A stretch of DNA of 64,000 nucleotides from Lentilactobacillus diolivorans DSM 14421 (GTDB lineage Bacteria > Bacillota > Bacilli > Lactobacillales > Lactobacillaceae), in NCBI RefSeq assembly GCF_001434255.1, contig NZ_AZEY01000079.1, forward strand, positions 112,292 to 176,291. Direction: 5' to 3'. Below the pieces are notes generated by a model that saw nothing but the letters and a program-made list of their open reading frames with translations, made no database searches and was not told the DNA's origin. This document shows, one piece after another, positions 1 to 64,000 of the stretch; position 1 is the first letter of the stretch; every line of letters starts with the position of its first letter. The position numbers and the translations under genes were made by a program.

Positions 1-140
1 AAATCAGTGGTAAAAAGTATCTTTCTGTCGGACATAACCTTTTCCCACTTGTTTTTACGCCTTAAAAAGCTAGAATTGAATCTGCAGTTTAATTTTAACG
101 ATTTAACAAGAATCGAATTGTTATCAAGGGAGGGGATTGC

Positions 141-1244
141 ATGAGATGGGTTAAAACTCTCTTATGCTTTGTTTTGGCAATGACGCTGGGGGCGCCGGTT
201 GCTCAAGCTAAATATCATGTTTATCATCAAAAATCGTCAGGGCTTATCTACCACCGACGACATATGCGCTATCTTAATAATCATAAGGTTCATTATGTTA
301 GAGTGCCTAAACGTTACTATCATGTTCATCATGTCGGAATTGAACATAAGATTCAGTCGCAGCGCGGAAAGAAAGTGACATTCACAACGCGATATATTTT
401 ACCGTATCCCGGCAAAAATAGTCAGCATTGGGGGAATCCCCAATCAATTGCCATGGATGGCAAAAAATATATGTATATCGTATATTGCCCGACCAACCTG
501 CGTAATAAAGGACGAATTGTTCGGTTCAATATCGCAAACCTTGATTCCATTGGTGTGCGACTTCACCCAAAGGAATTACGGGATGCCTACGTTAAAAGTC
601 ACGGAAAATTTTCGTATATTCAAAAGCAAATTCATAAATGTATTAAAGCTGGGCCAATCTTTACTACGGGACATGGCCAGTCATTGGCATACAATTGGAA
701 AAATCATGGTTTATACATGTGGCGTGATAAAGAACGGGCTCCGCGGATTCCGGTTAGCAATTGGGGATATATCCAACACATTAATTCGAAAAGTTTGCGA
801 CCTGACTTCGCTATTCGATTTCGACTTAGCAGCCACGGTTTAACCGTTCCTGGTGGCCATGATTTAACATTTGATAAAAAGGGAAACGCTTATTTTTGGT
901 CGTTTCCAGGATGGTGCGCGTATGTTTTCAAAGGCAAAATTCATCACCGTTCCGTTAAATTCAAATTGACTTATCAGAAACTACGCCATTGGCCTGGTAC
1001 GCGAATTCAAAGTATGGGGTATAACCCGATTCGCAAGCGGCTGTTATTGTTGTCAGATGCTTCAGTTGCCAGTTTCCCTGCTAAGAAGTTAAAGGGGCAT
1101 GGTCATTTAACAAATGGATCCTTTGAATGGACCCAATTTGGTCCCAAACGTGAATTCGAGGGAATCGCGTATGATGGCACTGCTAAAGGCAATTTACTAG
1201 TCAATCATTGTCCTGAAGTGTTGCAGGCAAATCATGCTTATTAG
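141..1244 (+). CDS. Secreted protein of unknown function (paralog A)
   Basis: The 367-aa protein starts with a clear Sec signal peptide: MRWVK, a hydrophobic core, and an Ala-x-Ala type site after residue 23 (AQA/KYH). The mature part is basic and rich in His, Tyr and Trp, with no membrane segment or LPxTG anchor, so it is probably released or held by charge on the cell wall. It is homologous along its length to the next gene; both share GHGQSLAY, GGHDLTFD/AGHNLTFD, QSMGYNP and a C-terminal REFE.I motif. The repeated GHGQ and GYNP segments could be blades of a degenerate beta-propeller, but that is a guess. The SD GGGAGGGG lies about 7 nt before the ATG. I do not recognise a function. Confidence 0.8.
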   Translation: MRWVKTLLCFVLAMTLGAPVAQAKYHVYHQKSSGLIYHRRHMRYLNNHKVHYVRVPKRYYHVHHVGIEHKIQSQRGKKVTFTTRYILPYPGKNSQHWGNPQSIAMDGKKYMYIVYCPTNLRNKGRIVRFNIANLDSIGVRLHPKELRDAYVKSHGKFSYIQKQIHKCIKAGPIFTTGHGQSLAYNWKNHGLYMWRDKERAPRIPVSNWGYIQHINSKSLRPDFAIRFRLSSHGLTVPGGHDLTFDKKGNAYFWSFPGWCAYVFKGKIHHRSVKFKLTYQKLRHWPGTRIQSMGYNPIRKRLLLLSDASVASFPAKKLKGHGHLTNGSFEWTQFGPKREFEGIAYDGTAKGNLLVNHCPEVLQANHAY

Positions 1245-1386
1245 GTTAGTCTTATTAACTGGGATTGTGTTTGCAGTAAATGTAATTGCTTTGATTTGTT
1301 TGAAAAAGGCGTCGTAGTTCTAAGAAAATGCAGTACAATAAAGTTATCTTGTGATGCATATCGGCATCAGTTGGAGGGAATTAGAT

Positions 1387-2454
1387 ATGAAATTTAACAA
1401 ACTGTTGGTAGGGGTACTGGCTGGCTTGTCGTTGGGATTAATGACTGTTGCAACAGTTAATGCGGCTACATACGTTCAAAGGAGTAACGCGATTTATCAG
1501 TATTCCGGCTCAAGCTTACGCACGGTGAACAATCGGCAAGTTCACTTTGTCAAAGTAGGTTCGGATTACAACTGGTCAAATAATCCAACAGGGAAAGATT
1601 CGATTCATAGTGTAAGTGGCACTAAATGGACGCTGAAAACCAAATATTTATTGCCTAATAATCATGAGGCACTTGGTAAGACCGATTGGGATATGACAAA
1701 TCCACAAGCAGCGACGTTTGCAGGTAATTATTTATTTGTTTTATACGCGCCACATCAAAATCATGGCCGGGGATTTGTGGTCCGTTTTGACATGCACAAG
1801 TTGAACAGTTCAAGTCTATCAGCAATTCAAGGTGCCTTGGCACCCAAGCGGATGGCTGGGATAAAAGTCGGACCAATGTTTGAAGTTGGTCATGGGCAAT
1901 CTCTAGCCTATGATCGTAAACACCACTCAATTTGGACTTGGCGAGATCGTCCTGATATGAAGCCGACTGCTTGGTCAACTATCCAAAGAGTCAGTTCAAC
2001 ATCGTTAAAGCCGAATAAAGTCATTAAATTTCATATGAATAATCGTGGTGCCATGGTGCCGGCAGGTCATAATCTCACATTTGATAATTCAGGTCATGCA
2101 TACTGGTGGGGTATCTCTGGTGGTAAAGTTAAAATTTATCGGGCAGTGATTGGAAATCGATCAGTTAAAGTCAGTTTGACTAAGCAACTCCTCAAAAAGA
2201 GCACTGGCACTCATGAGCAGTCAATGGGGTATAATCCACATAATGGTCGCCTATACCTGGTTTCCGATGATTCAATTCAAACATTACCAGCACGCAAGCT
2301 AGCGGGTCGGGGTAGTTTGAAGCGCAGAGATATTAAATATACACGATTCCATTCTGGTAGAGAATTTGAAAGTATCATCTTTGATCGAAGTGGCCATGGT
2401 ATGCTGCTAACAAACCGTAATCCAGAATTACTTCGATCAACAACTGCTTACTAA
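1387..2454 (+). CDS. Secreted protein of unknown function (paralog B)
   Basis: This 355-aa protein is a tandem paralog of the preceding gene. The start at 1387 (MKFNKLLVG) is chosen because GGAGGG sits 10 nt upstream and because it begins a proper signal peptide ending near residue 26 (VNA/ATY). An in-frame ATG at 1351 would add residues ahead of the signal peptide. It shares the GHGQSLAYD, W-rich centre, PAGHNLTFDNSG, QSMGYNPHNG and GREFES motifs with paralog A. The 142-bp gap between the genes is AT-rich with no terminator, so co-transcription is possible. The function is unknown. Duplication followed by divergence suggests surface or extracellular proteins adapted to different partners. 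Confidence 0.8.
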   Translation: MKFNKLLVGVLAGLSLGLMTVATVNAATYVQRSNAIYQYSGSSLRTVNNRQVHFVKVGSDYNWSNNPTGKDSIHSVSGTKWTLKTKYLLPNNHEALGKTDWDMTNPQAATFAGNYLFVLYAPHQNHGRGFVVRFDMHKLNSSSLSAIQGALAPKRMAGIKVGPMFEVGHGQSLAYDRKHHSIWTWRDRPDMKPTAWSTIQRVSSTSLKPNKVIKFHMNNRGAMVPAGHNLTFDNSGHAYWWGISGGKVKIYRAVIGNRSVKVSLTKQLLKKSTGTHEQSMGYNPHNGRLYLVSDDSIQTLPARKLAGRGSLKRRDIKYTRFHSGREFESIIFDRSGHGMLLTNRNPELLRSTTAY

Positions 2455-2489
2455 AATTTATTTTTTAAACCGATTGTTTATTTAGGAAG

Positions 2490-2534
2490 AAGAGACTTGG
2501 AGGACAATAATTATTTTGCCCAGTCTCTTTTTTT
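2490..2534 (+). terminator. Intrinsic terminator after the secreted paralogs
   Basis: AAGAGACT pairs with AGTCTCTT around a loop that carries the GGACAATAAT..ATTTTGCCC core, followed by a run of seven T. The same core recurs in other terminator-like hairpins of this window. Confidence 0.75.
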
Positions 2535-2545
2535 ATACTTCATTT

Positions 2546-2595
2546 TTGACACCGTGTCACTAATGAGGTATCATTTATTAAATGACAGGATGTCA
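2546..2595 (+). promoter_or_regulatory. hrtR promoter with two palindromic operators
   Basis: The -35 TTGACA (2546-2551) and -10 TATCAT (2569-2574) are 17 nt apart. Two inverted repeats, TGACACCGTGTCA (2547-2559) and TGACAGGATGTCA (2583-2595), have centres 36 bp apart; one overlaps the -35 and the other covers the transcript start. The repeats match from memory the Lactococcus HrtR site (TGACACAGTGTCA core), so autorepression relieved by heme is expected. Confidence 0.8.
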
Positions 2596-2610
2596 CTAGG
2601 AGGAAATGCG

Positions 2611-3141
2611 ATGGTATCAACAACTTTTTTAAATTTAAAAACTGAAAAGCAAGCCAAAATTCGTAAAGCGCTTTTGGTGGAATTTAGTAATCAGCCATTG
2701 GCTAAGGCACAAGTTGCGCCGATTGTTAAAATGGCGGGAATTGCACGTGGGGCATTTTATAAGTATTTTGATGATTTGGCTGATTCTTACAGATATTTGT
2801 ACGGCGTTGCAATGCATGACATTCACGCCGCTATTAATCAGAAAGTTAGTAACGATTCGTTTGATCCCCAATTTTATTTAAACCAAGTCGCTACTTTTGT
2901 TGATGGCGTGGTAAATAGCCGGTATCAAGAATTGATTAAGATGCATTTGGATAAAAATGAGTCGCTAATTGGTGAAGATCGTTCTCAACCGGTTTCAGAA
3001 TTAGACAGCCGTCAGTGGGCAGCGATGATATTAAGTCATCAGGTTATCAAAACAATTTTATTAAATCCCGAGCGGAAAGTTCAGACTATGAAACGATTGA
3101 AAGAAGTCCTTGAATTGCTGGATGGAGAGGAGATGGGCTAA
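2611..3141 (+). CDS. hrtR: TetR-family repressor, HrtR-like heme sensor
   Basis: The 176-aa protein has an N-terminal TetR helix-turn-helix (about residues 15-55, ending GIARGAFYKYFDD) and a helical ligand domain. The start at 2611 follows AGGAGG at good spacing and lies just downstream of the promoter; longer in-frame starts would lie upstream of the promoter. Three features support HrtR rather than a generic drug repressor: gene order TetR-permease-ATPase as in lactococcal hrtRBA, the two TGACA-N3-TGTCA operators, and His72 (GVAMHDIHAA) plus His143 (ILSHQV), which could match the two heme ligands reported for HrtR (His72 and His149 there). Its stop overlaps the permease start (TAATG). Heme binding itself is inferred. 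Confidence 0.75.
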   Translation: MVSTTFLNLKTEKQAKIRKALLVEFSNQPLAKAQVAPIVKMAGIARGAFYKYFDDLADSYRYLYGVAMHDIHAAINQKVSNDSFDPQFYLNQVATFVDGVVNSRYQELIKMHLDKNESLIGEDRSQPVSELDSRQWAAMILSHQVIKTILLNPERKVQTMKRLKEVLELLDGEEMG

Positions 3142-4205
3142 TGTATTTAGCGTTAAAAGAGATCTTTCATGAAAAATTACGATATAGTTTAATTATTGCA
3201 ATGATCGTTCTGATTACGTATTTAATTTTTATTTTATCAGGACTCTCAACGGGGCTTGCTGGTGAGAATACGCAAGCAATTGATTCCTGGGGTGCTAAAA
3301 GCATGGTTTTGAATAAAGATGCCAACGTTAATTTGAACCAGTCGCTTATTACTGATCGTCAGGCAGAGGATGCCAATCTTACCAACCGTGAAGCGGTTAT
3401 TGGGCAAGCACCGGTTGTCGCTAAGCACCAAGGTAGCCCTAAAGAATCATCTTCATTTGTTGGTATTAAAAATGACCAATTTATTGCTAAAAATTTGAAA
3501 ATAGCTTCGGGTCATAAAGTTCATAATAATCGTCAAGTCGTGGTTGATGATCAATTCAAATCAGATGGGTATCGAATTGGAGATAAAATTCAATTGAATT
3601 CACTTTCTGACAAATATCAAATCGTTGGTTTTACAAAAGATGCAAAACTCAACGTAGCACCAGTGATTTACGGAACCTTATCTGCGTGGAAACAGCTGCG
3701 GGGAATGGAAAATACAAATGCCTTTGGAAGTGCGATTGCTTCCAAGAACGTAAACTACAACGCAAACAATTCGCAGTTAAAAAAATATTCAATTGCATAT
3801 TTTATTTCAAAACTACCAGGTTATTCGGCACAAAATACCACTTTTGATTTTATGATTGGATTCTTAATGATTATTTCGTTAATCATCATTGCGGTTTTCC
3901 TCTATATCTTGACGGTTCAGGCATTACCGACCTATGCGGTTTTACGAGCACAGGGAATTCCGGCCGCTGCGTTGGTTAGAACGATTATGGGTCAATCACT
4001 TATCTTGATGGCTGCGGGAATTATTATTGGCGCTGCTCTGACACTTTTGACTTCCAGAATGATCCCAATTGGAGTGCCGATTGCCTTTAATGTTCCCATG
4101 TTGAGTATGATTTCGGTTGGACTTCTGTTTATGGGAGTTGTCGGTGCCGCAATTCCGGCTCGGAAGATTGCGACAGTTGATCCGGTTCAGGTGATTGGAG
4201 GTTAA
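3141..4205 (+). CDS. hrtB: ABC transporter permease, FtsX/MacB fold (HrtB-like)
   Basis: The protein has 354 aa: one N-terminal TM helix (about residues 12-36), a large extracytoplasmic domain (about 37-230) and three C-terminal TM helices (FMIGFLMIISLIII, LILMAAGIIIGAA, MISVGLLFMGVVGA). This is the MacB/FtsX-type topology. It ends in the typical PARKIATVDPVQVI segment that contacts the ATPase. In the inferred role it dimerises with HrtA to expel heme from the membrane and protect against heme toxicity. It overlaps the repressor gene by one base and precedes the ATPase by 2 nt, so the three genes form one transcript. Another small-molecule or peptide substrate remains possible, since MacB-type permeases are diverse. 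Confidence 0.75.
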   Translation: MYLALKEIFHEKLRYSLIIAMIVLITYLIFILSGLSTGLAGENTQAIDSWGAKSMVLNKDANVNLNQSLITDRQAEDANLTNREAVIGQAPVVAKHQGSPKESSSFVGIKNDQFIAKNLKIASGHKVHNNRQVVVDDQFKSDGYRIGDKIQLNSLSDKYQIVGFTKDAKLNVAPVIYGTLSAWKQLRGMENTNAFGSAIASKNVNYNANNSQLKKYSIAYFISKLPGYSAQNTTFDFMIGFLMIISLIIIAVFLYILTVQALPTYAVLRAQGIPAAALVRTIMGQSLILMAAGIIIGAALTLLTSRMIPIGVPIAFNVPMLSMISVGLLFMGVVGAAIPARKIATVDPVQVIGG

Positions 4206-4207
4206 TC

Positions 4208-4915
4208 ATGTCAGTAATTGAATTGAAAAATATTAATAAGTATTTTGGAACGGGAACTGCAAAAGTCCATGTTCTCCATGATATTAACTTTTCAGCTGCC
4301 AAAGGCGACTTAATTGTGGTTGTTGGTCCATCCGGCTCCGGAAAAAGCACATTTTTGACGATTGCGGGAGGATTGCAAACTCCCAGTTCTGGAGAAGTTA
4401 TTGTTGAAGGAAAACCCGTTAGCGAATTAAATAAAAAGCAGCGGGACAAATTGCGGCTAAATCAAGTGGGGTTTGTTCTTCAATCGTATTCTCTCGTGCC
4501 TTATCTTAGGGTGAAAGAACAATTTGAATTTGTAAGAAAGATTAAGCCGAACGGAAACCTGGGTCATGAGGAACTTGAAAATCTTTTAAATGAGCTAGGT
4601 ATAGAAAGTTTAGTTAATAAGTACCCAGGTCAGCTTTCCGGTGGTCAGACTCAACGAGTTGCAATTGCCAGAGCCTTATACGCTAATCCGGAAATTGTGC
4701 TTGCAGACGAGCCGACGGCTGCCTTGGATAGTGCGCGAGTAATCGAGGTCGGCAAAATGTTTAAAGAACTAGCAGAGAGACATAATAAGGCGGTTGTAAT
4801 CGTCACCCATGATACAAGACTAATGGATTTTGCCGATCAAACATATGAGATTCTGGATGGTCGAATGAGCGTTCGAAAACCAACTCATATAACTAACAAC
4901 CAGTTCGAATCTTGA
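4208..4915 (+). CDS. hrtA: ABC transporter ATP-binding protein (HrtA-like)
   Basis: This is a 235-aa cytoplasmic ATPase of the MacB/LolD type. It has Walker A GPSGSGKST (about residues 40-48), the Q-loop in FVLQSYSLVPYL, signature LSGGQTQRVAIARAL, Walker B EIVLADEPTAALD and the H-loop VTHD. Length and motifs are complete. It is the last gene of the hrtRBA-like operon and is followed by a strong bidirectional terminator. It powers the neighbouring permease. The family assignment is secure; the heme substrate is inferred from the operators and gene order. Confidence 0.8.
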   Translation: MSVIELKNINKYFGTGTAKVHVLHDINFSAAKGDLIVVVGPSGSGKSTFLTIAGGLQTPSSGEVIVEGKPVSELNKKQRDKLRLNQVGFVLQSYSLVPYLRVKEQFEFVRKIKPNGNLGHEELENLLNELGIESLVNKYPGQLSGGQTQRVAIARALYANPEIVLADEPTAALDSARVIEVGKMFKELAERHNKAVVIVTHDTRLMDFADQTYEILDGRMSVRKPTHITNNQFES

Positions 4916-4998
4916 TGATTGAGTAGACTTAAATGTGGTTTATCGGTGAAAACCGTCTTGTTAGTTGGTAGTTGAATATGGCAATCCTTTTTAATTAC

Positions 4999-5044
4999 AA
5001 AACGGGGGCTAAGGCAAAAATAATTTTGTCTAGCCCCCGTTTTG
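4999..5044. terminator. Bidirectional terminator
   Basis: AAAACGGGGGCTA pairs with TAGCCCCCGTTTT around a loop with GGCAAAA-ATAA-TTTTG, with A and T runs on both sides. It lies between the convergent hrtA gene and the macrodomain gene and can stop both. Confidence 0.8.
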
Positions 5045-5167
5045 GGTAATCCAATTAAATGCTGGAATTTATCTGCCCTTGTCTTACACGGTTATTGTAA
5101 TCCTGCCTAGTACCCAGTAGAAAGGGTTGTTTGCACTTTAAATGGTGTGAGATAAATGATGTGGCTC

Positions 5168-5656
5168 TCACTTCGCCTGCAGATAAGCCTGGTAAGTTTC
5201 TGAATCAAAGCAAACCATGGTGACATCCAATGGCATGTTAAAATTCTTAATAGCCTCAGTTGCAATTTTTGCGGCCTGATTAAGTGGGAAATCATAGATG
5301 CCGGTGCTGATTGAAGGGAATGCAACTGTTAGACAATGATTCTCAACTGCCCGTTTTAGACTGTTCACATAACAGTTACGTAACAGTTGGGCTTCATTGT
5401 GGTTTCCACCATGCCAAATTGGTCCAGGTGTATGAATGATAAATTTAGCTGGTAAATTAAAACCAGGCGTTACTTTTGCTTCTCCTGTCGGGCAGCCGTT
5501 TAGTTTTCGACATGCTTCATCTAATTGAGAACCGGCAGCCCGATGGATAGCGCCATCGACACCATCGCCGCCGGCTAATGCGGTATTAGCCGCGTTTACA
5601 ATTGCGTCAACATGCACTTTAGTAATATCGCCTTTAATTATATTAAAATTTGCCAT
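5168..5656 (-). CDS. Macrodomain protein (O-acetyl-ADP-ribose deacetylase type)
   Basis: This 162-aa single-domain protein begins MANFNIIKGDIT. The macrodomain hallmarks are VDAIVNAANTAL, the GGDGVDGAIHRAAG loop, the HTPGPIWHGG segment and SISTGIYDFPL before the last helix. By family (YmdB/MacroD-like) it would hydrolyse O-acetyl-ADP-ribose or ADP-ribosyl-glutamate in the cytoplasm. The start at 5656 is chosen over 5689 because GGAG lies 7 nt upstream. It sits 37 bp downstream of a small hypothetical gene on the same strand, so they are probably co-transcribed. The family is clear; the substrate is not visible. Confidence 0.85.
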   Translation of the reverse strand: MANFNIIKGDITKVHVDAIVNAANTALAGGDGVDGAIHRAAGSQLDEACRKLNGCPTGEAKVTPGFNLPAKFIIHTPGPIWHGGNHNEAQLLRNCYVNSLKRAVENHCLTVAFPSISTGIYDFPLNQAAKIATEAIKNFNMPLDVTMVCFDSETYQAYLQAK

Positions 5657-5693
5657 AATGATCTCCTTATCGTATAGATGTGATAGCAACTAA

Positions 5694-5906
5694 TTAATCA
5701 GCATTACTTGTTTGACTTTCACGATCTAAAAGATCTCGATAGATTTGTTGATATTCTGAAATGTCACCCATTCCGAAGAAAAAGTCTGCCATTTTCCGTT
5801 GATTGTTAACGCCATAACGGCTTAAGTAGGTTAGTGGTAGTTTTTGCTTGTCCATTTGTGCCAAGATGGCAAGCCCGTAATTACGTTTAGTCTTTGGTTG
5901 CTGCAT
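5694..5906 (-). CDS. Small hypothetical protein
   Basis: The 70-aa product is basic at the N-terminus (MQQPKTKRNYG), contains an aromatic FFFGM segment and has a hydrophilic tail. There is no signal peptide or membrane helix. An SD-like GAGGGGGAC lies just before the ATG, and the gene abuts the macrodomain gene in the same direction. I do not recognise a family. The tight spacing is the only hint of a link with ADP-ribose metabolism. Confidence 0.6.
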   Translation of the reverse strand: MQQPKTKRNYGLAILAQMDKQKLPLTYLSRYGVNNQRKMADFFFGMGDISEYQQIYRDLLDRESQTSNAD

Positions 5907-6078
5907 CGTAAGTCCCCCTCTGAACTTCTTTTGAAAAAGTGCTTATGTTTTATATTATACGAACATCAGTTTGTGTAGTAAAGCTTAAATTTTAATACTT
6001 TTTATTATTCGGGATTTATTGCGGATTATGAAGTAGTGTCAGGCTAAGTTAGAAGCAATTTAGATTTGTAACATGGAC

Positions 6079-6130
6079 AAACAGCTCGCAACCAACAGTC
6101 CTGATTTGACTTGTCGGCTGCGAGCTGTTT
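6079..6130 (-). terminator. Probable terminator of the metal ATPase gene
   Basis: AAACAGCTCGCA pairs with TGCGAGCTGTTT across a 28-nt loop, just past the stop of the minus-strand ATPase gene. The stem is strong but the T tract is poor, so termination may be Rho-independent only in part. Confidence 0.5.
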
Positions 6131-6150
6131 AGGCTTTATTTCTGACTTTT

Positions 6151-7944
6151 TTATTGGTCAACTCTGGCTTTTAATGCCCATAGAATTGTAATAGTGTCGA
6201 CAACTTCCTGGAAGAGCGCGCCAATAATTGCCGGGATAACGCCAAAGCTGGCAATTAACATTAAGATCGTACAGATCGCAATTCCAATTAAGACTGATTG
6301 TTTCGCCACGTTCATCGTATCGTTAGAGATTTTGACTGCTTTACTAACCAACCCCAAGTTATCTTTTAGCACAACGGCATCTGCCGACTCACTGGCTGCG
6401 GTAGCACCATGAGCACCCATTGCGATCCCAACGTCGGCCATGGCCAATGACGGCGCATCATTGACACCATCACCAACCATGACGACGGGTCGAAATTGGT
6501 TTTCAATTTTTTCAATAACGGAGATCTTTTCTTCAGGTAAACGGTCGCCGTAAACTTTGTCAATACCGACTCGTTGCGCAATTTCATGAGCGATTGATTT
6601 TCGGTCGCCCGAAATCATCATAATTTGTTTGGCGCCTTGGTCATGTAATTGATCCATGACCTTTTTGGCTTCTGGTCGTAATTCGTCAGAAAACGAAACG
6701 TAACCAATATAGTGATCATTGACCGAAACGTAAACGGTTGTTTGATCAATTGCTTTGATCGGTTTTTTCGAAATAAAAGACGGTTTACCAACTTTAACTG
6801 TCTTGTTATCGATAGTTGCTGTAACACCTTGGGCAGTTGTTTCAACCACGTTGGTAGCCGTCGGGATGTTTTCGGGAATTGCCGCCACCAGGGAACGGGC
6901 TAAAATATGGCTGGATTGCTGTTCGGCACCAGCCGCCAAAGCAAGGACTTCTTTTTGGGTATAACCATTTGTTGCATAAACTTGATCAACAGTGAGATGA
7001 CCCTTGGTAATGGTTCCGGTTTTATCGAAAGCAAACGTTTTTGCAGTGGCAAGTTTTTCGATAATTGTACCGCTCTTAACAATAATACCATTTCGGCTTG
7101 CTCGACTCATTCCTGAAACTAACGCGATTGGTGCCGCTAGAATCAGTGGGCAGGGAGATGCCACGACCAGCACTTCAGCAAACCGAATTGGATCTCCGGC
7201 GACATACCATGCCACACCTGCAATTGCATAGGCTAATAGAGTGAATGGCACGGCGTAACGGTCCGCCATTCGCACGAAGTGAGCAGGCGTACTTTCGGCT
7301 TGCTTGACTAAACGAATGATGTTTTGATATTGGCTGTCATCAGCTGTTTTATCAGCGATCATTTCAAACGAATTATCACCATTAATCGCACCGGACATAA
7401 CTGTCTCACCGACGGCTTTGTCAATTGGCCTGGATTCACCGGTTAACGATGCTTCGTCAACGGTTGTGTTCCCACGTGTAAGCGTGCCGTCAACTGGGAT
7501 GACTTCGCCTGGCTTAACAACCAGCCGATCACCAACACTAACTTGATCGATCTGGACTGCTTTGAGGTTATCACCTGTGATTAAATGGGCGGACTGAGGT
7601 GAATTTTCAAGTAGCGATTGGAGTTCTGAGTTGGCCTTGTTGGCAGCGTAATCTTCCAAAGCGTCCCCACCAGTTAACATCAGTAGAACAATTAAGCCGG
7701 CCCAGTACTCACCGACGGCGATGGTGGCAATAACAGCGGTAATTGCCAATAAATCGACACCAAATTTTCCGGATCGTAGTGTCTTAACCATATCAATAAA
7801 CATGAGTAATGCGATAAACAAGCCAAGTGTGGAAATGACGATTTGGGAATAGAAAGGCAATCTTAAAACGAATTCAAGAATGAGTGCAATCCCACCAACG
7901 GCAAGGACACCAATTAAACGCATATAGTTTGACAGTTTACTCAT
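6151..7944 (-). CDS. Heavy-metal P1B-type ATPase, SPC subgroup
   Basis: The 597-aa membrane ATPase has no N-terminal metal-binding domain. The order is membrane helices, the actuator loop TGES, the metal-binding SPCP motif in VVASPCPLILAAPIAL, the phosphorylation site DKTGTIT, a nucleotide domain, and GDGVNDAPSLAMADVG. The SPC motif and lack of an HMA domain fit the P1B-4 group (Co, Zn, Fe(II) or Cd export). The His-Pro pair of the nucleotide domain (normally SxHP) reads SSHILA here. SD GGAG precedes the ATG, and an extended -10 TGTTATAAT lies about 50 nt upstream. The exact metal cannot be read from sequence. A second P1B ATPase with a CPG motif occurs at 53.4 kb. Confidence 0.85.
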   Translation of the reverse strand: MSKLSNYMRLIGVLAVGGIALILEFVLRLPFYSQIVISTLGLFIALLMFIDMVKTLRSGKFGVDLLAITAVIATIAVGEYWAGLIVLLMLTGGDALEDYAANKANSELQSLLENSPQSAHLITGDNLKAVQIDQVSVGDRLVVKPGEVIPVDGTLTRGNTTVDEASLTGESRPIDKAVGETVMSGAINGDNSFEMIADKTADDSQYQNIIRLVKQAESTPAHFVRMADRYAVPFTLLAYAIAGVAWYVAGDPIRFAEVLVVASPCPLILAAPIALVSGMSRASRNGIIVKSGTIIEKLATAKTFAFDKTGTITKGHLTVDQVYATNGYTQKEVLALAAGAEQQSSHILARSLVAAIPENIPTATNVVETTAQGVTATIDNKTVKVGKPSFISKKPIKAIDQTTVYVSVNDHYIGYVSFSDELRPEAKKVMDQLHDQGAKQIMMISGDRKSIAHEIAQRVGIDKVYGDRLPEEKISVIEKIENQFRPVVMVGDGVNDAPSLAMADVGIAMGAHGATAASESADAVVLKDNLGLVSKAVKISNDTMNVAKQSVLIGIAICTILMLIASFGVIPAIIGALFQEVVDTITILWALKARVDQ

Positions 7945-8478
7945 TAGTAGTTCCTCCAGACGTAATTAACATTCTATCTAGATTATAACAATTCTAAACT
8001 AGCAATTATAGTTTTCGGCTTGTGATTAATAATTTAGTAAAATTTACGTTGCCTGAATAGACATCAGCGCGTATAATAATAAAAAATTTAAAGAGAAATT
8101 TTTTATTGATTTTATATGTAGTTGCTTTGCGTGGCACGCCCCGATTATTGCCATTAATGAATGCAAACATGAACAGATTTTCATTAATCGTGACTTTTAA
8201 TGTGTTCTGAAACTTATTTGGGATCATTTATCGCGGTTCTTTGGCAAACGCATTCGGAGCGATAATTATTGATCAGTCTAACCAATTCCTTTTTTACCAT
8301 GATTACTAGATTATATCATGGTCAATTCACTTAAAACTGCCGGCACCTGTGCTTGGCGGCTGCATGCAAAAAGTAAATTATCTGAGAAATAAAAAGGGAT
8401 TCCCAAAATGCAGTCATTGCATCTTGGAAATCCTTTTTTATAAGGTTTTAAATTGAGCACCGACTGAATCTGGATAAA
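7945..8478. other. 534-bp AT-rich intergenic region
   Basis: I see no credible gene here. It holds the ATPase promoter at the left end, an inverted repeat ACCATGAT..ATCATGGT (8296-8322), and a terminator at the right end (annotated separately). Short ORFs on the minus strand lack a ribosome site and have shadow-like composition. Confidence 0.5.
8391..8439 (-). terminator. Terminator of the aldo/keto reductase gene
   Basis: AAAAAGGGATTCCCAAAATGCA pairs with TGCATCTTGGAAATCCTTTTTT around a 4-nt loop. It lies 40 bp past the minus-strand stop codon and has T runs on both strands. Confidence 0.7.
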
Positions 8479-9348
8479 TTAGTGGCTTAGCTTACTCAGT
8501 TTGTCGAAGCCTTCGTCACTTAATTTAACGTTAGCTGCCGCCACGTTATCTTCCAAATGTTTAATGGAACTGGTTCCTGGAATTGGCAAAATATTTGGTG
8601 AGCGTTTGAGTAACCATGCCAAAGCAATTTGAGCTTCGGAAACGTTGTATTTCTTAGCGATTGTACTAAGAGGACTGTCAGCACCGATTAATTTACCGGT
8701 GTTTAATGGGAACCATGGAACAAACGCCATGTGTTGTGCTTCGGCATAATCAACCACGTCATCGTCTTTATGATTAGCAACATTGTACAAGTTTTCAATT
8801 GCATCAATTTTGGCGTATTTTTGAGCTTCTTTTATTTGATCAACCGTTACTTGACTGAGCCCAATATGCTTGATTTTACCCTCGTCCTGCATCTTAACTA
8901 ATTCACCAACCTGATCGGCGACAGAGTAGTTGGGATCGATCCGATGGAGAAATAGTAAATCTTCATGGTCAATGCCCAAAGTCATCATTGAAACTTCGAC
9001 TTGTTGACGCAGGTAGCTGGATTCACCAAGCGGTGTCCAGACGTTTGGGCCTTGGCGAGTTTGACCAACCTTATCTGAAATGAAAATTTGGTTTCGGTTT
9101 GAAACTTGTTTCAAACCGGCAGCTAAGTAACGGTCAGCAAACCATGGGCCATAGGAATCAGCCGTATCAAAGAAATTAATGCCAAGTTCAGCCGCGTGTT
9201 TGGTCACACTGGCGGCTTGGTCAGGATCACTGTAAGGACCCCAAGTACCTTCTCCAGTTAATTGCATGGTGCCATATCCTAAGCGGTTAATTTCAAAATC
9301 GTTGTCAAATTTGTAAGTGCCGGCATTTGCTGCATTTAGTTCTGCCAT
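8479..9348 (-). CDS. Aldo/keto reductase
   Basis: This 289-aa single-domain TIM-barrel oxidoreductase has a complete catalytic tetrad: Asp and Tyr in NFFDTADSYG, Lys in ISDKVG and His in LLFLHRID. The NADP-binding C-terminal part is ILPIPGTSSIKHLEDN. It belongs to the AKR group that reduces small aldehydes and ketones with NAD(P)H; the natural substrate is unknown. It starts MAELNAANAG and stands alone, with its own terminator downstream. A second, only distantly similar AKR is at 58.1 kb. Confidence 0.85.
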   Translation of the reverse strand: MAELNAANAGTYKFDNDFEINRLGYGTMQLTGEGTWGPYSDPDQAASVTKHAAELGINFFDTADSYGPWFADRYLAAGLKQVSNRNQIFISDKVGQTRQGPNVWTPLGESSYLRQQVEVSMMTLGIDHEDLLFLHRIDPNYSVADQVGELVKMQDEGKIKHIGLSQVTVDQIKEAQKYAKIDAIENLYNVANHKDDDVVDYAEAQHMAFVPWFPLNTGKLIGADSPLSTIAKKYNVSEAQIALAWLLKRSPNILPIPGTSSIKHLEDNVAAANVKLSDEGFDKLSKLSH

Positions 9349-9504
9349 TAATTGCCACTTCTTTCATTTAAAATTTGGTACGAGTCTATTTTCAACCGCT
9401 AAAGCAGTGCTGTCAAATGATGGGATGTCAAAATACGCTGGTCATTGAAGGGCGGCTAACGGGTAGCTGATAAAATGATTTCCTGATTTTCAATTATCAA
9501 AAAA

Positions 9505-9526
9505 TTTTCAGTAATTTTTCAGTAAT
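9505..9526 (+). promoter_or_regulatory. PhoP-like direct repeat upstream of ppx1-ppk-ppx2
   Basis: TTTTCAGTAAT occurs twice in immediate succession (11-bp period), with a related TTTTCAATTAT at 9487-9497. Repeats of about one helical turn are typical of PhoP-type response regulators. The site lies about 140 bp before the polyphosphate operon. The remaining 9349-9665 gap holds a possible -10 TATACT near 9590 and no gene. Confidence 0.45.
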
Positions 9527-9665
9527 ATGGTTAAATTTTTACGTATCTAACTATATTAGGGTGAACCTTCCCACTGAGAATTATTGTATACTAACGGTAA
9601 CAAGTAAATGTTTTGTTATCGAATGGTTAGAAACCTCAAAGTCAAGAAGAAGAGAGAGGATTTTT

Positions 9666-11207
9666 ATGGCAGCAAAATATTTCGGGGTGATTATGGTTAA
9701 TGTCTCTGGGCTGGAGCTATTGATTGTAAATCTCAAGAATTTAAAGCCGTTGGAGCGGGTTCAAAAAGACATTAATTTAGGGGACGATGTCTACCAGGAT
9801 AAGCCGGTTAAGTACGAATCCGTTGACCGGGTCTCGGAAGCTTTAACGGGATTTATTCAGATTTTAAGTGACTATGGCGTTACTGATTATAAGCTGTTTG
9901 GCAGTGAGGCACTATCACAAGCATTTAACGCCGATTTTATTGCGGATCAGTTGTTCCTGCATACAGGCTTAACTATCCGCTGGTTATCGATGAGTGAAGA
10001 AGCATTTTATCGAAATCAGGATATCCAGATCGACATGCGCAAGAAAAAGAAAATGAAACATGAAACAGTCTTCTTAGTAGGAATTACTTCAGGAAATACT
10101 TCTGTAACACAGTTTGATGATGGTAAGTTCATTTCCTCGACTAATTTTGCTTTGGGGCCAATTAAGATTGCCGAAGATCTGCAAAGTTTACGTGAAACAG
10201 CTCCAAATTCAATTGGCTTGTTAAATGACTATATTGATAGTAAGCTAAATGATTTTTATAGTGATAATCCGGCAAGTGGTATTGATAAAAAGCAACCAAG
10301 CAAGATCATTCTGCTGGGGACATTACCTCTTAAACGATTGGTTGATAACTATGAAAAAGATTCAGAAAATTCATTATCAATTGATGCATTTAATAGGTTG
10401 GTGGATGATTTAGTGGATGTTTCCGATCAATATTTAATTGAGCGGCTACAAGCTGATGAAGAATACGTACCATTAGTACTGCCGGAACTATTGCTGATTC
10501 GTCGAGTGATTAGGCTAACTCACGCGGATGAAATTGGATTCTCAGATTCGGGAATTGTTGACGGTTTGGTTAATAGTGAAGCAGTGGCCCATGGTTATTC
10601 CAAGCGTGACTTTACTCAGCAAACAATTATTATGGCAAATAATCTGGCCGACCATTATAATGTTGAACCAGTTCATCAAAGGTTGGTTACCAGATTTGCA
10701 TTGCATCTGTTTGACCAATTAAAGCCATTACATCAACTGGGGAATCGCGAACGTCTGTTACTGCAAGTTGCTTCAATTCTGCACGATGTTGGTAATTATA
10801 TTGGTATTCATGAACATTATTTACATTCGGAATATATTATCAGCCACTCTGATATTACTGGTCTTTCAGATACAGAAAGGCGCTTAGTAGCTGCAGTTGC
10901 GAGGTATCATAGTTCAACGACGCCAAGTGAAGATCTCAGTCACTTTCAGCATATTTCTGCTACTAATCGGCGATTAATTGCCAAATTAGCTGCCATTCTT
11001 AGGTTGGCAGATGCGTTGGATGATGATCGGCAGCAAAAGATCAAGCGAATTTCAGTTTCGATTAAAGAACCCAACATTATTATTTCTGTTTTTAGTAATG
11101 CTAATTTAGCGTATGAAAATTGGATATTTAATTCGAAAAGTCAATTCTTCCAAGAAGCATTTGGGTATCGCGCAATGTTAAAGCAGAGGAGTGTGAAAGA
11201 GAAATGA
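9666..11207 (+). CDS. ppx1: Ppx/GppA-like protein with C-terminal HD domain
   Basis: The 513-aa protein starts at 9666 (MAAKYFGVIM) behind AGAGAGGA; upstream in-frame starts lack an SD. Residues 1-300 resemble the Ppx/GppA actin-like fold. However, the phosphate loop, normally DxGSNS, reads VNVSGLELL, and the second loop, normally DTGGAS, reads GITSGNTS. Residues about 330-480 form an HD domain with LLLQVASILHDVGNY and HEHYLHSEYII. The predicted role is polyphosphate or (p)ppGpp phosphohydrolysis, but the degenerate loops make a regulatory role possible. Its stop overlaps the ppk start by 4 nt (ATGA), so the two are translationally coupled. Confidence 0.8.
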   Translation: MAAKYFGVIMVNVSGLELLIVNLKNLKPLERVQKDINLGDDVYQDKPVKYESVDRVSEALTGFIQILSDYGVTDYKLFGSEALSQAFNADFIADQLFLHTGLTIRWLSMSEEAFYRNQDIQIDMRKKKKMKHETVFLVGITSGNTSVTQFDDGKFISSTNFALGPIKIAEDLQSLRETAPNSIGLLNDYIDSKLNDFYSDNPASGIDKKQPSKIILLGTLPLKRLVDNYEKDSENSLSIDAFNRLVDDLVDVSDQYLIERLQADEEYVPLVLPELLLIRRVIRLTHADEIGFSDSGIVDGLVNSEAVAHGYSKRDFTQQTIIMANNLADHYNVEPVHQRLVTRFALHLFDQLKPLHQLGNRERLLLQVASILHDVGNYIGIHEHYLHSEYIISHSDITGLSDTERRLVAAVARYHSSTTPSEDLSHFQHISATNRRLIAKLAAILRLADALDDDRQQKIKRISVSIKEPNIIISVFSNANLAYENWIFNSKSQFFQEAFGYRAMLKQRSVKEK

Positions 11208-13381
11208 AGACAAAAGTTGACTATTACGACCCTAAGTTCTTTACCAATCGGGAACTTAGTTGGTTGGACTTTAATGATCGGGTTTTAGAGGAAGCCCGTG
11301 ATAAAAGCAATCCGTTATTGGAACGGGTCAAGTTTTTAGGAATTACACAGAGTAACCTTGACGAATGGTACATGGTTCGGGTAGCATCGCTGGTTAAGCT
11401 GGTTGAAGTTAAATATCAGCAACCCGATGCATCTGGTTTGATTCCTATTGAACAATTAAAAGAGGTTAACCGTAAAGCTCATGATCAGATAAATAAACAG
11501 TATACGACATTGAACCGAATGATTTTACCGGCAATTAATCAGGTGGGCATCCATCTGCTCAACGTTGAGGATTTAACTGAGCGACAATATCAGTTTATCA
11601 GGGGCTATTTCCATGATGAATTATATCCGGTTCTAACGCCTATGGCCGACGATAGTTCACGGCCTTTTCCATTCATTAGTAATGATTCATTAAATTTATC
11701 ACTTAGATTAACTGGTAAGGACAGTGACAAATCATTATATGCAACGTTGCAGGTACCAAGTATTTTTCCGAGAGTTGTTAAACTGCCGGGAGGTTCTAAT
11801 GATTTTATCTTACTGGAAGAAATTATCAAACAATTTGCCAATCAGCTATTTGTTAATTACGATATTGAAGAAGTCTCAACGTTCCGGGCGACTCGCGATA
11901 TGGACCTTGATGTGGCCGAAGAGGATACTTCTGACTTATTGAAAAAAGTTCAGCAGCAATTAAAACTGCGAGAACATGGTCACGTTATTCGACTGGAAGT
12001 TGACTCCAACATTAGTGGTAAGCTTCGAAAGCGTTTGGTTAAGGAACTTAAGATTGACGAGGATTCTGTTTATGAGGTAAATGGTCCGATTGATTTGACC
12101 TTCTTAAACAAGCTGGCGAGTGCGGTTGTCGGCCACGATGATTTAAAATACCCACCATTTAAAGCTTATCAAGCTAAGGAACTCAATTCGGATCATAATA
12201 TTTTTGATGCCATCAAGAAGCATGATTGGTTGATGCAACATCCATACGATAAGTTCGATTCGGTCGTTGAATTTATTCGACAAGCTTCGATTGATAAAGA
12301 AGTCTTGGCGATTAAGATGACGTTATACCGAGTTTCCGGTGATTCGCCCATCATTAAGTATCTTGGTCGGGCGGCCCAAAATGGTAAACAAGTGACGGTT
12401 TTGGTGGAAGTCAAAGCTCGGTTTGATGAGGAAAATAATGTTCACTGGGCGAGAACCCTTGAGAAGATGGGGTGCCACGTCATCTATGGTTTAGTTGGCT
12501 TAAAGACTCACTCTAAGCTGTCGCTGGTTGTTCGGCGTGAACAGAATGGTATCCAACGGTACATTCACATGGGGACCGGTAATTACAACGATGTCACGGC
12601 TCACTTTTACACCGACTTGGGGTTACTAACATGTAATAATGATATCGGCATTGATGTTACTAATATTTTCAATATGTTATCAGGTTATTCTCAACCGCCG
12701 TTTTTCCACCAACTGCATATTTCACCACACGGTATTCGCGACTTTATTAATGACAAGTTAAACCATGCCATCAAGTACGCTAAAGAAGGTCGGCCCGTTT
12801 ACGTTCGAATGAAGATGAATTCACTTTCAGATAAGGACATGATCGCCAAGATGTATGAAGCTTCGCACGCCGGCGTCAAAATTGATCTGATTGTTCGGGG
12901 AATTTGTTGTCTTAGAACCGGGATTCCAGGAATTAGTGATACTATTACGGTTCATTCAATCGTTGGTCGTTTCCTGGAGCACAGTCGGATTTATATGTTT
13001 GACTTTGATGGGGACCAACAAGTTTACTTATCATCCGCTGATTTAATGACTCGGAATTTGAACCGACGAGTTGAACAATTATTCCCGGTTCTTCAACCAG
13101 ACCTTACCCAACGAGTTCTCGACATTTATCAGACAATGTGGGATGATAACGTCAAAACAAGAACCATGATTGACGACGGTACGTATAAACGAGTGGATCG
13201 TCGAGGCCATGCACCTCTCAATTCGCAGGAGTACTTTGCTGCTCAGGCAACTAAAATGGTGAATGCACAGCAAGCAGTCCCCCGCCAAAAGAATGATAAA
13301 CAATTTGAGCCAATGATGAGCCCACAGAATCAACCAGATCCATTTGATGAGGAAGACCAAGATAGAGGGGAAAACCAGTGA
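11204..13381 (+). CDS. ppk: Polyphosphate kinase
   Basis: The 725-aa PPK1 has the N-terminal domain NRELSWLDFNDRVLEEA, a head domain, and two PLD-like catalytic domains with the autophosphorylated His in GLVGLKTHSKL and the second conserved His in FLEHSRIYMFDF. It makes long-chain polyphosphate from ATP, reversibly, at the cytoplasmic face. Length and motifs are complete. The C-terminus carries a hydrophilic tail after residue 680. It lies between two ppx genes, overlapping the first by 4 nt and the second by one to four bases. Such ppx-ppk-ppx order is common in lactobacilli. Confidence 0.93.
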   Translation: MKTKVDYYDPKFFTNRELSWLDFNDRVLEEARDKSNPLLERVKFLGITQSNLDEWYMVRVASLVKLVEVKYQQPDASGLIPIEQLKEVNRKAHDQINKQYTTLNRMILPAINQVGIHLLNVEDLTERQYQFIRGYFHDELYPVLTPMADDSSRPFPFISNDSLNLSLRLTGKDSDKSLYATLQVPSIFPRVVKLPGGSNDFILLEEIIKQFANQLFVNYDIEEVSTFRATRDMDLDVAEEDTSDLLKKVQQQLKLREHGHVIRLEVDSNISGKLRKRLVKELKIDEDSVYEVNGPIDLTFLNKLASAVVGHDDLKYPPFKAYQAKELNSDHNIFDAIKKHDWLMQHPYDKFDSVVEFIRQASIDKEVLAIKMTLYRVSGDSPIIKYLGRAAQNGKQVTVLVEVKARFDEENNVHWARTLEKMGCHVIYGLVGLKTHSKLSLVVRREQNGIQRYIHMGTGNYNDVTAHFYTDLGLLTCNNDIGIDVTNIFNMLSGYSQPPFFHQLHISPHGIRDFINDKLNHAIKYAKEGRPVYVRMKMNSLSDKDMIAKMYEASHAGVKIDLIVRGICCLRTGIPGISDTITVHSIVGRFLEHSRIYMFDFDGDQQVYLSSADLMTRNLNRRVEQLFPVLQPDLTQRVLDIYQTMWDDNVKTRTMIDDGTYKRVDRRGHAPLNSQEYFAAQATKMVNAQQAVPRQKNDKQFEPMMSPQNQPDPFDEEDQDRGENQ

Positions 13382-14343
13382 TGGAAAATTTTGCCGTAAT
13401 CGATTTAGGTTCCAATTCAGTTAGAATGACAATTAGTAAGGTTGGTGGGGATGGCACCTATCAAACGATGACTCAAATGAAAGAATATGTGCGACTTTCT
13501 GAAAATATGGGAGTTGAGAAGATTCTTCAGCCAGATGCAATTGAACGGACGATTAAAGCTTTGAGGGAATTTAAAGAAGTTTATTCAAAGCTTGATAATC
13601 TGAAGATCAAAGCAGTTGCGACAGCAGCGGTTCGACAGGCAGCCAATCAGAAACAGTTCCTAAAAAAGGTGAAGAGTGAGATTGGAATTGATCTTAACGT
13701 TATTTCCGGATCACAGGAAGCCTATTATGATTACGTTGGGGTCAGCGAAACGCTGCCGGCAACGAATGGTGTCATTATCGATACTGGGGGTGCCAGTGCT
13801 GAAATCATTTTGGTTCAAAATGGCAAAGTCAGCAATCTGATTAGTATTCCGATTGGATCAGTAACGTTGTCCTCTAAATTTGATCTGTCTAATGAAGTAT
13901 CGGCCGCTGAACTTTTTAAAGCAGTTATCTTTGTTAATAAAATTTATTCAAATGTTTGGTGGTTGCGCAATGGACTAAATTTGCCGATTATTGGTTTAGG
14001 TGGCAGTAATCGGACGTTAGCTAAGATTAATCGACGATTTAACAATTTATTGGACACGGATGATATCCACGGTTACCAACTTCGAAACAGTGATGTTAAC
14101 GACACATTCCAGCGGATTATTAGTAAAAACTTAGAAGAACGAAAGGAAGTTCCCGGTATCAGCAAAGACCGGGCTGATATTATTGTTGGTGGCCTAATCC
14201 CAGTTATTCTGTTGATGAATTTCTTGGATTCTGATCGAATCACATTCTCTACCAGTGGTCTTCGTGAAGGAATCTTATTTGAACGGTTACATGAAATTAT
14301 TAAAGAAAACGTGAAGGATATGTCCGAAGAAGAGTTGCTATAA
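13381..14343 (+). CDS. ppx2: Exopolyphosphatase
   Basis: The 320-aa Ppx/GppA protein has both nucleotide/phosphate loops intact: FAVIDLGSNSVRM at residues 4-16 and GVIIDTGGASAEIILV near 140. A third motif, GLGGSNRTLAKI, is near 205. It releases phosphate from polyphosphate ends (or acts on pppGpp). The ATG at 13381 overlaps the ppk stop; a GTG one codon earlier (13378) is equally spaced from the SD GAGGGG, so the start may be three bases upstream. It is about 190 aa shorter than ppx1 because it lacks the HD domain. It is the last gene of the polyphosphate operon. Confidence 0.9.
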   Translation: MENFAVIDLGSNSVRMTISKVGGDGTYQTMTQMKEYVRLSENMGVEKILQPDAIERTIKALREFKEVYSKLDNLKIKAVATAAVRQAANQKQFLKKVKSEIGIDLNVISGSQEAYYDYVGVSETLPATNGVIIDTGGASAEIILVQNGKVSNLISIPIGSVTLSSKFDLSNEVSAAELFKAVIFVNKIYSNVWWLRNGLNLPIIGLGGSNRTLAKINRRFNNLLDTDDIHGYQLRNSDVNDTFQRIISKNLEERKEVPGISKDRADIIVGGLIPVILLMNFLDSDRITFSTSGLREGILFERLHEIIKENVKDMSEEELL

Positions 14344-14430
14344 GTAGGATCATCGTCTTTTACGCTATGAGTGGTTTCAATAATTGTTATCGTAATTTGG
14401 GTTGTAGTTAATAGTTAAACAGTAAAACAA

Positions 14431-14486
14431 AAATAACCTCTTTTTGATTGTCATCCTTTATAATGACTGTCAAAAGGGGGTTATTT
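14431..14486 (+). promoter_or_regulatory. Long inverted repeat enclosing a -10 and the SD of the next gene
   Basis: AAATAACCTCTTTTTGA pairs with TCAAAAGGGGGTTATTT, and inside it TGTCAT pairs with ATGAC around CCTTTATA. The 3' arm contains the SD AAAGGGGG of the 14489 gene, and the loop contains TATAAT. It may be an operator over the -10 or, in read-through RNA, an SD-masking hairpin or a weak terminator. Confidence 0.55.
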
Positions 14487-14488
14487 TG

Positions 14489-14887
14489 ATGGCACAAGAA
14501 TTAGGTACCAATGACCTGGGAACATACAGTTATGTATCTCGAGTTTACAATGAGAATATGCGGCTGGCAGATTACCAGTTGCCAAAGAACGCTGAAAACG
14601 GGGAACAAGTATTTTTTGATACCGATGAAATTCACCTAACAATGCAAATTGACAATCAACGGGTCACAAAAATAACCATTGTGACGCCGGTTCCTCAGTC
14701 ATCAACCTACATGCAGGTATTTGAAGGCTTTGAGTTTGGGCTAGATGCACTGGGAACGTGGATCAATACGTACCACCGCTCAACTTCCAGCCATGGGCAC
14801 GCGGCGGATGTTGTGAATGGCATATTGGCGGATTACAATACAACAAAGGACAATGTTCTGACGGTGAGTCTAACAAGAGCCAAGTAA
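14489..14887 (+). CDS. Hypothetical cytoplasmic protein
   Basis: The 132-aa acidic protein has neither a signal peptide nor a membrane segment. The start at 14489 (MAQELGTND) is set by AAAGGGGG 8 nt upstream; an upstream in-frame start at 14444 lies inside the inverted repeat and has no SD. Predicted content is mixed alpha/beta with an HSTSSHG-like central turn. I recognise no family. It follows the polyphosphate operon by 145 bp but has its own promoter signal in the loop of the inverted repeat. Confidence 0.65.
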   Translation: MAQELGTNDLGTYSYVSRVYNENMRLADYQLPKNAENGEQVFFDTDEIHLTMQIDNQRVTKITIVTPVPQSSTYMQVFEGFEFGLDALGTWINTYHRSTSSHGHAADVVNGILADYNTTKDNVLTVSLTRAK

Positions 14888-15103
14888 GCTGATTATGAGG
14901 TGTCGGGCGGCTCCTTTTCTGAATTCAAGTCAATTGGCAAAGAAAATATCCGGTATATACAGTCTGCTGATTTGGTTGCACGGCAGAAAGTTACGTTTCT
15001 CTCGTATTTTGGTTGCGATTAATGATGATTGTATAAAAAGAAGTGGGCAAGACAGATGTGTTTTCCAACTTTATTCACCTTAATTTAGTAAGGGTCGTGA
15101 CTA

Positions 15104-15149
15104 TAAAAAGCGAGATACAGGCAATTCATTTGCATGCATCTCGCTTTTT
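15104..15149 (-). terminator. Bidirectional terminator
   Basis: AAAAAGCGAGAT pairs with ATCTCGCTTTTT around a loop with further GCAA/TTGC pairing. It lies directly after the stop of the 49-aa minus-strand ORF and has T runs on both strands. Confidence 0.75.
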
Positions 15150-15150
15150 A

Positions 15151-15300
15151 TTAGGTTCGGTTACCAGGCTGGTGGTTTTTAAATTTGGTTAGAATCGACT
15201 TGATGTGCTCTGGAAGATCAAAATAGTCAGCAATTGCCAATAAAAGTAAAAAGAAGACCCATCCATTCATATTCCAAAACAGGCTGAAAATATCTTTCAT
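15151..15300 (-). CDS. Small membrane protein, 49 aa
   Basis: This short ORF begins MKDIFSLFWNMNG, continues into a single hydrophobic helix (WVFFLLLLAIADYF, about residues 14-27), and ends with a basic, polar tail (KFKNHQPGNRT). An SD-like AAAGGCGG lies 12 nt upstream of the ATG, and an intrinsic terminator starts 2 bp past the stop, which supports expression. It lies downstream of the Ntn hydrolase gene in the same direction. I do not recognise it; the topology suggests a one-pass membrane microprotein. Confidence 0.5.
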   Translation of the reverse strand: MKDIFSLFWNMNGWVFFLLLLAIADYFDLPEHIKSILTKFKNHQPGNRT

Positions 15301-15351
15301 TAGACTTGTCAACCGCCTTTCAGTTAAAGCGAAGATCTGACACTTTTTAGT

Positions 15352-16335
15352 TTAATTTAATTCTTGATATTGTTGACTATGGTTGATGGGAAATTCCGTT
15401 GGAACGGACTTATTCATCAAGGCTTCAGTCATAGTGACCTTTGAAATGCTTTGATCATCATAAGGCTGCATATAGTAAGTTAAGTTGCTCATATCCATAT
15501 AACCCCGATATTGTGTATAGTCTGATTGACCGTTTGCCTTTAGTTTAACGCCCTTGGGAATTTCAACCGAATTGAGAATGTGACTTAATGCATTGATAGC
15601 GTTTTTACTGGAGACCCCCTCTGTATATTGGCGCATAAAGACAGTCCGAATAAATCGAGAAACTGATGTGTAATCACCAGGCATCCCAAGTGCGCCGCTT
15701 CCAGGGCCAAATGATGAAATCTGATACCCGTTATAGTTGCGATCGGGGTGGGGAGTTGGTTGTAATTCCGTATAGTTACTAAGGTTTTGCAGATGCCACG
15801 TAAAATCGGGAGAATTAGTCATGACGCCAACTGGATCGGTCATATAATGAATGCCGTCCGCTTTAATTTCCAAAACGCGGCAGTCACCCGAACGGTCAGC
15901 GACAATCCAGTGTAATGGAACTGCTTGACCCAGTAATTTAATGGGCGAATTAACGACGTTCAGGTCACCTAATTGATTAGCGAGGTCCGCACAACTTTCA
16001 GCATTACCCAGAATCCAATTTAAGACTTCATGGGAAGCTAAATTAGTTTTATGAGATTGAGGTTGATCTGAGTATTGGGCTTCATCACTAAAGTAAAGGG
16101 CGGCACCACTCAGCCCCTTTTCATTTACGCCGTCAACTAAAATGTAACTTCCAATATTTTTACCAGCACCCACAAAAGCTAACTTGGTGTCATAGCCGGC
16201 ATCGTGAGCGTCGCTGTTAAAGTGTTGATGACGCGGAATTACAACTGGTCGGCCGTCAAGGTTAAAGTCAAAATCCATAGTTCTGGCGAGAAAATAATCG
16301 CCCGTTGTAGATAAAAAATTGACGCTGGTACACAT
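15352..16335 (-). CDS. Linear amide C-N hydrolase (choloylglycine hydrolase family)
   Basis: The 327-aa Ntn hydrolase starts MCTSV, so Met removal exposes the catalytic Cys2; this and AAAGAGGG upstream fix the start at 16335. The family's catalytic residues are present at the usual positions: Cys2, Arg18 and Asp21 (ARTMDF), Asn174 (VMTNSPDF) and Arg227 (TSVSRF). The position that is Asn82 in bile salt hydrolases lies in GAALYFSD. An aromatic residue there is more like penicillin V acylases, so N-acyl amides (penicillin V, acyl-homoserine lactones) are as likely as bile salts. There is no signal peptide, so it acts in the cytoplasm. Confidence 0.85.
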   Translation of the reverse strand: MCTSVNFLSTTGDYFLARTMDFDFNLDGRPVVIPRHQHFNSDAHDAGYDTKLAFVGAGKNIGSYILVDGVNEKGLSGAALYFSDEAQYSDQPQSHKTNLASHEVLNWILGNAESCADLANQLGDLNVVNSPIKLLGQAVPLHWIVADRSGDCRVLEIKADGIHYMTDPVGVMTNSPDFTWHLQNLSNYTELQPTPHPDRNYNGYQISSFGPGSGALGMPGDYTSVSRFIRTVFMRQYTEGVSSKNAINALSHILNSVEIPKGVKLKANGQSDYTQYRGYMDMSNLTYYMQPYDDQSISKVTMTEALMNKSVPTEFPINHSQQYQELN

Positions 16336-16441
16336 AACTAACTGCCCTCTTTCTTGAATTAGGTCAAGTTTACGATTTATTGAAACGAAAAACAATCAGT
16401 AAATTGAGGGATCAGAATATCATTAAATGATCATCTGTAAA

Positions 16442-18603
16442 CTATAATCGACTGTTTTTCATTCCTTTTTCCAACTTGTCAATTGGTCTTTTAAAGATCC
16501 GTCTCAGTGGGGCAATTACTATAAATGTAATTGCCAAGCATATCAGCATCAGAATATCGTGACTGAATGTTGCCCAGTTTGGACCTGCAATTGCTTCTCG
16601 AAGCCCTTGAATTGCGTATGTGAAAGGTAAAAATGGTGCTAGGGCGGCCAATTGTGAAGGGATGGTCTCCAATGGATAAATCCCACCTGTTCCAAAAATT
16701 TGTAAAATCATCAATAGGACGCTAATCACCTTACCAATATTGCCGAACATAAAAACAAGCGTGTATATAACGATTGTGAATACCAATGTAATCAAATAAG
16801 CAAAGGCAATCATTGAAAGAAAGCTTCCTGGATGGATACCTAAAAGAACAATTTCACCAAACAGGGTTACGGTCGTCTGACCCAGTGTCATACATAAATA
16901 GAGTAATAATTTGCCACAGTAGCCTTGAACCATGTTAGGGGTTAAGCGTTTACCCTGATTAGTTCGATATTTCCATGCCATGATTGTTGTTAATAATAAA
17001 ACACCAATCCACATTGAGAGAACCGTATAAAATGGTGTCACACCATAACCGAATTTTCCGAGTCGATACAGATTAGTTGTTTTTAGTGAGATTGGGGATG
17101 AAAGTAAGTTGGACACTTGAGGGCTTTCACCCAAAGCATTAACTAACCGAGTCAGATTCTTTTCATTAATAAAACCGGTTTTGTGATTTAATCCGTTTAG
17201 CTTATCTTGAATATTGTTCAGCCGGTTATTCATCGAATTAATTCGTGAAACTGAAAGCTGACTGACGGAATTGCCAGCATTAGCCAAGGCTTTAAGCTCT
17301 GGAATTAATGTCTTCATTGCCGATAAAACATTATTGTCATTTGCTAAACCCGTATTGAGTGTATTTTCCATGCTATCTAGGTTCTGACTGGTGGTCGCAT
17401 CAAATTCAGCTGAAGCATTAGTGATAGTTGACTCGATACGGTTACCAATTTGGGATGAGCGATTAATTAGCTGGCGAATCAGCCGACTTGATTTGGAACT
17501 GTTGGCCAAGCTTTTTAGTTGGTCAATATTTTTTTGCTGAGCGTGAATGTCTCCTTTGATACTGGCTAATAATTTAATAAGCGTTGTTGAACGATTATTT
17601 GGCAGGAGATTATTGATAACATCCAGAACTTTTAGGCCATTATTAATTTGATTGATCATTGCATTGTTCAAATTTTGTACCTGATTAAGCTCGTCAGTGG
17701 CAATTGGGGACTCACCATTTGAATTGAGCGATTGGAGGTCTGAAAGTGCGGTTTGTAACCGGTCAGTTTGTGAATGTAACGAGTTTAACCCATTGGATAA
17801 ATTGTTACGGGCGGAGTTTAAAGTTTGTCTTGTAGCGATACTTAATGATTTTCCATGATTCACGATTGCTTGAAGTTCATTGATTTGTTTGGCAACCTTT
17901 GGTAGATCGTTTTTAATTGTTTTTAAATAAATTTGCGTATCTTTGGAATCGCCATTAACCCTTTGGAGATACCTTTGGGTTCGATTGATTGTATGAATCG
18001 CGTCGAGTAGGGATGTCCGAATTTGCAAAATCTGTGGTTTGTGGGTATCGATTTTGTCACCCACGGCATTCATTTGCTTAAGTGCTTCTTTAGTACTGAC
18101 TCTGGTAAAATTACTTTTGATTTCTTGGGCCAGTGTATCCTCAGCTTGGCCGGTGATTTTGGTTGCTGCCGCGTTTAATTTCTCATTTGACTTATAAATG
18201 ATATTTGGTTTTTGAGGACTGCTTGTAACTAAGGTTGCCAACCGACTTGAAAAATCATCCGGAATTTCAATTAAAGAATAATATTTACCTTGATCCAAAC
18301 CGTCATTCCTTGCCAATCGTTGATAAATATCCAGTGAATTCGATGATTCTTCTTCAATTCCTGAACAATTTGTGTGCCAACATTTACACTTTTACCGTTA
18401 ATAGTGCTGCCTTCATCGTTATTAACAACAGCAATTGGCATCCGGCTGGTATTAACTTTGGAATAAGGATCCCAAGAAGCTTGAATGTTTAAAAGTGCAT
18501 AAACGGCCGGAATAATACAGAAAGCAAGTAATGTAATTAAAACGGGACGGCTATGAAAGATATTATGTAAGTCCTGCCTTAGCAGTGTGAAAATAGTTTG
18601 CAT
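16442..18603 (-). pseudogene. YhgE/Pip family membrane protein, frameshifted
   Basis: Two overlapping frames together match the intact YhgE paralog at 19783. The first (18603 to 18271) gives the N-terminal TM helix, SWDPYSKV and HRIHWIFIN. The second (from about 18316 to 16442) resumes at QGKYYSLIEIPDDFS and carries the coiled-coil region and the C-terminal TM helices with FGTGGIYPLETIP and FTYAIQGLREAIAGPNWA. The break lies between HWIFIN and QGKYYS, where the paralog has HQIGWRFIS..TGKYYAEIEIP; the spacing is 41 nt against 45, a net loss of 4 (or 1 plus a codon). There is no homopolymer at the break. It is either a decayed gene or a sequence error. Confidence 0.8.
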
Positions 18604-18631
18604 GAAATTCCGTTCCTTTTCTAACAGGCAT

Positions 18632-19324
18632 TTAATGGATTAGGTTAAGTAAACCCTGGGCCAGAGCAAAGGCACGATTGTTGAAGTGATGGATCACGAC
18701 AATACCTGTATATAATTTATCTAATCCATTTTGGAAAATAGTGCTCATTGTTTGGCCATCTGATTTGATGATTGAGGTAATTTGACTCAGTTTGGTTAGA
18801 TCAAGACTGTTATTAATTGACTGAGAGATGGTTTGAATCTCTTTTGATAAGGTGCTGATTGGATCGTGGGTCTTGATTTTCTTTAAGAGTGAGACAACCC
18901 GATTATGATTACTGGTGGTCATTGAATCGATGAGTGAGACTAAGTGATTAATCTGTTGGCGTTGCTGAGTGATATTAATGACACGAACCAAGTAACCGCG
19001 CCAGATCCAACCATGAATTTTTCCATTACCATTTTTAACGTAATAGTAAACAGCCCGATTACCGTTTGATCGCGTGATGTTGACTGACTTTGACGCATAA
19101 AAAGTTGTTAAGGGGTAATTATCGGCATTATGTAATTTGGTGATTAATTTTGGAGAACGATAAAGATAACCACTTACTGCCCGGTAGGAGGCGGTTGTAA
19201 GTTGATGAGTCCCTGACACATAAGTTGAATTTGCAAATGAGGTTGGTGTTACAACAAGCAAAGTAGCGGCACTGCAAATTACTGTCAAACTAGTAATCAT
19301 AGCTTTAATAATGACTCTTTTCAA
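18632..19324 (-). CDS. Secreted protein with SH3-like/surface-layer type N-terminal domain
   Basis: The 230-aa protein has a signal peptide (MKRVIIKAMI, hydrophobic core to about residue 30, FA/NS). It is followed by a domain with YRSPKLITKL and YYYVKNGNGKIHGWIWRGYL that resembles the SH3/SLAP-type cell-wall repeats of lactobacilli, and a helical C-terminal half. A TTG start at 19324 is used because it begins the signal peptide and has GGAG 11 nt upstream; an internal ATG at residue 9 would cut the peptide. It lies 28 bp upstream of the frameshifted yhgE gene on the same strand, suggesting an operon at the cell surface. Confidence 0.65.
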   Translation of the reverse strand: MKRVIIKAMITSLTVICSAATLLVVTPTSFANSTYVSGTHQLTTASYRAVSGYLYRSPKLITKLHNADNYPLTTFYASKSVNITRSNGNRAVYYYVKNGNGKIHGWIWRGYLVRVINITQQRQQINHLVSLIDSMTTSNHNRVVSLLKKIKTHDPISTLSKEIQTISQSINNSLDLTKLSQITSIIKSDGQTMSTIFQNGLDKLYTGIVVIHHFNNRAFALAQGLLNLIH

Positions 19325-19642
19325 TTTTGCTTAATCTCCTGTATAATTTCAGTTGTTAATGATTAATGAGCGCGTTACACTTATTATAAGACACATTTTG
19401 GAGAGCGTGAAGCCTTTTTTACTGCTCTAATGTGCTCAGGCTGAGGGGCCATGTGATTTTTAGAATAATGAATATGTTATTTGGGGCAGTGTGACAGAAG
19501 ATAATTAGCTTTAGGGATCAAGTAATAATTCGAATGTTATTGATTGAACATTTAAATCATTTGCTTGAGAGGTTGCAAATGATCTTTTGTTGCACATTTT
19601 GACTTGGCAATAGTTATGAACAAAGAGCAATGGTGAGATAAA
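19325..19642. other. 318-bp divergent intergenic region
   Basis: This region lies between the divergent secreted-protein gene and the yhgE side. It is AT-rich, with possible promoters on both strands. I see no gene in it other than the small ORF that begins at 19643. Confidence 0.4.
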
Positions 19643-19786
19643 ATGGCATTTGTGCCAATCACGACTACTTTTTCGAATAGCGGATTACTGAGTAATAATG
19701 GGATTCTAGTTTTAGTTTGTTTAACATTTGGAATCTCATTAATTTTAGAACTGTCCATTAAAAATCACATCGAGGTGTATCTATGA
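19643..19786 (+). CDS. Small membrane ORF coupled to yhgE
   Basis: This 47-aa ORF (MAFVPITTTF..) contains one hydrophobic helix (GILVLVCLTFGISLIL, about residues 20-35) and a polar tail. Its TGA overlaps the yhgE ATG (ATGA), the classic arrangement of translational coupling, and GGTGAG lies 7 nt upstream of its ATG. I recognise no family. It could be a real microprotein partner of YhgE or a leader ORF that only feeds ribosomes to yhgE. A minus-strand ORF over the same bases has no ribosome site. Confidence 0.45.
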   Translation: MAFVPITTTFSNSGLLSNNGILVLVCLTFGISLILELSIKNHIEVYL

Positions 19787-21954
19787 CCATCCTTAGAAAT
19801 ATCATGAGCGTTTATCAACGTGATATTCACGCAATTTTTCACCATCGGGCGGCTCTAATTACTGTGGTGGCTTTATGCTTTTTGCCATGTTTGTACACGC
19901 TGGTTAATGTTAAAGCAATTTGGAATCCTTATACGACAAGTGAGGTTGATAATATTCCGGTTGCTATTGTGAATAAAGATCAAGGTGCAGCATTGCGAGG
20001 AAAATCTGTTAATTTTGGAAATACGATTGTTAGTAATTTAAAAAAGAATCATCAAATTGGTTGGCGGTTTATATCGGCGAATCAGGCCGCGCAAAATTTG
20101 CGGACTGGCAAATACTATGCAGAAATTGAGATTCCAAAGAACTTTTCTAAAAAGTTAAGCAGTATTGCATCAACCAATCCCCAGAAGGCTCAAATTATTT
20201 ATACAGCGAACACGAAGAACAGTCCGATGGGAACAAAGATCACCGAAAATGCGGCCACGACATTGGTGAATGTTGTTAAGGAACGCTTTACATATGAAGT
20301 TAATAAAACAGTCTTTTCATACATCAATTTTGTCGGTAAACAAGCTGGGGATCATCAAAATCAGTTGCTGAATCTAAAAGATTTAATTATCAATCTTGGT
20401 GATACATTGGGGTTGGCAACCAGTTCTCTTGGCGAAATCACTGATACTTCCAATGGACTTGCAACAGTTTTTTCTGAGCTTAAACCAGTTATTTCGGCTT
20501 CTCAAAGCGTTGATATTGACGGTGTTGCTCGGAGTGGCAACAAAAAATTGCTTAAATTAACAAAAAGTTCCCTACAACAATCATTCAGCAACGGTGATGC
20601 CAATTTAAGAAATGTTCAAGTAACGGCCCTTCAACTAAGGGGACTGATTAGTGAACTGAATCATCTTACTAAGAATATGAATCATGATAAATTAAATGCC
20701 TTGGTCACTAAAATTGATATTCAAACTGATCTTTTAAGCAGTCAAATGAAGCCACTTATCACATTTTTAACTGCGGTTAATCAAAATATGAATTCTCAAA
20801 ATGTTGCTGAATTAATTGGCTCGTTAAAAACAGTTAAGCAAACGCTGGTAACGGTAAAGCAGCAGGTAACTCATCTAAAAGATCAGTTAAATCAAGCTGA
20901 TCGTATCAATACGAATTTAAAGCAGCAATTGTTAAGTAATGTGTACCACATAGCAGACAGCCTGAGTTTAACGTTAGCAAAGTATAATCACAAGACTAAC
21001 AGTGACCTGACCGGCATTAGTAATAACCTGCTTTCCTATTCAGATCGATCCGCTAATATTTTGTCGGATGTTGAAAAGGTTCGACATTTAAACGCGCAAT
21101 CGTTAAATACGGTTATTCAAGGTAATCAATTGATCGGCAGTTCCTCCAAAAAGTTGGAAAATCAATTGCTTCAGTACAAAAGTATGATATTAGCTGCCAG
21201 CAATCAGCTAAAATTAACCGATGATCATAATATTGCATCGGTCATTACGATTTTACAAAACAATCCTAAATTAATGGGGAGTTCATTGGCTAGTCCATTT
21301 AAGATGAAGAATGAGAATATTTATCAAATGGGCACCTTTGGGGCAGCTTTTTCACCAACTTATATCGCTTTATCAATTTGGGTGGGGTGTGCCATGTTGG
21401 TATCGGTCTTGCGCACAACTGCACCACGAGCTCGCCGCTATCGCTTACTAACAACTCGGCAGGAATACATCGGCAAACTACTAACGTTTCTCACCTTATC
21501 GTTGATTCAGACAGGAATTATTGTGCTGTCAACGGTCTTAATCCTGCACGTCCACGTTGTAAATTTGTTTTTGATGACGATTACTGGCGTTTTGTCATCA
21601 CTCACGTTTTCAATGATTGTTTTTACGATGGTAGCTATCTTTGGCAATCTCGGCAAGGCACTGGCAGTGATGATGGTGGCACTGCAATTAGCAGGAAGTG
21701 GGGCAATGTACCCAGTCCAGCTGAATCCACTGGTCTTTAGAATTTTGCAGCCGATGTTTCCTTTTACCTATAGTGTGAGTGGTTTCCGGGAAGCGATTGC
21801 CGGTCCCAATATTGAAACGGTAGTCGTAGATTTCTTCATATTAACGTTTATGCTGATTTTTTCACTGTTAGTCGGCTTATTTTTGAAATCACCCTTAAAA
21901 AGAATGACGCAACGGCTACAAAATGATTTTGAGAGGACTGGGATTGGCAATTAA
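19783..21954 (+). CDS. yhgE: YhgE/Pip family membrane protein
   Basis: The 723-aa protein has one N-terminal TM helix (about residues 22-42), a conserved extracytoplasmic region (IPVAIVNKDQGA, GKYYAEIEIPKNFS), a long coiled-coil (about 180-490), and a C-terminal ABC-2-like block of five TM helices ending FTYSVSGFREAIAGPN. This is the architecture of the phage infection protein Pip and YhgE, which in lactococci serve as phage receptors, while the normal cellular role is unclear (possible export). It is the intact paralog of the frameshifted gene at 16442-18603 and is divergent from it. Its start overlaps the stop of a 47-aa membrane ORF. Confidence 0.88.
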   Translation: MTILRNIMSVYQRDIHAIFHHRAALITVVALCFLPCLYTLVNVKAIWNPYTTSEVDNIPVAIVNKDQGAALRGKSVNFGNTIVSNLKKNHQIGWRFISANQAAQNLRTGKYYAEIEIPKNFSKKLSSIASTNPQKAQIIYTANTKNSPMGTKITENAATTLVNVVKERFTYEVNKTVFSYINFVGKQAGDHQNQLLNLKDLIINLGDTLGLATSSLGEITDTSNGLATVFSELKPVISASQSVDIDGVARSGNKKLLKLTKSSLQQSFSNGDANLRNVQVTALQLRGLISELNHLTKNMNHDKLNALVTKIDIQTDLLSSQMKPLITFLTAVNQNMNSQNVAELIGSLKTVKQTLVTVKQQVTHLKDQLNQADRINTNLKQQLLSNVYHIADSLSLTLAKYNHKTNSDLTGISNNLLSYSDRSANILSDVEKVRHLNAQSLNTVIQGNQLIGSSSKKLENQLLQYKSMILAASNQLKLTDDHNIASVITILQNNPKLMGSSLASPFKMKNENIYQMGTFGAAFSPTYIALSIWVGCAMLVSVLRTTAPRARRYRLLTTRQEYIGKLLTFLTLSLIQTGIIVLSTVLILHVHVVNLFLMTITGVLSSLTFSMIVFTMVAIFGNLGKALAVMMVALQLAGSGAMYPVQLNPLVFRILQPMFPFTYSVSGFREAIAGPNIETVVVDFFILTFMLIFSLLVGLFLKSPLKRMTQRLQNDFERTGIGN

Positions 21955-22017
21955 CGTGACCGAAGTCGTTTATCTCTAGAAGTTTAAATGTTCTGACACA
22001 ACTTTTTTCGTAAATAA

Positions 22018-22064
22018 AAAACGAAGCCGGGCAAAATTACTTTTGCATCAGCTTCGTTTTTTTT
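22018..22064. terminator. Bidirectional terminator between yhgE and the Spx-like gene
   Basis: AAAAAACGAAGC pairs with GCTTCGTTTTTT around the GGGCAAAATTACTTTTGC core, with a T8 tract on the plus strand and an A6 tract on the other side. Confidence 0.8.
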
Positions 22065-22132
22065 ATTTTAACATGAAATAATTAACTTGAATAAACGGTA
22101 AATTGAATGTTCTGCTGAAAAACAACTTCTCT

Positions 22133-22528
22133 TCAACTAATCTTTTGCATTAACTCTCTTAGACTATCTTCACGGACTTTTCGTGGTAGGAAGCTACGAA
22201 TATCTTCTTCACTAAAGCCGACTTGCAGTTGTTCGTCGTTAAAAATTAATGGTCGACGAATCAAATCAGGGTATTTAACCATCAAATTGATTAACTGAGT
22301 AACAGTTAAGTCCTCAACATTGACGTGTAATTTACGGAAAACATTCGAACGGGTAGAAATAATATCCTCAGTTCCATTTTCAGTTAAACGAAGGATTTGC
22401 TTAATTTCATCAGCAGTTAATGGGATTCTTGAAATATTTCGTTCTTTGAATTCGATCCCATTGTCGATTAACCATTTACGGGCCTTTCGACTTGAAGCGC
22501 TACTTGGTGCAACATATAAATTCAACAT
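22133..22528 (-). CDS. Spx/ArsC-family protein lacking the redox CxxC
   Basis: The 131-aa protein has the Spx fold: N-terminal thioredoxin-like strand MLNLYVAPSSASSRKARKWL, ERNISRIPLTADEI, RSNVFRKL, and the C-terminal RRPLIFNDEQLQVGFSEEDIRSFLPRKVR. In canonical Spx the segment is PSCTSCRKA; here both cysteines are serine (PSSASSRKA), so a disulfide switch cannot form. Spx proteins bind the RNA polymerase alpha C-terminal domain and redirect transcription under thiol stress. This one could be a constitutively reduced-state variant. The start at 22528 follows GGGGG; the longer frame to 22588 lacks support. Confidence 0.8.
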   Translation of the reverse strand: MLNLYVAPSSASSRKARKWLIDNGIEFKERNISRIPLTADEIKQILRLTENGTEDIISTRSNVFRKLHVNVEDLTVTQLINLMVKYPDLIRRPLIFNDEQLQVGFSEEDIRSFLPRKVREDSLRELMQKIS

Positions 22529-22607
22529 AGCAACTTTTCCCCCTTTATATCCACGTGACAATGATTGGTGAACTGGATAGGCTTTCACCTCATTTACTTA
22601 CATATCC

Positions 22608-22656
22608 ATATTACCATAAATATAACAAATGTCAAATACACAAGTGAATTGCTTGT
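22608..22656 (-). promoter_or_regulatory. Promoter and inverted repeat of the Spx-like gene
   Basis: On the minus strand, -35 TTGACA (22630-22635) and -10 TAATAT (22608-22613) are 16 nt apart. Directly upstream of the -35 is CACAAG-N7-CTTGTG (22639-22656), a possible operator or activator site. Confidence 0.6.
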
Positions 22657-22984
22657 GAAACTATAAACACTTATTTTATACGGATAAATTCAATTTGTTA
22701 GCAATCTATTTATCATTATTTAAAATGAATACAATGTACGCAGGGTGAACTTAATTTACTAAAAGAATGCGTTTTCACGGAAAACGGAAAGGGCATGCTA
22801 GTGATGTCAAGCAGTTTATAATTTTAGAACAAGAAATCGTCCCTTACCGATTAAAATCAAGTAAAGAACGACTAATGTTTAGGAAAATATTTTGATGATC
22901 ACGAGACAATTAAGGTCATAAGCTAGAAAACGTAATCATTTTATTTAGGTTACATATTGGCCTAAAAAATAGGTTCACACACTT
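22657..22984. other. Intergenic region between the Spx-like gene and gldA
   Basis: It is AT-rich with no gene I can support. A 42-codon plus-strand ORF (22767-22895) lacks a ribosome site. TTTAGG..CCTAAA (22944-22966), just past the gldA stop, may be a weak terminator on the minus strand. Confidence 0.4.
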
Positions 22985-24094
22985 TTAATTTTCGCCAAAA
23001 TAGTTTCTTGAGAAGGTATCAACAGCCTTGATCCCATTGAAGACATCATCAGCAGTTACATTAAAGCCCATGTTGTGAATGGTTTCGCCCTTTTGAGTAG
23101 TTAATTCGGCAACTTTGCGAAGGTCATCGTCGGTTGCGTTTTCCAGATGAAGGTCCTTTAAAGTTGTTGGCAAGCCAAAGTGATGTTCAAACGTTAAGAA
23201 CTTGATCAAGCGCTCGTCACTGGCACCTTCCAAAACCAGGTTCAATAAGGTACCATAAGCAACCTTTTGGCCATGTGACATTTTATGAACGTCACCAGAG
23301 AGGGCGGTTAATCCGTTTTGGAAGCTGTGAGCCGCAGCTAAACCGGAACTTTCGGCACCAACACCACTGAGTAAAATGTTAGCCTCGACAATGTGGTCCA
23401 ATGCAGGGGTTACGGTGTGATCACCGGCAGCTGCAACGGCCTGTTCAGCGTATCTGAACAATAATGATTCACATTTTTCGGCCAATGCCAACCCGGCTTG
23501 AGTTTGTTGGGTATTGAGTGGCAACAATGTTGTTTGCCGTGCTCGGCGAACGGTCTGAGCTTCAACGTTGGTTGATAATGCGTCAGCAATACCATCGACG
23601 AGGAATTTAACGGGTGCCCCCGCGATAACTGAAGTATCAACCAGAACCAAATCGGGATTCTTATCATAGAACATATATTTTAAGAAACTGCCATTTTCTG
23701 AGTAAATAACACTGAGCCGGGTACATGGTGAATCATTTGAAGCCAGCGTTGGTGTAATCACGATTGGAATTTTTAATTGTTCGCCAACTGCCTTGGTCGT
23801 ATCGTTAGTCTTACCACCGCCCAATGAGATGATAAATTGGGCGTCGTTTTCAGCGGCAATTGCTTTGATCCGGTCGATTTCTTCCGGTGAACTTTCACCA
23901 CCAAACTGAACGTGTTCAATTTTCAAACCATCATCTGTTAAGTAAGTGTAGAATCGTTTGCCGACTAATCCCCAAACGATATCGTCGGTTAGCAAAATGC
24001 CATGATCACCAAATGGTTTGATATATTTCGAAGCGGTCTTCAATAAATCTTTACCTTGAACATAAGTCGATGGGCTTGCAAATGCTGTTGTCAT
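22985..24094 (-). CDS. gldA: Glycerol dehydrogenase
   Basis: The 369-aa protein belongs to the iron-containing alcohol dehydrogenase superfamily, GldA branch. It has the NAD-binding GGGKTNDTTKAV, TLASNDSPCTRLSVIY, and the metal-ligand regions LVDGIADAL, AHSFQNGLTAL and HKMSHGQKVAYGTL, where the Asp and the two His ligands of Zn are expected. It oxidises glycerol to dihydroxyacetone with NAD, or runs in reverse as a redox outlet. The full length matches the family. A cre-like site overlaps its -10 box, so catabolite repression by CcpA is likely. It is a single gene. Confidence 0.92.
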   Translation of the reverse strand: MTTAFASPSTYVQGKDLLKTASKYIKPFGDHGILLTDDIVWGLVGKRFYTYLTDDGLKIEHVQFGGESSPEEIDRIKAIAAENDAQFIISLGGGKTNDTTKAVGEQLKIPIVITPTLASNDSPCTRLSVIYSENGSFLKYMFYDKNPDLVLVDTSVIAGAPVKFLVDGIADALSTNVEAQTVRRARQTTLLPLNTQQTQAGLALAEKCESLLFRYAEQAVAAAGDHTVTPALDHIVEANILLSGVGAESSGLAAAHSFQNGLTALSGDVHKMSHGQKVAYGTLLNLVLEGASDERLIKFLTFEHHFGLPTTLKDLHLENATDDDLRKVAELTTQKGETIHNMGFNVTADDVFNGIKAVDTFSRNYFGEN

Positions 24095-24147
24095 AATTAA
24101 ATCCCCCTATAAGATTAAATCAAACATTCTTCCACTACTGCAAGTGA

Positions 24148-24176
24148 ATTGTAATCGGTTCCAAAAGCATTTGCAA
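24148..24176 (-). promoter_or_regulatory. gldA promoter with cre-like site
   Basis: On the minus strand, -35 TTGCAA (24171-24176), a 17-nt spacer and -10 TACAAT (24148-24153). TTGGAACCGATTACA (24150-24164) fits the cre consensus WTGNAANCGNWNNCA and overlaps the -10, as expected for CcpA repression. Confidence 0.65.
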
Positions 24177-24372
24177 TTATTTACACTTCTATTGGTTCTG
24201 TCTAATAAGTCAATGACAAATAAGGGATACGACAGACGGTTGCAGACAACATGACCGTCATATTTATTTGAGGTTGATTAATCATTAATGATTGGATAGG
24301 CTGGAGTTGATAACTAATTATGCTAAATAAACGTTGGAATAAGTCGCGTAATTGAAATGAGGGGGATGTCAA

Positions 24373-24522
24373 ATGGGATTTTGGATCATGCTGATTTCGT
24401 TATTGTTTGCAATTTTCCTGGGGTATTACGCTTTTAGAAGTCGTGAGAATAACCGGGCAATGGCTATTATTTTAGGTATCATTGCATTACTATTTTTAAT
24501 TTTCGCAGTGTATTTGGCATGA
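24373..24522 (+). CDS. Small membrane protein, 49 aa
   Basis: The ORF encodes MGFWIMLISLLFAIF.., two hydrophobic helices (about residues 3-19 and 30-48) separated by a charged turn, FRSRENNR. SD GAGGGGG lies 7 nt before the ATG, which is strong support. It is followed by a terminator-like hairpin at 24575. The two-helix hairpin topology is common among short lactobacillar membrane proteins; no function is known to me. Confidence 0.65.
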   Translation: MGFWIMLISLLFAIFLGYYAFRSRENNRAMAIILGIIALLFLIFAVYLA

Positions 24523-24574
24523 CCGGTGGTAAGCCGTATGACTATCGGTTATTTCGTTGCAATGTTGAGGGCGC

Positions 24575-24720
24575 AAAAAAGAGGCTGGATAAAAGTAATT
24601 TTATCCAGTCCCTATTTGTGTAATCACGATTATTACCGAGTGGAAATGTGCGCCAAAGGGCAACTTCCAGCCGTGTCACCGAATTATCTCAATATTCAAA
24701 CTCGGAATATCTTGTTGAAC
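24575..24720 (+). repeat. Composite repeat, first part: terminator-like hairpin plus half element
   Basis: GAGGCTGGATAAAA-GTAA-TTTTATCCAGTCCC (24581-24612) is a hairpin. It is followed by a half element with GGCAACTTCCAGCCGTGT, CACCGAATTATC and AATATTC..GAATAT. The same order, inverted, is found at 48311-48440. The half element aligns with one arm of the full hairpin at 38809-38916. Confidence 0.65.
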
Positions 24721-24738
24721 TTTTTATTTAGTTAAAAC

Positions 24739-24850
24739 GTGGACCAGCAAGCAGCCCCCGGCCATATAAGCCTCCTAACTTAATATTCCAATATCAGGAA
24801 TATCAAGTTAGGAGGCTTATATTCTGGGGGCTAACCGCTTGCTGGCCCAC
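24739..24850 (+). repeat. Long-hairpin repeat element, copy A
   Basis: A 112-nt nearly perfect hairpin: outer GTGG/CCAC and CCAGCAAGC/GCTTGCTGG, middle AGCCCCC/GGGGGCT, inner ATATAAGCCTCCTAACTT with its complement, apex ATATTCC-AATATCA-GGAATAT. It lies 8 bp past the metF stop. It is near-identical, inverted, to the element at 48188-48298. Confidence 0.8.
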
Positions 24851-24858
24851 TCTGTTTT

Positions 24859-25764
24859 TTAAGAGCGGTGCTTTATAGTTGTCCGGGTTCTTGCATTAGC
24901 AGCATCAAATACTGATTTAGTCGCATTCCAGATTCGTTCGGCAATGTCGGCATGATTCATGGTATAAAGGTGAATTCCGTCAACGCCTTCAGAAACAAGA
25001 TCGATAATTTGATCAACAGCGAACGCAATTCCGGCATCCCGCATTGCTTCCTTACTGTTCTGATAACGATCTAAAATAGCACTGAACTTTTTAGGTAGTG
25101 GAACCCCTGTAATTTGAGTAATTCGTTCAATTTGTTTCTTGTTGGTACAAGGCATGATGCCGGCTTCGATTGGGACGTGAATCCCGGCAATTTCAGCCTT
25201 TTCCTGGAAATCATAAAAAGCTTGATTATCGAAAAATAGTTGACTAATCAGGTGATCGGCGCCAGCATCGACTTTGGTTCTTAAATGGGCAATATCATCA
25301 ACAAACCCAGTGGCCTCAGCGTGACAATTTGGGTAACAAGCACTGGCAATGCTAAAGTCTGGTCGATTTTGATGAACAAAGGCTACCAGATCATTGGCGT
25401 GATTAAAGTCACCAACTGGTTGTTTTCCGGGAATTTTATCACCGCGAAGGGCTAAAATGTTTTTAACATTAATTTCTGAGAGATTATCCAGTAGGTTTAA
25501 AACCTGTTCGCGGGTTTGGTACAATCCGGGGACGTGGGCGACTGCCGGGATGTTCAGCTGGTTTTGAATTAAATCAGCAATCTGAACGGTACCGGTATAG
25601 TGGTCAGATCCACCAGCCCCTAATGTAACCGAGATAAAATCCGGATTAATTGATTGGAGCTGTTGAAGGGTTGGTAAAATTGCTTCTTTGGGCGAGTCTT
25701 TCTTAGGCGGGAAGACTTCCAGGGAAAAGACAGTTTTATTTTTAAATAACGCTGTTAGGCTCAT
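24859..25764 (-). CDS. metF: Methylenetetrahydrofolate reductase
   Basis: The 301-aa TIM-barrel flavoprotein has FSLEVFPPKKDSPKEA near the N-terminus, DFISVTLGAGGSDH, ILALRGDKI, ACYPNCHAEA, DHLISQLFFDN and GIHLYTMNHADIAERIW. It reduces 5,10-methylene-THF to 5-methyl-THF, the methyl donor used by MetE. Its ATG overlaps the end of metE by 23 nt, so both are on one transcript and probably coupled. No separate promoter is visible. The long hairpin repeat lies directly downstream. Confidence 0.92.
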   Translation of the reverse strand: MSLTALFKNKTVFSLEVFPPKKDSPKEAILPTLQQLQSINPDFISVTLGAGGSDHYTGTVQIADLIQNQLNIPAVAHVPGLYQTREQVLNLLDNLSEINVKNILALRGDKIPGKQPVGDFNHANDLVAFVHQNRPDFSIASACYPNCHAEATGFVDDIAHLRTKVDAGADHLISQLFFDNQAFYDFQEKAEIAGIHVPIEAGIMPCTNKKQIERITQITGVPLPKKFSAILDRYQNSKEAMRDAGIAFAVDQIIDLVSEGVDGIHLYTMNHADIAERIWNATKSVFDAANARTRTTIKHRS

Positions 25765-28027
25765 TTATCTCACTTCTAACTTTCTTCGTTGCATCAACAA
25801 TATTTTGTAGACTCTTAAAGGATTCTTCTTCAGTTCGCGTCTTTAAGCCACAATCCGGATTAATCCAAATCTTGTCGATTGGTAGTTTATGAACGAGTTG
25901 TTTAATCAAGTCCTCGACTTCTTTTTCAGATGGAATTCGTGGTGAGTGAATATCGTAAACACCGGGGCCAACTTCAGTCTGGAAGTTTGCAGCAACAAGT
26001 TGATCAATTAAGGTAAAGTCGGCACGGGAAGCTTCAAATGAAATGACGTCGGCATCCAGTGCATCAATCGCCTTGATGATATCGCCAAATTCACTGTAGC
26101 ACATATGAGTATGAATCTGGGTGCTTGCTTGAACCTTACTGTGGACTAACCGGAAGGCTGGAACTGCCCAGTCGAGGTATTCAGAATACCAGTTGGATTT
26201 ACGCAACGGTAAGTTTTCTCGCAAAGCCGGTTCATCGATTTGGATAATTTTGATATCGTGTTTTTCAAGATCAAGGACTTCATCTTGAAGGGCTAAAGCA
26301 ATCTGGGTGACTGATTCTTTAGGTGAAACATCCTCACGTGGGAATGACCAGTTAAAAATCGTAACCGGACCGGTCAGCATGCCTTTGATTAATTTATCAG
26401 TGTGGTTTTTCGCAAAGACAGAAGCTTTTACGGTGATTGGTGCGGTTCGTGAGATATCGCCCCAGATGATTGGTGGTTTAACCCCTCGGGTACCGTATGA
26501 TTGAACCCAACCGTTTTGCGTAAAGACGAAACCGTCAAGCTTTTCACCGAAGTATTCAACCATGTCGTTTCGTTCATATTCACCGTGAACAAGGACATCC
26601 AAACCGATTTCCTCTTGCTTTCTGAGGATACGAACAATCTTATCTTCGTTAAATTTGTCGTACTGTTCACGGGTAATTTCACCCTTGCGAAGTTTTGAAC
26701 GATTTTGACGAACATCTTTAGTTTGTGGGAATGAGCCAATTGTTGTTGTTGGTAAAACTGGTAAATTGAATTCTTTCTTCTGAATTTTTTCACGTTCGCT
26801 GCGTTCTGGCAAACGGGTATAATCAGCCTGACTTAAACTGGCAATTCGTTGATGAACAACTGGATTGACTGGATGTTTGACGCTTTGAAACAGGTTGTCG
26901 TTTTTCGTTAAAGCAATTTTACCATCCGCTTCATCATGATAAATATTATCGAGTTCTTTAATCTCATCCAGTTTTTGTAAGGCAAAAGCAAGATGCTGTT
27001 TCACATCGCCAGGCAGCTTTGTCTCGTCTTCTGCAGTGTATGGGACATGCAGAAGGGATGTAGAACTATTTAATACAATCGGGGCTTTGGTGTTGAGCTG
27101 GTTTAAAAAGTTAATGGTATTTTCATAATGATTACGCCAAATATTTTTGCCGTTTACAACTCCAGCGAATAGAATTTTATCATCCGGGAACCCATTTTGT
27201 TTTAACAGCTCATTGTTGTACTTGCCTTCAACGAAATCCAAACCGATGCCATCGAAGTTCTTTGAAGTGACATCATTATAAATATCACGAATGTCGCCAA
27301 AATAGTTTTGCAAAAGAATCTTCGTTGATCGTTTCTCGGCAAGAATGCCGTCATATAAGTCGTCAAAGAGTTGTTTTTCAACAGAGTCAACGTCGAAACT
27401 TAAAGCGGGTTCATCGATTTGAAGCCACTTAACGCCCTTTTGACTCAAGCGGTCAATAATTTGTTTGTAAGCTTCAACCAACGCCTCAACATAATCTCGG
27501 GGCTTGGTGTCTTCAATAAACCGACTTAGCTTCAAAAGGGTGTAAGGACCGATAACAACAGCCTTGGCATTGATCCCTTGTTCAAGGGCTTCGTTAATTT
27601 CATTAAACAATTTATTGCCAACTAATTTAACGTTAGTTTCTTTTGAAAATTCAGGAACAATGTAGTGATAGTTGGTGTTAAACCACTTTTTCATTGGGAG
27701 AGCCTTCACGGTTTCAGAACCATTTTGATAGCCCCGGGCTTGAGCAAAGTATTCGTCCAATTCGGATAAGTGAAGATCTTTATAACGGGAAGGGATAATG
27801 TTTAATAGGTTGGCAGTGTCCAAAACACCATCAAAGAATGAAAAGTCACCTACTGGAATTAGATCAATGCCGGCATCTTTTTGAGCCTGCCAGTGATTTT
27901 TTCTGATTTCGTAAGCTGTTTGTTGTAATTCTTCCTGGTTAATTTTATTTTTCCAATAATGTTCAGTGGCAAATTTTAATTCACGGTGATGGCCAATGCG
28001 TGGGAACCCAATAATTGTTGTTGTCAT
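25742..28027 (-). CDS. metE: Cobalamin-independent methionine synthase
   Basis: The 761-aa MetE has a full-length double barrel. The N-terminal half starts TTTIIGFPRIGHHRELKFATE. The C-terminal half carries LPTTTIGSFPQTKDVR, the zinc ligands in IHTHMCYSEF (His, Cys) and NPDCGLKTRTEEE (Cys), and the substrate motif QIDEPALRE. It transfers the methyl group of 5-methyl-THF-triglutamate to homocysteine. SD AAGGAGGA lies upstream of the ATG. The gene follows luxS, which recycles SAH to homocysteine, so LuxS, MetE and MetF together form a methyl-cycle module. The luxS terminator may allow partial read-through from the T-box promoter. Confidence 0.95.
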   Translation of the reverse strand: MTTTIIGFPRIGHHRELKFATEHYWKNKINQEELQQTAYEIRKNHWQAQKDAGIDLIPVGDFSFFDGVLDTANLLNIIPSRYKDLHLSELDEYFAQARGYQNGSETVKALPMKKWFNTNYHYIVPEFSKETNVKLVGNKLFNEINEALEQGINAKAVVIGPYTLLKLSRFIEDTKPRDYVEALVEAYKQIIDRLSQKGVKWLQIDEPALSFDVDSVEKQLFDDLYDGILAEKRSTKILLQNYFGDIRDIYNDVTSKNFDGIGLDFVEGKYNNELLKQNGFPDDKILFAGVVNGKNIWRNHYENTINFLNQLNTKAPIVLNSSTSLLHVPYTAEDETKLPGDVKQHLAFALQKLDEIKELDNIYHDEADGKIALTKNDNLFQSVKHPVNPVVHQRIASLSQADYTRLPERSEREKIQKKEFNLPVLPTTTIGSFPQTKDVRQNRSKLRKGEITREQYDKFNEDKIVRILRKQEEIGLDVLVHGEYERNDMVEYFGEKLDGFVFTQNGWVQSYGTRGVKPPIIWGDISRTAPITVKASVFAKNHTDKLIKGMLTGPVTIFNWSFPREDVSPKESVTQIALALQDEVLDLEKHDIKIIQIDEPALRENLPLRKSNWYSEYLDWAVPAFRLVHSKVQASTQIHTHMCYSEFGDIIKAIDALDADVISFEASRADFTLIDQLVAANFQTEVGPGVYDIHSPRIPSEKEVEDLIKQLVHKLPIDKIWINPDCGLKTRTEEESFKSLQNIVDATKKVRSEINEPNSVI

Positions 28028-28107
28028 AGTTGTTAAATCCTCCTTGATTTAAGTGCGCAATTGTTAATGAGAATGTCTGATTTTCGCTAATCATTTGGGA
28101 AAGGTTA

Positions 28108-28147
28108 AAGAAAAAGACGCTGCAATCTTTGTCAGATTGTAGCGTCC
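28108..28147 (-). terminator. luxS terminator
   Basis: On the minus strand GGACGCTACAATCT pairs with AGATTGCAGCGTC around a 5-nt loop and is followed by TTTTTCTTT. It separates luxS from metE. Confidence 0.75.
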
Positions 28148-28180
28148 ATAAAAAGCAGTATTAATGGATCATTTCAGAAA

Positions 28181-28654
28181 CTAGATAACGTGGCGTTCGA
28201 AAGGTTGATCAGAGATCCCTTGTGACAAGATTTCTTTACTCCACTCTTTAGCAGAGAACAATGAATGGTCACGGTAATTACCGCAACTATACTTGTCAGT
28301 CCCTTGAACGTCTTTCCATTCGATGTCGTTGGCAATTGCCTCGAGTGACCCCTTCAAAGCCTTTGCGACTTCAGTGGTGCTGTGTTCACCCCAAGTAATT
28401 AAATGAAAACCGGTTCGGCAGCCAAATGGTGAGCAATCGATAACCCCGTCAAGGCGATCTCTAAGTAATCCGGCTAAGAGATGTTCAATCGTATGCAACC
28501 CTGCAGTAGGAATGGCATTGGTGTTTGGTTGAACAAGTCGTAAGTCGTAATTAGAAATGACGTCGCCCTTTTTTCCAGTTTCTTCAGTGATGAGACGAAC
28601 GTAAGGTGCCTTTACCTTTGTGTGATCTAATGTAAAACTTTCAACTTTTGCCAT
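28181..28654 (-). CDS. luxS: S-ribosylhomocysteine lyase
   Basis: The 157-aa metalloenzyme has the HxxEH metal site HTIEHLLAG (His54, Glu57 and His58), SPFGCRTGF with the catalytic Cys, and the third ligand Cys in [10 protein letters not shown]. It splits S-ribosylhomocysteine to homocysteine and DPD, the AI-2 precursor. It is the first gene after a Met-type T-box leader, so its expression should rise when methionyl-tRNA is uncharged. This makes methyl-cycle supply the more likely selective role than signalling. SD GGAG is present before the ATG. Confidence 0.95.
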
Positions 28655-28747
28655 AAGATATCATATCTCCTTAAAATTTATTAATTACAGTTACTATCTT
28701 AACAGTCACTGCTGAATAATAAAATCCCTTAGAGCGGTTCAGCAAAT

Positions 28748-29065
28748 AAAAAAGCATTCGTCCCCACACATCAGAAATAATCTGACGGAGGGGCGAATGC
28801 TTCGCTGTACCACCCTGAATTCGTATTACTCTCGCAAGCAATACCTCTGAAAGTGCCAATTATTCCAAATTCTCATAATTGATACCCTGTGAGTTAACGG
28901 TCACAGCCGACAACCAAGCGTTAACTTAATTGCACTATTCAGAGTTCATATTCGCTGATTGTTAAGATATCCTTTTTCACCAACCGGATTCTCTTTGAAT
29001 CTTGTTAAATCAGTTACTCTTCTCTTCAGAGCTTTTCCCTAATCGGATTAGCATTAAAATTTGAT
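28748..29065 (-). ncRNA. T-box riboswitch (Met specifier) upstream of luxS
   Basis: Read on the minus strand, the leader has Stem I with the AGTA bulge (AGAGTAAC), a GGTTGGTGAAA apical part and a specifier loop GAATATGAAC with ATG at 28947-28949. It also has the T-box AGGGTGGTACAGCG (28803-28816) and a terminator AAGCATTCGCCCC..GGGGACGAATGC followed by T6 (28748-28802). The Met reading fits luxS and metEF; TAT (Tyr) in the same loop is the alternative. Confidence 0.85.
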
Positions 29066-29069
29066 GATA

Positions 29070-29098
29070 ATAGTAGTCGACTTTTTAATATTTGTCAA
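29070..29098 (-). promoter_or_regulatory. Promoter of the luxS T-box leader
   Basis: On the minus strand, -35 TTGACA (29093-29098), a 17-nt spacer and -10 TACTAT (29070-29075). Confidence 0.8.
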
Positions 29099-29193
29099 CT
29101 GTTATGTTGAAACCATCTATAGAGTCGATGGCATAAATGATCTTATTTGCTGGCATAACAGGAAATAGGCCGTTGAGAGTTTCAAAATAATTA

Positions 29194-29403
29194 TCAATTT
29201 TTGGGATACTGGTCTGCTAACTTTAATAATTGGACAGCTGTGATAATTGGCAGTGCTTGGAAATAAGAATGAATAAGTGAATTTGTAGCAGCTTTGGTTT
29301 TAATTTGCTCAATTTGATTTGGAATTAGTTTACTGGTAGTTAAATGATTATTTTTGTGGTTGTTCATGATAGTTAAACTGATTCTTATTTCCGATTGTCG
29401 CAT
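29194..29403 (-). CDS. Doubtful small ORF
   Basis: A 69-codon frame reads MRQSEIRIS.. with an internal Met at residue 13 and a helical C-terminal end (ITAVQLLKLADQYPKN). It lacks a close ribosome site, since AGGGGATGGG is more than 20 nt upstream and sits closer to an ATG in another frame. It is listed only because the region has nothing else on this strand; it may be a decayed gene or chance. Confidence 0.2.
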   Translation of the reverse strand: MRQSEIRISLTIMNNHKNNHLTTSKLIPNQIEQIKTKAATNSLIHSYFQALPIITAVQLLKLADQYPKN

Positions 29404-29689
29404 ATTGAATATTCATACTGATTTCCCATCCCCTGTTATGGAATGCATAAACGGATGGCGGCGAATCATTAACAACAGTCTGTTGTGATAAATAAAAGCA
29501 AAACGATTATCAAATAAAATCAAAAATTAAATGGTGGAAATAATTCGATTATTCACGATCCTTTAGCGCTGGTAGGGGTTGAACACATGCTCATTTAAAA
29601 AACGAAAGCCTTTTCATAAAATGGAATAAGTGATACAATTCACATGTAGAAGGAATTATTAATTTATATATAGAAAGCGGGTTATTATT

Positions 29690-30445
29690 ATGACAGATCG
29701 TTTAAAGGGTAAAGTTGCAATTGTTACCGGTGGTACTTTAGGAATTGGTTTAGGAATCGCACGTCGGTTCGTTGATGAAGGCGCTAAAGTGGTTATTACC
29801 GGTCGTCATGCCGATGTTGGTGAAAAATCTGCTAAAGAAATTGGTACGCCAGATCAAGTTCGTTTTGTTAAATGTGATGCAACACAGGAACAAAGTTGGG
29901 TTGATCTTTGGGATGAAACAGAGAAGCTATTTGGCCCAGTAACGACATTAGTCAATAATGCTGGGATGGCAATTGGTAAGAGTGTTGAAAACACAACGAC
30001 TGAGGAATGGCGTAAATTACTGGCTGTAAACCTTGACGCTGTCTTCTTTGGAACCCGTTTAGGTATCCAGCGGATGAAGAATAAAGGGTTGGGCGCATCA
30101 ATTATTAATATGTCATCAATTGAAGGCTTTGTTGGTGATCCTAACTTGGGTGCTTACAATGCTTCTAAAGGTGCCGTTCGGATTATGTCCAAATCAGCTG
30201 CTTTGGATTGTGCTCTGAAGGACTATGATGTTCGAGTAAACACTGTTCATCCAGGCTACATCAAGACACCATTGGTTCAAGACTTGGATGCTGAAAAAGA
30301 AATGTCGAAACGAACCAAGACACCAATGGGCCATATTGGTGAGCCAGATGATATTGCTTGGATGTGCGTTTACTTGGCATCTAATGAATCGAAGTTTGCA
30401 ACCGGTGCAGAGTTTGTTGTTGATGGTGGCTACTTGGCTCAATAA
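29690..30445 (+). CDS. R-specific NADP-dependent alcohol dehydrogenase (SDR)
   Basis: The 251-aa short-chain dehydrogenase is almost colinear with the L. brevis and L. kefiri R-ADHs: it starts MTDRLKGKVAIVTGG and has TLGIGLGIA, the NADP-favouring TGRHADVG, NNAG, Ser in INMSSIEGF, and YNASKGA with catalytic Tyr and Lys. It ends in Gln (GGYLAQ), the residue that binds Mg2+ in the known enzymes. It reduces ketones such as acetophenone to R-alcohols in vitro; the natural substrate is probably a small carbonyl compound. A -10 TACAAT near 29634 and SD AAAGCGGG precede it, and a clear terminator follows. Confidence 0.92.
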   Translation: MTDRLKGKVAIVTGGTLGIGLGIARRFVDEGAKVVITGRHADVGEKSAKEIGTPDQVRFVKCDATQEQSWVDLWDETEKLFGPVTTLVNNAGMAIGKSVENTTTEEWRKLLAVNLDAVFFGTRLGIQRMKNKGLGASIINMSSIEGFVGDPNLGAYNASKGAVRIMSKSAALDCALKDYDVRVNTVHPGYIKTPLVQDLDAEKEMSKRTKTPMGHIGEPDDIAWMCVYLASNESKFATGAEFVVDGGYLAQ

Positions 30446-30482
30446 ATCAAAAATTTAACTGATTAAGCAATTAAGTGATTCT

Positions 30483-30510
30483 AAAAAGCGCCTTCTCGGG
30501 CGCTTTTTTT
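30483..30510 (+). terminator. Terminator of the alcohol dehydrogenase gene
   Basis: AAAAAGCGCC-TTCTC-GGGCGCTTTTTTT is a compact intrinsic terminator 38 bp past the stop codon. Confidence 0.9.
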
Positions 30511-30666
30511 GTGACATATTTTTTAAATGGATGGTGGTTTTAATCAGGATATGAGGTGCCATCAAAAAGTTGTTCTTTATGTCACTGTTGGTAGAAATCG
30601 CAATCGGGTAAACAATGCTACCAGTTGTCCGATAACAAAATAATCATTCTTGAAATTCAACTCAAA

Positions 30667-30695
30667 TTGCAATTTGGCGCCATCTCCCGTATAAT
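30667..30695 (+). promoter_or_regulatory. Promoter of the PyrR-controlled leader
   Basis: -35 TTGCAA (30667-30672) and -10 TATAAT (30690-30695) are 17 nt apart, 18 bp upstream of the PyrR-binding stem. Confidence 0.8.
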
Positions 30696-30712
30696 GACAA
30701 GTAAATTTATGT

Positions 30713-30827
30713 CCTTTAAATAGTCCAGCGAGTCTGTTAAGGAAGCCATTAATGAACATTGTTCTGTTCCCAGTGATAGTCTGGGTAAATGTGCCCTTTA
30801 CTCGCGTTGAGTGAAGGGCATTTTTTG
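30713..30827 (+). promoter_or_regulatory. PyrR-dependent attenuator
   Basis: CCTTTAAA-TAGTCCAGCGAGTCTG-TTAAGG (30713-30742) is the anti-antiterminator hairpin with the PyrR-recognised UCCAGNGAG loop. It is followed by a possible antiterminator segment and the terminator GCCCTT.ACTC..GAGT.AAGGGC with T6 (30793-30827). PyrR with UMP would stop transcription before the permease gene. Confidence 0.8.
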
Positions 30828-30866
30828 CGAAAAATTTTGATGACTAAACAGTAAGGAGAAAAACGA

Positions 30867-32231
30867 ATGGCGGATAAAAGTTTTGGCAGGGTTGAATCAA
30901 TTCCAAAAGACCATCGACACCAATCATACTGGGATATGTTTGCGACTTGGGTTGGCGCCAATGCGAACAACGGGACTTGGTATGTTGGTGGGGTTATTGC
31001 GGCCTGTGGATTTGCGACAGCTTCAACGACCCTAATTATTGTTGGTGTGGTGACCTATATTTTATTGGCATTATCTGGATATATGGGTTATCAAACCGGC
31101 TTACCGGCAATGGCGTTAACCCGGGCCTCATTTGGATTGAAGGGGAGTTTCTTGCCATCCCTCATTAATGTTGTTCAATTCATTGGCTGGGCAGCCGTGA
31201 ATACTTTCATTGCCGCAACGTCAATTAGTTACATTCTTCATGATGTTTTAGGGTGGCCGGTTTATGGCAAACCAGGTGGCCTTAAAGGGTTGATCTTAGG
31301 GATTATCGTGATGAGCATTCTTCATTTATTAAGTATCTCAATGGGTGAGCGGTCGGTTCAAATTATTGAACGGGTTGGGATTGTTTTAGTTTTTATTTTG
31401 GTTATTTGGGAATCGATCGTTGTTTTTCAGCATGTTTCGCTCTCAGAAATTATTTCCTGGCGGCCACCGGTTAATTTAAAAATGAGTCCGGGCCAGGCCG
31501 TTGATGTCTTGGCAGCCTTTAATTTAGCATGGGTGACAGCGACAAGTGATTTTACCCGCTTTGCTAAAAAGAAAACCAGCTCAACTTGGGCACCGTTTTT
31601 TGGCGCAAACTTGGGTTTGATTTGGTTTGCGATGATCGGAGTCATTTCAACGATTGCTACGGCGATTACGTTGAATCATTTTGATGCGAATAACTCGGAT
31701 CCTTCAACGATTGCCAGTAAACTGGGCCTTGGTGTGTTAGCCATGCTGGTCATTATTATTACAAGTACAACGGCCAACGCGGTTAATCTCATGTCGGCCG
31801 GTTCTGCGTTGACTAACATGACCAAACGACTTTCTTTAACGGTGAGTATCGTATCGGTAACGGTTGTGGCGGTCTTCGTTACCTTTATTCCAATCTTTTA
31901 TGCGACGTTCTTGGATGTTTTTACCGCTTTTTTGGACGGCATCGGAATGTTCTTGGGGCCGGAAATCGCAATTTTTCTTGTCGACTTTTATTTGGTTGCC
32001 AAACAGGACTATCGGATCGATCATTTTGCCTCACGGACAGGTAAGTATTGGTATACCGGTGGGATTAACTGGGTTGCGATCGGCTCTTGGTTGATTGCGG
32101 TCATCGCCTATGCATTGATTAAACGTGTTCCTGTATTAGCTGACAGCGTGGGAGCAACCTTTATTTCAATGCTGATTGCTGCTGTCATTTACGTCTTCGT
32201 TAGCAAGATGGTTTATCGGCATCGCGTTTAA
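30867..32231 (+). CDS. codB: NCS1-family nucleobase permease, probably pyrimidine (CodB-like)
   Basis: The 454-aa protein has about 12 TM helices of the NCS1 (cytosine/purine/uracil/thiamine/allantoin) family: SYWDMFATWVGANANNGTWYVGG at the start, GLPAMALTRASFGLKGSFLPSLIN, WVTATSDFTRFAK and FLDGIGMFLGPEIAIFLVDFYLV. It imports a nucleobase with a cation. The PyrR attenuator upstream means it is repressed by UMP, which argues for a pyrimidine base such as cytosine or uracil rather than purines or thiamine. SD AAGGAG precedes the ATG. It is a single gene, followed by a G-U rich terminator. Confidence 0.85.
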   Translation: MADKSFGRVESIPKDHRHQSYWDMFATWVGANANNGTWYVGGVIAACGFATASTTLIIVGVVTYILLALSGYMGYQTGLPAMALTRASFGLKGSFLPSLINVVQFIGWAAVNTFIAATSISYILHDVLGWPVYGKPGGLKGLILGIIVMSILHLLSISMGERSVQIIERVGIVLVFILVIWESIVVFQHVSLSEIISWRPPVNLKMSPGQAVDVLAAFNLAWVTATSDFTRFAKKKTSSTWAPFFGANLGLIWFAMIGVISTIATAITLNHFDANNSDPSTIASKLGLGVLAMLVIIITSTTANAVNLMSAGSALTNMTKRLSLTVSIVSVTVVAVFVTFIPIFYATFLDVFTAFLDGIGMFLGPEIAIFLVDFYLVAKQDYRIDHFASRTGKYWYTGGINWVAIGSWLIAVIAYALIKRVPVLADSVGATFISMLIAAVIYVFVSKMVYRHRV

Positions 32232-32291
32232 ATGTGACATGGTTATGCTATCATTGAAGATGGCTTTCAAACACGATATCGGATCAAAAAG

Positions 32292-32335
32292 AAAGCTGGT
32301 AACCCAAGCAGGTTGCTGGCTTTTATTTTGCAAAA
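32292..32335 (+). terminator. Terminator of the NCS1 permease gene
   Basis: AAAGCTGGTAACC pairs, with G-U pairs, with GGTTGCTGGCTTTT around CAAGCA, followed by a T-rich tract. Confidence 0.65.
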
Positions 32336-32359
32336 TTTAATGAAGAGGGGCTTTAAAAA

Positions 32360-33268
32360 ATGAAACTAGCTAGATGGCAGGCTAATATCATGCTGCTGCT
32401 CACCGCCATGATTTGGGGAACAACCTATACATTTATTAAACAGGCTTATGAAGGACATATGACAGCGGGGATGATGAATGCCATTCGGGGGTTCATTTAT
32501 GCCCTTTTAATATTCGTCTTTTTCCACCGAATCATTCGGCAAATGACCCGGGATGATTTCCGGATTGGATTGATCGCCGGAATTATTAATTTCCTTGGTT
32601 ACCAAATTCAAACCATTGGTCTAAATTACACAACGCCCAGTAAGAGCGCATTTTTAACGGCAACGTACGTGGTCATGATCCCGTTTATTGTTTGGCTTTT
32701 CTTGCACCAACGACCGGCTGGTAAAAGTTATTTAGCCATTGCAATTTGTTTTGTTGGCACCTTGTTTTTAACAAACACAATTCAGACCGGATTTAATTTC
32801 AAGATTGGTGATACGTTGACATTGCTGAGCGCATTTGTCTTTGCTGCCCAAATTGTTTATTTTAGCAGTAAAGCAGCTGAATCTAATCCATTCACAGTTG
32901 CTTTTATGTTGGGAATTGTTCAAGGAGTTGCCAGTCTAATATGGTCACTTATCTTTGAACGGGGTGATTATTCAAGTATTAACTGGTCCGTTTCAATTTG
33001 GCCGGTCCTGATTTTAGCGGTATTTGCGTCATTTGGTGCTCAAACAATGCAGGTAGTCGGCCAAAAGTTCACGGATTCAACCTCTTCTGGCCTGATCTTG
33101 ATGACAGAATCACTGTTTGGAAGTCTCTTTTCGGTTTTAATGGGATTTGATCCGCTAACAAGCAACCTGTTAATTGGTGGGGCTTTGATTGTGGTCGCTA
33201 TTTTCATGATGGAATTTAGTTTGAAGAATATTGTGGCAATAAGAAAGCGCCGTCGATTTGGCAGATAG
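32360..33268 (+). CDS. DMT-superfamily (EamA) transporter
   Basis: The 302-aa membrane protein has ten TM helices in two EamA repeats. The first contains MIWGTTYTFIKQAYEGHMTAGMMNAIRG and ends near residue 140. The second holds the SSGLILMTESLFGSLFSVLMGFDPL signature. It probably exports a small metabolite or drug; the substrate cannot be read. The start at 32360 is supported by GAGGGG 9 nt upstream. The pentapeptide-repeat gene follows after 11 bp, so the pair form an operon. Confidence 0.85.
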   Translation: MKLARWQANIMLLLTAMIWGTTYTFIKQAYEGHMTAGMMNAIRGFIYALLIFVFFHRIIRQMTRDDFRIGLIAGIINFLGYQIQTIGLNYTTPSKSAFLTATYVVMIPFIVWLFLHQRPAGKSYLAIAICFVGTLFLTNTIQTGFNFKIGDTLTLLSAFVFAAQIVYFSSKAAESNPFTVAFMLGIVQGVASLIWSLIFERGDYSSINWSVSIWPVLILAVFASFGAQTMQVVGQKFTDSTSSGLILMTESLFGSLFSVLMGFDPLTSNLLIGGALIVVAIFMMEFSLKNIVAIRKRRRFGR

Positions 33269-33279
33269 GAGATAGGTAA

Positions 33280-33876
33280 ATGACAACGATTAATGACCAG
33301 ACGCTCAGCTTGGATGACGTCGAACCCGAAAATAGTTATGTGAATTGCCATATGACGGTTTCTAATGAACTGATTCGGATTAATGATGTGGTATTTGACC
33401 ATTGTCAATTTGACCAGACCAACTTTGATCGTGGTGATTGGGGGTATGTGACATTTAAAGGTGTTAACTTATTGAATACCACATTTCACGAAAGCTATTT
33501 TGCTCACTGCCAATTTATTAATTCGCAATTAATGGGTGCTGATTTTTCAATTGGAACCCGGATTAAGAATTCTCGAATTGAAGATTCCAACCTACAGTAT
33601 GCAAATTTTAGTGAAACCAAAATTGAAAATAGTCGCTTTGTTAATTCAAATCTAAATGAAACCAGCTTTCAAGCTGTCACTGTCAAAAAAACGTTAGAAT
33701 TTGACGGCAGCCAAATCAACGAAATTGATTTTCTTGATACGAAATTAAAGGGTGTTGATTTGTCGAAAGCTAAGTTTGAAACGTTAATCATTACGCCGGA
33801 AAACATTAAAGGGTTAAAGATTAATGTGTGGCAGGCCGGCCAACTAATGGCAATGTTGGGAGTTGTTGTCAGTTAA
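33280..33876 (+). CDS. Pentapeptide-repeat protein
   Basis: The 198-aa protein consists largely of A(D/N)LXX-type pentapeptides between residues about 35 and 165 (for example FDHCQFDQTNFDRG, CQFINSQLMGADFS, SNLQYANFSETKIENSRF). This predicts a right-handed beta-helix. Members include the Qnr/MfpA gyrase protectors, but many have no known role. There is no signal peptide. It is co-transcribed with a DMT transporter; SD GGAGATAGG precedes the ATG. I call the fold with confidence and the function not at all. Confidence 0.85.
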   Translation: MTTINDQTLSLDDVEPENSYVNCHMTVSNELIRINDVVFDHCQFDQTNFDRGDWGYVTFKGVNLLNTTFHESYFAHCQFINSQLMGADFSIGTRIKNSRIEDSNLQYANFSETKIENSRFVNSNLNETSFQAVTVKKTLEFDGSQINEIDFLDTKLKGVDLSKAKFETLIITPENIKGLKINVWQAGQLMAMLGVVVS

Positions 33877-33895
33877 TCATTAAGCATCATCAATG

Positions 33896-33951
33896 AAAAC
33901 CCCCATATAAATCGGTAGTTGTGATGAAAATACCGATTATATGGGGGTTTT
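33896..33951. terminator. Bidirectional terminator
   Basis: AAAACCCCCATATAA.TCGGTA pairs with TACCGA.TTATATGGGGGTTTT. It lies between the convergent pentapeptide gene and cysE and can serve both. Confidence 0.85.
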
Positions 33952-33957
33952 AATCAA

Positions 33958-34503
33958 CTATTTAGACTGCTGATTGAAGGTGACATTGATAATTTTGGGA
34001 ACTGCTTTATTAATGATTTTGGCAGGATTTCCCACTGCGGTTGCATTCGCCGGAACGTCTGACAACACGACCGCACCAGCGCCGATCCTGCTGGCCTCAC
34101 CGACAGTAATGGTACCTAGAAGTTGGGCATTTGCACCAATAAAAGCACCACGTTTGATGTGGGGATGCCGGCGGCCGTTAACCGGTCGTCGAGCGCCAAG
34201 GGTCACGCCGTGTAAAATCGTGACGTCGTCTTCAATGACCGCTGTGGCACCAATAACGACGCCAATACCATGATCGATAAAGACTCGTTTGCCAATTTTG
34301 GCTTCCGGTGCAATTGCAATTCCGGTTCGCCGGGTACTGAATTGGCTGATCAAACTTGCCAAGGTGTAATGATGTCGGTCAGCTAAAAAGTGGGCAATTC
34401 GATACCAGAACAGGGCGTGGATACCAGGATATGTCAATAGAATTTCGATTAGACTATGGGCTGCCGGATCACGCTTCAGAATGGACCGTGCTGTTTGAAA
34501 CAT
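33958..34503 (-). CDS. cysE: Serine O-acetyltransferase
   Basis: The 181-aa left-handed beta-helix acetyltransferase has DPAAHSLIEILLTYPGIHALFWYRIAHFL, FIDHGIGVVIGATAVIEDDV with the catalytic Asp-His, LHGVTLGARR and RHPHIKRGAFIGANAQLLG. It makes O-acetylserine for CysK. The start at 34503 follows AAGGGAG; the frame extends upstream to 34536 without an SD. The gene overlaps the end of the cystathionine lyase gene by 35 nt, so it is translated from the same cysK-cgl-cysE mRNA. The N-terminal helical domain is shorter than in enteric CysE, as is usual in Firmicutes. Confidence 0.92.
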   Translation of the reverse strand: MFQTARSILKRDPAAHSLIEILLTYPGIHALFWYRIAHFLADRHHYTLASLISQFSTRRTGIAIAPEAKIGKRVFIDHGIGVVIGATAVIEDDVTILHGVTLGARRPVNGRRHPHIKRGAFIGANAQLLGTITVGEASRIGAGAVVLSDVPANATAVGNPAKIINKAVPKIINVTFNQQSK

Positions 34504-35653
34504 TATTTTTGCTCCCTTGCAGGTTCTGGAATCCACGTTCCAAATCGGTTAATAAATCTTTTTGATCTTCAACGCCAACTGAAAGGCGAATTAACTCGTC
34601 CTGAATGCCATTTTTTAAACGGATATCGCGAGGAATTGAGCCGTGGGTCATTAATGCTGGAATCTCAATGAGACTTTCAAGAGCCCCAAGGCTTTCCGCT
34701 AATGTGATGACCTGGAGTTCTTCGACGAAGGCTTTGGGATCGAGTCCTGGTTGTAATTCAAATGAGATCATAGCACCAAACCCATTCATTTGTTTTCTGG
34801 CAACGTCATAATCCGGATTCTCCGGATCACCTGGGAAGTAAATTTTACTGACCAGCGGTTGATTGGCTAAGTAGTGAAAGATGGCTTCGGCATTTGCTAA
34901 ATGGGCTCGCATTCGTAGTGAGAGGGTCTTCATCCCTCGTTGAAGCAGCCAACTTTCTTGAGGGGCCAAGATACCACCGATGGCGTTTTGCAAATAGCCA
35001 ACTTTTTCGGCTAATTCAGCATCTTTTGTTACGACTAAACCGGCGATGACATCGCTATGGCCTCCCAAGTACTTGGATGCACTGTGTAAAACAATGTCGA
35101 CACCAAATTCAAGGGGCCGTTGGACATAGGGAGAAGCAAAGGTGTTATCAATGATACTGAGGATGTTGTGCGCTTTAGCAATGTCCGCAACCGCTTTGAT
35201 ATCTGTGACCCGCAGCAGTGGATTGGTTGGCGTCTCCAAATAAATAGCTTTGGTTGCTGGTGTAATGGCTGCTTCAACTGCATTGAGATCACGGGTATCA
35301 ACAACTGTAAATGTCATGCCAAATCGTTTTAAGACGGCATCAATCAGACGGAAAGTACCACCATAGACGTCGTTGCCAACCACAAAATGATCGCCGGCAG
35401 AGAACAGGGAAAAAACGGTGTCGATAGCAGCTGATCCAGAAGCGAAGGCAAATCCGGCCACGCCGCCTTCAAGATCGGCAATTAATTTTTCAACAGCTTC
35501 ACGGGTGGGGTTACCAGAACGTGAATATTCATACTTGTTTTGACCAATTTTTTGTTGGTGAAAGGTTGATGCCATGTAAATCGGGATTGAAGTGGCTCCG
35601 GTTACTTTGTCTTCACTAATGCCACCGTGTAATAATTTAGTATCAAATTCCAT
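34469..35653 (-). CDS. Cystathionine gamma-lyase/gamma-synthase type PLP enzyme
   Basis: The 394-aa Cys/Met-metabolism PLP enzyme has FDTKLLHGG, SIPIYMASTFHQ, YEYSRSGNPTREAVE, FASGSAAID, YGGTFRLID, LETPTNPLLRVTDI, DNTFASPYVQRPLEFG, the PLP Lys in SASKYLGGHSD, and MTHGSIP. Sequence alone does not separate cystathionine gamma-lyase, gamma-synthase and homocysteine gamma-lyase. Its place between cysK and cysE, under an apparent cysteine attenuator, favours cysteine formation by reverse transsulfuration (CGL). It lies 71 bp downstream of cysK. Confidence 0.88.
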   Translation of the reverse strand: MEFDTKLLHGGISEDKVTGATSIPIYMASTFHQQKIGQNKYEYSRSGNPTREAVEKLIADLEGGVAGFAFASGSAAIDTVFSLFSAGDHFVVGNDVYGGTFRLIDAVLKRFGMTFTVVDTRDLNAVEAAITPATKAIYLETPTNPLLRVTDIKAVADIAKAHNILSIIDNTFASPYVQRPLEFGVDIVLHSASKYLGGHSDVIAGLVVTKDAELAEKVGYLQNAIGGILAPQESWLLQRGMKTLSLRMRAHLANAEAIFHYLANQPLVSKIYFPGDPENPDYDVARKQMNGFGAMISFELQPGLDPKAFVEELQVITLAESLGALESLIEIPALMTHGSIPRDIRLKNGIQDELIRLSVGVEDQKDLLTDLERGFQNLQGSKNNVSNSTVHSEA

Positions 35654-35724
35654 ATCAGTTACCTCGCTATTTTTATTGTTGTATTTGAATTGAGAAGCAG
35701 GTGATTTTTGTGGTAAGTTGCTTG

Positions 35725-36666
35725 CTAACGGGAAACCATTTCTGTAGATTGTTCGTTCGGACTATAAATGTGCTCACTCATGTAACGCTCGCTACTATCG
35801 GGAAAAACTGTCACAATGGTACTGTTCTCAGGCAATTCTTTCGCGATCTTTAAGCTGGCTGCTAAAGCCGCACCACTGGAACTGCCGATAAATAGACCCT
35901 GGTTTTCAGCCATTTGACGAACTTGTTTGAAAGCATCGTCATCTGAAATCGTTAATGTTTGGTCAATTTCGACGTTTTTAAAAAATGGTGGTACAAATTC
36001 GACGCCAATGCCTTCTGTCCGATGTGAATGGGCGGGACCACCATTTAGGATTGATCCCTCTGGTTCAACAACAATTGTTTGCGTCTGTGAATGATGTTCC
36101 TTAAGATACTTTGCAATGCCGGCAAATGTGCCACCGCTACCGGCACCAGCAACAAAGGCATCGATTGGTCTGTCAAGATCTGCAAGCAACTCTGGTGCCA
36201 ATGTGTGATAGTAGGTGGCTGGATTGGCGGGGTTCTCAAATTGCATTGGGACAAAACTGTTTGGCGTATTCGCTTCAACTTCACGAGCTTTTTTAATGGC
36301 GCCTTTAATTCCTTCGGCGGATGGTGTGTTGATTAATTGGGCACCGAGCGCCTTCATCAGGGTTTGTTTCTCGTAACTAAATTTCTCTGGAACGACTAAA
36401 ATAGTTTTTAAATGATACTGCTGGGCTGCTAGCGCAACACCGATCCCGGTATTACCAGCGGTTGGTTCAATAATGGTCGTTTGATCATTAATTTTGCCGC
36501 GGTTAAAACCATCTTGGATTAAATACTGGCCAAGCCGATCTTTAATGCTACCGCCGGGATTAAACATCTCAAGCTTGGCATAAATATGGCTATGGTTGGG
36601 AACGTTAATTTGTAAGTCGATTAACGGTGTATCACCAATTAATTGTGAGACAGATTTGATTATCAT
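35725..36666 (-). CDS. cysK: Cysteine synthase or cystathionine beta-synthase-like enzyme
   Basis: The 313-aa fold-II PLP enzyme has [25 protein letters not shown] with the PLP Lys, [43 protein letters not shown] and [10 protein letters not shown]. It joins a sulfur donor to O-acetylserine, or serine to homocysteine when acting as CBS. Linkage to cgl suggests the latter is possible (MccA-like). The start at 36666 follows AGAGGA; eight more codons upstream lack an SD. It is the first gene of the operon; promoter, leader peptide and terminator lie within 36708-36945. Confidence 0.9.
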
Positions 36667-36707
36667 GATTTTTTTCCTCTCTTTGGTCATTGCTAAATTT
36701 TAGATAG

Positions 36708-36747
36708 AAAAAGGGCGCGAAAATTCGTAATGAATTCTCGCGCCCTT
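36708..36747 (-). terminator. Attenuator terminator before cysK
   Basis: On the minus strand AAGGGCGCGAGAATTC pairs with GAATTTTCGCGCCCTT around ATTAC, followed by T5. Its 5' arm CCAAGGGCGCG (36739-36749) can instead pair over 11 bp (with G-U pairs) with CGCGTTTTTGG (36831-36841) inside the leader ORF, giving an antiterminator. Confidence 0.85.
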
Positions 36748-36812
36748 GGTCAATTCAAGCCCTGAATGGGCATTGAATTTTTTAGGTCGTTATCCCTTAA
36801 AAAATGTCAATG

Positions 36813-36887
36813 CTAACAGGCCGAACATCGCCAAAAACGCGTTGTTCGACAACAGCTATTGATTGCATTAGACATAAAATAGGTCAT
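36813..36887 (-). CDS. Cysteine-rich leader peptide of the cysK operon
   Basis: This 24-codon ORF starts MTYFMSNAIN and holds Cys codons at 12, 13, 21 and 24 (SCC, WRCSAC), the last sense codon being Cys. GGAGG lies 8 nt before the ATG, and a TTGACA-N17-TATAGT promoter starts the transcript about 20 nt upstream. Downstream come a hairpin (AATTCAATGCCC with GGGCTTGAATT) and the terminator before cysK. By analogy with amino-acid biosynthetic leaders, stalling at Cys12-Cys13 when Cys-tRNA is scarce would free CGCGTTTTTGG for antitermination. Nothing suggests a role for the peptide itself. Confidence 0.8.
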   Translation of the reverse strand: MTYFMSNAINSCCRTTRFWRCSAC

Positions 36888-36916
36888 AAACGACACCTCC
36901 GTAATTTGTTGTCCAA

Positions 36917-36945
36917 ACTATACTCAACATTTTTTAATTTGTCAA
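36917..36945 (-). promoter_or_regulatory. Promoter of the cysK operon leader
   Basis: On the minus strand, -35 TTGACA (36940-36945), a 17-nt spacer and -10 TATAGT (36917-36922). Confidence 0.85.
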
Positions 36946-37049
36946 CGACTTTTTTCATAAACGGTTTTTAAAATCTGGACTTTTCCTATAACTCCTAGGG
37001 AAATTGCTATGAATAAAGACATTTATCCAAAAAAGAGTCATAGAAGTAT

Positions 37050-37078
37050 TTGACATTTTTTCATGAAATATTCATAAT
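37050..37078 (+). promoter_or_regulatory. Promoter of the second T-box leader
   Basis: -35 TTGACA (37050-37055) and -10 CATAAT (37073-37078) are 17 nt apart. Confidence 0.75.
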
Positions 37079-37084
37079 AAAATT

Positions 37085-37318
37085 ATATTAAATAAAGATG
37101 AGTAGCTGTTTTTCCTATTTCAGAGAAGCATTGGGTGGCTGAAAGATGCAATGGGGAATTTAGCGAATATGGTCTTTATGGATAATTAATAAAAATAATC
37201 ATTAACTTCGCGAGCTGCGCGTTATCACACAATGAGTGGGTGCAAATGCATTCAGTAAGGTGGTACCACGGCAACGTCGTCCTTTATCAAACTGTAAATA
37301 GTTTGATAAGGGACTTTT
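37085..37318 (+). ncRNA. T-box riboswitch (probable Met specifier) before an FAD oxidase
   Basis: Stem I begins GATGAGTAGCTG with AGTA and has the GGGTGGCTGAAAGATG apical segment. The specifier loop is GAATATGGTC, with ATG at 37169-37171, the same form as in the luxS leader. The T-box AAGGTGGTACCACGG spans 37257-37271. The terminator CCTTTATCAAACT..AGTTTGATAAGG ends in T5 (37279-37319). TAT (Tyr) is the alternative specifier reading. Confidence 0.85.
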
Positions 37319-37343
37319 TATTTACGAAAGGACGAGATAAGAA

Positions 37344-38711
37344 ATGGCAACAGTTATTGACGAATTAACAATTCCAGATGGTCGGATTATTACCGACGCA
37401 CAAGAGGTTCAAAAATTTAGTGGCGATAAATACACTGAAGCAATTGAGGCTGTCAATCAGCCGTTGGCAGTTGTTGAAGCTCAAAGCACTGCCGATGTTC
37501 AAGCAGCTGTCAGGTTTGCTAACGCGCATCGAATTCCAGTGACTGCGCGGGCTGCAGCAACTTCAATTGTGAATGGGTCAGCAGCTGAAAAAGATGGATT
37601 GATTATTGACTTGAATCAGCTGAATAAAATTTTGGAAATCAATATTCCTAATCAATATGCCGTGGTTCAAGCAGGCGTAATTAATTCTGATTTGGATAAT
37701 GAAGCTCGAAAACAAGGGTATTTCTTTTCACCTGATCCTGGTTCAAAGCCAATTAGTTCAGTTGGCGGCAATATCGCGACTAACGCTGGTGGCATGAGTT
37801 CACTAAAGTACGGCACGACAAAACAGTCAGTAATTGGTTTGAAAGTTGTTTTGGCTGATGGCACGGTCGTTGAGACAGGTGGTAAAACATTCAAGAACAA
37901 CGCGCCATATGATTTAACCGACTTGTTTGTCGGTTCAGAGGGAACGCTGGGGATTATTGTCGAAGCGACTGTTAAATTACTGCCAGTTCCATTTGGCAAT
38001 CCCGTAACCGGCCTTGCAACGTTTGCCAACATGAAGCAGCTAAGTGTAGGGGTTCAGAATATTTCCGGAAGTGGTTTGTATCCTTCAATGATGGAGGCCC
38101 TTAATAAGACTTCGATTGAAGCATTGGATCGTTTGGAACATTCAGATCTTGGTCAGGGCGGAGCTGAATCGCTATTGATTTTCCAACTGGATGTTGCACC
38201 GGCCGGGGCTTTGGATGCGCTTAAAAAGATCTTAAAGAGTTCAGGGGCGTTAAGAGTTAATGTTACTGATGATCCTGATTATGCTAAGAAAATCATCAAA
38301 ATTCGTCAAGACTACTATCAAGCCGAAGCAGCATACGGGCGATTAATTGTTGAAGACGTAGCTGTGCCACTCTCAAAATTACCTGATTTAGCAGAGTTCG
38401 TTGAAAATCTAAAGTTTTCATCCAACGTGACGGCGTTTTTGGGTGGTCATGCAGGTGATGGTAATTTTCACCCAAACTTTGCGGTGTCAAAGGAGTTGGA
38501 CCAGACGCCTGATGATGTTAATGACGCGATTAATCAAATCTTTAAATATGTTCAATCAATTGGCGGGACAATTTCCGCGGAACATGGTATTGGCGATTTG
38601 AAAGAGAAGTGGGTATTACCACAGTTGGGTCAGAACTTGGTGGCTTTACAGAAGAAAGTTAAATTGACGTTTGATCCCAATAACGTGCTGAACCCCGATC
38701 GAAAATTATAA
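37344..38711 (+). CDS. FAD-linked 2-hydroxyacid oxidase/dehydrogenase (GlcD/D-lactate dehydrogenase type)
   Basis: The 455-aa protein has an N-terminal FAD-binding PCMH domain (residues about 35-215; VTARAAATSIVNGSA, SVGGNIATNAGGMSSLKYG, GSEGTLGIIVEATVKL) and a C-terminal FAD-oxidase domain (HAGDGNFHPNFAV, SAEHGIGDLKEKW). Such enzymes oxidise D-2-hydroxyacids to 2-oxoacids. The T-box upstream links it to amino acid shortage. With a Met specifier, a D-2-hydroxy-4-methylthiobutanoate dehydrogenase feeding methionine salvage is an attractive inference. SD AAAGGACGAG precedes the ATG. It is a single gene. Confidence 0.85.
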   Translation: MATVIDELTIPDGRIITDAQEVQKFSGDKYTEAIEAVNQPLAVVEAQSTADVQAAVRFANAHRIPVTARAAATSIVNGSAAEKDGLIIDLNQLNKILEINIPNQYAVVQAGVINSDLDNEARKQGYFFSPDPGSKPISSVGGNIATNAGGMSSLKYGTTKQSVIGLKVVLADGTVVETGGKTFKNNAPYDLTDLFVGSEGTLGIIVEATVKLLPVPFGNPVTGLATFANMKQLSVGVQNISGSGLYPSMMEALNKTSIEALDRLEHSDLGQGGAESLLIFQLDVAPAGALDALKKILKSSGALRVNVTDDPDYAKKIIKIRQDYYQAEAAYGRLIVEDVAVPLSKLPDLAEFVENLKFSSNVTAFLGGHAGDGNFHPNFAVSKELDQTPDDVNDAINQIFKYVQSIGGTISAEHGIGDLKEKWVLPQLGQNLVALQKKVKLTFDPNNVLNPDRKL

Positions 38712-38808
38712 GATATGCTTAATTTTGATTAAAAAATTGTGACGAGTATTGGTCATTTTGAACTACTGGTTTATCATGTGACAAAATATAGGTGTAGGGC
38801 TAAACAGA

Positions 38809-38916
38809 GCGGAATAAAAGGCGCTTAACTACTGGAGTGTAGTCGGATTATCTGAATATTCTGAACGGAATAGTTGGATAATTCGGTTACACGGCCGGAA
38901 GTTGCCTTTTATCCCG
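38809..38916 (-). repeat. Long-hairpin repeat element, copy D
   Basis: Outer GCGG.ATAAAAGGC pairs with GCCTTTTAT.CCGC, AACT with AGTT, and CGGATTATC with GATAATTCGG. The apex is ATATTCTGAACGGAATAGT. It has the CGGCCGGAAGTTGCC segment shared with the other copies. It lies 98 bp past the FAD-oxidase gene. A terminator-like hairpin (38952-38990) follows, in the same order as at 48.3 kb. Confidence 0.7.
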
Positions 38917-38951
38917 CGTTTTTGCTTGGCAACAATCGTGTATACACTAAC

Positions 38952-38990
38952 AGAGGCTGGGCAAAATGACTATTGTCCCAACCTTTCTTT
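38952..38990 (+). terminator. Terminator-like hairpin with the GGGCAAAA core
   Basis: AGAGGCTGGGCAAAATGAC pairs with TATTGTCCCAACCTTT and is followed by CTTTT. It may end transcripts from the FAD-oxidase gene. The remaining bases to 39118 hold the -10 TATAAT (39056-39061) of the regulator gene. Confidence 0.6.
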
Positions 38991-39118
38991 TGGGCAATTG
39001 TGACAAGCTTAAACTATTCCAAATGTTAATATATTTTTATATATAGAAATTTGCTATAATGAGCACATAACGAGTATTCGAATTTGAAAAACTGGTCAAG
39101 TGCGAAGGAGCTCAGACA

Positions 39119-40021
39119 ATGAATATTGAAAAGTTTGTTCAGCGAAGAAAAAAATTAGGATATTCTCAAAGCGAGCTTGCCAAGGGAATTTGTACTCAGG
39201 CAACGATTAGTAAATTTGAGAATAACGGCAAAATGATTTCAACCAAAATTTTAACACAACTATGTCAACGATTAGGCATATCCTTAAGTGATATCTTTCC
39301 AAGCGCTGCTGAGGGGGATGCACAAGTTCGTGAAGATTTGCGAAAAGCAGAATTCGATTTAATTACGACTGAATACGATGAAGCACAACAGATCTTACAG
39401 GCAATTTCAATTGATAAAATGGAAATTGATCATACAAAAATGGAATATTTATTTATCAAGGGCTATTTATTGGCTTTAAGTGACGCAAACATTGATGAAG
39501 CTATTTTTTGTTTTGACCAAATTTTGAATGGGTATGATGAAAGCCATAGTACCATTTATTCTCAATTGGCATATGTTGGTATGGGGATTTCTTATGAACA
39601 TGCGGGAAACGTCGATAAAGCGGCCTTTTATTTTTCGAAAATGCCTGAACGATTAAAGAAGGCATCGTATGCTGATATTGACACGACGTGGAAGGTCTTG
39701 ACGATGTTATTTTATACAGGCCATTTTTATGCTGCACAGCAGGATTTAGTGACCAGTGATGCGTTGCTAAGGGCTTTAATCGAGGTGAGTTCGAAGCAAC
39801 ACGTTACTTTTTATGTTGCACGGGCTCAGTATCAATTGGCCTTGAACTTGATTGCTCAAAAGACTGACTTTAAAATGATTCGTGAGGCATTAAACGATGC
39901 TTATGCTTTTGCTAAATTCAATCATAATACGAAGTTGATTGACAAGATTAACCAAATTTATTCCAAATATAGATTGGATACAAATAGGAAGCCACATAGT
40001 GAGTTTAAAAATAGAACGTAA
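39119..40021 (+). CDS. Rgg/MutR-type transcriptional regulator (HTH plus TPR-like helices)
   Basis: The 300-aa protein has an XRE helix-turn-helix at residues 5-60 (RRKKLGYSQSELAKGICTQATISKFEN) and an all-helical C-terminal domain with TPR-like repeats (FIKGYLLALSDANIDEAIFCFDQIL, GMGISYEHAGNVDKAAFYFSKMPE). This is the build of Rgg/PlcR-family regulators, some of which bind short peptides. No hydrophobic pheromone gene with a good ribosome site is evident next to it, so the ligand and target are unknown. SD AAGGAG lies before the ATG. It stands alone. Confidence 0.8.
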   Translation: MNIEKFVQRRKKLGYSQSELAKGICTQATISKFENNGKMISTKILTQLCQRLGISLSDIFPSAAEGDAQVREDLRKAEFDLITTEYDEAQQILQAISIDKMEIDHTKMEYLFIKGYLLALSDANIDEAIFCFDQILNGYDESHSTIYSQLAYVGMGISYEHAGNVDKAAFYFSKMPERLKKASYADIDTTWKVLTMLFYTGHFYAAQQDLVTSDALLRALIEVSSKQHVTFYVARAQYQLALNLIAQKTDFKMIREALNDAYAFAKFNHNTKLIDKINQIYSKYRLDTNRKPHSEFKNRT

Positions 40022-40283
40022 TGATTAAGTGGGAAGCAACTGTGGCTATCGGATATGGTGTATAGGCCACATTGCCAGTTGCGATTGGCAAAGATTGAAC
40101 AAACGTCGAAAAATTAAAGCTTTGTAGGTACCTCACCTGGTTGAAAATGATTTTTTATCTGATGATATTCAGCAATTCCAACGGGAAATGAACGGTTGAG
40201 AAAAATATCATCCTATCCGGCTTTTTGGACCGCAAGCATTATAGATTGAAGCCATAGTCTAACAGGTGGTTTTATGACCATAG
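40022..40283. other. Intergenic region after the Rgg-like gene
   Basis: I see no gene. A 14-codon ORF beginning MIFYLMIFSN (near 40150) has pheromone-like hydrophobicity but no ribosome site. Confidence 0.3.
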
Positions 40284-40336
40284 CAAAGAAAGCATCTCAT
40301 TATTCCATAGCAAGGAATAATGAGATGCTTTCTTTG
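40284..40336. repeat. Perfect 23-bp hairpin, apex-only relative of the long-hairpin family (copy F)
   Basis: CAAAGAAAGCATCTCATTATTCC pairs perfectly with its complement around ATAGCAA. The apex ATTCC-N7-GGAAT and the 3' flank GAGAGCTAACC resemble the long-hairpin copies, but the outer stem is degenerate. It lies between convergent genes and may act as a terminator. Confidence 0.6.
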
Positions 40337-40373
40337 TATTTTGAGAGCTAACCCAGCCGTTTACCTCATCGTT

Positions 40374-41258
40374 TTACTTTGTTAAATACAATCGCCTAAG
40401 CTTCTGGATGTCCGTTTTGGTTAGTCTCATTTTTATCTTTAAATAATGTTTGATAGATCCATACTTTTGATCAATTGCCGTATAGGCCGCAGTCAGGTAC
40501 GAACGGCGGGCGGTTCTGGATCTTTTGAGGTTCGCCAAAACATTTCTGTTATGAGTCACTTTTTTCATCGCAATGATTTCTTTATGGGTTGTCTTCTTTA
40601 ATGCTTGATTTGATTGGAGATAGTTTTTCATGATAGTGGTTTTTCTAACACCCAAACTTGAGAGAATCAACATCGTTGCAATGCCGGTCCGATCTTTCCC
40701 GTAAGTACAGTGGTAAAGAACGGCACCGTGATTTTGCTGCAGCAGGCGTTTAAACATTGCCTGATAGGCCTTGATGCTGTGTTCATTGGTAACCATTTTC
40801 TGGTAAAAAAGCGTCATGTTATTGGGGTGTTTTAAAGCTAACTGGTTAGCATATTGTCGTTGAGTATGGACACCAAAGTTGGGGTCGGGCATGACACTAA
40901 GGCGGTGGTAAGTGACATGAGGAATTTTCTTATCCGGTTGCTGGTGTGCCTCGCCGGCTGATCTGAAATCAAGGTCAACGATTAGGTGATGCTGTTGAGT
41001 TAACCGCCACTTATCATGGCTGGAAAGGGCGCTAAGGGCATCGGATCGGATGAGTCGGTTCTGTTTGATATACCGATTATCTTTAGTTTGAATGCCACCG
41101 AGGTCAAAGGTATTGGCTGTTCCCGAAAGTTTAATCTCAGTACCGTTAATTTTAGAATTTGATTGATTGGCGCTGACTAGGCTGACAATCAGCAGGCTCG
41201 CGATTATTTCAGCAATGATGGTTAAGCCGATTTGGTTAATGCGTTTGGTTAAATTCAA
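40374..41258 (-). CDS. Membrane-anchored or secreted tyrosine-protein phosphatase
   Basis: The 294-aa protein has an N-terminal hydrophobic segment (IGLTIIAEIIASLLIVSLVSA) and a PTP domain of the Lmo1800/LipA type: NTFDLGGIQTKDNRY, VDLDFRSAGE and the active-site loop HCTYGKDRTG (Cys nucleophile, Arg). Export is likely. Such enzymes hydrolyse phosphotyrosine and sometimes phosphoinositides. A TTG start at 41258 is used because GGGGGGAAG lies 6 nt upstream; the frame extends to another TTG at 41276 that would overlap the SD. It stands alone. Confidence 0.82.
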   Translation of the reverse strand: MNLTKRINQIGLTIIAEIIASLLIVSLVSANQSNSKINGTEIKLSGTANTFDLGGIQTKDNRYIKQNRLIRSDALSALSSHDKWRLTQQHHLIVDLDFRSAGEAHQQPDKKIPHVTYHRLSVMPDPNFGVHTQRQYANQLALKHPNNMTLFYQKMVTNEHSIKAYQAMFKRLLQQNHGAVLYHCTYGKDRTGIATMLILSSLGVRKTTIMKNYLQSNQALKKTTHKEIIAMKKVTHNRNVLANLKRSRTARRSYLTAAYTAIDQKYGSIKHYLKIKMRLTKTDIQKLRRLYLTK

Positions 41259-41358
41259 ATTGACTTCCCCCCACAAAAAAAATAGTCTGCCTAAATTATA
41301 ACTTTTTTAGTAGAAAAGTGGCTTTTTTCTCGTAACTAATCTTTGAAGGGCGAAAATG

Positions 41359-41949
41359 TTAAAGAAATTTACTGATGTGTTCCAAATCAGCTGTGCGTTT
41401 GTTAGCAGATTCGTCCTCGGCGTTGAAATTATGCCAGTGAACATTTTTTAGGCCGATTTTTTTAAAAGTGCCGCGGTAAAGTGCTTTGAGAACCGGATTA
41501 CCATACTTTACTTTGTAAAGAAAGGTTGGGGTTCCAGCAATCGTTAGAATTGTAATCTTAGGATTTTTGGGAAGAACAACCCTTGGATTTGAGGACTGCA
41601 AGCGGTTTTTACTGAGGACTTTGTCAATAAATCCTTTAGTCATGGCTGGCATTAATTCCCACCAGATTGGGAAAACAAAAATGATCTGGTCTGCTTGGAG
41701 AAGTTGATTAAAATAGTGATCAACTTGGGAATTGAGGGATCTTTTGGTTCGCCAATTATTCAAATCTTCGGCATGCATGACGGGATCAAACTTGTCTTGG
41801 TGGAGATCGATGATATCAACGTTAATATTTTTCTGATGGAGGTGATCAATGACCTTTTGTGCAACAGCCGCACTATAACTTCGAAAATGAGGTTGGTTGT
41901 GGCTGGCAGCAAGCGTATAAGGATGGTCAAAAATAAGGATAGTTTTCAT
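41359..41949 (-). CDS. Flavodoxin-fold NAD(P)H:quinone oxidoreductase
   Basis: The 196-aa protein has the NQO2/KefF-type fold: MKTILIFDHPYTLAASHNQPHF binds FMN, then DIIDLHQDKFDPV, QIIFVFPIWWELMPAMTKGFIDKVL and LTIAGTPTFLYKVKYGNPVLKALYRGTF. It reduces quinones or other electrophiles by two electrons. It is divergent from a MarR gene, with shared palindromic sites between them, so induction by quinones or oxidants through that repressor is likely. The start at 41949 (ATG) is preferred over a TTG six bases upstream. Confidence 0.85.
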   Translation of the reverse strand: MKTILIFDHPYTLAASHNQPHFRSYSAAVAQKVIDHLHQKNINVDIIDLHQDKFDPVMHAEDLNNWRTKRSLNSQVDHYFNQLLQADQIIFVFPIWWELMPAMTKGFIDKVLSKNRLQSSNPRVVLPKNPKITILTIAGTPTFLYKVKYGNPVLKALYRGTFKKIGLKNVHWHNFNAEDESANKRTADLEHISKFL

Positions 41950-41996
41950 AAGCAAGATTCTTCTTTCTTGTAAAATGGCTTTGCTCTTTTAATTTT

Positions 41997-42063
41997 ATAT
42001 TCCATGGAATATAATGAGTATAGCAGGCAACTAAAAATTGTCAATAAATATTCCGAGGAATGA
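41997..42063. promoter_or_regulatory. Two palindromic operators between the quinone reductase and MarR genes
   Basis: ATATTCCATGGAATAT (41997-42012) is a perfect 16-bp palindrome overlapping TATAAT (42010-42015). ATATTCCGAGGAATGA (42048-42063) is a near copy 51 bp away that covers the SD of the MarR gene. The arrangement fits autorepression plus control of the divergent gene. Confidence 0.7.
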
Positions 42064-42068
42064 ATAAA

Positions 42069-42542
42069 ATGAAGAAAAAAGTTTTAGTAGATGCAATTAA
42101 AGATGAATTAGAGACATTTCGCAGTCATGATGTTGACGAGCAGATTCTGGGAAGAATTAAAAATGCTGATTTGAAGTCTGAAATGATTACCGATAAGTTG
42201 AACATTAATGATTTACATATTTTACAGATCATTGGTACAGCAACGAATATTCGGATTTCTGATATTGCTAATCATGTTCCATTGACTCAGGGAGCAGTCT
42301 CAAAAATTATTAATAAACTCTCTGATGATTCATTGATTCTAAAGAAACATCGCCCAACGAATAAAAAGGATACGTATGTGGAATTAACAGATAATGGGTT
42401 AAAAATTAATGATATCCATAACCATTATCATCAAAAAATGGATCAGCAATTAATCGAATTCACAGATGAATTTTCAAAAGATGATTTAAAAGTGATTGAC
42501 GAATTTTTGAAAAAAATCAATCTAATTCGAAATATTGACTAA
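42069..42542 (+). CDS. MarR-family transcriptional regulator
   Basis: The 157-aa protein has the winged-helix core LHILQIIGTATNIRISDIANHVPLTQGAVSKIINKLSDDSLI.. and the wing RPTNKKDTYVELTDNG. It starts MKKKVLVDAIKDE. The ATG at 42069 is used rather than 42060, because GAGGAA would otherwise touch the start codon. There is no Cys in the HTH part that would suggest an OhrR-type switch. It probably represses the divergent quinone reductase through the ATTCC..GGAAT palindromes. Confidence 0.82.
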   Translation: MKKKVLVDAIKDELETFRSHDVDEQILGRIKNADLKSEMITDKLNINDLHILQIIGTATNIRISDIANHVPLTQGAVSKIINKLSDDSLILKKHRPTNKKDTYVELTDNGLKINDIHNHYHQKMDQQLIEFTDEFSKDDLKVIDEFLKKINLIRNID

Positions 42543-42638
42543 AAATAAGAAAAAAGTTTAAAAAAATTCTGCTAATATAATAACCGCTTTCATTGTTGAC
42601 GTATCACAAAACTTGTTTTTGCGTTTTCCAAGACTAAG

Positions 42639-42654
42639 TTTAGGGTTGCCTAAA
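42639..42654 (+). promoter_or_regulatory. MntR-type operator upstream of mntH
   Basis: TTTAGGGTTGCCTAAA is an inverted repeat with the DtxR/MntR-family TTTAGG-N4-CCTAAA form, 68 bp before the mntH ATG. It should be bound by MntR when Mn2+ is plentiful. Confidence 0.7.
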
Positions 42655-42722
42655 ATCATATTTACTTAGGAATAAATTATGGTAACATTGGATATGGATT
42701 TAAGAGGAGGTACTAGTGAAAA

Positions 42723-44318
42723 ATGGTAAAAGATAAACGTCCAAAGAAACAACATTTGATTCATTATGCAAATGGTCCTTCTTTGGAAGAAATTAATGGG
42801 TCAATCACTGTCCCAAAAGGTAAGGGCTTTTGGAGAACATTATTTATGTATTCGGGGCCTGGTGCATTAGTTGCTGTGGGATACATGGATCCAGGAAATT
42901 GGTCAACATCAATCACCGGTGGTCAAAATTTTGAATACCTACTGATGTCGGTTATCTTAATGTCGAGTTTAATTGCAATGTTATTACAGTACATGGCGGC
43001 TAAACTGGGCATTGTGAGTCAAATGGATCTGGCACAAGCAATTCGAGCACGAACAAGTAAAACTTTAGGGATTGTTCTGTGGATTCTAACTGAGTTGGCC
43101 ATCATGGCAACTGATATCGCGGAAGTTATTGGTGCCGCGATTGCACTATATTTGCTATTCCATATTCCATTGGTCTACGCTGTGTTTATCACCGTGTTTG
43201 ATGTTTTGCTTTTGCTATTATTGACTAAAGTTGGTTTTAGAAAAATTGAAGCAATTGTTGTTTGTTTGATCTTAGTTATTTTATTTGTCTTCGTTTATGA
43301 AGTTGCTTTATCAGGGCCTGATTTTGGTGCGATCTTCAAGGGATTGATTCCAACTGGTCAAACCTTTTCAGGGACTGATCGTGTTAATGGTGATACACCA
43401 TTAACCGGTGCTTTGGGAATTATTGGTGCGACTGTTATGCCTCATAACTTGTACCTGCACTCCGCTGTTTCACAAACTCGAAAAGTTGATCATAGTGATC
43501 AAGATGACGTTGCTCGTACAGTTCGGTTCTCAACTTGGGATTCAAACATCCAACTATCGTTTGCCTTTGTGGTTAACTCACTCTTATTGATTATGGGTGT
43601 TGCCGTATTTAAGACAGGTGCTGTTAAGGATCCCTCGTTCTTTGGTTTGTTCCAAGCTTTGTCAAATTCTTCCATGTTAAGTAACGGCGTTTTGATTGCC
43701 GTTGCTAAATCAGGGGTTCTTTCGGTATTGTTTGCCGTTGCTCTGTTAGCCTCAGGTCAAAATTCAACGATTACCGGTACCTTAACCGGACAAGTTATCA
43801 TGGAAGGCTTCATTCACATGAAGATGCCATTATGGCTTCGTCGTTTGGTTACCCGATTGATTTCAGTTATTCCTGTTCTGATCTGTGTTGCAATGACAAG
43901 CAAACAATCACCAATTCAGCAACATGAGGCGTTAAATACGTTAATGAATAACTCGCAGGTCTTCTTAGCCTTCGCTTTACCATTCTCAATGTTGCCATTA
44001 TTGATGATGACTGATAATGCTAAGGAAATGGGTGATCGATTCAAGAACACAATGTGGGTTAAAGTTCTTGGATGGGTTTCGGTTCTTGCTCTGACCTTCT
44101 TGAACATGAAAGGTCTTCCAGACAACATTACTAGTTTCTTTGGTGCCAATCCTTCTGCAAGTACGGTATCATTAGCTCATACGATTGCTTATGTTCTTAT
44201 CGCTGCAATTGTTGCACTTCTTATTTGGACGATTTTTGATTTATATCAAAGCAGAAACAAAATGCCAAAGCGTTTTGAATCTACGGAAGAGCACTATGAT
44301 GAAAGCAAAGAAGATTAG
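42723..44318 (+). CDS. mntH: Mn2+ transporter of the NRAMP family
   Basis: The 531-aa proton-coupled divalent-metal importer has eleven or more TM helices and both metal-site motifs: [12 protein letters not shown] (DPGN) and [14 protein letters not shown] (MPHN). Lactobacilli rely on Mn2+ for oxidant defence, and several paralogs per genome are usual. Its upstream MntR-like box predicts repression by manganese. SD GGAGG lies 12 nt before the ATG. A usp gene follows 36 bp downstream, the common mntH-usp pair. A 16-codon ORF overlaps the start region. Confidence 0.93.
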
Positions 44319-44354
44319 TGATTAAATTTGAAGTTCACAGGAGGGATATATCAA

Positions 44355-44804
44355 ATGGACAATGATAATTCGCCACATACAAAATTTCATCGAATTTTAG
44401 TGGGTGTTGATGATTCACCTGATGCCCAGTTAGCATTTCGATATGCGATTTCTGAAGCGCGTTTGTCGGGCGCATCGCTTGTGATTTGTTCAATTCTTGA
44501 ACATGAAGAAATGAATGTTTATCAAGCACTTAGTAAGGACTATGTCCATGGTGAACGTTCAGAATTAGCTGAACATATTAAACAGTACCGTGATTTGGCA
44601 CTTCGAGCCGGCGTTAAAAAGGTAGATACGGTTATTGAGGAAGGTGATCCTGGCGAAGTTATCGTTAAGGAAATTATTCCAGCAGTTAAGGCGGATTTGC
44701 TGATTGTCGGTTCACTTTCAAAAAAGGGTGTTCGTAAGTACTTTGGGTCTCAGGCCGCATATATGGCTAAGTATTCACCAATTTCTGTAATGGTTGTTAG
44801 ATAG
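44355..44804 (+). CDS. Universal stress protein (UspA family)
   Basis: The 149-aa protein has the Usp fold: RILVGVDDSPDAQLAFRYAISEARLSG near the N-terminus, and LLIVGSLSKKGVRKYFGSQAAYMAKYSPISVMVVR at the end. The C-terminal segment resembles but does not fully match the ATP-binding GxxGxxxxxxxGS motif, so ATP binding is uncertain. The start at 44355 is set by GGAGGG 9 nt upstream. It is co-transcribed with mntH. The role is probably stress resistance linked to metal status. Confidence 0.88.
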   Translation: MDNDNSPHTKFHRILVGVDDSPDAQLAFRYAISEARLSGASLVICSILEHEEMNVYQALSKDYVHGERSELAEHIKQYRDLALRAGVKKVDTVIEEGDPGEVIVKEIIPAVKADLLIVGSLSKKGVRKYFGSQAAYMAKYSPISVMVVR

Positions 44805-44937
44805 GCTGAACATGTGAACCGTTGAATTATACCTAATTCAATGAGTTGAAACCGGAATACTCAATTAAGCCTTAATGCTTAATGCGCATGTTATGTTGGG
44901 CACTGGATGATAGTTAAAACACAGTTATGTGTCTTTA

Positions 44938-44976
44938 AAAAACAGGATCGGAAGTCTAACTTTCGGTCCTGTTTTT
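44938..44976 (+). terminator. Terminator after usp
   Basis: AAAACAGGA.CGGAAG pairs with CTTTCGGTCCTGTTTTTT around a short loop, with T6. Confidence 0.85.
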
Positions 44977-45088
44977 TAGGAATTTGTACAAAAATTTTTT
45001 CGAGGCTGATTGTTGCCAGATGTGGATTTTTTGAAGTCCTTACAAATCAGCAATATATCATACTATATAGAACTAGGGGATTTTAAAA

Positions 45089-46438
45089 ATGGCCTTAACT
45101 GAAAAAAGTCGTAAGTGGTTTGTGACCACTTTGCTACTTGGAACATTTACAATGTCGATTAGTCAGTCGTCGCTATCGACGGCATACCCGACATTTATGA
45201 AATACTTTAATTTACCAGCTAGCACGGTTGCTTGGCTGACAACTGGATTTATGTTGATTATGTCAGTAGTTATGCCGTTATCACCGTGGTTGATGGATAA
45301 CTTCCATTTTAAGCCACTATATATTAGCTTGTTGATTAATTTTGTTATTGGGACTTTGATCATTATTTTTGCACCGAATTTTCCGATTATGATGGTTGGT
45401 CGGTTAATGGAAGGATTTAGTGTCGGGGTACTATTTCCTTCTTATCAATCGATTATTTTGGAAATCACACCACAAAGTCAGCGTGGAACAGTTATGGGAA
45501 CCGTTGGCTTGGTGATGGGTTCAGCATTGGCGGTGGGGCCGATTATTTCTGGGGTGTTACTGCAAGTCATGAATTGGCAAGCTATTTTTGGCTTCTTCTT
45601 GGTTGTTTTAACAGTTGTTTTTCTTTTGGCATTAAAAACTGTTGTGAGTCCATTGAAAATAAAATCAACAAAATTCGATTTTGTCTCAGTATTTATGTCA
45701 TTGGGAATTATTGGTCTGCTGTACTTTATTAATGAAATTTCTCATATGACAGCAACAAGTTACGTCAATTGGGGAATTCTGGTTGTTTCACTAATTCTGC
45801 TTTATTTGTTTGTCCGTCGGCAACTACGAATGTCCCAACCATTACTTCATCTTGATATCTTATCAATTTTAAATTTCGATCTCGGGGTTGCATTAACATC
45901 ACTTTCATATATGTCACTAATCACGGTCACGATTGTCATGCCGCTTTATTATCAACAAATTCTTGGCTTAACCCCCTTGTGGTCCGGCCTTGCATTAGTT
46001 CCGGCAGCAGCTTTATTATCATGGTTAAATCGGCGAAGTGGTCGATTAGCTGATCGAATTGGCTTTAAGCCAGTCATTATGGTTGGTTTTGGTTTATTCA
46101 TTATTGGCTGGTTACTGCTGTTAATTTGTTCAGGGTTTAAGAATATCTGGATAGCGGTTGTTTGCTCCATGATTATTGAATCGGGAAATGCCTTTGCAAT
46201 GATGCCGGCAACAACACTAGGGGCTAACTCACTTTCTAACGACCTGATTCCACATGGATCATCAATTATTGCTACTTTTCGGCAAGTGTTGGGATCAACA
46301 GCAATTGTTTTGGCTACCGTTGTTTTAGGAGATCGGAACTTTAACGGTGTTTTCTTGACCTTTTTGATTCTAGAGATCATTGCAATGGGACTGGTCTTTA
46401 TGATTAAAGATACACAGAAGGCCCCAATTCATGCATGA
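45089..46438 (+). CDS. MFS multidrug exporter (DHA2-like)
   Basis: The 449-aa transporter has about 12-14 TM helices. The N-terminal part reads KWFVTTLLLGTFTMSISQSSLSTAYPTFMKYF, with the motif A region VGRLMEGFSVGVLFPS and motif C-like GLVMGSALAVGPIISGVLLQ in TM5, which is typical of drug antiporters. A further motif, SGRLADRIGFKP, is between later helices. It probably exports drugs or fatty-acid-like compounds. SD AGGGGA precedes the ATG. No regulator gene is adjacent. Confidence 0.85.
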   Translation: MALTEKSRKWFVTTLLLGTFTMSISQSSLSTAYPTFMKYFNLPASTVAWLTTGFMLIMSVVMPLSPWLMDNFHFKPLYISLLINFVIGTLIIIFAPNFPIMMVGRLMEGFSVGVLFPSYQSIILEITPQSQRGTVMGTVGLVMGSALAVGPIISGVLLQVMNWQAIFGFFLVVLTVVFLLALKTVVSPLKIKSTKFDFVSVFMSLGIIGLLYFINEISHMTATSYVNWGILVVSLILLYLFVRRQLRMSQPLLHLDILSILNFDLGVALTSLSYMSLITVTIVMPLYYQQILGLTPLWSGLALVPAAALLSWLNRRSGRLADRIGFKPVIMVGFGLFIIGWLLLLICSGFKNIWIAVVCSMIIESGNAFAMMPATTLGANSLSNDLIPHGSSIIATFRQVLGSTAIVLATVVLGDRNFNGVFLTFLILEIIAMGLVFMIKDTQKAPIHA

Positions 46439-46445
46439 ATGATCA

Positions 46446-46471
46446 TTGTGAAATGTAAACGATTTTCACAA
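46446..46471. other. Inverted repeat after the MFS gene
   Basis: TTGTGAAA and TTTCACAA flank TGTAAACGAT, 8 bp past the MFS stop. It could be a weak terminator or a cre-like operator for the aldehyde dehydrogenase gene. There is no T tract. Confidence 0.35.
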
Positions 46472-46683
46472 AAATATGCGGTCAGTGTTGACTAGATTGA
46501 TTATGATGAACATCACAAGCCGTATGATTGTATTCGTTTTCAGTGAATGATATTCTTTATTTGACGATAGGATATCGCCGAAGAACTTGTTCTTTTCATA
46601 ACCATTATCTGGGGCCCCAGCAATGGTTAGTCATTAGAAATGTTTTGAAGATATCGATTCAGATAATAGAGGAGGCCATTTGG

Positions 46684-48108
46684 ATGGCATATCGAACTGT
46701 TAACCCTTATAACAATAAAGTTGTTAAGGAATATCCGTATGCAACCGATGATCAATTAAAAGACACTATCGCAACTGCTCATGATCTGTATAAAAAGATG
46801 AAGAAGCAGGATATTGCCGAACGTGCCAAGATCCTTCATAACGTTGCTGCAAAGTTGAGAGAGCATTCAGATGAATTATCAAAAGCTTGTACTGTTGATA
46901 TGGGGAAACTTTACCGTGAGTCTCAAGGAGAAGTTGAATTGGTTGCCATTATTGCCGATTGGTTTGCCGATCATGGTGCTGATATCCTTAAATCAGAAAA
47001 AGTTGATACCATCGCAACCGGTGATGCTGAAATTCAACATCATTCAACCGGTGTGATTATGATGGTTGAGCCATGGAATTTTCCATACTATCAGATTATG
47101 CGTGTTTTTGCACCTAACTTTATGGTTGGCAACCCGATGATTTTAAAGCATGCTGCTAATACACCAACATCTGCCCAAATGTTTGCCGATGTTGTTGCTG
47201 AAGCCGGTGCACCAAAAGGATCGCTTACCAATCTTTTCCTTTCTTACGATCAAGTAACTGAAGCAATCGAAGATCCCCGAATCCAAGGCGTTGCTTTAAC
47301 TGGTTCCGAACGTGGTGGAACAGCTGTTGCAGAAGCCGCTGGTAAGAACTTAAAGAAGAACACTATGGAACTTGGTGGTATGGATCCGTTTGTTGTTTTG
47401 GGCGACGCGGATATGGACCAAGTTAATGATATTGCCTGGCGAGCACGGTTATATAATGATGGGCAGGTATGTACGTCATCAAAACGGTTTATTGTCATGG
47501 ATAATGTTTATGACGAATTCGTTGATAACTTGAAGGCTAAGTTTGCTGCCGTAAAACCTGGCGATCCAATGGATCCTGCAACGACGTTGGCACCGATGAA
47601 TACTGAGAAGGCTAAGAATAAGCTTCAAAGTCAACTTGATGATGCCATTGCTCATGGCGCAAAGGTTGTTTATGGCAATAAGCCAATTGATTTGCCTGGA
47701 CAATTCTTCATGCCAACCATCCTTACTGACATTGATAAGGATAATCCGGCATATAAGACTGAGTTATTTGGCCCAATTGCCAGTGTTTATAAGGTTCATA
47801 GTGAACAAGAAGCAATTGATATTGCTAATGATTCACCTTATGGACTTGGTGGAATCGTCTTTGCTGGCGATCCCGATCATGGTGCCGAAGTTGCGTCACA
47901 AATTGAAACTGGAATGGTATTCGTTAATAACTTTATGGCCACCTTACCTGAATTGCCATTTGGTGGCATTAAACTGTCAGGTTACGGCCGTGAAATGAGC
48001 CACATCGGTGAAATGGCGTTTGTTAACGAACAATTAATCGTTAAGGCTGATAAACCAGATCTGGGTAACTTGGCTGGTGGATTAGTTGCAACTGACCCTG
48101 AAAAATAA
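46684..48108 (+). CDS. NAD(P)-dependent aldehyde dehydrogenase (succinate-semialdehyde dehydrogenase-like)
   Basis: The 474-aa ALDH superfamily enzyme has VEPWNFPYYQIMRVFAPNFMVGN and KHAANTP for cofactor binding, GVALTGSERGG, the general base Glu in MELGGMDPF, the nucleophile Cys in NDGQVCTSSKRFI, and a complete C-terminus with ELPFGGIKLSGYGREM. It oxidises an aldehyde to an acid; the closest recognised type is GabD/succinate-semialdehyde dehydrogenase, but substrate prediction is weak. The start at 46684 follows GAGGAGG; longer in-frame starts from 46528 lack support. It is followed by repeat copy B. Confidence 0.88.
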   Translation: MAYRTVNPYNNKVVKEYPYATDDQLKDTIATAHDLYKKMKKQDIAERAKILHNVAAKLREHSDELSKACTVDMGKLYRESQGEVELVAIIADWFADHGADILKSEKVDTIATGDAEIQHHSTGVIMMVEPWNFPYYQIMRVFAPNFMVGNPMILKHAANTPTSAQMFADVVAEAGAPKGSLTNLFLSYDQVTEAIEDPRIQGVALTGSERGGTAVAEAAGKNLKKNTMELGGMDPFVVLGDADMDQVNDIAWRARLYNDGQVCTSSKRFIVMDNVYDEFVDNLKAKFAAVKPGDPMDPATTLAPMNTEKAKNKLQSQLDDAIAHGAKVVYGNKPIDLPGQFFMPTILTDIDKDNPAYKTELFGPIASVYKVHSEQEAIDIANDSPYGLGGIVFAGDPDHGAEVASQIETGMVFVNNFMATLPELPFGGIKLSGYGREMSHIGEMAFVNEQLIVKADKPDLGNLAGGLVATDPEK

Positions 48109-48187
48109 TCAATGATTGTCGCTCACCTTTAAAAAGTGAGTGACTAACGATTATTTAAGATTTAAAATAATTAATTACTAAACCAGA

Positions 48188-48298
48188 GTGGGGCCAGCAA
48201 GCGGTTAGCCCCAGAATATAAGCCCCCTAACTTGATGTTCCTGATTTTGGAAGATTAAGTTAGGGGGCTTATATGGCCGGGGCTGCTTGCTGGTCCAC
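48188..48298 (-). repeat. Long-hairpin repeat element, copy B (inverted copy of A)
   Basis: This 111-nt hairpin in opposite orientation is almost identical to copy A (24739-24850). Differences are paired: CCTCC/GGAGG in A is CCCCC/GGGGG here, and the middle C5/G5 is C4/G4, one base lost on each arm. It lies 80 bp past the aldehyde dehydrogenase stop. Confidence 0.8.
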
Positions 48299-48310
48299 GT
48301 TTTAGCTAGG

Positions 48311-48440
48311 TAACAAGTTTCAGCGAGATATTCTGAACTTGAATATTTGAATAATTCGGTTGCACGGCCGGAAGTTGTCTTTTGTCCCGCGTTTACATTA
48401 ACAGAGACTGAGCAAAATCACTTTTGTCTCAGCCACTTTT
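48311..48440 (-). repeat. Composite repeat: half element plus terminator-like hairpin
   Basis: Read on the minus strand, it has the hairpin GGCTGAGACAAAA-GTGA-TTTTGCTCAGTC, then GCGGGACAAAAGACAACTT, CCGGCCGTGC, AACCGAATTATTC and GAATATCTCGCTGAAAC. This is the same order as 24575-24720. The element is followed by copy B, just as there. The gap on to 48579 contains no gene. Confidence 0.65.
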
Positions 48441-48579
48441 TTGACTGCAATATTATGATTTGAGAAGCAACATTACTTAATGTGTTCTTGATAGCTAAAG
48501 CAGAACCTTATTATCCTTAATGACAAATAATTTGGTATACTAAAGGACAATTAACCGATCAATTCAAGGAGAACAATTA

Positions 48580-49209
48580 ATGCCATTAAAAATAAAAAAG
48601 ACAAAGGGCTATCGAATTAAAATTACACTGCCGATGGATGGTGAGATGCCGGATGTGGTACGAACGGTGGATATCCCATCTGATATTACATTTAAGCAGC
48701 TGCATGATACGATTCAAACTGTAATGGGGTGGGATGATGCTCACTTGTACAAATTTTTAATTCGGCAGCAGAATATCACGATTCCTGAAGATTCCTTGTA
48801 TGAAGAAATGAAAAATCAGTCTCCAATTAAAGGGATAAAGCAAGTTAAGGTACGGCGGTTATCCAACAAGATTGATAAGTATTTACAAAATTACCGAGGA
48901 TTTGAATATATTTATGATCTTGGTGACAATTGGGAACATACGATTGAACTGATCAGGTTGCTCGATGACTATGCGGTTGGCTATCCCAAAGTCATTAGTG
49001 GCCAAGGAAATTTGCCGCCAGAGGACTCTGGTGGTGTCGGCGGTTGGCTGATGATGCTTGAATCGTTAAATGATCCAGACGATCCGGAGCATGAAGATAT
49101 TGTTAAATGGTTGAATGAAATTGACTACCTACCGGATGGCGGAAAACTTAATAAAAAAGAATTGAACGACTACTTGAAAAAGTATTTCTGGCTTAAAAAG
49201 AAAGTATAA
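48580..49209 (+). CDS. Plasmid pRiA4b ORF-3-like family protein
   Basis: The 209-aa protein has the family hallmarks: an N-terminal YRIKITLPMD segment, FKQLHDTIQTVMGWDDAHLYKF, the YIYDLGDNWEHTIEL core, and the acidic loop LPPEDSGGVGGW. The family is named after a plasmid ORF and is frequently encoded near mobile DNA, but its function is unknown. SD AAGGAG precedes the ATG. A long-hairpin repeat lies right after the stop codon. I see no mobile element beside it. Confidence 0.85.
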   Translation: MPLKIKKTKGYRIKITLPMDGEMPDVVRTVDIPSDITFKQLHDTIQTVMGWDDAHLYKFLIRQQNITIPEDSLYEEMKNQSPIKGIKQVKVRRLSNKIDKYLQNYRGFEYIYDLGDNWEHTIELIRLLDDYAVGYPKVISGQGNLPPEDSGGVGGWLMMLESLNDPDDPEHEDIVKWLNEIDYLPDGGKLNKKELNDYLKKYFWLKKKV

Positions 49210-49230
49210 AAAACAGCGTGCATTTAACTG

Positions 49231-49322
49231 GCGGTTAGTTTCCAGGATATAAACAAGCCCAATCAGCATTCCCAAATTCAGGAATATTGGTTGGGCTTGT
49301 TTGTGTGGCAGGAACCACCCGT
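49231..49322. repeat. Long-hairpin repeat element, copy E (degenerate outer stem)
   Basis: The inner stem AAACAAGCCCAA/TTGGGCTTGTTT is perfect, the apex is ATTCC-CAAATTCA-GGAAT, and the outer segment GGTTAGTTTCC pairs imperfectly with GGAACCACC. It sits between convergent genes, 22 bp past the stop at 49209. Confidence 0.65.
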
Positions 49323-49372
49323 TCGGCCTTTGCCTATGCCAACTTATTAAATACGAAGAACGGTTTTCATCG

Positions 49373-50263
49373 TTATTTGTCGGGCATAACAACCTTTAAA
49401 AAGTCTGGGATTGTCTGAACAGTAATTGGCAATGCCATTGCTGGATCACCATCAATTCGGGTTTTAATATCCCGTGATGATAGGTTCTCAATTTTGACCT
49501 CCTTGGTTTTAAAATATTTAACTCCGCGGGCCTGTTTTAAATTTCCAGATAAAAAGAATGATCCGTAAGTTAATATTTTAGGAAGTGTAAACTTTTTTAA
49601 CAAAAAAACATGTAGATAATCATCGTCGTACGCTGCTTGTGGATTGAACTCAACATAACCGCCAACTGAATTGGTGGTTGTGATGAGCAGAATTTGTGCC
49701 CGGAGTGTCTCGGTTTTACCGTTAGCGGTTATCTTGAGCTTGTACGATCGATTGGTAAATAATTCCTTGATTCCTTTAAATAAATAGACGATTCGACCAA
49801 ACTTCTTCTTTTCGGTTTGCTTAACATTTCGAGAAATATCTGCTAATCGGCCTAAAGTTAAACTGCTGATAATCGGTTGACGGTCAATATGACCAAGATC
49901 AACGTTTTTGGGTGTCCCGGTTAGTAAGTTCTCAATTGCCTTATCGGTATTCAAAGGAATTTTTAGGGCCCTGGCAAAATTGTTAACGGTACCGCCGGGA
50001 ATGATACCTAAAGGAATCGTTTTATTGGCTTTTAAGAACCCGGCACAAACGGTATTAATTGATCCGTCGCCACCGATTGTAACCAAGTAATCGTAGATAT
50101 CAACTGCTTGAGCTGCCTGATTAATTGCATCTTGTTCAGAATTCGTTTTGCTAAGCGTGGCGATTTTACCGTGTTTTTCCAGATAGTTTTTCGCTCGCTT
50201 TGCAATCTCTTCATTATTAGAATTACCAGCGGTTCCGTTGAAGATAATGATAATCTTTTCCAT
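49373..50263 (-). CDS. Diacylglycerol/lipid kinase family protein
   Basis: The 296-aa protein has the DAGK catalytic domain: IIFNGTAGNSNNEE, VTIGGDGSINTVCAGFLKANKTIPLGIIPGGTVNNFARALKI (with GGDGS and PGGTVN), and a C-terminal YegS-like domain. It phosphorylates diacylglycerol or a related lipid, recycling it to phosphatidic acid. The start at 50263 uses SD AGGAGG; upstream GTG and TTG codons lie too close to that SD. It faces a convergent gene on the left. Confidence 0.87.
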   Translation of the reverse strand: MEKIIIIFNGTAGNSNNEEIAKRAKNYLEKHGKIATLSKTNSEQDAINQAAQAVDIYDYLVTIGGDGSINTVCAGFLKANKTIPLGIIPGGTVNNFARALKIPLNTDKAIENLLTGTPKNVDLGHIDRQPIISSLTLGRLADISRNVKQTEKKKFGRIVYLFKGIKELFTNRSYKLKITANGKTETLRAQILLITTTNSVGGYVEFNPQAAYDDDYLHVFLLKKFTLPKILTYGSFFLSGNLKQARGVKYFKTKEVKIENLSSRDIKTRIDGDPAMALPITVQTIPDFLKVVMPDK

Positions 50264-50329
50264 CTTTGTCAACACCTCCTACCAATCATCTTGACTAAGT
50301 CAATTATAATATGATTTGTGTCAGGTGTC

Positions 50330-50800
50330 TTACTTGCGGATTATCGTTAATGAGCCGTTCATTACTGGCGAAGTGGCGTCTACGGTGTGGGGATCGGTAA
50401 AAATTTTGAGAAACTGCATAAAACTTTCGGCGGTGTTGGCTTCGGTTAGTTCCTTTAACGGAAACCAATAAATCTTTCCTTCGTTACTTTGAGTCAGTTG
50501 ACCCGAAAAATGAGTAGTTCGATAGAGAAAGCCTATTCGCCGGTAACTGGGATCATCGTTGAACCACTCAACGGTACCGCAGGATTCAAGGTGACTGATT
50601 TTTAACCCGGTTTCTTCAAAGACCTCTCGAACCATGGCATCAGCCAAACTCTCATTTTTCTCAACATGGCCTCCAGGAAAGGTGTGGCCGAACTTCCAGG
50701 CAACGTCTGTTTTGTCTTCAACTAAGACTTCCTTCGTTTCTTCGTTATAAATCATACACATATTAACTAATTCAATGTGTTCTGATCGTGAATACGTCAT
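50330..50800 (-). CDS. NUDIX hydrolase (8-oxo-dGTP diphosphatase type)
   Basis: The 156-aa protein carries a full NUDIX box, GGHVEKNESLADAMVREVFEETGL (GX5EX7REVXEEXG), at residues about 43-66. It hydrolyses a nucleoside diphosphate linked to a moiety X; MutT-like sanitising of oxidised dGTP is a common but unproven label. The ATG is preceded by a GGTGAT SD-like sequence. The ammonium transporter terminator lies between it and amtB. Confidence 0.88.
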   Translation of the reverse strand: MTYSRSEHIELVNMCMIYNEETKEVLVEDKTDVAWKFGHTFPGGHVEKNESLADAMVREVFEETGLKISHLESCGTVEWFNDDPSYRRIGFLYRTTHFSGQLTQSNEGKIYWFPLKELTEANTAESFMQFLKIFTDPHTVDATSPVMNGSLTIIRK

Positions 50801-50814
50801 CTTATCACCTCAAT

Positions 50815-50862
50815 AAAAAATGCTTTTGAATTTAGTATACGCTACCTAAATTCAAAAGCATT
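50815..50862 (-). terminator. Terminator of the ammonium transporter gene
   Basis: AATGCTTTTGAATTTAG pairs perfectly with CTAAATTCAAAAGCATT around a 10-nt loop, with T6 on the minus strand, 23 bp past the amtB stop. Confidence 0.85.
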
Positions 50863-50885
50863 GTTAGTTCTTAAAATGAAATCAT

Positions 50886-52217
50886 TTATTCATGAGGTGC
50901 TTTAGGGTGTTGAAGTTGGGCCATCTGGCCTCTAAACTCCTTGGAGTAGAGATTCAGGTCAGAACGGTATTCATTTAAATCATCGCTCATTTGAACAGTA
51001 TAGTCAGCTTCCTCACCGTGTTCACCTTGATCGAGGCCAAGCTCTTCTTCTTTACGATCAACTCGCATTGGCATTACCAAACTCATAACTTTAATAATGA
51101 TTGCTGCTGCAATAGAAACGAAGATAATTGTTGCTAGAGTCGCAATAATTTGGACACCAAGTTGATGAAAGCCGCCACCGTAGAAGAGACCGTTATGGGC
51201 AACGATGGGATTAACTGCTTTGGTTGCAAACAAGCCAGTAAAGATACTACCGACGATTCCGCTGACACCGTGGCAGCCAAAGGCATCAAGGGCATCATCA
51301 ACACCGATTCGATCCTTTAAATAGTTAACAAAGAAGTAGCTGGCGAATGTCGAAAACATGCCAATCCAGAATGAGCCTGCGATGGTTACAAATCCACAGG
51401 CTGGGGTAATCCCAACCAAGCCACAAAGTGTTCCGGTACAAACTCCCACTAACGTTGGCTTTCCTGAGATAACCATATCCAAGATCATCCAAGTTACCAT
51501 GGCAGTCCCAGTTGACATGGTTGTTGTGATCGTTGCCTGCGCGGCAATGTTATCAACGCCTAATGCTGAACCGGCGTTAAAGCCATACCAACCGATCCAA
51601 AGAATCGTGGCCCCAAGTAAAACCCATGGCAAATTGTAGTGGGTATGAGGAATATCACCATAGTGGATTCGTTTGCCCAAGAAGGCTGACAAGACAAACG
51701 CAGTAATCCCGGCATTAATATGAACAACGGTTCCACCAGCAAAGTCTAAAGTTCCCAGACCGGCCAAAAGACCATTGGGACTCCAAACCAGATGAACCAT
51801 TGGGTAGTAAATCAGGATTGACCAGAGAATTAAGAAGACTAATAAGAAGTTAAACTTAATTCGACCAACAACGGCGCCGACGAACAATGCCGGAGTAATA
51901 ATAGCAAACATCATTTCAAAAATAGAGAAGATACCGGTTGGAATCTTTGTTGCTGTGAGGGCACCCAATTTGACGCCGTTCATAAAGAAATTAGATAGTG
52001 TTCCAATGACACCACCAATGTTACCTTCAAATGACAGGCTGTAACCAACCATTACCCAGAGGACGATTGCGACACCAGTCATAATAAAAACCGACAACAT
52101 GGTGTTAACAACGTTTCGCTTTGACACTAGCCCACCATAGAAAAAGGCGAGGCCGGGTGTCATGAATAAGACCAAGATACTGGACAGAATCATAAATGAG
52201 GTGTTTGCAGTATTCAT
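50886..52217 (-). CDS. amtB: Ammonium transporter
   Basis: The 443-aa Amt/Mep/Rh channel has eleven TM helices, starting FMILSSILVLFMTPGLAFFYGGLV, with the twin conduction His in GGTVVHINAG and AFGCHGVSGI. The cytoplasmic C-terminal tail is long and charged (from about residue 380). No glnK gene is adjacent, so P-II control is either encoded elsewhere or absent. A GlnR-type box lies 26 bp upstream of the ATG, so repression under nitrogen excess is expected. It is a single gene with its own terminator. Confidence 0.93.
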   Translation of the reverse strand: MNTANTSFMILSSILVLFMTPGLAFFYGGLVSKRNVVNTMLSVFIMTGVAIVLWVMVGYSLSFEGNIGGVIGTLSNFFMNGVKLGALTATKIPTGIFSIFEMMFAIITPALFVGAVVGRIKFNFLLVFLILWSILIYYPMVHLVWSPNGLLAGLGTLDFAGGTVVHINAGITAFVLSAFLGKRIHYGDIPHTHYNLPWVLLGATILWIGWYGFNAGSALGVDNIAAQATITTTMSTGTAMVTWMILDMVISGKPTLVGVCTGTLCGLVGITPACGFVTIAGSFWIGMFSTFASYFFVNYLKDRIGVDDALDAFGCHGVSGIVGSIFTGLFATKAVNPIVAHNGLFYGGGFHQLGVQIIATLATIIFVSIAAAIIIKVMSLVMPMRVDRKEEELGLDQGEHGEEADYTVQMSDDLNEYRSDLNLYSKEFRGQMAQLQHPKAPHE

Positions 52218-52242
52218 AACATTCGCTTCCTTCTTGCTTTAA

Positions 52243-52259
52243 TGTCATAAATTCTAACA
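52243..52259 (-). promoter_or_regulatory. GlnR box upstream of amtB
   Basis: TGTTAGAATTTATGACA (minus strand) fits the GlnR/TnrA consensus TGTNAN7TNACA exactly. The rest of the 52218-52624 gap has no gene; it ends with the terminator annotated at 52432. Confidence 0.75.
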
Positions 52260-52431
52260 TTGACAAGATTCTTCGTCTAGTCGATGTTAAGCTGATTCTT
52301 AGCGAATTTTAATACGGCTTTAAGATGAAACCGGTCACAAATGCCTAAAAACAACGCATCTAATATTCAAATGAATTATTAAAAATATTTTTACAAGTAA
52401 CCGCCCCATGTTAGCAATTATCACAAATATG

Positions 52432-52474
52432 ACAAAAACAGCTATCTATCATTCGAATAAATAGCTGTTTTTGT
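52432..52474. terminator. Bidirectional terminator
   Basis: ACAAAAACAGCTAT pairs with ATAGCTGTTTTTGT around CTATCATTCGAATAA. It lies 150 bp past the stop of the 52625 gene on the minus strand. Confidence 0.75.
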
Positions 52475-52624
52475 TATATTTAGTTCTGGCTAGTATTGGA
52501 TTGGAATCTGATTAATCAACCGGCCGGATACGACGATCAGCAACCGATGATTATCAAGAAGCTAGTTCTGTTTGGCCGTTTAATAAATGAACCGTTTATG
52601 ACTGATTAAGTTAATTTAGCGATT

Positions 52625-53266
52625 TTATATTAAGTTCTTTAATGCATCATCAACCGCCATGTCACCGTCGCTCATTTCAATGATTTTACCAATCGTGCTG
52701 TCATCTTGGACAATCGCGGCCAACACAGCGGCAACGTTGCTGATGCTGTTCTCGTTACTGCTATATGAGCCAAGGGTGACTTTGCCACTTCCAGGTTTTT
52801 CAGTTAGTGCGGTGGGTTGCAAAATTGTGTAATCAAAGTTAGTTGCTTTAATTAACCAGAGATCCGCAAAATGCTTGGCAATGAGGTAGTTAGCCAGTGG
52901 TGATGGATTCGGACCACTAAATGAATCTGGGGTTAGTGAGTCACGAGAGCTTAGCATGACAAAACGATCGATCCCCTTTTTAGCAGCTTCAATCATTACT
53001 TTAACAGCACCATTTAAATCGACTTGGAGTAAATCTTTACCACCTGATCCGGCGGTAAAAATCAGCGCGTCGGCATCCGGTAGTTCAGATAAGATTGTGT
53101 CCTTTGTATCGTGAAGGTCAATCTTGAATGCCTTCACGTTTGAAGCGTTTGGAACGTTTTCGGGTGTTCGGGCACCGGCAAATACTTCATTTTCCTTGTC
53201 ACTTGCCAGTTTGGTAACGACTTGAGCGCCAACACGGCCGGTAGCGCCAATGACGATAATTTTCAT
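52625..53266 (-). CDS. NAD(P)-binding protein, atypical SDR (YwnB/NmrA-like)
   Basis: The 213-aa Rossmann protein begins MKIIVIGATGRVGAQVVTKL (GxxGxxG) and has ADALIFTAGSGGKD, DRFVMLSSRDSL, FDYTILQPTALTEKPGSGKV and a C-terminal helix. The Tyr-x-x-x-Lys pair of classical SDRs is replaced by a YLIAKHFAD segment (Tyr and Lys are present there). It may act as a redox sensor or a flavin or NADPH-dependent reductase; the function is unknown. The start at 53266 follows GAGGAGG; a longer frame to 53287 lacks an SD. Confidence 0.8.
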   Translation of the reverse strand: MKIIVIGATGRVGAQVVTKLASDKENEVFAGARTPENVPNASNVKAFKIDLHDTKDTILSELPDADALIFTAGSGGKDLLQVDLNGAVKVMIEAAKKGIDRFVMLSSRDSLTPDSFSGPNPSPLANYLIAKHFADLWLIKATNFDYTILQPTALTEKPGSGKVTLGSYSSNENSISNVAAVLAAIVQDDSTIGKIIEMSDGDMAVDDALKNLI

Positions 53267-53364
53267 TATAAATCCTCCTCGTATCACTTGTTGATTTCAG
53301 TATATCGGTTCTGCCCCGTTAAATGAAAGTAAATCAGCTTAAAAAATAACTTTATTTGAGAATC

Positions 53365-53378
53365 TTGATTTACATCAA
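53365..53378 (+). promoter_or_regulatory. FNR/FLP-type palindrome before the metal operon
   Basis: TTGATTTACATCAA matches TTGAT-N4-ATCAA exactly, 61 bp before the ATPase ATG. A Crp/Fnr-family regulator (FLP in lactobacilli) could act here. Confidence 0.5.
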
Positions 53379-53439
53379 TTATTTATTATCAATTTCCAGA
53401 TAAACTAAGGCTGTAATCAAAAGACGGGGGTAAACAAAC

Positions 53440-55350
53440 ATGAAAATGCAACGATTTATTAATCAACATATTAACCAAGTGACGTTATTGACTGCTATTC
53501 TAATCGGGATTGGATTATTAGGAAAGGTTTTTGCTTCGAACACAATTTATACATTGGCGTTTATTAGTGCGTCAATTATTTCGGCGGTTCCAATTATTCT
53601 GCGGGCGGCTTCAGCACTGCGATTTAAAACGATTAGCATTGAGCTGTTGGTTAGCATTGCCGTTATTGGCGCATTTATGATTGGCGAATACAATGAATCG
53701 GCAATTGTCACATTCCTTTTTCTTTTCGGAACATTTCTTGAAGACAAGACATTGGCCAAAACACGGCATTCGATTAAGGATTTAACTCAGATGGCGCCAA
53801 CAACGGCATTGGTTATTAATGATGATGGTCAAGCCGAAGAGACAGATGTGGATTTTGTTGACGTTGGAGATACCGTTCTAGTAAAAACTGGTGCCCAAAT
53901 TCCGGTCGACGGGAAAATTACTGAAGGGTCAGGCCATTTAAATGAGGCCAGTATCACTGGTGAATCTAAATTGGTAACCAAAAATGTTGGTGATCCCGTC
54001 TATTCTGGCACTTTTGTGGATAACGGGACGATTAAAGTTCAAGCTAATAAGGTTGGTGATGATACCACATTTGGCAAGATTGTCGAGTTGGTCGAAGATG
54101 CCCAGGATACAAAGTCACCGGCTGAAAAGTTTATTGACAAATTTGCAACTTATTATACACCGGCAGTTTTGATCATTGCCTTGGCTGTGGGACTGTTAAC
54201 CACTGATTTTCGCTTGGCAATTACTGTGTTGGTGCTGGGATGCCCTGGTGCTTTGGTCATTGGCGCGCCTGTTTCAAACGTTGCCGGAATTGGTAATGGT
54301 GCCAAACACGGTGTTTTAATCAAGGGTGGCGAAGTGATGAATACTTTTTCAAACGTGGATACGGTGATGTTTGATAAAACCGGCACATTAACCGAAGAGA
54401 AGACAGCAGTGACTCAAGTCCAAAGTTATGGCGATCAGTCAGCTGATTTAGCCTATGCAGCGGCCGTTGAGAACCAATCCGATCATCCTTTGGCTAAAGC
54501 AATTGTCAATTTTGCAAGGGCGACAGGTGTTTCATTCGATAAGATGCAACCGGCATCAAGTGACGTCATCAAGGGGCGTGGCATTTCAGCAGTTGTTAAT
54601 CAGCATCGTGTCTTAATTGGTAATCGTGAATTGATGAAGTCAAATCAAATTGAACTCAGCCAAACCCAACAGACTGATCTAAAAAGTATGCAGCAACACG
54701 GACGCTCTTCAGTCCTGATTGCCATTGATGGTCACGTTCAGTTGATCCTTGGTATTTCAGATGTTGTTCGGGCTGGTGTTCGTGAAAGCTTGCAACAGCT
54801 GAAAAAGTTAGGCATTAAAAAAACGGTGATGTTAACTGGTGATAACCAGCTAACGGCCCAAGCAGTTGCTGACCAGATTGGCATTGATGAGGTTCATGCC
54901 GAACTCTTACCAGAACAAAAGGTCACCTATGTGAAACAGGCGCAACAAGCAGGCCATAAAGTAGCCTTTGTGGGTGACGGGATTAATGACAGTCCGTCGT
55001 TGGTGACGGCCGATATCGGGATCGCAATGGGAAGTGGTACCGACGTAGCGGTTGAGACGTCTGATGTTGTGTTAATGTCATCAAGCTTTGACGAGTTGAT
55101 TCATGCCTATGGCTTGTCTAAGAAGACGGTCAGCAACACTAAGGAAAATATTTTTATTGCCATTGCAACGGTGGTCATGCTGTTGATTGGCCTGGTTCTC
55201 GGGTTTGTTTACATGGCAAGCGGGATGTTTGTTCATGAGGCAAGTATCCTTGTCGTGATTTTTAATGCGATGCGACTAATTAATTATCGACAAAAGAAGT
55301 CAAAACTTGACGCAGATCAAGTAAAAGTTAATCAGTATGGCTTATCTTAG
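53440..55350 (+). CDS. P1B-type metal ATPase with CPG motif
   Basis: The 636-aa protein lacks an N-terminal HMA domain. It has TM pairs, the actuator TGES, the TM6 motif GCPGALVIGAPVS, the phosphorylation site DKTGTLT, QSDHPLAKAI (HP motif intact), TGDN and GDGINDSPSLVTADIGIAMG. Known P1B groups carry CPC, CPH, SPC, TPC and similar triplets; CPG makes the metal uncertain. It is the first gene of an operon with a CopZ-like chaperone and a Dps-like protein, which favours copper, iron or manganese. SD GGGGG lies 10 nt before the ATG. Confidence 0.87.
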   Translation: MKMQRFINQHINQVTLLTAILIGIGLLGKVFASNTIYTLAFISASIISAVPIILRAASALRFKTISIELLVSIAVIGAFMIGEYNESAIVTFLFLFGTFLEDKTLAKTRHSIKDLTQMAPTTALVINDDGQAEETDVDFVDVGDTVLVKTGAQIPVDGKITEGSGHLNEASITGESKLVTKNVGDPVYSGTFVDNGTIKVQANKVGDDTTFGKIVELVEDAQDTKSPAEKFIDKFATYYTPAVLIIALAVGLLTTDFRLAITVLVLGCPGALVIGAPVSNVAGIGNGAKHGVLIKGGEVMNTFSNVDTVMFDKTGTLTEEKTAVTQVQSYGDQSADLAYAAAVENQSDHPLAKAIVNFARATGVSFDKMQPASSDVIKGRGISAVVNQHRVLIGNRELMKSNQIELSQTQQTDLKSMQQHGRSSVLIAIDGHVQLILGISDVVRAGVRESLQQLKKLGIKKTVMLTGDNQLTAQAVADQIGIDEVHAELLPEQKVTYVKQAQQAGHKVAFVGDGINDSPSLVTADIGIAMGSGTDVAVETSDVVLMSSSFDELIHAYGLSKKTVSNTKENIFIAIATVVMLLIGLVLGFVYMASGMFVHEASILVVIFNAMRLINYRQKKSKLDADQVKVNQYGLS

Positions 55351-55387
55351 TAAATGAAAGTCAAGTCAACAAATGGAGGTATTTAAA

Positions 55388-55609
55388 ATGAGTAAAGCAA
55401 TTTTACAATTAGATGCATTATCATGCCCGGCATGTATGACCAAGATTCAAAGCGCATTGGAAAAACAAACTGGTGTAGCGACTGTCAAAGTCTTGTTTAA
55501 CGCCGCTAAGGTAAAGGCGGACTTTGATGCCGAACAAATTTCAGCAGATCAATTAGCCAATACGGTGACTGATTTGGGTTATGAAGTTAAATCTGTGAAG
55601 ACAAAATAA
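55388..55609 (+). CDS. Heavy-metal-associated domain protein (CopZ-like)
   Basis: The 73-aa ferredoxin-like protein has SCPACMTKIQSALEKQTGV: the metal site is CPACM, compared with the usual GMTCxxC. It probably hands a soft metal to the ATPase, or regulates it. The start at 55388 (MSKAILQL) follows GGAGG. The gene lies 37 bp after the ATPase and 19 bp before the Dps-like gene, clearly one operon. Confidence 0.88.
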   Translation: MSKAILQLDALSCPACMTKIQSALEKQTGVATVKVLFNAAKVKADFDAEQISADQLANTVTDLGYEVKSVKTK

Positions 55610-55628
55610 GAAAGAGTGAGGTGCCATT

Positions 55629-56171
55629 ATGACAACTGAAACACCAGAAAAACGTTATCAAGCTGAGGTTAAGCAAGCGGATATCGATCATCATACGCCA
55701 ACGGCAGGCGCGATGACAGGACACATTGTTGCCAACCTAGTCGTTTTAGCTGACAAGCTGCAACAAATGAAGTGGTATGTAAAGGGGATTAATGCCAACG
55801 AATTAAAAGGCAGCTTTAAGGGGTTGTTGAAGCAGGCGTATCAGCAACGGGATGCTTTGGGAACGGCGTTAATTGATGAAAATTTGATAACACCAACAAT
55901 TCGAAAAGAATTTGCTGAATATGCCATGTTGACTGAAAATGGTCAAAACAAATATCAGTCTGCGGAATGGTTAATCAATGACTTGGTTCACGATTATAAT
56001 ACACAGAATCTATTTGTAACTCGGGCAATAAAATTGGCGAAAAAAGAGGATCGGCCAGTATTAACTCAGCATTTGACAACGCTATTGGGGAGCGACAATC
56101 ATAATATCGCGATGCTGCAGGCACTCTTGGGGAAGACACCACGAGAGGGATTGGACGAAGATGAGGATTAA
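55629..56171 (+). CDS. Dps-like ferritin-fold protein with altered ferroxidase site
   Basis: This 180-aa four-helix protein aligns with Dps: GHIVANLVVLADKLQQMKWYVKGINANELKGSF is the first helix and BC region, and AEWLINDLVHDYNTQNLFVTRAIKLAKKE the next. The Dps ferroxidase usually has HW(N/Y)..(L)HEKF, with two His; here the first is Lys (KWYVKG) and the second is absent (ELKGSF), so iron oxidation of the classic type is doubtful. The C-terminus is acidic. It may instead bind DNA or metal. It is the third gene of the ATPase-chaperone operon. Confidence 0.8.
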   Translation: MTTETPEKRYQAEVKQADIDHHTPTAGAMTGHIVANLVVLADKLQQMKWYVKGINANELKGSFKGLLKQAYQQRDALGTALIDENLITPTIRKEFAEYAMLTENGQNKYQSAEWLINDLVHDYNTQNLFVTRAIKLAKKEDRPVLTQHLTTLLGSDNHNIAMLQALLGKTPREGLDEDED

Positions 56172-56207
56172 AATTTCCAATATAATTGAATGATTTTAGA
56201 CACACTA

Positions 56208-56245
56208 AGAGCCGGAGATGGTTGATCTTTCCCTTGGCTCTTTTT
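56208..56245 (+). terminator. Terminator of the metal operon
   Basis: AAGAGCCGGA..GGCTCTTTTTG: AGAGCC pairs with GGCTCT around an internal GAT/ATC pair, followed by T5, 37 bp past the stop. Confidence 0.7.
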
Positions 56246-56324
56246 GTGACTGTTTTGTTGCTTTGAATTATCTTAACGACGAATAAATTTGAAGTTTGAT
56301 TAAGATTAGAGCTTTTTAGTCATA

Positions 56325-56385
56325 TTGACAACTACAGAATGTAGTTTATAATACCAAACATGTAGATATTAAAACTATATGTTTG
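56325..56385 (+). promoter_or_regulatory. degV promoter with two inverted repeats
   Basis: -35 TTGACA (56325-56330) and -10 TATAAT (56347-56352) are 16 nt apart. The spacer is filled by the palindrome ACTACA-GAA-TGTAGT (56331-56345). CAAACAT..ATGTTTG (56355-56385) spans the start of the transcript. A repressor site in the spacer is likely. Confidence 0.7.
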
Positions 56386-56398
56386 GGAGAAATTTATA

Positions 56399-57250
56399 AT
56401 GACAACAAAAATTGCCTTGCTCGTTGATTCAGCCTCAGATGTACCAACTGAAATTACTGCTAATGAAAACATTGAAGTTGTGCCACTGATTGTGACAGCA
56501 AATGGTCAGGAGTATCTTGATCGAGAAACGATTCAACCAGAAGAAGTTTATCAAATGATCGCACATAATCAGATTCCTAAAACGGCTAGTCCAACCGTTG
56601 GAATTGTCAAAAAATCGATTGAAAAATTAACAAACCGTGGTTATCAGCAAATCATCGCCGTTACAATTTCGAGTGGTTTATCAATCACCAATCGAGTCTT
56701 TAAGCAAGCAGCCGAGGAGAGTGACGGTATTAAGATGACCGTGATTGATTCGAAAAATATTGGAATTGGTAGTGGTTTGGTTGCCGCCTACGCCGAGAAA
56801 CTCATTAACAACCAAGTGGCTTATAATGAAATTGTGACCCGGGTTGAAGAATCCGTCATTAAAAGCCGGGTCTACTTCTACATCCCAACACTAAAGTATC
56901 TTAGAATTGGTGGTAGAATCGGTAAAGTAGCTGGTTTGATTGGCTCAGCGTTGAATATTAAACCGATTATCTCGTGCAATCCACAGGGGATCTATTATCC
57001 GATCGCTAAGACCCGTTCTGAAAAGAAAGCCATCGGAAAACTACTGGATTTAGCAGTGACTCATGCGCAGAAAAGTGATCATTTTCGGATGGGCGTTGCG
57101 CAGGGAAACGACGATTCGCTGATGAAACAAGTCACGGCCGAGCTTAAGAATCGGTTTCCTGAGCAGAAAATCTATACAGGCAATGTTTCACCAGCATTGG
57201 GTGTGCATACCGGTCCCGGCTTGATTGGCATTGCTGTTCAAATTGATTAA
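56399..57250 (+). CDS. DegV family fatty-acid-binding protein
   Basis: The 283-aa DegV protein has IALLVDSASDVPTEI, AHNQIPKTASPTVG, ITISSGLSITNRVFKQAA, DSKNIGIGSGLVA, LKYLRIGGRIGKVAGLIGSALNIKPII and HTGPGLIGIAV. DegV (FakB) proteins bind fatty acids for phosphorylation by FakA in Gram-positives. The start follows GGGAG. It is the first gene of a pair with DUF1836, 21 bp apart. Its promoter carries a strong palindrome between -35 and -10. Confidence 0.88.
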   Translation: MTTKIALLVDSASDVPTEITANENIEVVPLIVTANGQEYLDRETIQPEEVYQMIAHNQIPKTASPTVGIVKKSIEKLTNRGYQQIIAVTISSGLSITNRVFKQAAEESDGIKMTVIDSKNIGIGSGLVAAYAEKLINNQVAYNEIVTRVEESVIKSRVYFYIPTLKYLRIGGRIGKVAGLIGSALNIKPIISCNPQGIYYPIAKTRSEKKAIGKLLDLAVTHAQKSDHFRMGVAQGNDDSLMKQVTAELKNRFPEQKIYTGNVSPALGVHTGPGLIGIAVQID

Positions 57251-57271
57251 TTGATAGGGGAGATTTTTAAA

Positions 57272-57760
57272 GTGACCAGTAACCAAAAATCAATTGCTAA
57301 GTTACCTTTATGGGATGAACTGCCCGGATTTAGCCTCCACCTTGATCAACTACTTGATATTACGAATTCCTATGTTGAACCGATCATTGGTGAAACCGTC
57401 ACTAAGACGATGATTCACAACTATTTTAAGGGTCAGATCCTTGATTCGCCGGAAACGAAGGGCTATGAACGTAAGCAATTAGCAGGGGCAATCGTCGTTG
57501 ATCTTTTGAAGAATGTTTTTACGTTGTCTGAAATTAAGCAGGGATTAAACTGGATTCTCGTGGATGCGTCACCCCAGGAGGGCTATGATAACTTCGCCCG
57601 AATGTTTAATGAACAGGCAGCTCAGAAGCGAATAGGTTCAACAAAAGTCACCAGTATTGATTTGAAGTCGGCGTCCAAGGCAACGGTGATGCAGTATCAC
57701 GCAGTCCAAGCAATTTTATTTTGGCTTTCAACTCGCCAGATTTTGAAGGATAATCTTTAA
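57272..57760 (+). CDS. DUF1836 domain protein
   Basis: The 162-aa protein (MTSNQKSIAKLPLWDELPGF) has the DUF1836 layout: a short N-terminal segment with LPLWDELPGFSLHLDQLLD, then TKTMIHNYFKGQIL, which has the look of a helix-turn-helix, and a helical C-terminal half. A GTG start at 57272 follows AGGGGAG. It is adjacent to degV, as commonly seen in lactobacilli. The function is unknown; a DNA-binding role is possible. Confidence 0.78.
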   Translation: MTSNQKSIAKLPLWDELPGFSLHLDQLLDITNSYVEPIIGETVTKTMIHNYFKGQILDSPETKGYERKQLAGAIVVDLLKNVFTLSEIKQGLNWILVDASPQEGYDNFARMFNEQAAQKRIGSTKVTSIDLKSASKATVMQYHAVQAILFWLSTRQILKDNL

Positions 57761-57801
57761 CCCGGCAATCAGAGTCATTAAATTTAATATTGATAAATAA
57801 A

Positions 57802-57862
57802 AAGTCTCAGTGACGTTGAATGCTTGATCTAGTGGTGCATTCAATGTTGCTGAGGCTTTTTT
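57802..57862 (+). terminator. Terminator after the DUF1836 gene
   Basis: AGTCTCAG.GACGTTGAATGC pairs with GCATTCAATGTTGCTGAGGCT and is followed by T6. Confidence 0.85.
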
Positions 57863-58047
57863 GGCTACCGAGTATGAACGTGGTCAAATAGACAGCTCTT
57901 GGCCATGTGACTAATCGGTTAATGCTTAATAATTGGGGGGGTACTATTAGGCTACCGAGCATAAACGTGGTCAAACAGGCAACTCCCGGCCACTATTAGG
58001 CAACCAAGTCGAAACGTGGTCAAATAGGCAACTCCCGGCCATATAAA
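57862..58047. repeat. Three copies of a repeat left arm in tandem-like array
   Basis: GGCTACCGAG..GTGGTCAAATAGACAG..TTGGCC (57862-57910), a second copy (57950-57998) and a third (57999-58047) share about 49 bp each; copies two and three abut with a 49-bp period. Only the third leads into a complete hairpin (58016-58128). Confidence 0.75.
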
Positions 58048-58128
58048 TAGACCACCCCACCATTCCAGAATAAGGAATAATGGGGTGGTCTATTTATATT
58101 CTGGGAGTTAAACGCCTATTGGACGCAC
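58016..58128 (-). repeat. Long-hairpin repeat element, copy C
   Basis: GTGGTC.AATAGGC pairs with GCCTATTGGAC, AACTCCCGG with TCTGGGAGTT, ATATAAATAGACCACCCCA with its complement. The apex is ATTCC-AGAATAA-GGAAT. It lies 9 bp past the stop of the aldo/keto reductase gene (minus strand). Confidence 0.8.
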
Positions 58129-58137
58129 TCTTATTTT

Positions 58138-59115
58138 TTACCACAAATACGCTACCGGGTTCTTAATGTACTTATCGTACACATCTTTTACAATTTGCAT
58201 TTGTTCGGCCGTTAATGCCGGTAAATCCGCTGCCGTTGTATTTCTATCAATTTGGGTTGGATTACTTGCTCCTGGAATGACTGCCGAAACCGCATCGTAC
58301 ATTAAGATGAATCTTAATGCCGTTGCGGCCAGATTATCGGTTCCAAGTCGCTGCTTCAGCTCGTTTGCCGCCTTGACACCGGTTAAGTAATCAACGCCAG
58401 AGAAAGTCTCACCCTTGTCAAATAACTGGCCATTCCGGTTGGTTGTTCGATGATCTTCCGGGGCAAATCTTGTATCGGCGGTAAACTTTCCGGTCAGCAG
58501 CCCACTTGCTAAAGGCACTCTGGCTAAAACACCAATATTATTTTTCTTAGCTAAATCGAAGAACAGATCAGCCGGTCGCAATCTGAACATATTGAAAATA
58601 ATTTCAACCGCAGAAATATCATATGACATTGCTTTAATGGCTTCTTCAACCCGCTCCACACTGACACCGTAGTTCTTGATTTTGCCCTCTTTTTTTAATT
58701 CATCGAGGGTAAAGAAGGTATCGGGCATGTAATAAACACTCATTGGGGGACAGTGGAGCAACACGAGATCCAGCGAATCAACCCCCATATTGGTTAGCGA
58801 GTCATCAACGTAACGGGTTAAATTATCTGGACTGAAATGGTCAGAGGTTAGTGGTTCTTCTTTACGACCGATTTTGGTGGTGAAATGAACGTCGGGATGG
58901 GTTTTGACAAACCGACCAACTGCCTGCTCACTTTTTCCGCCTTGATAGCCATCGGCAGTGTCAAAGAAATTAACGCCATGATCATAAGCAGCTTGCAAAG
59001 TGTCATCCGCGTCCTGTTGATTGAATGGCGTACCCCACTTGCCACCCAACTGCCAAGTCCCTAATGAAACTTCACTAATTGAAAAGCCGGTTTTACCAAG
59101 TGTTCGAAATTTCAT
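58138..59115 (-). CDS. Aldo/keto reductase
   Basis: The 325-aa AKR, with KFRTLGKTGFSISEVSLGTWQLGG at the start, carries the catalytic tetrad: Asp and Tyr in NFFDTADGYQGG, Lys in TTKIGR and His in LVLLHCPP. SGVDYLTGV and the NADP-binding VSAVIPGASNPTQIDRN follow. It is closer to the YajO/YccK-like AKR branch than the gene at 8.5 kb. The natural substrate is unknown. SD AGGAGGA precedes the ATG. A palindrome lies 29 bp upstream, and repeat copy C lies directly downstream. Confidence 0.85.
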   Translation of the reverse strand: MKFRTLGKTGFSISEVSLGTWQLGGKWGTPFNQQDADDTLQAAYDHGVNFFDTADGYQGGKSEQAVGRFVKTHPDVHFTTKIGRKEEPLTSDHFSPDNLTRYVDDSLTNMGVDSLDLVLLHCPPMSVYYMPDTFFTLDELKKEGKIKNYGVSVERVEEAIKAMSYDISAVEIIFNMFRLRPADLFFDLAKKNNIGVLARVPLASGLLTGKFTADTRFAPEDHRTTNRNGQLFDKGETFSGVDYLTGVKAANELKQRLGTDNLAATALRFILMYDAVSAVIPGASNPTQIDRNTTAADLPALTAEQMQIVKDVYDKYIKNPVAYLW

Positions 59116-59144
59116 ATGATTGTTTCCTCCTAATGAATTGTTCT

Positions 59145-59160
59145 GGTGAACCGAATCACC
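59145..59160 (-). promoter_or_regulatory. Palindrome upstream of the aldo/keto reductase
   Basis: GGTGA-ACCGAA-TCACC lies about 30 bp before the ATG (minus strand). It may be an operator for an unlinked regulator. Confidence 0.4.
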
Positions 59161-59566
59161 TAAATTCTAACATACTAAATCAAAGCCAGTGTGGAAAGCT
59201 TGGCTTGTGATGAGCAATGCGAGTAAATATGGTAGTGTTTTACACTTCACATGTTATTTGAAACTGATCGGGATTACGAAAGGGCTGATGTTATCACGGC
59301 AAATCCTTGAAAATTTAAAGTTGCCACCATTTAGAAACAATGAATATGATTGGCAAGAAAGGGGTGACTGTTTAATCAGTCATCATGATCGGGATTGGTA
59401 AATATTATGACGATGTTTTTGAATAATTGTTCGTAAATTGGCTGAATTTACAAAATTAACGCCGTTATAACGAATTTTGTTGGTGGTCAGGAAGCAAAAT
59501 TTAACGTTTTACCGAATTTTTACGACGTTTTTTCATTAATTACGCTAAAATTACTAGTAAAACACG

Positions 59567-59605
59567 AACGATGGTATTGACATTTTAATCATCGTTAAGT
59601 ATTAT
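59567..59605 (+). promoter_or_regulatory. Purine operon promoter with PurR-like inverted repeat
   Basis: -35 TTGACA (59577-59582), 17-nt spacer, -10 TATTAT (59600-59605). AACGATG (59567-59573) and CATCGTT (59590-59596) flank the -35. The left arm sits in ACACGAACGAT, which resembles the PurR PurBox (CGAAC core). Confidence 0.6.
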
Positions 59606-59642
59606 TTAGACACAATATAAATTGAAAAGGTGAGTGGTTTAG

Positions 59643-60131
59643 ATGGCAAACGTTGTCGGTGTTGCGATGGGATCAATTTCCGATTGGCCAACTATGAGGT
59701 TGACATGCGAGGTTCTTGAAAAGTTCGGCATCCCTTATGAGAAGCATGTTATTTCGGCCCACCGGATGCCTGATGAGTTGCAGGCATTTGGCCGTTCCGC
59801 AAGAAATAAGGGCTTAAAAGTCATCATTGCCGGTGCCGGGGGTGCTGCTCATTTGCCCGGAATGATCGCTGCCAATACAACGTTGCCTGTTATCGGTGTT
59901 CCAATCAAAACCCGAACATTAAATGGTGTTGATTCATTACTCTCAATTGTTCAAATGCCATATGGCGCGCCGGTCGCAACTGTCAGTATTGGGGACTCGG
60001 GTGCCAAAAATGCGGCCTTGTTAGCTGCTCAGATTCTGGCAACGAATGATCAATCCATTCAAAATAAATTAGCCGACTTTAAGCATGATCAAAGAGTGGA
60101 GGCCAAAAACAGTGAGCAACAATTTGATTAA
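59643..60131 (+). CDS. purE: N5-carboxyaminoimidazole ribonucleotide mutase
   Basis: The 162-aa class I PurE has VVGVAMGSISDWPTMRLT, the substrate loop SAHRMPDEL, IAGAGGAAHLPGM and PVIGVP. It moves the carboxyl group of N5-CAIR to C4 to give CAIR. It is the first gene of the purine operon. SD AAAGGTGAG precedes the ATG. It overlaps purK by 20 nt. Confidence 0.95.
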   Translation: MANVVGVAMGSISDWPTMRLTCEVLEKFGIPYEKHVISAHRMPDELQAFGRSARNKGLKVIIAGAGGAAHLPGMIAANTTLPVIGVPIKTRTLNGVDSLLSIVQMPYGAPVATVSIGDSGAKNAALLAAQILATNDQSIQNKLADFKHDQRVEAKNSEQQFD

Positions 60132-61245
60132 GACGGTTTTACCACCTGCCACAATTGGCATTGTTGGCGGTGGTCAATTGGGTCAGATGATGGCGTTAAT
60201 TGCCAAGTCAATGGGGTATCATGTTGGCATTTTGGATCCCACCCCACAGGCTCCGGCTGGGCAAGTTGCTGATTTCCAAATTGTTGCTGAATATGATGAC
60301 GTTGACTCATTAATGAAATTAGCACAGAGAAGTGACGTGTTGACCTACGAATTCGAAAATGTTGATGAACAATCACTTTTAAAGGCCAAACAAGTCACTG
60401 AGTTACCCCAAGGCGTCAATCTTCTCCACATCACTGGTGAGCGGCTCAATGAAAAGAACTTTATTCGAAGTTGTGGTATCCCGGTGACTAATTTTGCCGC
60501 TGTTAATGATCGTGAATCGTTGGTTAAAGCGGTTGGTGAAGTTGGGTATCCCGCTATCCTAAAGACCGTTTCCGGTGGTTATGACGGTCACGGTCAAATG
60601 GATATTAACGGTCCGGCTGATATTGACCCAGCCGCTGAACTTTATACGAAAGCAGAATGTATTTTGGAAGCCCGTCAAAAATTTATCGCCGAAGCGTCTG
60701 TGATGGTTACCCGCGACGTTAATGGCAAGGCCATTACGTTTCCACTTGTGGAGAATCGGCATAAGAACCATATTCTTCACACAACCATTGCCCCCGGCCG
60801 ATTTTCTCAAACCATTCATCAAAAAGCACATGACTATGCTGAAATTATTGCTAACAAGTTAGACCTATATGGGGTATTGGGAATTGAATTATTTGTGATT
60901 AATGACCATGACTTAATGGTTAACGAGTTGGCACCACGACCACATAACTCCGGTCATTATACGATCGAAGCCTGCAACATCTCGCAGTTTGAGGCACATA
61001 TTCGAAGTATTTGTGGTCTACCAATTCCACAAATCACCCAAGAAAGACCAGCTGTAATGCGTAACTTGCTGGGAACTGATTTAACACTTGCCCGGCAGCT
61101 TCTGTCTGAGCATCCGGAATGGCATTTCCATGATTATGGGAAAGCTGAAATTCGACCACAACGTAAGATGGGCCACGTCACCGTCTTGGGTAATGATATT
61201 GATCAATTGCTGAAATCCACTGATATGCTAAAAGGAGAAAATTAA
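60112..61245 (+). CDS. purK: N5-carboxyaminoimidazole ribonucleotide synthase
   Basis: The 377-aa ATP-grasp enzyme has TIGIVGGGQLGQMMALIAK, LTYEFENVD, ILKTVSGGYDGHGQM, FPLVENRHKNHIL, LAPRPHNSGHYTIEAC and NLLG. It adds bicarbonate to AIR using ATP. A GTG start at 60112 (VSNNLIK) is used, with SD GGAGG 10 nt upstream inside the purE end; an ATG frame from 60085 has no SD. It is translated with purE. Confidence 0.93.
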   Translation: MSNNLIKTVLPPATIGIVGGGQLGQMMALIAKSMGYHVGILDPTPQAPAGQVADFQIVAEYDDVDSLMKLAQRSDVLTYEFENVDEQSLLKAKQVTELPQGVNLLHITGERLNEKNFIRSCGIPVTNFAAVNDRESLVKAVGEVGYPAILKTVSGGYDGHGQMDINGPADIDPAAELYTKAECILEARQKFIAEASVMVTRDVNGKAITFPLVENRHKNHILHTTIAPGRFSQTIHQKAHDYAEIIANKLDLYGVLGIELFVINDHDLMVNELAPRPHNSGHYTIEACNISQFEAHIRSICGLPIPQITQERPAVMRNLLGTDLTLARQLLSEHPEWHFHDYGKAEIRPQRKMGHVTVLGNDIDQLLKSTDMLKGEN

Positions 61246-61246
61246 A

Positions 61247-61987
61247 ATGACTGAACTTGCAGATATTGAAAAGAAAGATTTGTTGTATAAAGGCAAAGCC
61301 AAAGAAATGTTCACAACCAACGACCCCGATATTATGTGGGTTCATTACATGGATCAAGTGACCGCATTTAATGGTAAGAAAAAAGTTGAAATGGCAGGTA
61401 AAGGCCAAACTAATTGTGAAATTTCGGCTTTAATTTTCGCCGATTTAGCTAACCATGGGATTCAGAATCATTTTATTAAGCAATTGGATTCAAACAATCA
61501 GTTGGTAAAACGGGTTAAGATTATTCCACTCGAAACCGTTGTTCGAAACTTAGCTTCCGGTAGTTTCGAGAAGAAATTTGCAGTTAAGCATCTCATGAAA
61601 TTTGAAAAACCGTTGACTGAGTTCTTCTATAAGAGCGACGAATTAGACGATCCGTTTATCAATGATTTTCAAGCAGAAGCGCTTCATGTTGCTACCGAAG
61701 ACCAAATGAATCAAATGCGGGCCATTGCACTTAAAGTCAATGATCGGCTTAAAGAAATCTTCTCAGAAATGAATGTTGATTTGGTTGATTTTAAAGTTGA
61801 ATTTGGGATTGATTCGGACAATCAGTTGATTTTAGCTGATGAAATTTCCCCAGACAGCTGCCGGTTAATTGACCGAGATACTAAGAAGTCACTTGATAAG
61901 GATGTTTTCCGAAAGGGATTAGGCGCTTTGGTTCCTGTTTACAAGGAAATTCTTGGTCGCCTCGAAAAAGTGGAAGGTGTTAACTAA
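61247..61987 (+). CDS. purC: SAICAR synthetase
   Basis: The 246-aa enzyme has KKDLLYKGKAKEMF, VTAFNGKKKVEMAGKG, VVRNLASGSFEKKF, ELDDPFINDFQAEAL and ADEISPDSCRL. It joins aspartate to CAIR. It starts one base after the purK stop, with GGAG in the purK end. Length and motifs are complete. Confidence 0.95.
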   Translation: MTELADIEKKDLLYKGKAKEMFTTNDPDIMWVHYMDQVTAFNGKKKVEMAGKGQTNCEISALIFADLANHGIQNHFIKQLDSNNQLVKRVKIIPLETVVRNLASGSFEKKFAVKHLMKFEKPLTEFFYKSDELDDPFINDFQAEALHVATEDQMNQMRAIALKVNDRLKEIFSEMNVDLVDFKVEFGIDSDNQLILADEISPDSCRLIDRDTKKSLDKDVFRKGLGALVPVYKEILGRLEKVEGVN

Positions 61988-62250
61988 TGACGCTGGTAAA
62001 AGTATATGTGACTTATAAAAGATCAATTTTGAACCCTGAAGCCCAGGCCGTTCATAGTGCCTTGACCCGGCTGGGGTACAACGACATTAATGATGTCAAA
62101 CTAGGTAAGTACTTTGAACTAACGGTGGCTGATGGCAAATCAAAAGCTGATCTTGATCAGGAAATTAACGAGATCTGTGACAAGTTGCTGGCTAATTATA
62201 ATATGGAAAATTATCATTACGAAATTGCTGAAACGGAGGCTGCTCAATGA
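61987..62250 (+). CDS. purS: Phosphoribosylformylglycinamidine synthase, PurS subunit
   Basis: The 87-aa small subunit reads [34 protein letters not shown], followed by a C-terminal helix. PurS links PurQ and PurL into the FGAM synthase complex that makes FGAM from FGAR and glutamine. It overlaps purC by one base (TAATG) and purQ by four (ATGA). Confidence 0.95.
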
Positions 62251-62933
62251 AATTTGCTATCCTTGCCTTTCCAGGATCAAACTGCGAAATGGATCTTTAT
62301 TACGCCATTCAAGATATTATCAAAGAAGATGTCGAATTAGTTTCTTATAAAGAAAGTTCGTTGACGGGGTTTGATGCCGTTCTAATTCCTGGTGGTTTTT
62401 CTTACGGTGATTATTTACGTAGTGGCGCGATTGCCCGTTTTTCACCAATCGTGCCTGCGCTTCAAAAGTTTGCTAAAAGTGGTAAGCCGGTTCTGGGAAT
62501 TTGCAACGGATTTCAAATTTTAACCGAAGCAGGGTTACTCCCTGGCAGCCTGCAAAAAAATGTTTCCGCAAAATTCATTTGTAAAACTGAACCATTAGTT
62601 GTTAACAACGCTGATTCAGTATTTAGTTCCCAGTTTAACGCCGGTCAAGTGATTCATTTACCGATTGCTCATGGCGATGGTAATTATTATTGTGATCAAG
62701 AAACACTACGGGACTTAGTTGCCAACAATCAAATTGTGTTTCGTTATCAGAATAATCCGAATGGTAGTGTTGCTAATATTGCTGGGATTACTAACCGAGC
62801 CGGCAATGTTTTGGGAATGATGCCTCATCCGGAACGAGCTGTTGAAACTGTTCTGGGATCTAGTGATGGCATTGGCATTTTTCAATCGATCGTTAACAAT
62901 GTGGCAAATCGAGAGGTAGTCGCTCATGGATAA
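62247..62933 (+). CDS. purQ: Phosphoribosylformylglycinamidine synthase, PurQ glutaminase subunit
   Basis: The 228-aa class I glutamine amidotransferase has [34 protein letters not shown], the nucleophile Cys in [11 protein letters not shown], and the His-Glu pair in [10 protein letters not shown]. It supplies ammonia to PurL. It overlaps both neighbours (4 and 8 nt). Confidence 0.95.
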
Positions 62934-64000
62934 AGTAATTGAACAAACAACCGAAGCTACGCCGGAACAAATCCGTGATCAAAAGTTATATCAAGCAATG
63001 GGTTTGACCGATCATGAATACCGGTTAATTAAAGATGACGTTTTACATCGTTTGCCGAATTATACTGAAGTCGGTTTGTTTTCGGGAATGTGGAGTGAAC
63101 ATTGTTCCTACAAGAACTCCAAGCCGGTTCTAAAAAAGTTCTTCACTAAAGGCAAACATGTGGTTAAGGGACCGGGTGAAGGTGCCGGTATTATTGATAT
63201 TGGCGATAACCAAGGGGTAGTTTTTAAGGCTGAAAGTCACAATCATCCCTCCGCAGTTGAACCTTTCCAAGGCGCTACAACCGGGGTTGGTGGGATCCTT
63301 CGAGACATTTTTTCGATGGGTGCCCGACCAATTGCCAGTTTGGATAGCTTAAGGTTTAGTGAGCCCCAAACTGATCAGGATAAATATTTCATCTCTCAAA
63401 TTGTTGCCGGAATCAGTGCCTATGGTAATTGTATTGGGGTGCCAACCGTAGGCGGTGACACAGCGTTTGATGATGCCTATGAACACAATCCATTAGTTAA
63501 TGTCATGTGCGTGGGGTTGATGGATCTTGACAAGATTGAAGTTGGCGCTGCTGCCGGCGTTGGTAACAGTATTGTCTACGTCGGCCATAAGACTGGTCGA
63601 GATGGGATTAACGGCGCTTCATTTGCTTCTTTCCAATTTGATTCAGAACATGAAAGTCAACGGTCTGCCGTTCAAGTTGGTGACCCGTTTGAAGAAAAAC
63701 TCGTTATGGAAGCCTGTCTTGATGTGATCAATAATCATGCAAAAGCTTTAGTTGGTATTCAAGATATGGGTGCTGCCGGGTTGGTTTCTTCCTCTGCTGA
63801 GATGGGTTCAAAAGCTGGTGGAAACGGAATGGTCCTTGACCTTGACTTGGTTCCACAACGTGAGACCGGGATGTCGGCTTTTGAATTAATGCTCTCTGAA
63901 TCACAAGAACGGATGCTGTTATGTGTTAAGGCCGGCCATGAAGCCGAAGTTCTTAACGTGTTTGCTGATCATGGCGTTGACGCGGTCGTTATCGGCCATG
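62926..64000 (+). CDS. purL: Phosphoribosylformylglycinamidine synthase, PurL subunit (partial)
   Basis: The gene starts ATG at 62926 ([10 protein letters not shown]) and is open to the window edge: about 358 of an expected 740 or so residues. Seen are [80 protein letters not shown], and [23 protein letters not shown]. It catalyses ATP-dependent amidation of FGAR. It overlaps purQ by 8 nt. Confidence 0.95.

Follow-up and report, generated by a model that had tools for sequence, protein, structure and literature searches.

A probable cysteine-codon leader-peptide attenuator ahead of the cysK-cgl-cysE operon of Lentilactobacillus diolivorans and other Lactobacillales

Classical amino-acid attenuators are those of the trp, his and ilv type of proteobacteria. 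For cysteine, the polycysteine ORFs of mycobacteria are said, going by the title of a 2020 work by Canestrari, to be leaderless and cysteine-responsive. PMC1262725 predicts cysteine leader ORFs for mycobacteria, Propionibacterium acnes and Bifidobacterium longum; for the mycobacterial polycysteine leaders it describes no conserved terminator hairpin and suggests Rho. The uORFC-8-2 motif precedes cysS in Rhodobacterales (PMC8632094). Among Firmicutes, leader-peptide attenuation was mutant-tested for the Listeria rli60 ilv-leu system (PMC5864092) and predicted for histidine leader peptides ahead of hisS and hisZ in bacilli (PMC2965389), and cysteine-specific T-boxes were reported in Clostridium perfringens and ahead of a transporter operon of strain FAM18149 (PMC6004538). 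No cysteine leader-peptide attenuator in Lactobacillales was recognised in searches of open-licence literature.

The cysteine leader described here lies on the minus strand of a 64,000-nucleotide stretch of Lentilactobacillus diolivorans DSM 14421 (the window), between 36945 and 36708, and its features are listed in the table. An earlier note made from the sequence had pointed to a TTGACA-N17-TATAGT promoter, an SD GGAGG, a 24-codon ORF with four Cys codons, a hairpin and an intrinsic terminator ahead of cysK, and an 11-bp pairing between a segment of the ORF and the 5' arm of the terminator. All of these were found as claimed, including the three G-U pairs of the helix. The terminator stem followed by U's was computed at −26.7 kcal/mol, and the fold of the whole leader was far more stable than that of dinucleotide shuffles (z = −6.9; 0 of 200 shuffles as good). 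The antiterminator 5' segment doubles as part of a conserved protector hairpin that begins right behind the Cys-Cys codons in the window, a role absent from the earlier note. The stretch of the intervening hairpin pairs otherwise in the whole-leader fold and is absent from the consensus fold; this hairpin might possibly serve as a pause or spacer element.

Predicted elements of the cysteine leader and genes of the operon in the window (arms and motifs are given in the direction of transcription).
Feature	Coordinates	Strand	Details and basis
Promoter, TTGACA, 17 nt, TATAGT	36917..36945	-	TTGACA 36945-36940, TATAGT 36922-36917; sequence
Shine-Dalgarno GGAGG of the leader ORF	36896..36900	-	sequence
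Leader peptide ORF MTYFMSNAINSCCRTTRFWRCSAC, 24 codons + stop	36813..36887	-	Cys at 12, 13, 21, 24
Putative regulatory Cys codons 12-13 of the leader ORF	36854-36849	-	
Predicted protector hairpin within the ORF, CGAACAACGC / GCGATGTTCG	36822..36848	-	arms 36848-36839 with 36831-36822; covariation and consensus fold
Predicted antiterminator 5' segment CGCGTTTTTGG	36831..36841	-	36841-36831 pairs with 36749-36739; 13 nt past the first Cys12 base
Predicted antiterminator 3' segment CCAAGGGCGCG	36739..36749	-	overlaps terminator 5' arm
Intervening hairpin after the stop codon	36771..36812	-	minimum-energy fold from the Cys codons onward
Intrinsic terminator, 16-bp stem + U-tract	36708..36747	-	stem 36747-36732 with 36726-36711; covariation
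cysK-like gene (cysteine synthase / cystathionine beta-synthase family)	35725..36666	-	NCBIfam cysK and cysta_beta, both below cut-offs
cgl-like gene (cystathionine gamma-lyase/synthase family)	34469..35653	-	NCBIfam matches below cut-offs
cysE/epsC (serine O-acetyltransferase)	33958..34536	-	NF041874 above cut-off

Like the classical attenuators, this leader has an ORF with regulatory codons, and a protector, an antiterminator and an intrinsic terminator that are mutually exclusive. It differs from them in that it would sense cysteine, occurs in Lactobacillales, carries the antiterminator segment inside the ORF directly behind the Cys run and, in the window, has about 65 nt between the stop codon and the terminator. 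With uORFC-8-2, as described in PMC8632094, it shares a short ORF with two tandem Cys codons (there usually 14-15), a first stem that holds the Cys codons and a terminator-like 3' end; that motif belongs to alphaproteobacteria and a cysteinyl-tRNA synthetase gene, and the likeness lies in the layout. An Rfam search gave no uORFC-8-2 match on the leader, a family that Rfam may not include. A Cys-codon ORF ahead of cysteine genes is also common to the mycobacterial polycysteine leaders (PMC1262725). The SD with a Cys-run ORF, and the intrinsic terminator before the first structural gene, are those of an attenuator and place the present leader outside the mycobacterial leaderless type. The rli60 and hisS/hisZ systems likewise represent leader-peptide attenuation in Firmicutes and differ in reading branched-chain or histidine codons ahead of other operons (PMC5864092, PMC2965389).

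Taken together, the evidence makes it very probable that the leader is a ribosome-mediated transcription attenuator, sensing charged Cys-tRNA and thereby controlling the methionine-to-cysteine operon cysK-cgl-cysE. The anatomy, the conservation, the covariation of the helices and their spacing come from the present analysis; the cysteine response and the excess of 5'-UTR reads were published for the homologous operon of FAM18149. RNA polymerase would start at the promoter, with a ribosome translating the leader ORF behind it. When Cys-tRNA is sufficient, the ribosome would pass Cys12-Cys13 and leave at the stop codon, whereupon the protector hairpin would occupy the antiterminator segment, the terminator would form and transcription would end near 36708. 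When Cys-tRNA is scarce, the ribosome would stall with Cys12 (or Cys13) in the A site and cover the 5' arm of the protector, leaving CGCGTTTTTGG, just past its front edge, free to pair with CCAAGGGCGCG; no terminator would then form and the operon would be transcribed. The cysteine attenuator proposed in the earlier note is thus supported by the conserved ORF, Cys codons and pairings and by the published FAM18149 response; we infer that the leader ORF is translated, that ribosomes stall at Cys12-Cys13 and that tRNA charging is what is sensed, and likewise the order in which the helices fold.

The start of cysK is most likely at 36666, where the relatives align, rather than at 36690, the in-frame ATG given by the mechanical ORF list. 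In the leader upstream, no Rfam family, T-box included, reached its gathering score. The single match with E below 1 was to a Pseudomonas sRNA (15 bits against a threshold of 44 bits), an identity that was set aside as a chance match. A T-box leader scoring above the cut-off, with 94.5 bits, was found at 37079-37287 on the plus strand; it stands back to back with the cysteine leader and precedes a divergent glcD-like FAD oxidase gene (37344-38711). A further T-box match lies at 28786-29038 on the minus strand (contig positions 141077-141329; 77.8 bits, below the cut-off). Over the genome, 54 T-box matches were obtained at E up to 0.001, 16 of them over the curated cut-off, indicating that T-box control is available to this organism, yet none was found at the cysK operon. 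Cysteine T-boxes, in the general T-box scheme, resemble the present leader in responding to the state of Cys-tRNA and acting by premature termination; they differ in binding tRNA directly, with no translation. Control of the operon by a T-box or a metabolite riboswitch, for which the T-box-rich genome and the cysteine-specific T-boxes preceding such genes in C. perfringens (PMC6004538) might speak, retains almost no probability given the Rfam result at the leader and the position of the neighbouring T-box on the other strand, reading away.

For the conservation analysis, an alignment of CysK relatives was scanned against genomes and the best 80 of 582 loci were kept. A leader was called when an ORF of 8-70 codons with an SD word and Cys-Cys was present within 450 nt upstream of cysK. 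By this rule, in which leader ORFs are chosen by Cys-Cys and SD word, a leader was found in 44 of 45 Lactobacillales loci and in 0 of 35 non-Lactobacillales loci among those best 80 of 582; only 36 of 900 dinucleotide-shuffled Lactobacillales upstream regions (4%) satisfied it. The sole miss in the order (L099) is cut by the contig end and retains just 112 nt upstream. The label Lactobacillales and the family names were assigned from the record titles and general taxonomic usage. Judged likewise by their titles, the 35 other loci are mostly from Bacillales, with one from Helicobacter (L070, Helicobacter sp. NHP21005), whose CysK is 56% identical to that of the window, unexpected for the phylum, and before which no leader was found. 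Leader-bearing genera include Lentilactobacillus, Secundilactobacillus, Lactiplantibacillus, Ligilactobacillus, Leuconostoc, Oenococcus, Limosilactobacillus, Liquorilactobacillus, Companilactobacillus, Enterococcus, Alkalibacterium, Marinilactibacillus and Floricoccus.

Sixteen more leaders (L004-L018 and L020), which partly duplicate the 44 leader loci, came from a second set of 30 relatives' loci, in which only matches with an extracted locus were considered; L003 corresponds to the window, a contig end truncates L021, and L022-L032 (39-47% identity) were left out. In L019, from the same order and with a CysK 60% identical, the sole Cys ORF found has 10 codons and lacks an SD word, which fails the rule. 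The window, the 44 and the 16 together give 61 leaders. A hairpin before a U-tract was found by a scripted detector in 60 of the 61, L066 being a leader ORF without a detected terminator. Between the terminator and cysK, the two Secundilactobacillus loci L034 and L035 carry more than 200 nt with a large predicted hairpin. Strong SD words were present in 58 of 61 leaders, the SD word being itself part of the ORF selection. The best −35/−10 score within 80 nt upstream of the ORF was 10-11 of 12 in 43 of 58 leaders (3 of the 61 were skipped for too short an upstream sequence), compared with about 4% in mononucleotide shuffles.

The residues before Cys-Cys differ almost wholly among lineages, as in MAQRTVLVADCCC, MKNLYTKQACCC and MLLINIQTKNSCCC, and both cysteine codons are used (in 60 leaders, first position TGT 47 and TGC 13, second position TGT 37 and TGC 23). 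The divergent peptides and synonymous Cys codons fit selection on the meaning of the codons and not on the peptide. A nascent-peptide arrest in which cysteine or some other small molecule acts as co-factor would keep the RNA switch as described and replace Cys-tRNA charging as the signal. A stalled ribosome is needed either way, and the C-terminal part of the peptide, CRTTRFWRCSAC, is conserved within one group. This part is, however, the one that builds the protector and the antiterminator, and the almost complete divergence before Cys-Cys is a poor fit to a sequence sensed in the tunnel, so this kind of arrest appears unlikely. That the peptide is a functional small protein, binding metal or thiols next to a separate terminator, is very unlikely: some peptides are very Cys-rich, with up to eight Cys (L066), but it is the Cys run and the RNA helices following it that persist from lineage to lineage, with the ORF tied to covarying RNA pairs.

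Pairing was counted in alignments of 40 of the 61 leaders (19 + 14 + 7), from which eight near-duplicates and L016, L018, L046, L058, L060, L062, L066, L068, L069, L079, L086, L097 and L106 were excluded; all of those omitted, save L066, were kept in the terminator detection and the masked folding. In 19 leaders aligned with MAFFT (the group of the window plus Leuconostoc), the antiterminator helix, drawn by hand after inspection of the sequences as were all counted helices, was paired in 84.7% of cells, with two-sided changes in 6 of 11 pairs (16 cells). Its covariation score was 0.351, against 0.261 ± 0.024 in shuffles that do not preserve relatedness (0 of 500 as high), and slid versions of the helix scored at most 0.158. 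For protector plus terminator in the same leaders, the score was 0.349 versus 0.217 in shuffles (0/500), and 13 of 26 pairs were changed on both sides. Similar values were obtained in the second group of 14, both for the antiterminator (0.318 versus 0.229, 0/500 shuffles; slid versions at most 0.162; two-sided change in 5 pairs, 10 cells) and for protector plus terminator (0.289 versus 0.202, 0/500). Of the five covariation measures, two failed to reach extreme values in some runs. The count of two-sided pairs was reached by 44/500 (19 leaders) and 60/500 (14 leaders) shuffles for the antiterminator and by 84/500 for protector plus terminator (14 leaders); the number of pair types was reached by 398, 147 and 467 of 500. 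An antiterminator exclusive with the terminator is thereby supported by covariation in the group of the window and in the second group. Aligning relatives upstream of cysK, put forward as a check in the earlier note, bore out its expectation, as ORF, Cys codons and both pairings were conserved with compensatory changes.

Since the shuffles are blind to kinship and the helices were drawn by hand, an alignment-free swap test was added. RNAduplex was used to pair the ORF segment of each of 29 representatives of 60 leaders (ORF segments less than 85% alike) with the terminator arms of all 29, its own included. The own pairings summed to −626 kcal/mol, compared with −416 ± 20 kcal/mol when permuted (0 of 20,000 as low). 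The own segment ranked first of 29 in 15 representatives and fifth or better in 22; the remaining seven (L018, L020, L056, L061, L077, L081 and L102) failed the test. These data also bear on the palindrome being a protein-binding operator or plain terminator to which the ORF is incidental, a reading that can draw on Liu et al. 2012 as cited in PMC6004538. The sequence of the palindrome varies widely while its complementarity to the ORF segment is kept, and 44 of the 45 Lactobacillales loci among the best 80 of 582 relatives have the leader ORF, which leaves this reading hardly plausible. The protein-binding palindrome, the T-box and the functional peptide were accordingly considered and set aside on the above evidence.

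The position of the antiterminator relative to the Cys codons agrees with a stalled ribosome as the switch. A ribosome with its A site on a codon covers roughly 12-13 nt beyond it. In 17 of the 29 representatives, the best helix between segment and terminator starts 12-17 nt past the first Cys base (13 in the window); 11 of these 17 start at 13-14 nt, and two (L081 and L020) are weak, with 5-7 bp. Given the footprint, the antiterminator begins about at the front edge of the stalled ribosome. In this geometry, the 5' arm of the protector would lie under the stalled ribosome, and the Cys codons appear placed to free the antiterminator. When the stretch of the ribosome was masked in the window RNA ending before the terminator 3' arm, 17 pairs between segment and terminator were formed, compared with 0 in the unmasked RNA. 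In equilibrium folding of 60 leaders, the antiterminator was formed in 57 masked and 43 unmasked, so the two states were not generally separated; as a general proof, masked equilibrium folding, clean for the window and non-discriminating over the 60 leaders, was dropped. From the 43 unmasked leaders with the antiterminator, we infer that the OFF state must depend on the kinetics or sequence of folding, with the protector forming ahead of the antiterminator.

Two branches depart from this arrangement. In the Carnobacteriaceae type (L060, L068 and L106, also L016 and L097), the antiterminator starts 26-27 nt past the first Cys base in L060, L068 and L106, and a CATGC/GCATG core is common to the antiterminator and the terminator arm. 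By its sequence, this type looks like a shifted design of the same switch. The Enterococcus/Floricoccus type comprises L020, L061, L077, L081, L082, L085 and L102, and its leaders retain the Cys run, the protector and the terminator; TTTGTC is invariant in them, as is CTGATT within the terminator. An enterococcal antiterminator helix drawn by eye gave 91.8% pairing, yet its covariation was not above shuffles and the candidate was rejected; covariation support for an antiterminator was not found in the Enterococcus/Floricoccus branch.

A covariance model (R1) was built from the 19 leaders and is biased to their own group. It matched in 36 of 201 Lactobacillaceae genomes, a count of model matches and not of operon occurrence. 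Among 34 R1-matched loci, a set that leaves out 12 + 12 matches without a locus (the second 12 weak), 22 have a Cys-Cys leader, and all 22 lie before a cysK relative, so this leader group looks dedicated to one operon. Of the rest, L176 is the window's own element matched on its antisense strand, and 11 have neither, at 34.4 bits or less. In a plasmid search, 32 Lacticaseibacillus records matched, none over more than 80% of the query. The leader ORF was present in all three Lacticaseibacillus plasmids examined (L143, L144 and L145), where the leader is directly attached to cysK-ctl-cysE with transposases of the IS30, IS3 or IS5 family nearby. The control element thus seems to move with the operon on plasmids.

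Published data on L. paracasei FAM18149 concern such an operon. Its plasmid pFAM18149.25 carries the leader MSQSMFNAINCCCRTTRFWRCSAC and a palindrome, AAGGGCGCGAAA-N16-TTTCGCGCCCTT, that is the terminator motif quoted in PMC6004538. According to that article, cysK2 changed by log2 −3.1 in Met-deficient versus Cys-deficient medium, expression of the operon being higher when cysteine is lacking; the contrast published is between these two media. The operon is described there as having high 5'-UTR read coverage, no T-box and a terminator, with the caveat, given for T-box leaders, that RNase III fragmentation may enrich structured 5'-UTRs (PMC6004538). Besides proposing premature termination, its authors bring in an antisense RNA located at the 3' end, and they state that the mechanism 'is yet to be discovered'; in the text available, the string 'attenuat' never occurs (PMC6004538). 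The Cys-codon leader would supply the missing cysteine sensor of this operon, and offers a candidate answer to a question open in print, namely how L. paracasei senses cysteine at its cysK2-ctl1-cysE2 operon.

Judged from the loci compared here, the cysteine attenuator is probably order-wide in Lactobacillales. With somewhat less assurance than for the switch itself, we consider it likely that control of the methionine-to-cysteine operon by the leader attenuator is ancestral in this order and order-wide, the attenuator being carried on plasmids with the operon and repeatedly rewired. The rewiring would comprise register shifts, a displacement of the Carnobacteriaceae antiterminator by about 12 nt downstream and, in enterococci, a switch that is different or weaker. 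If the ancestral reading is true, an attenuator takes the place that CymR or T-boxes have in other Firmicutes, in bacteria that may themselves be T-box-rich. Cysteine would join the short list of amino acids that leader peptides are known to sense in Firmicutes, and a T-box-rich genome would use the ribosome for its cysK operon. The wide conservation makes the leader a good system for how attenuators evolve, and a defined, testable switch would become available on sulfur-flavour pathways for cheese and probiotic research.
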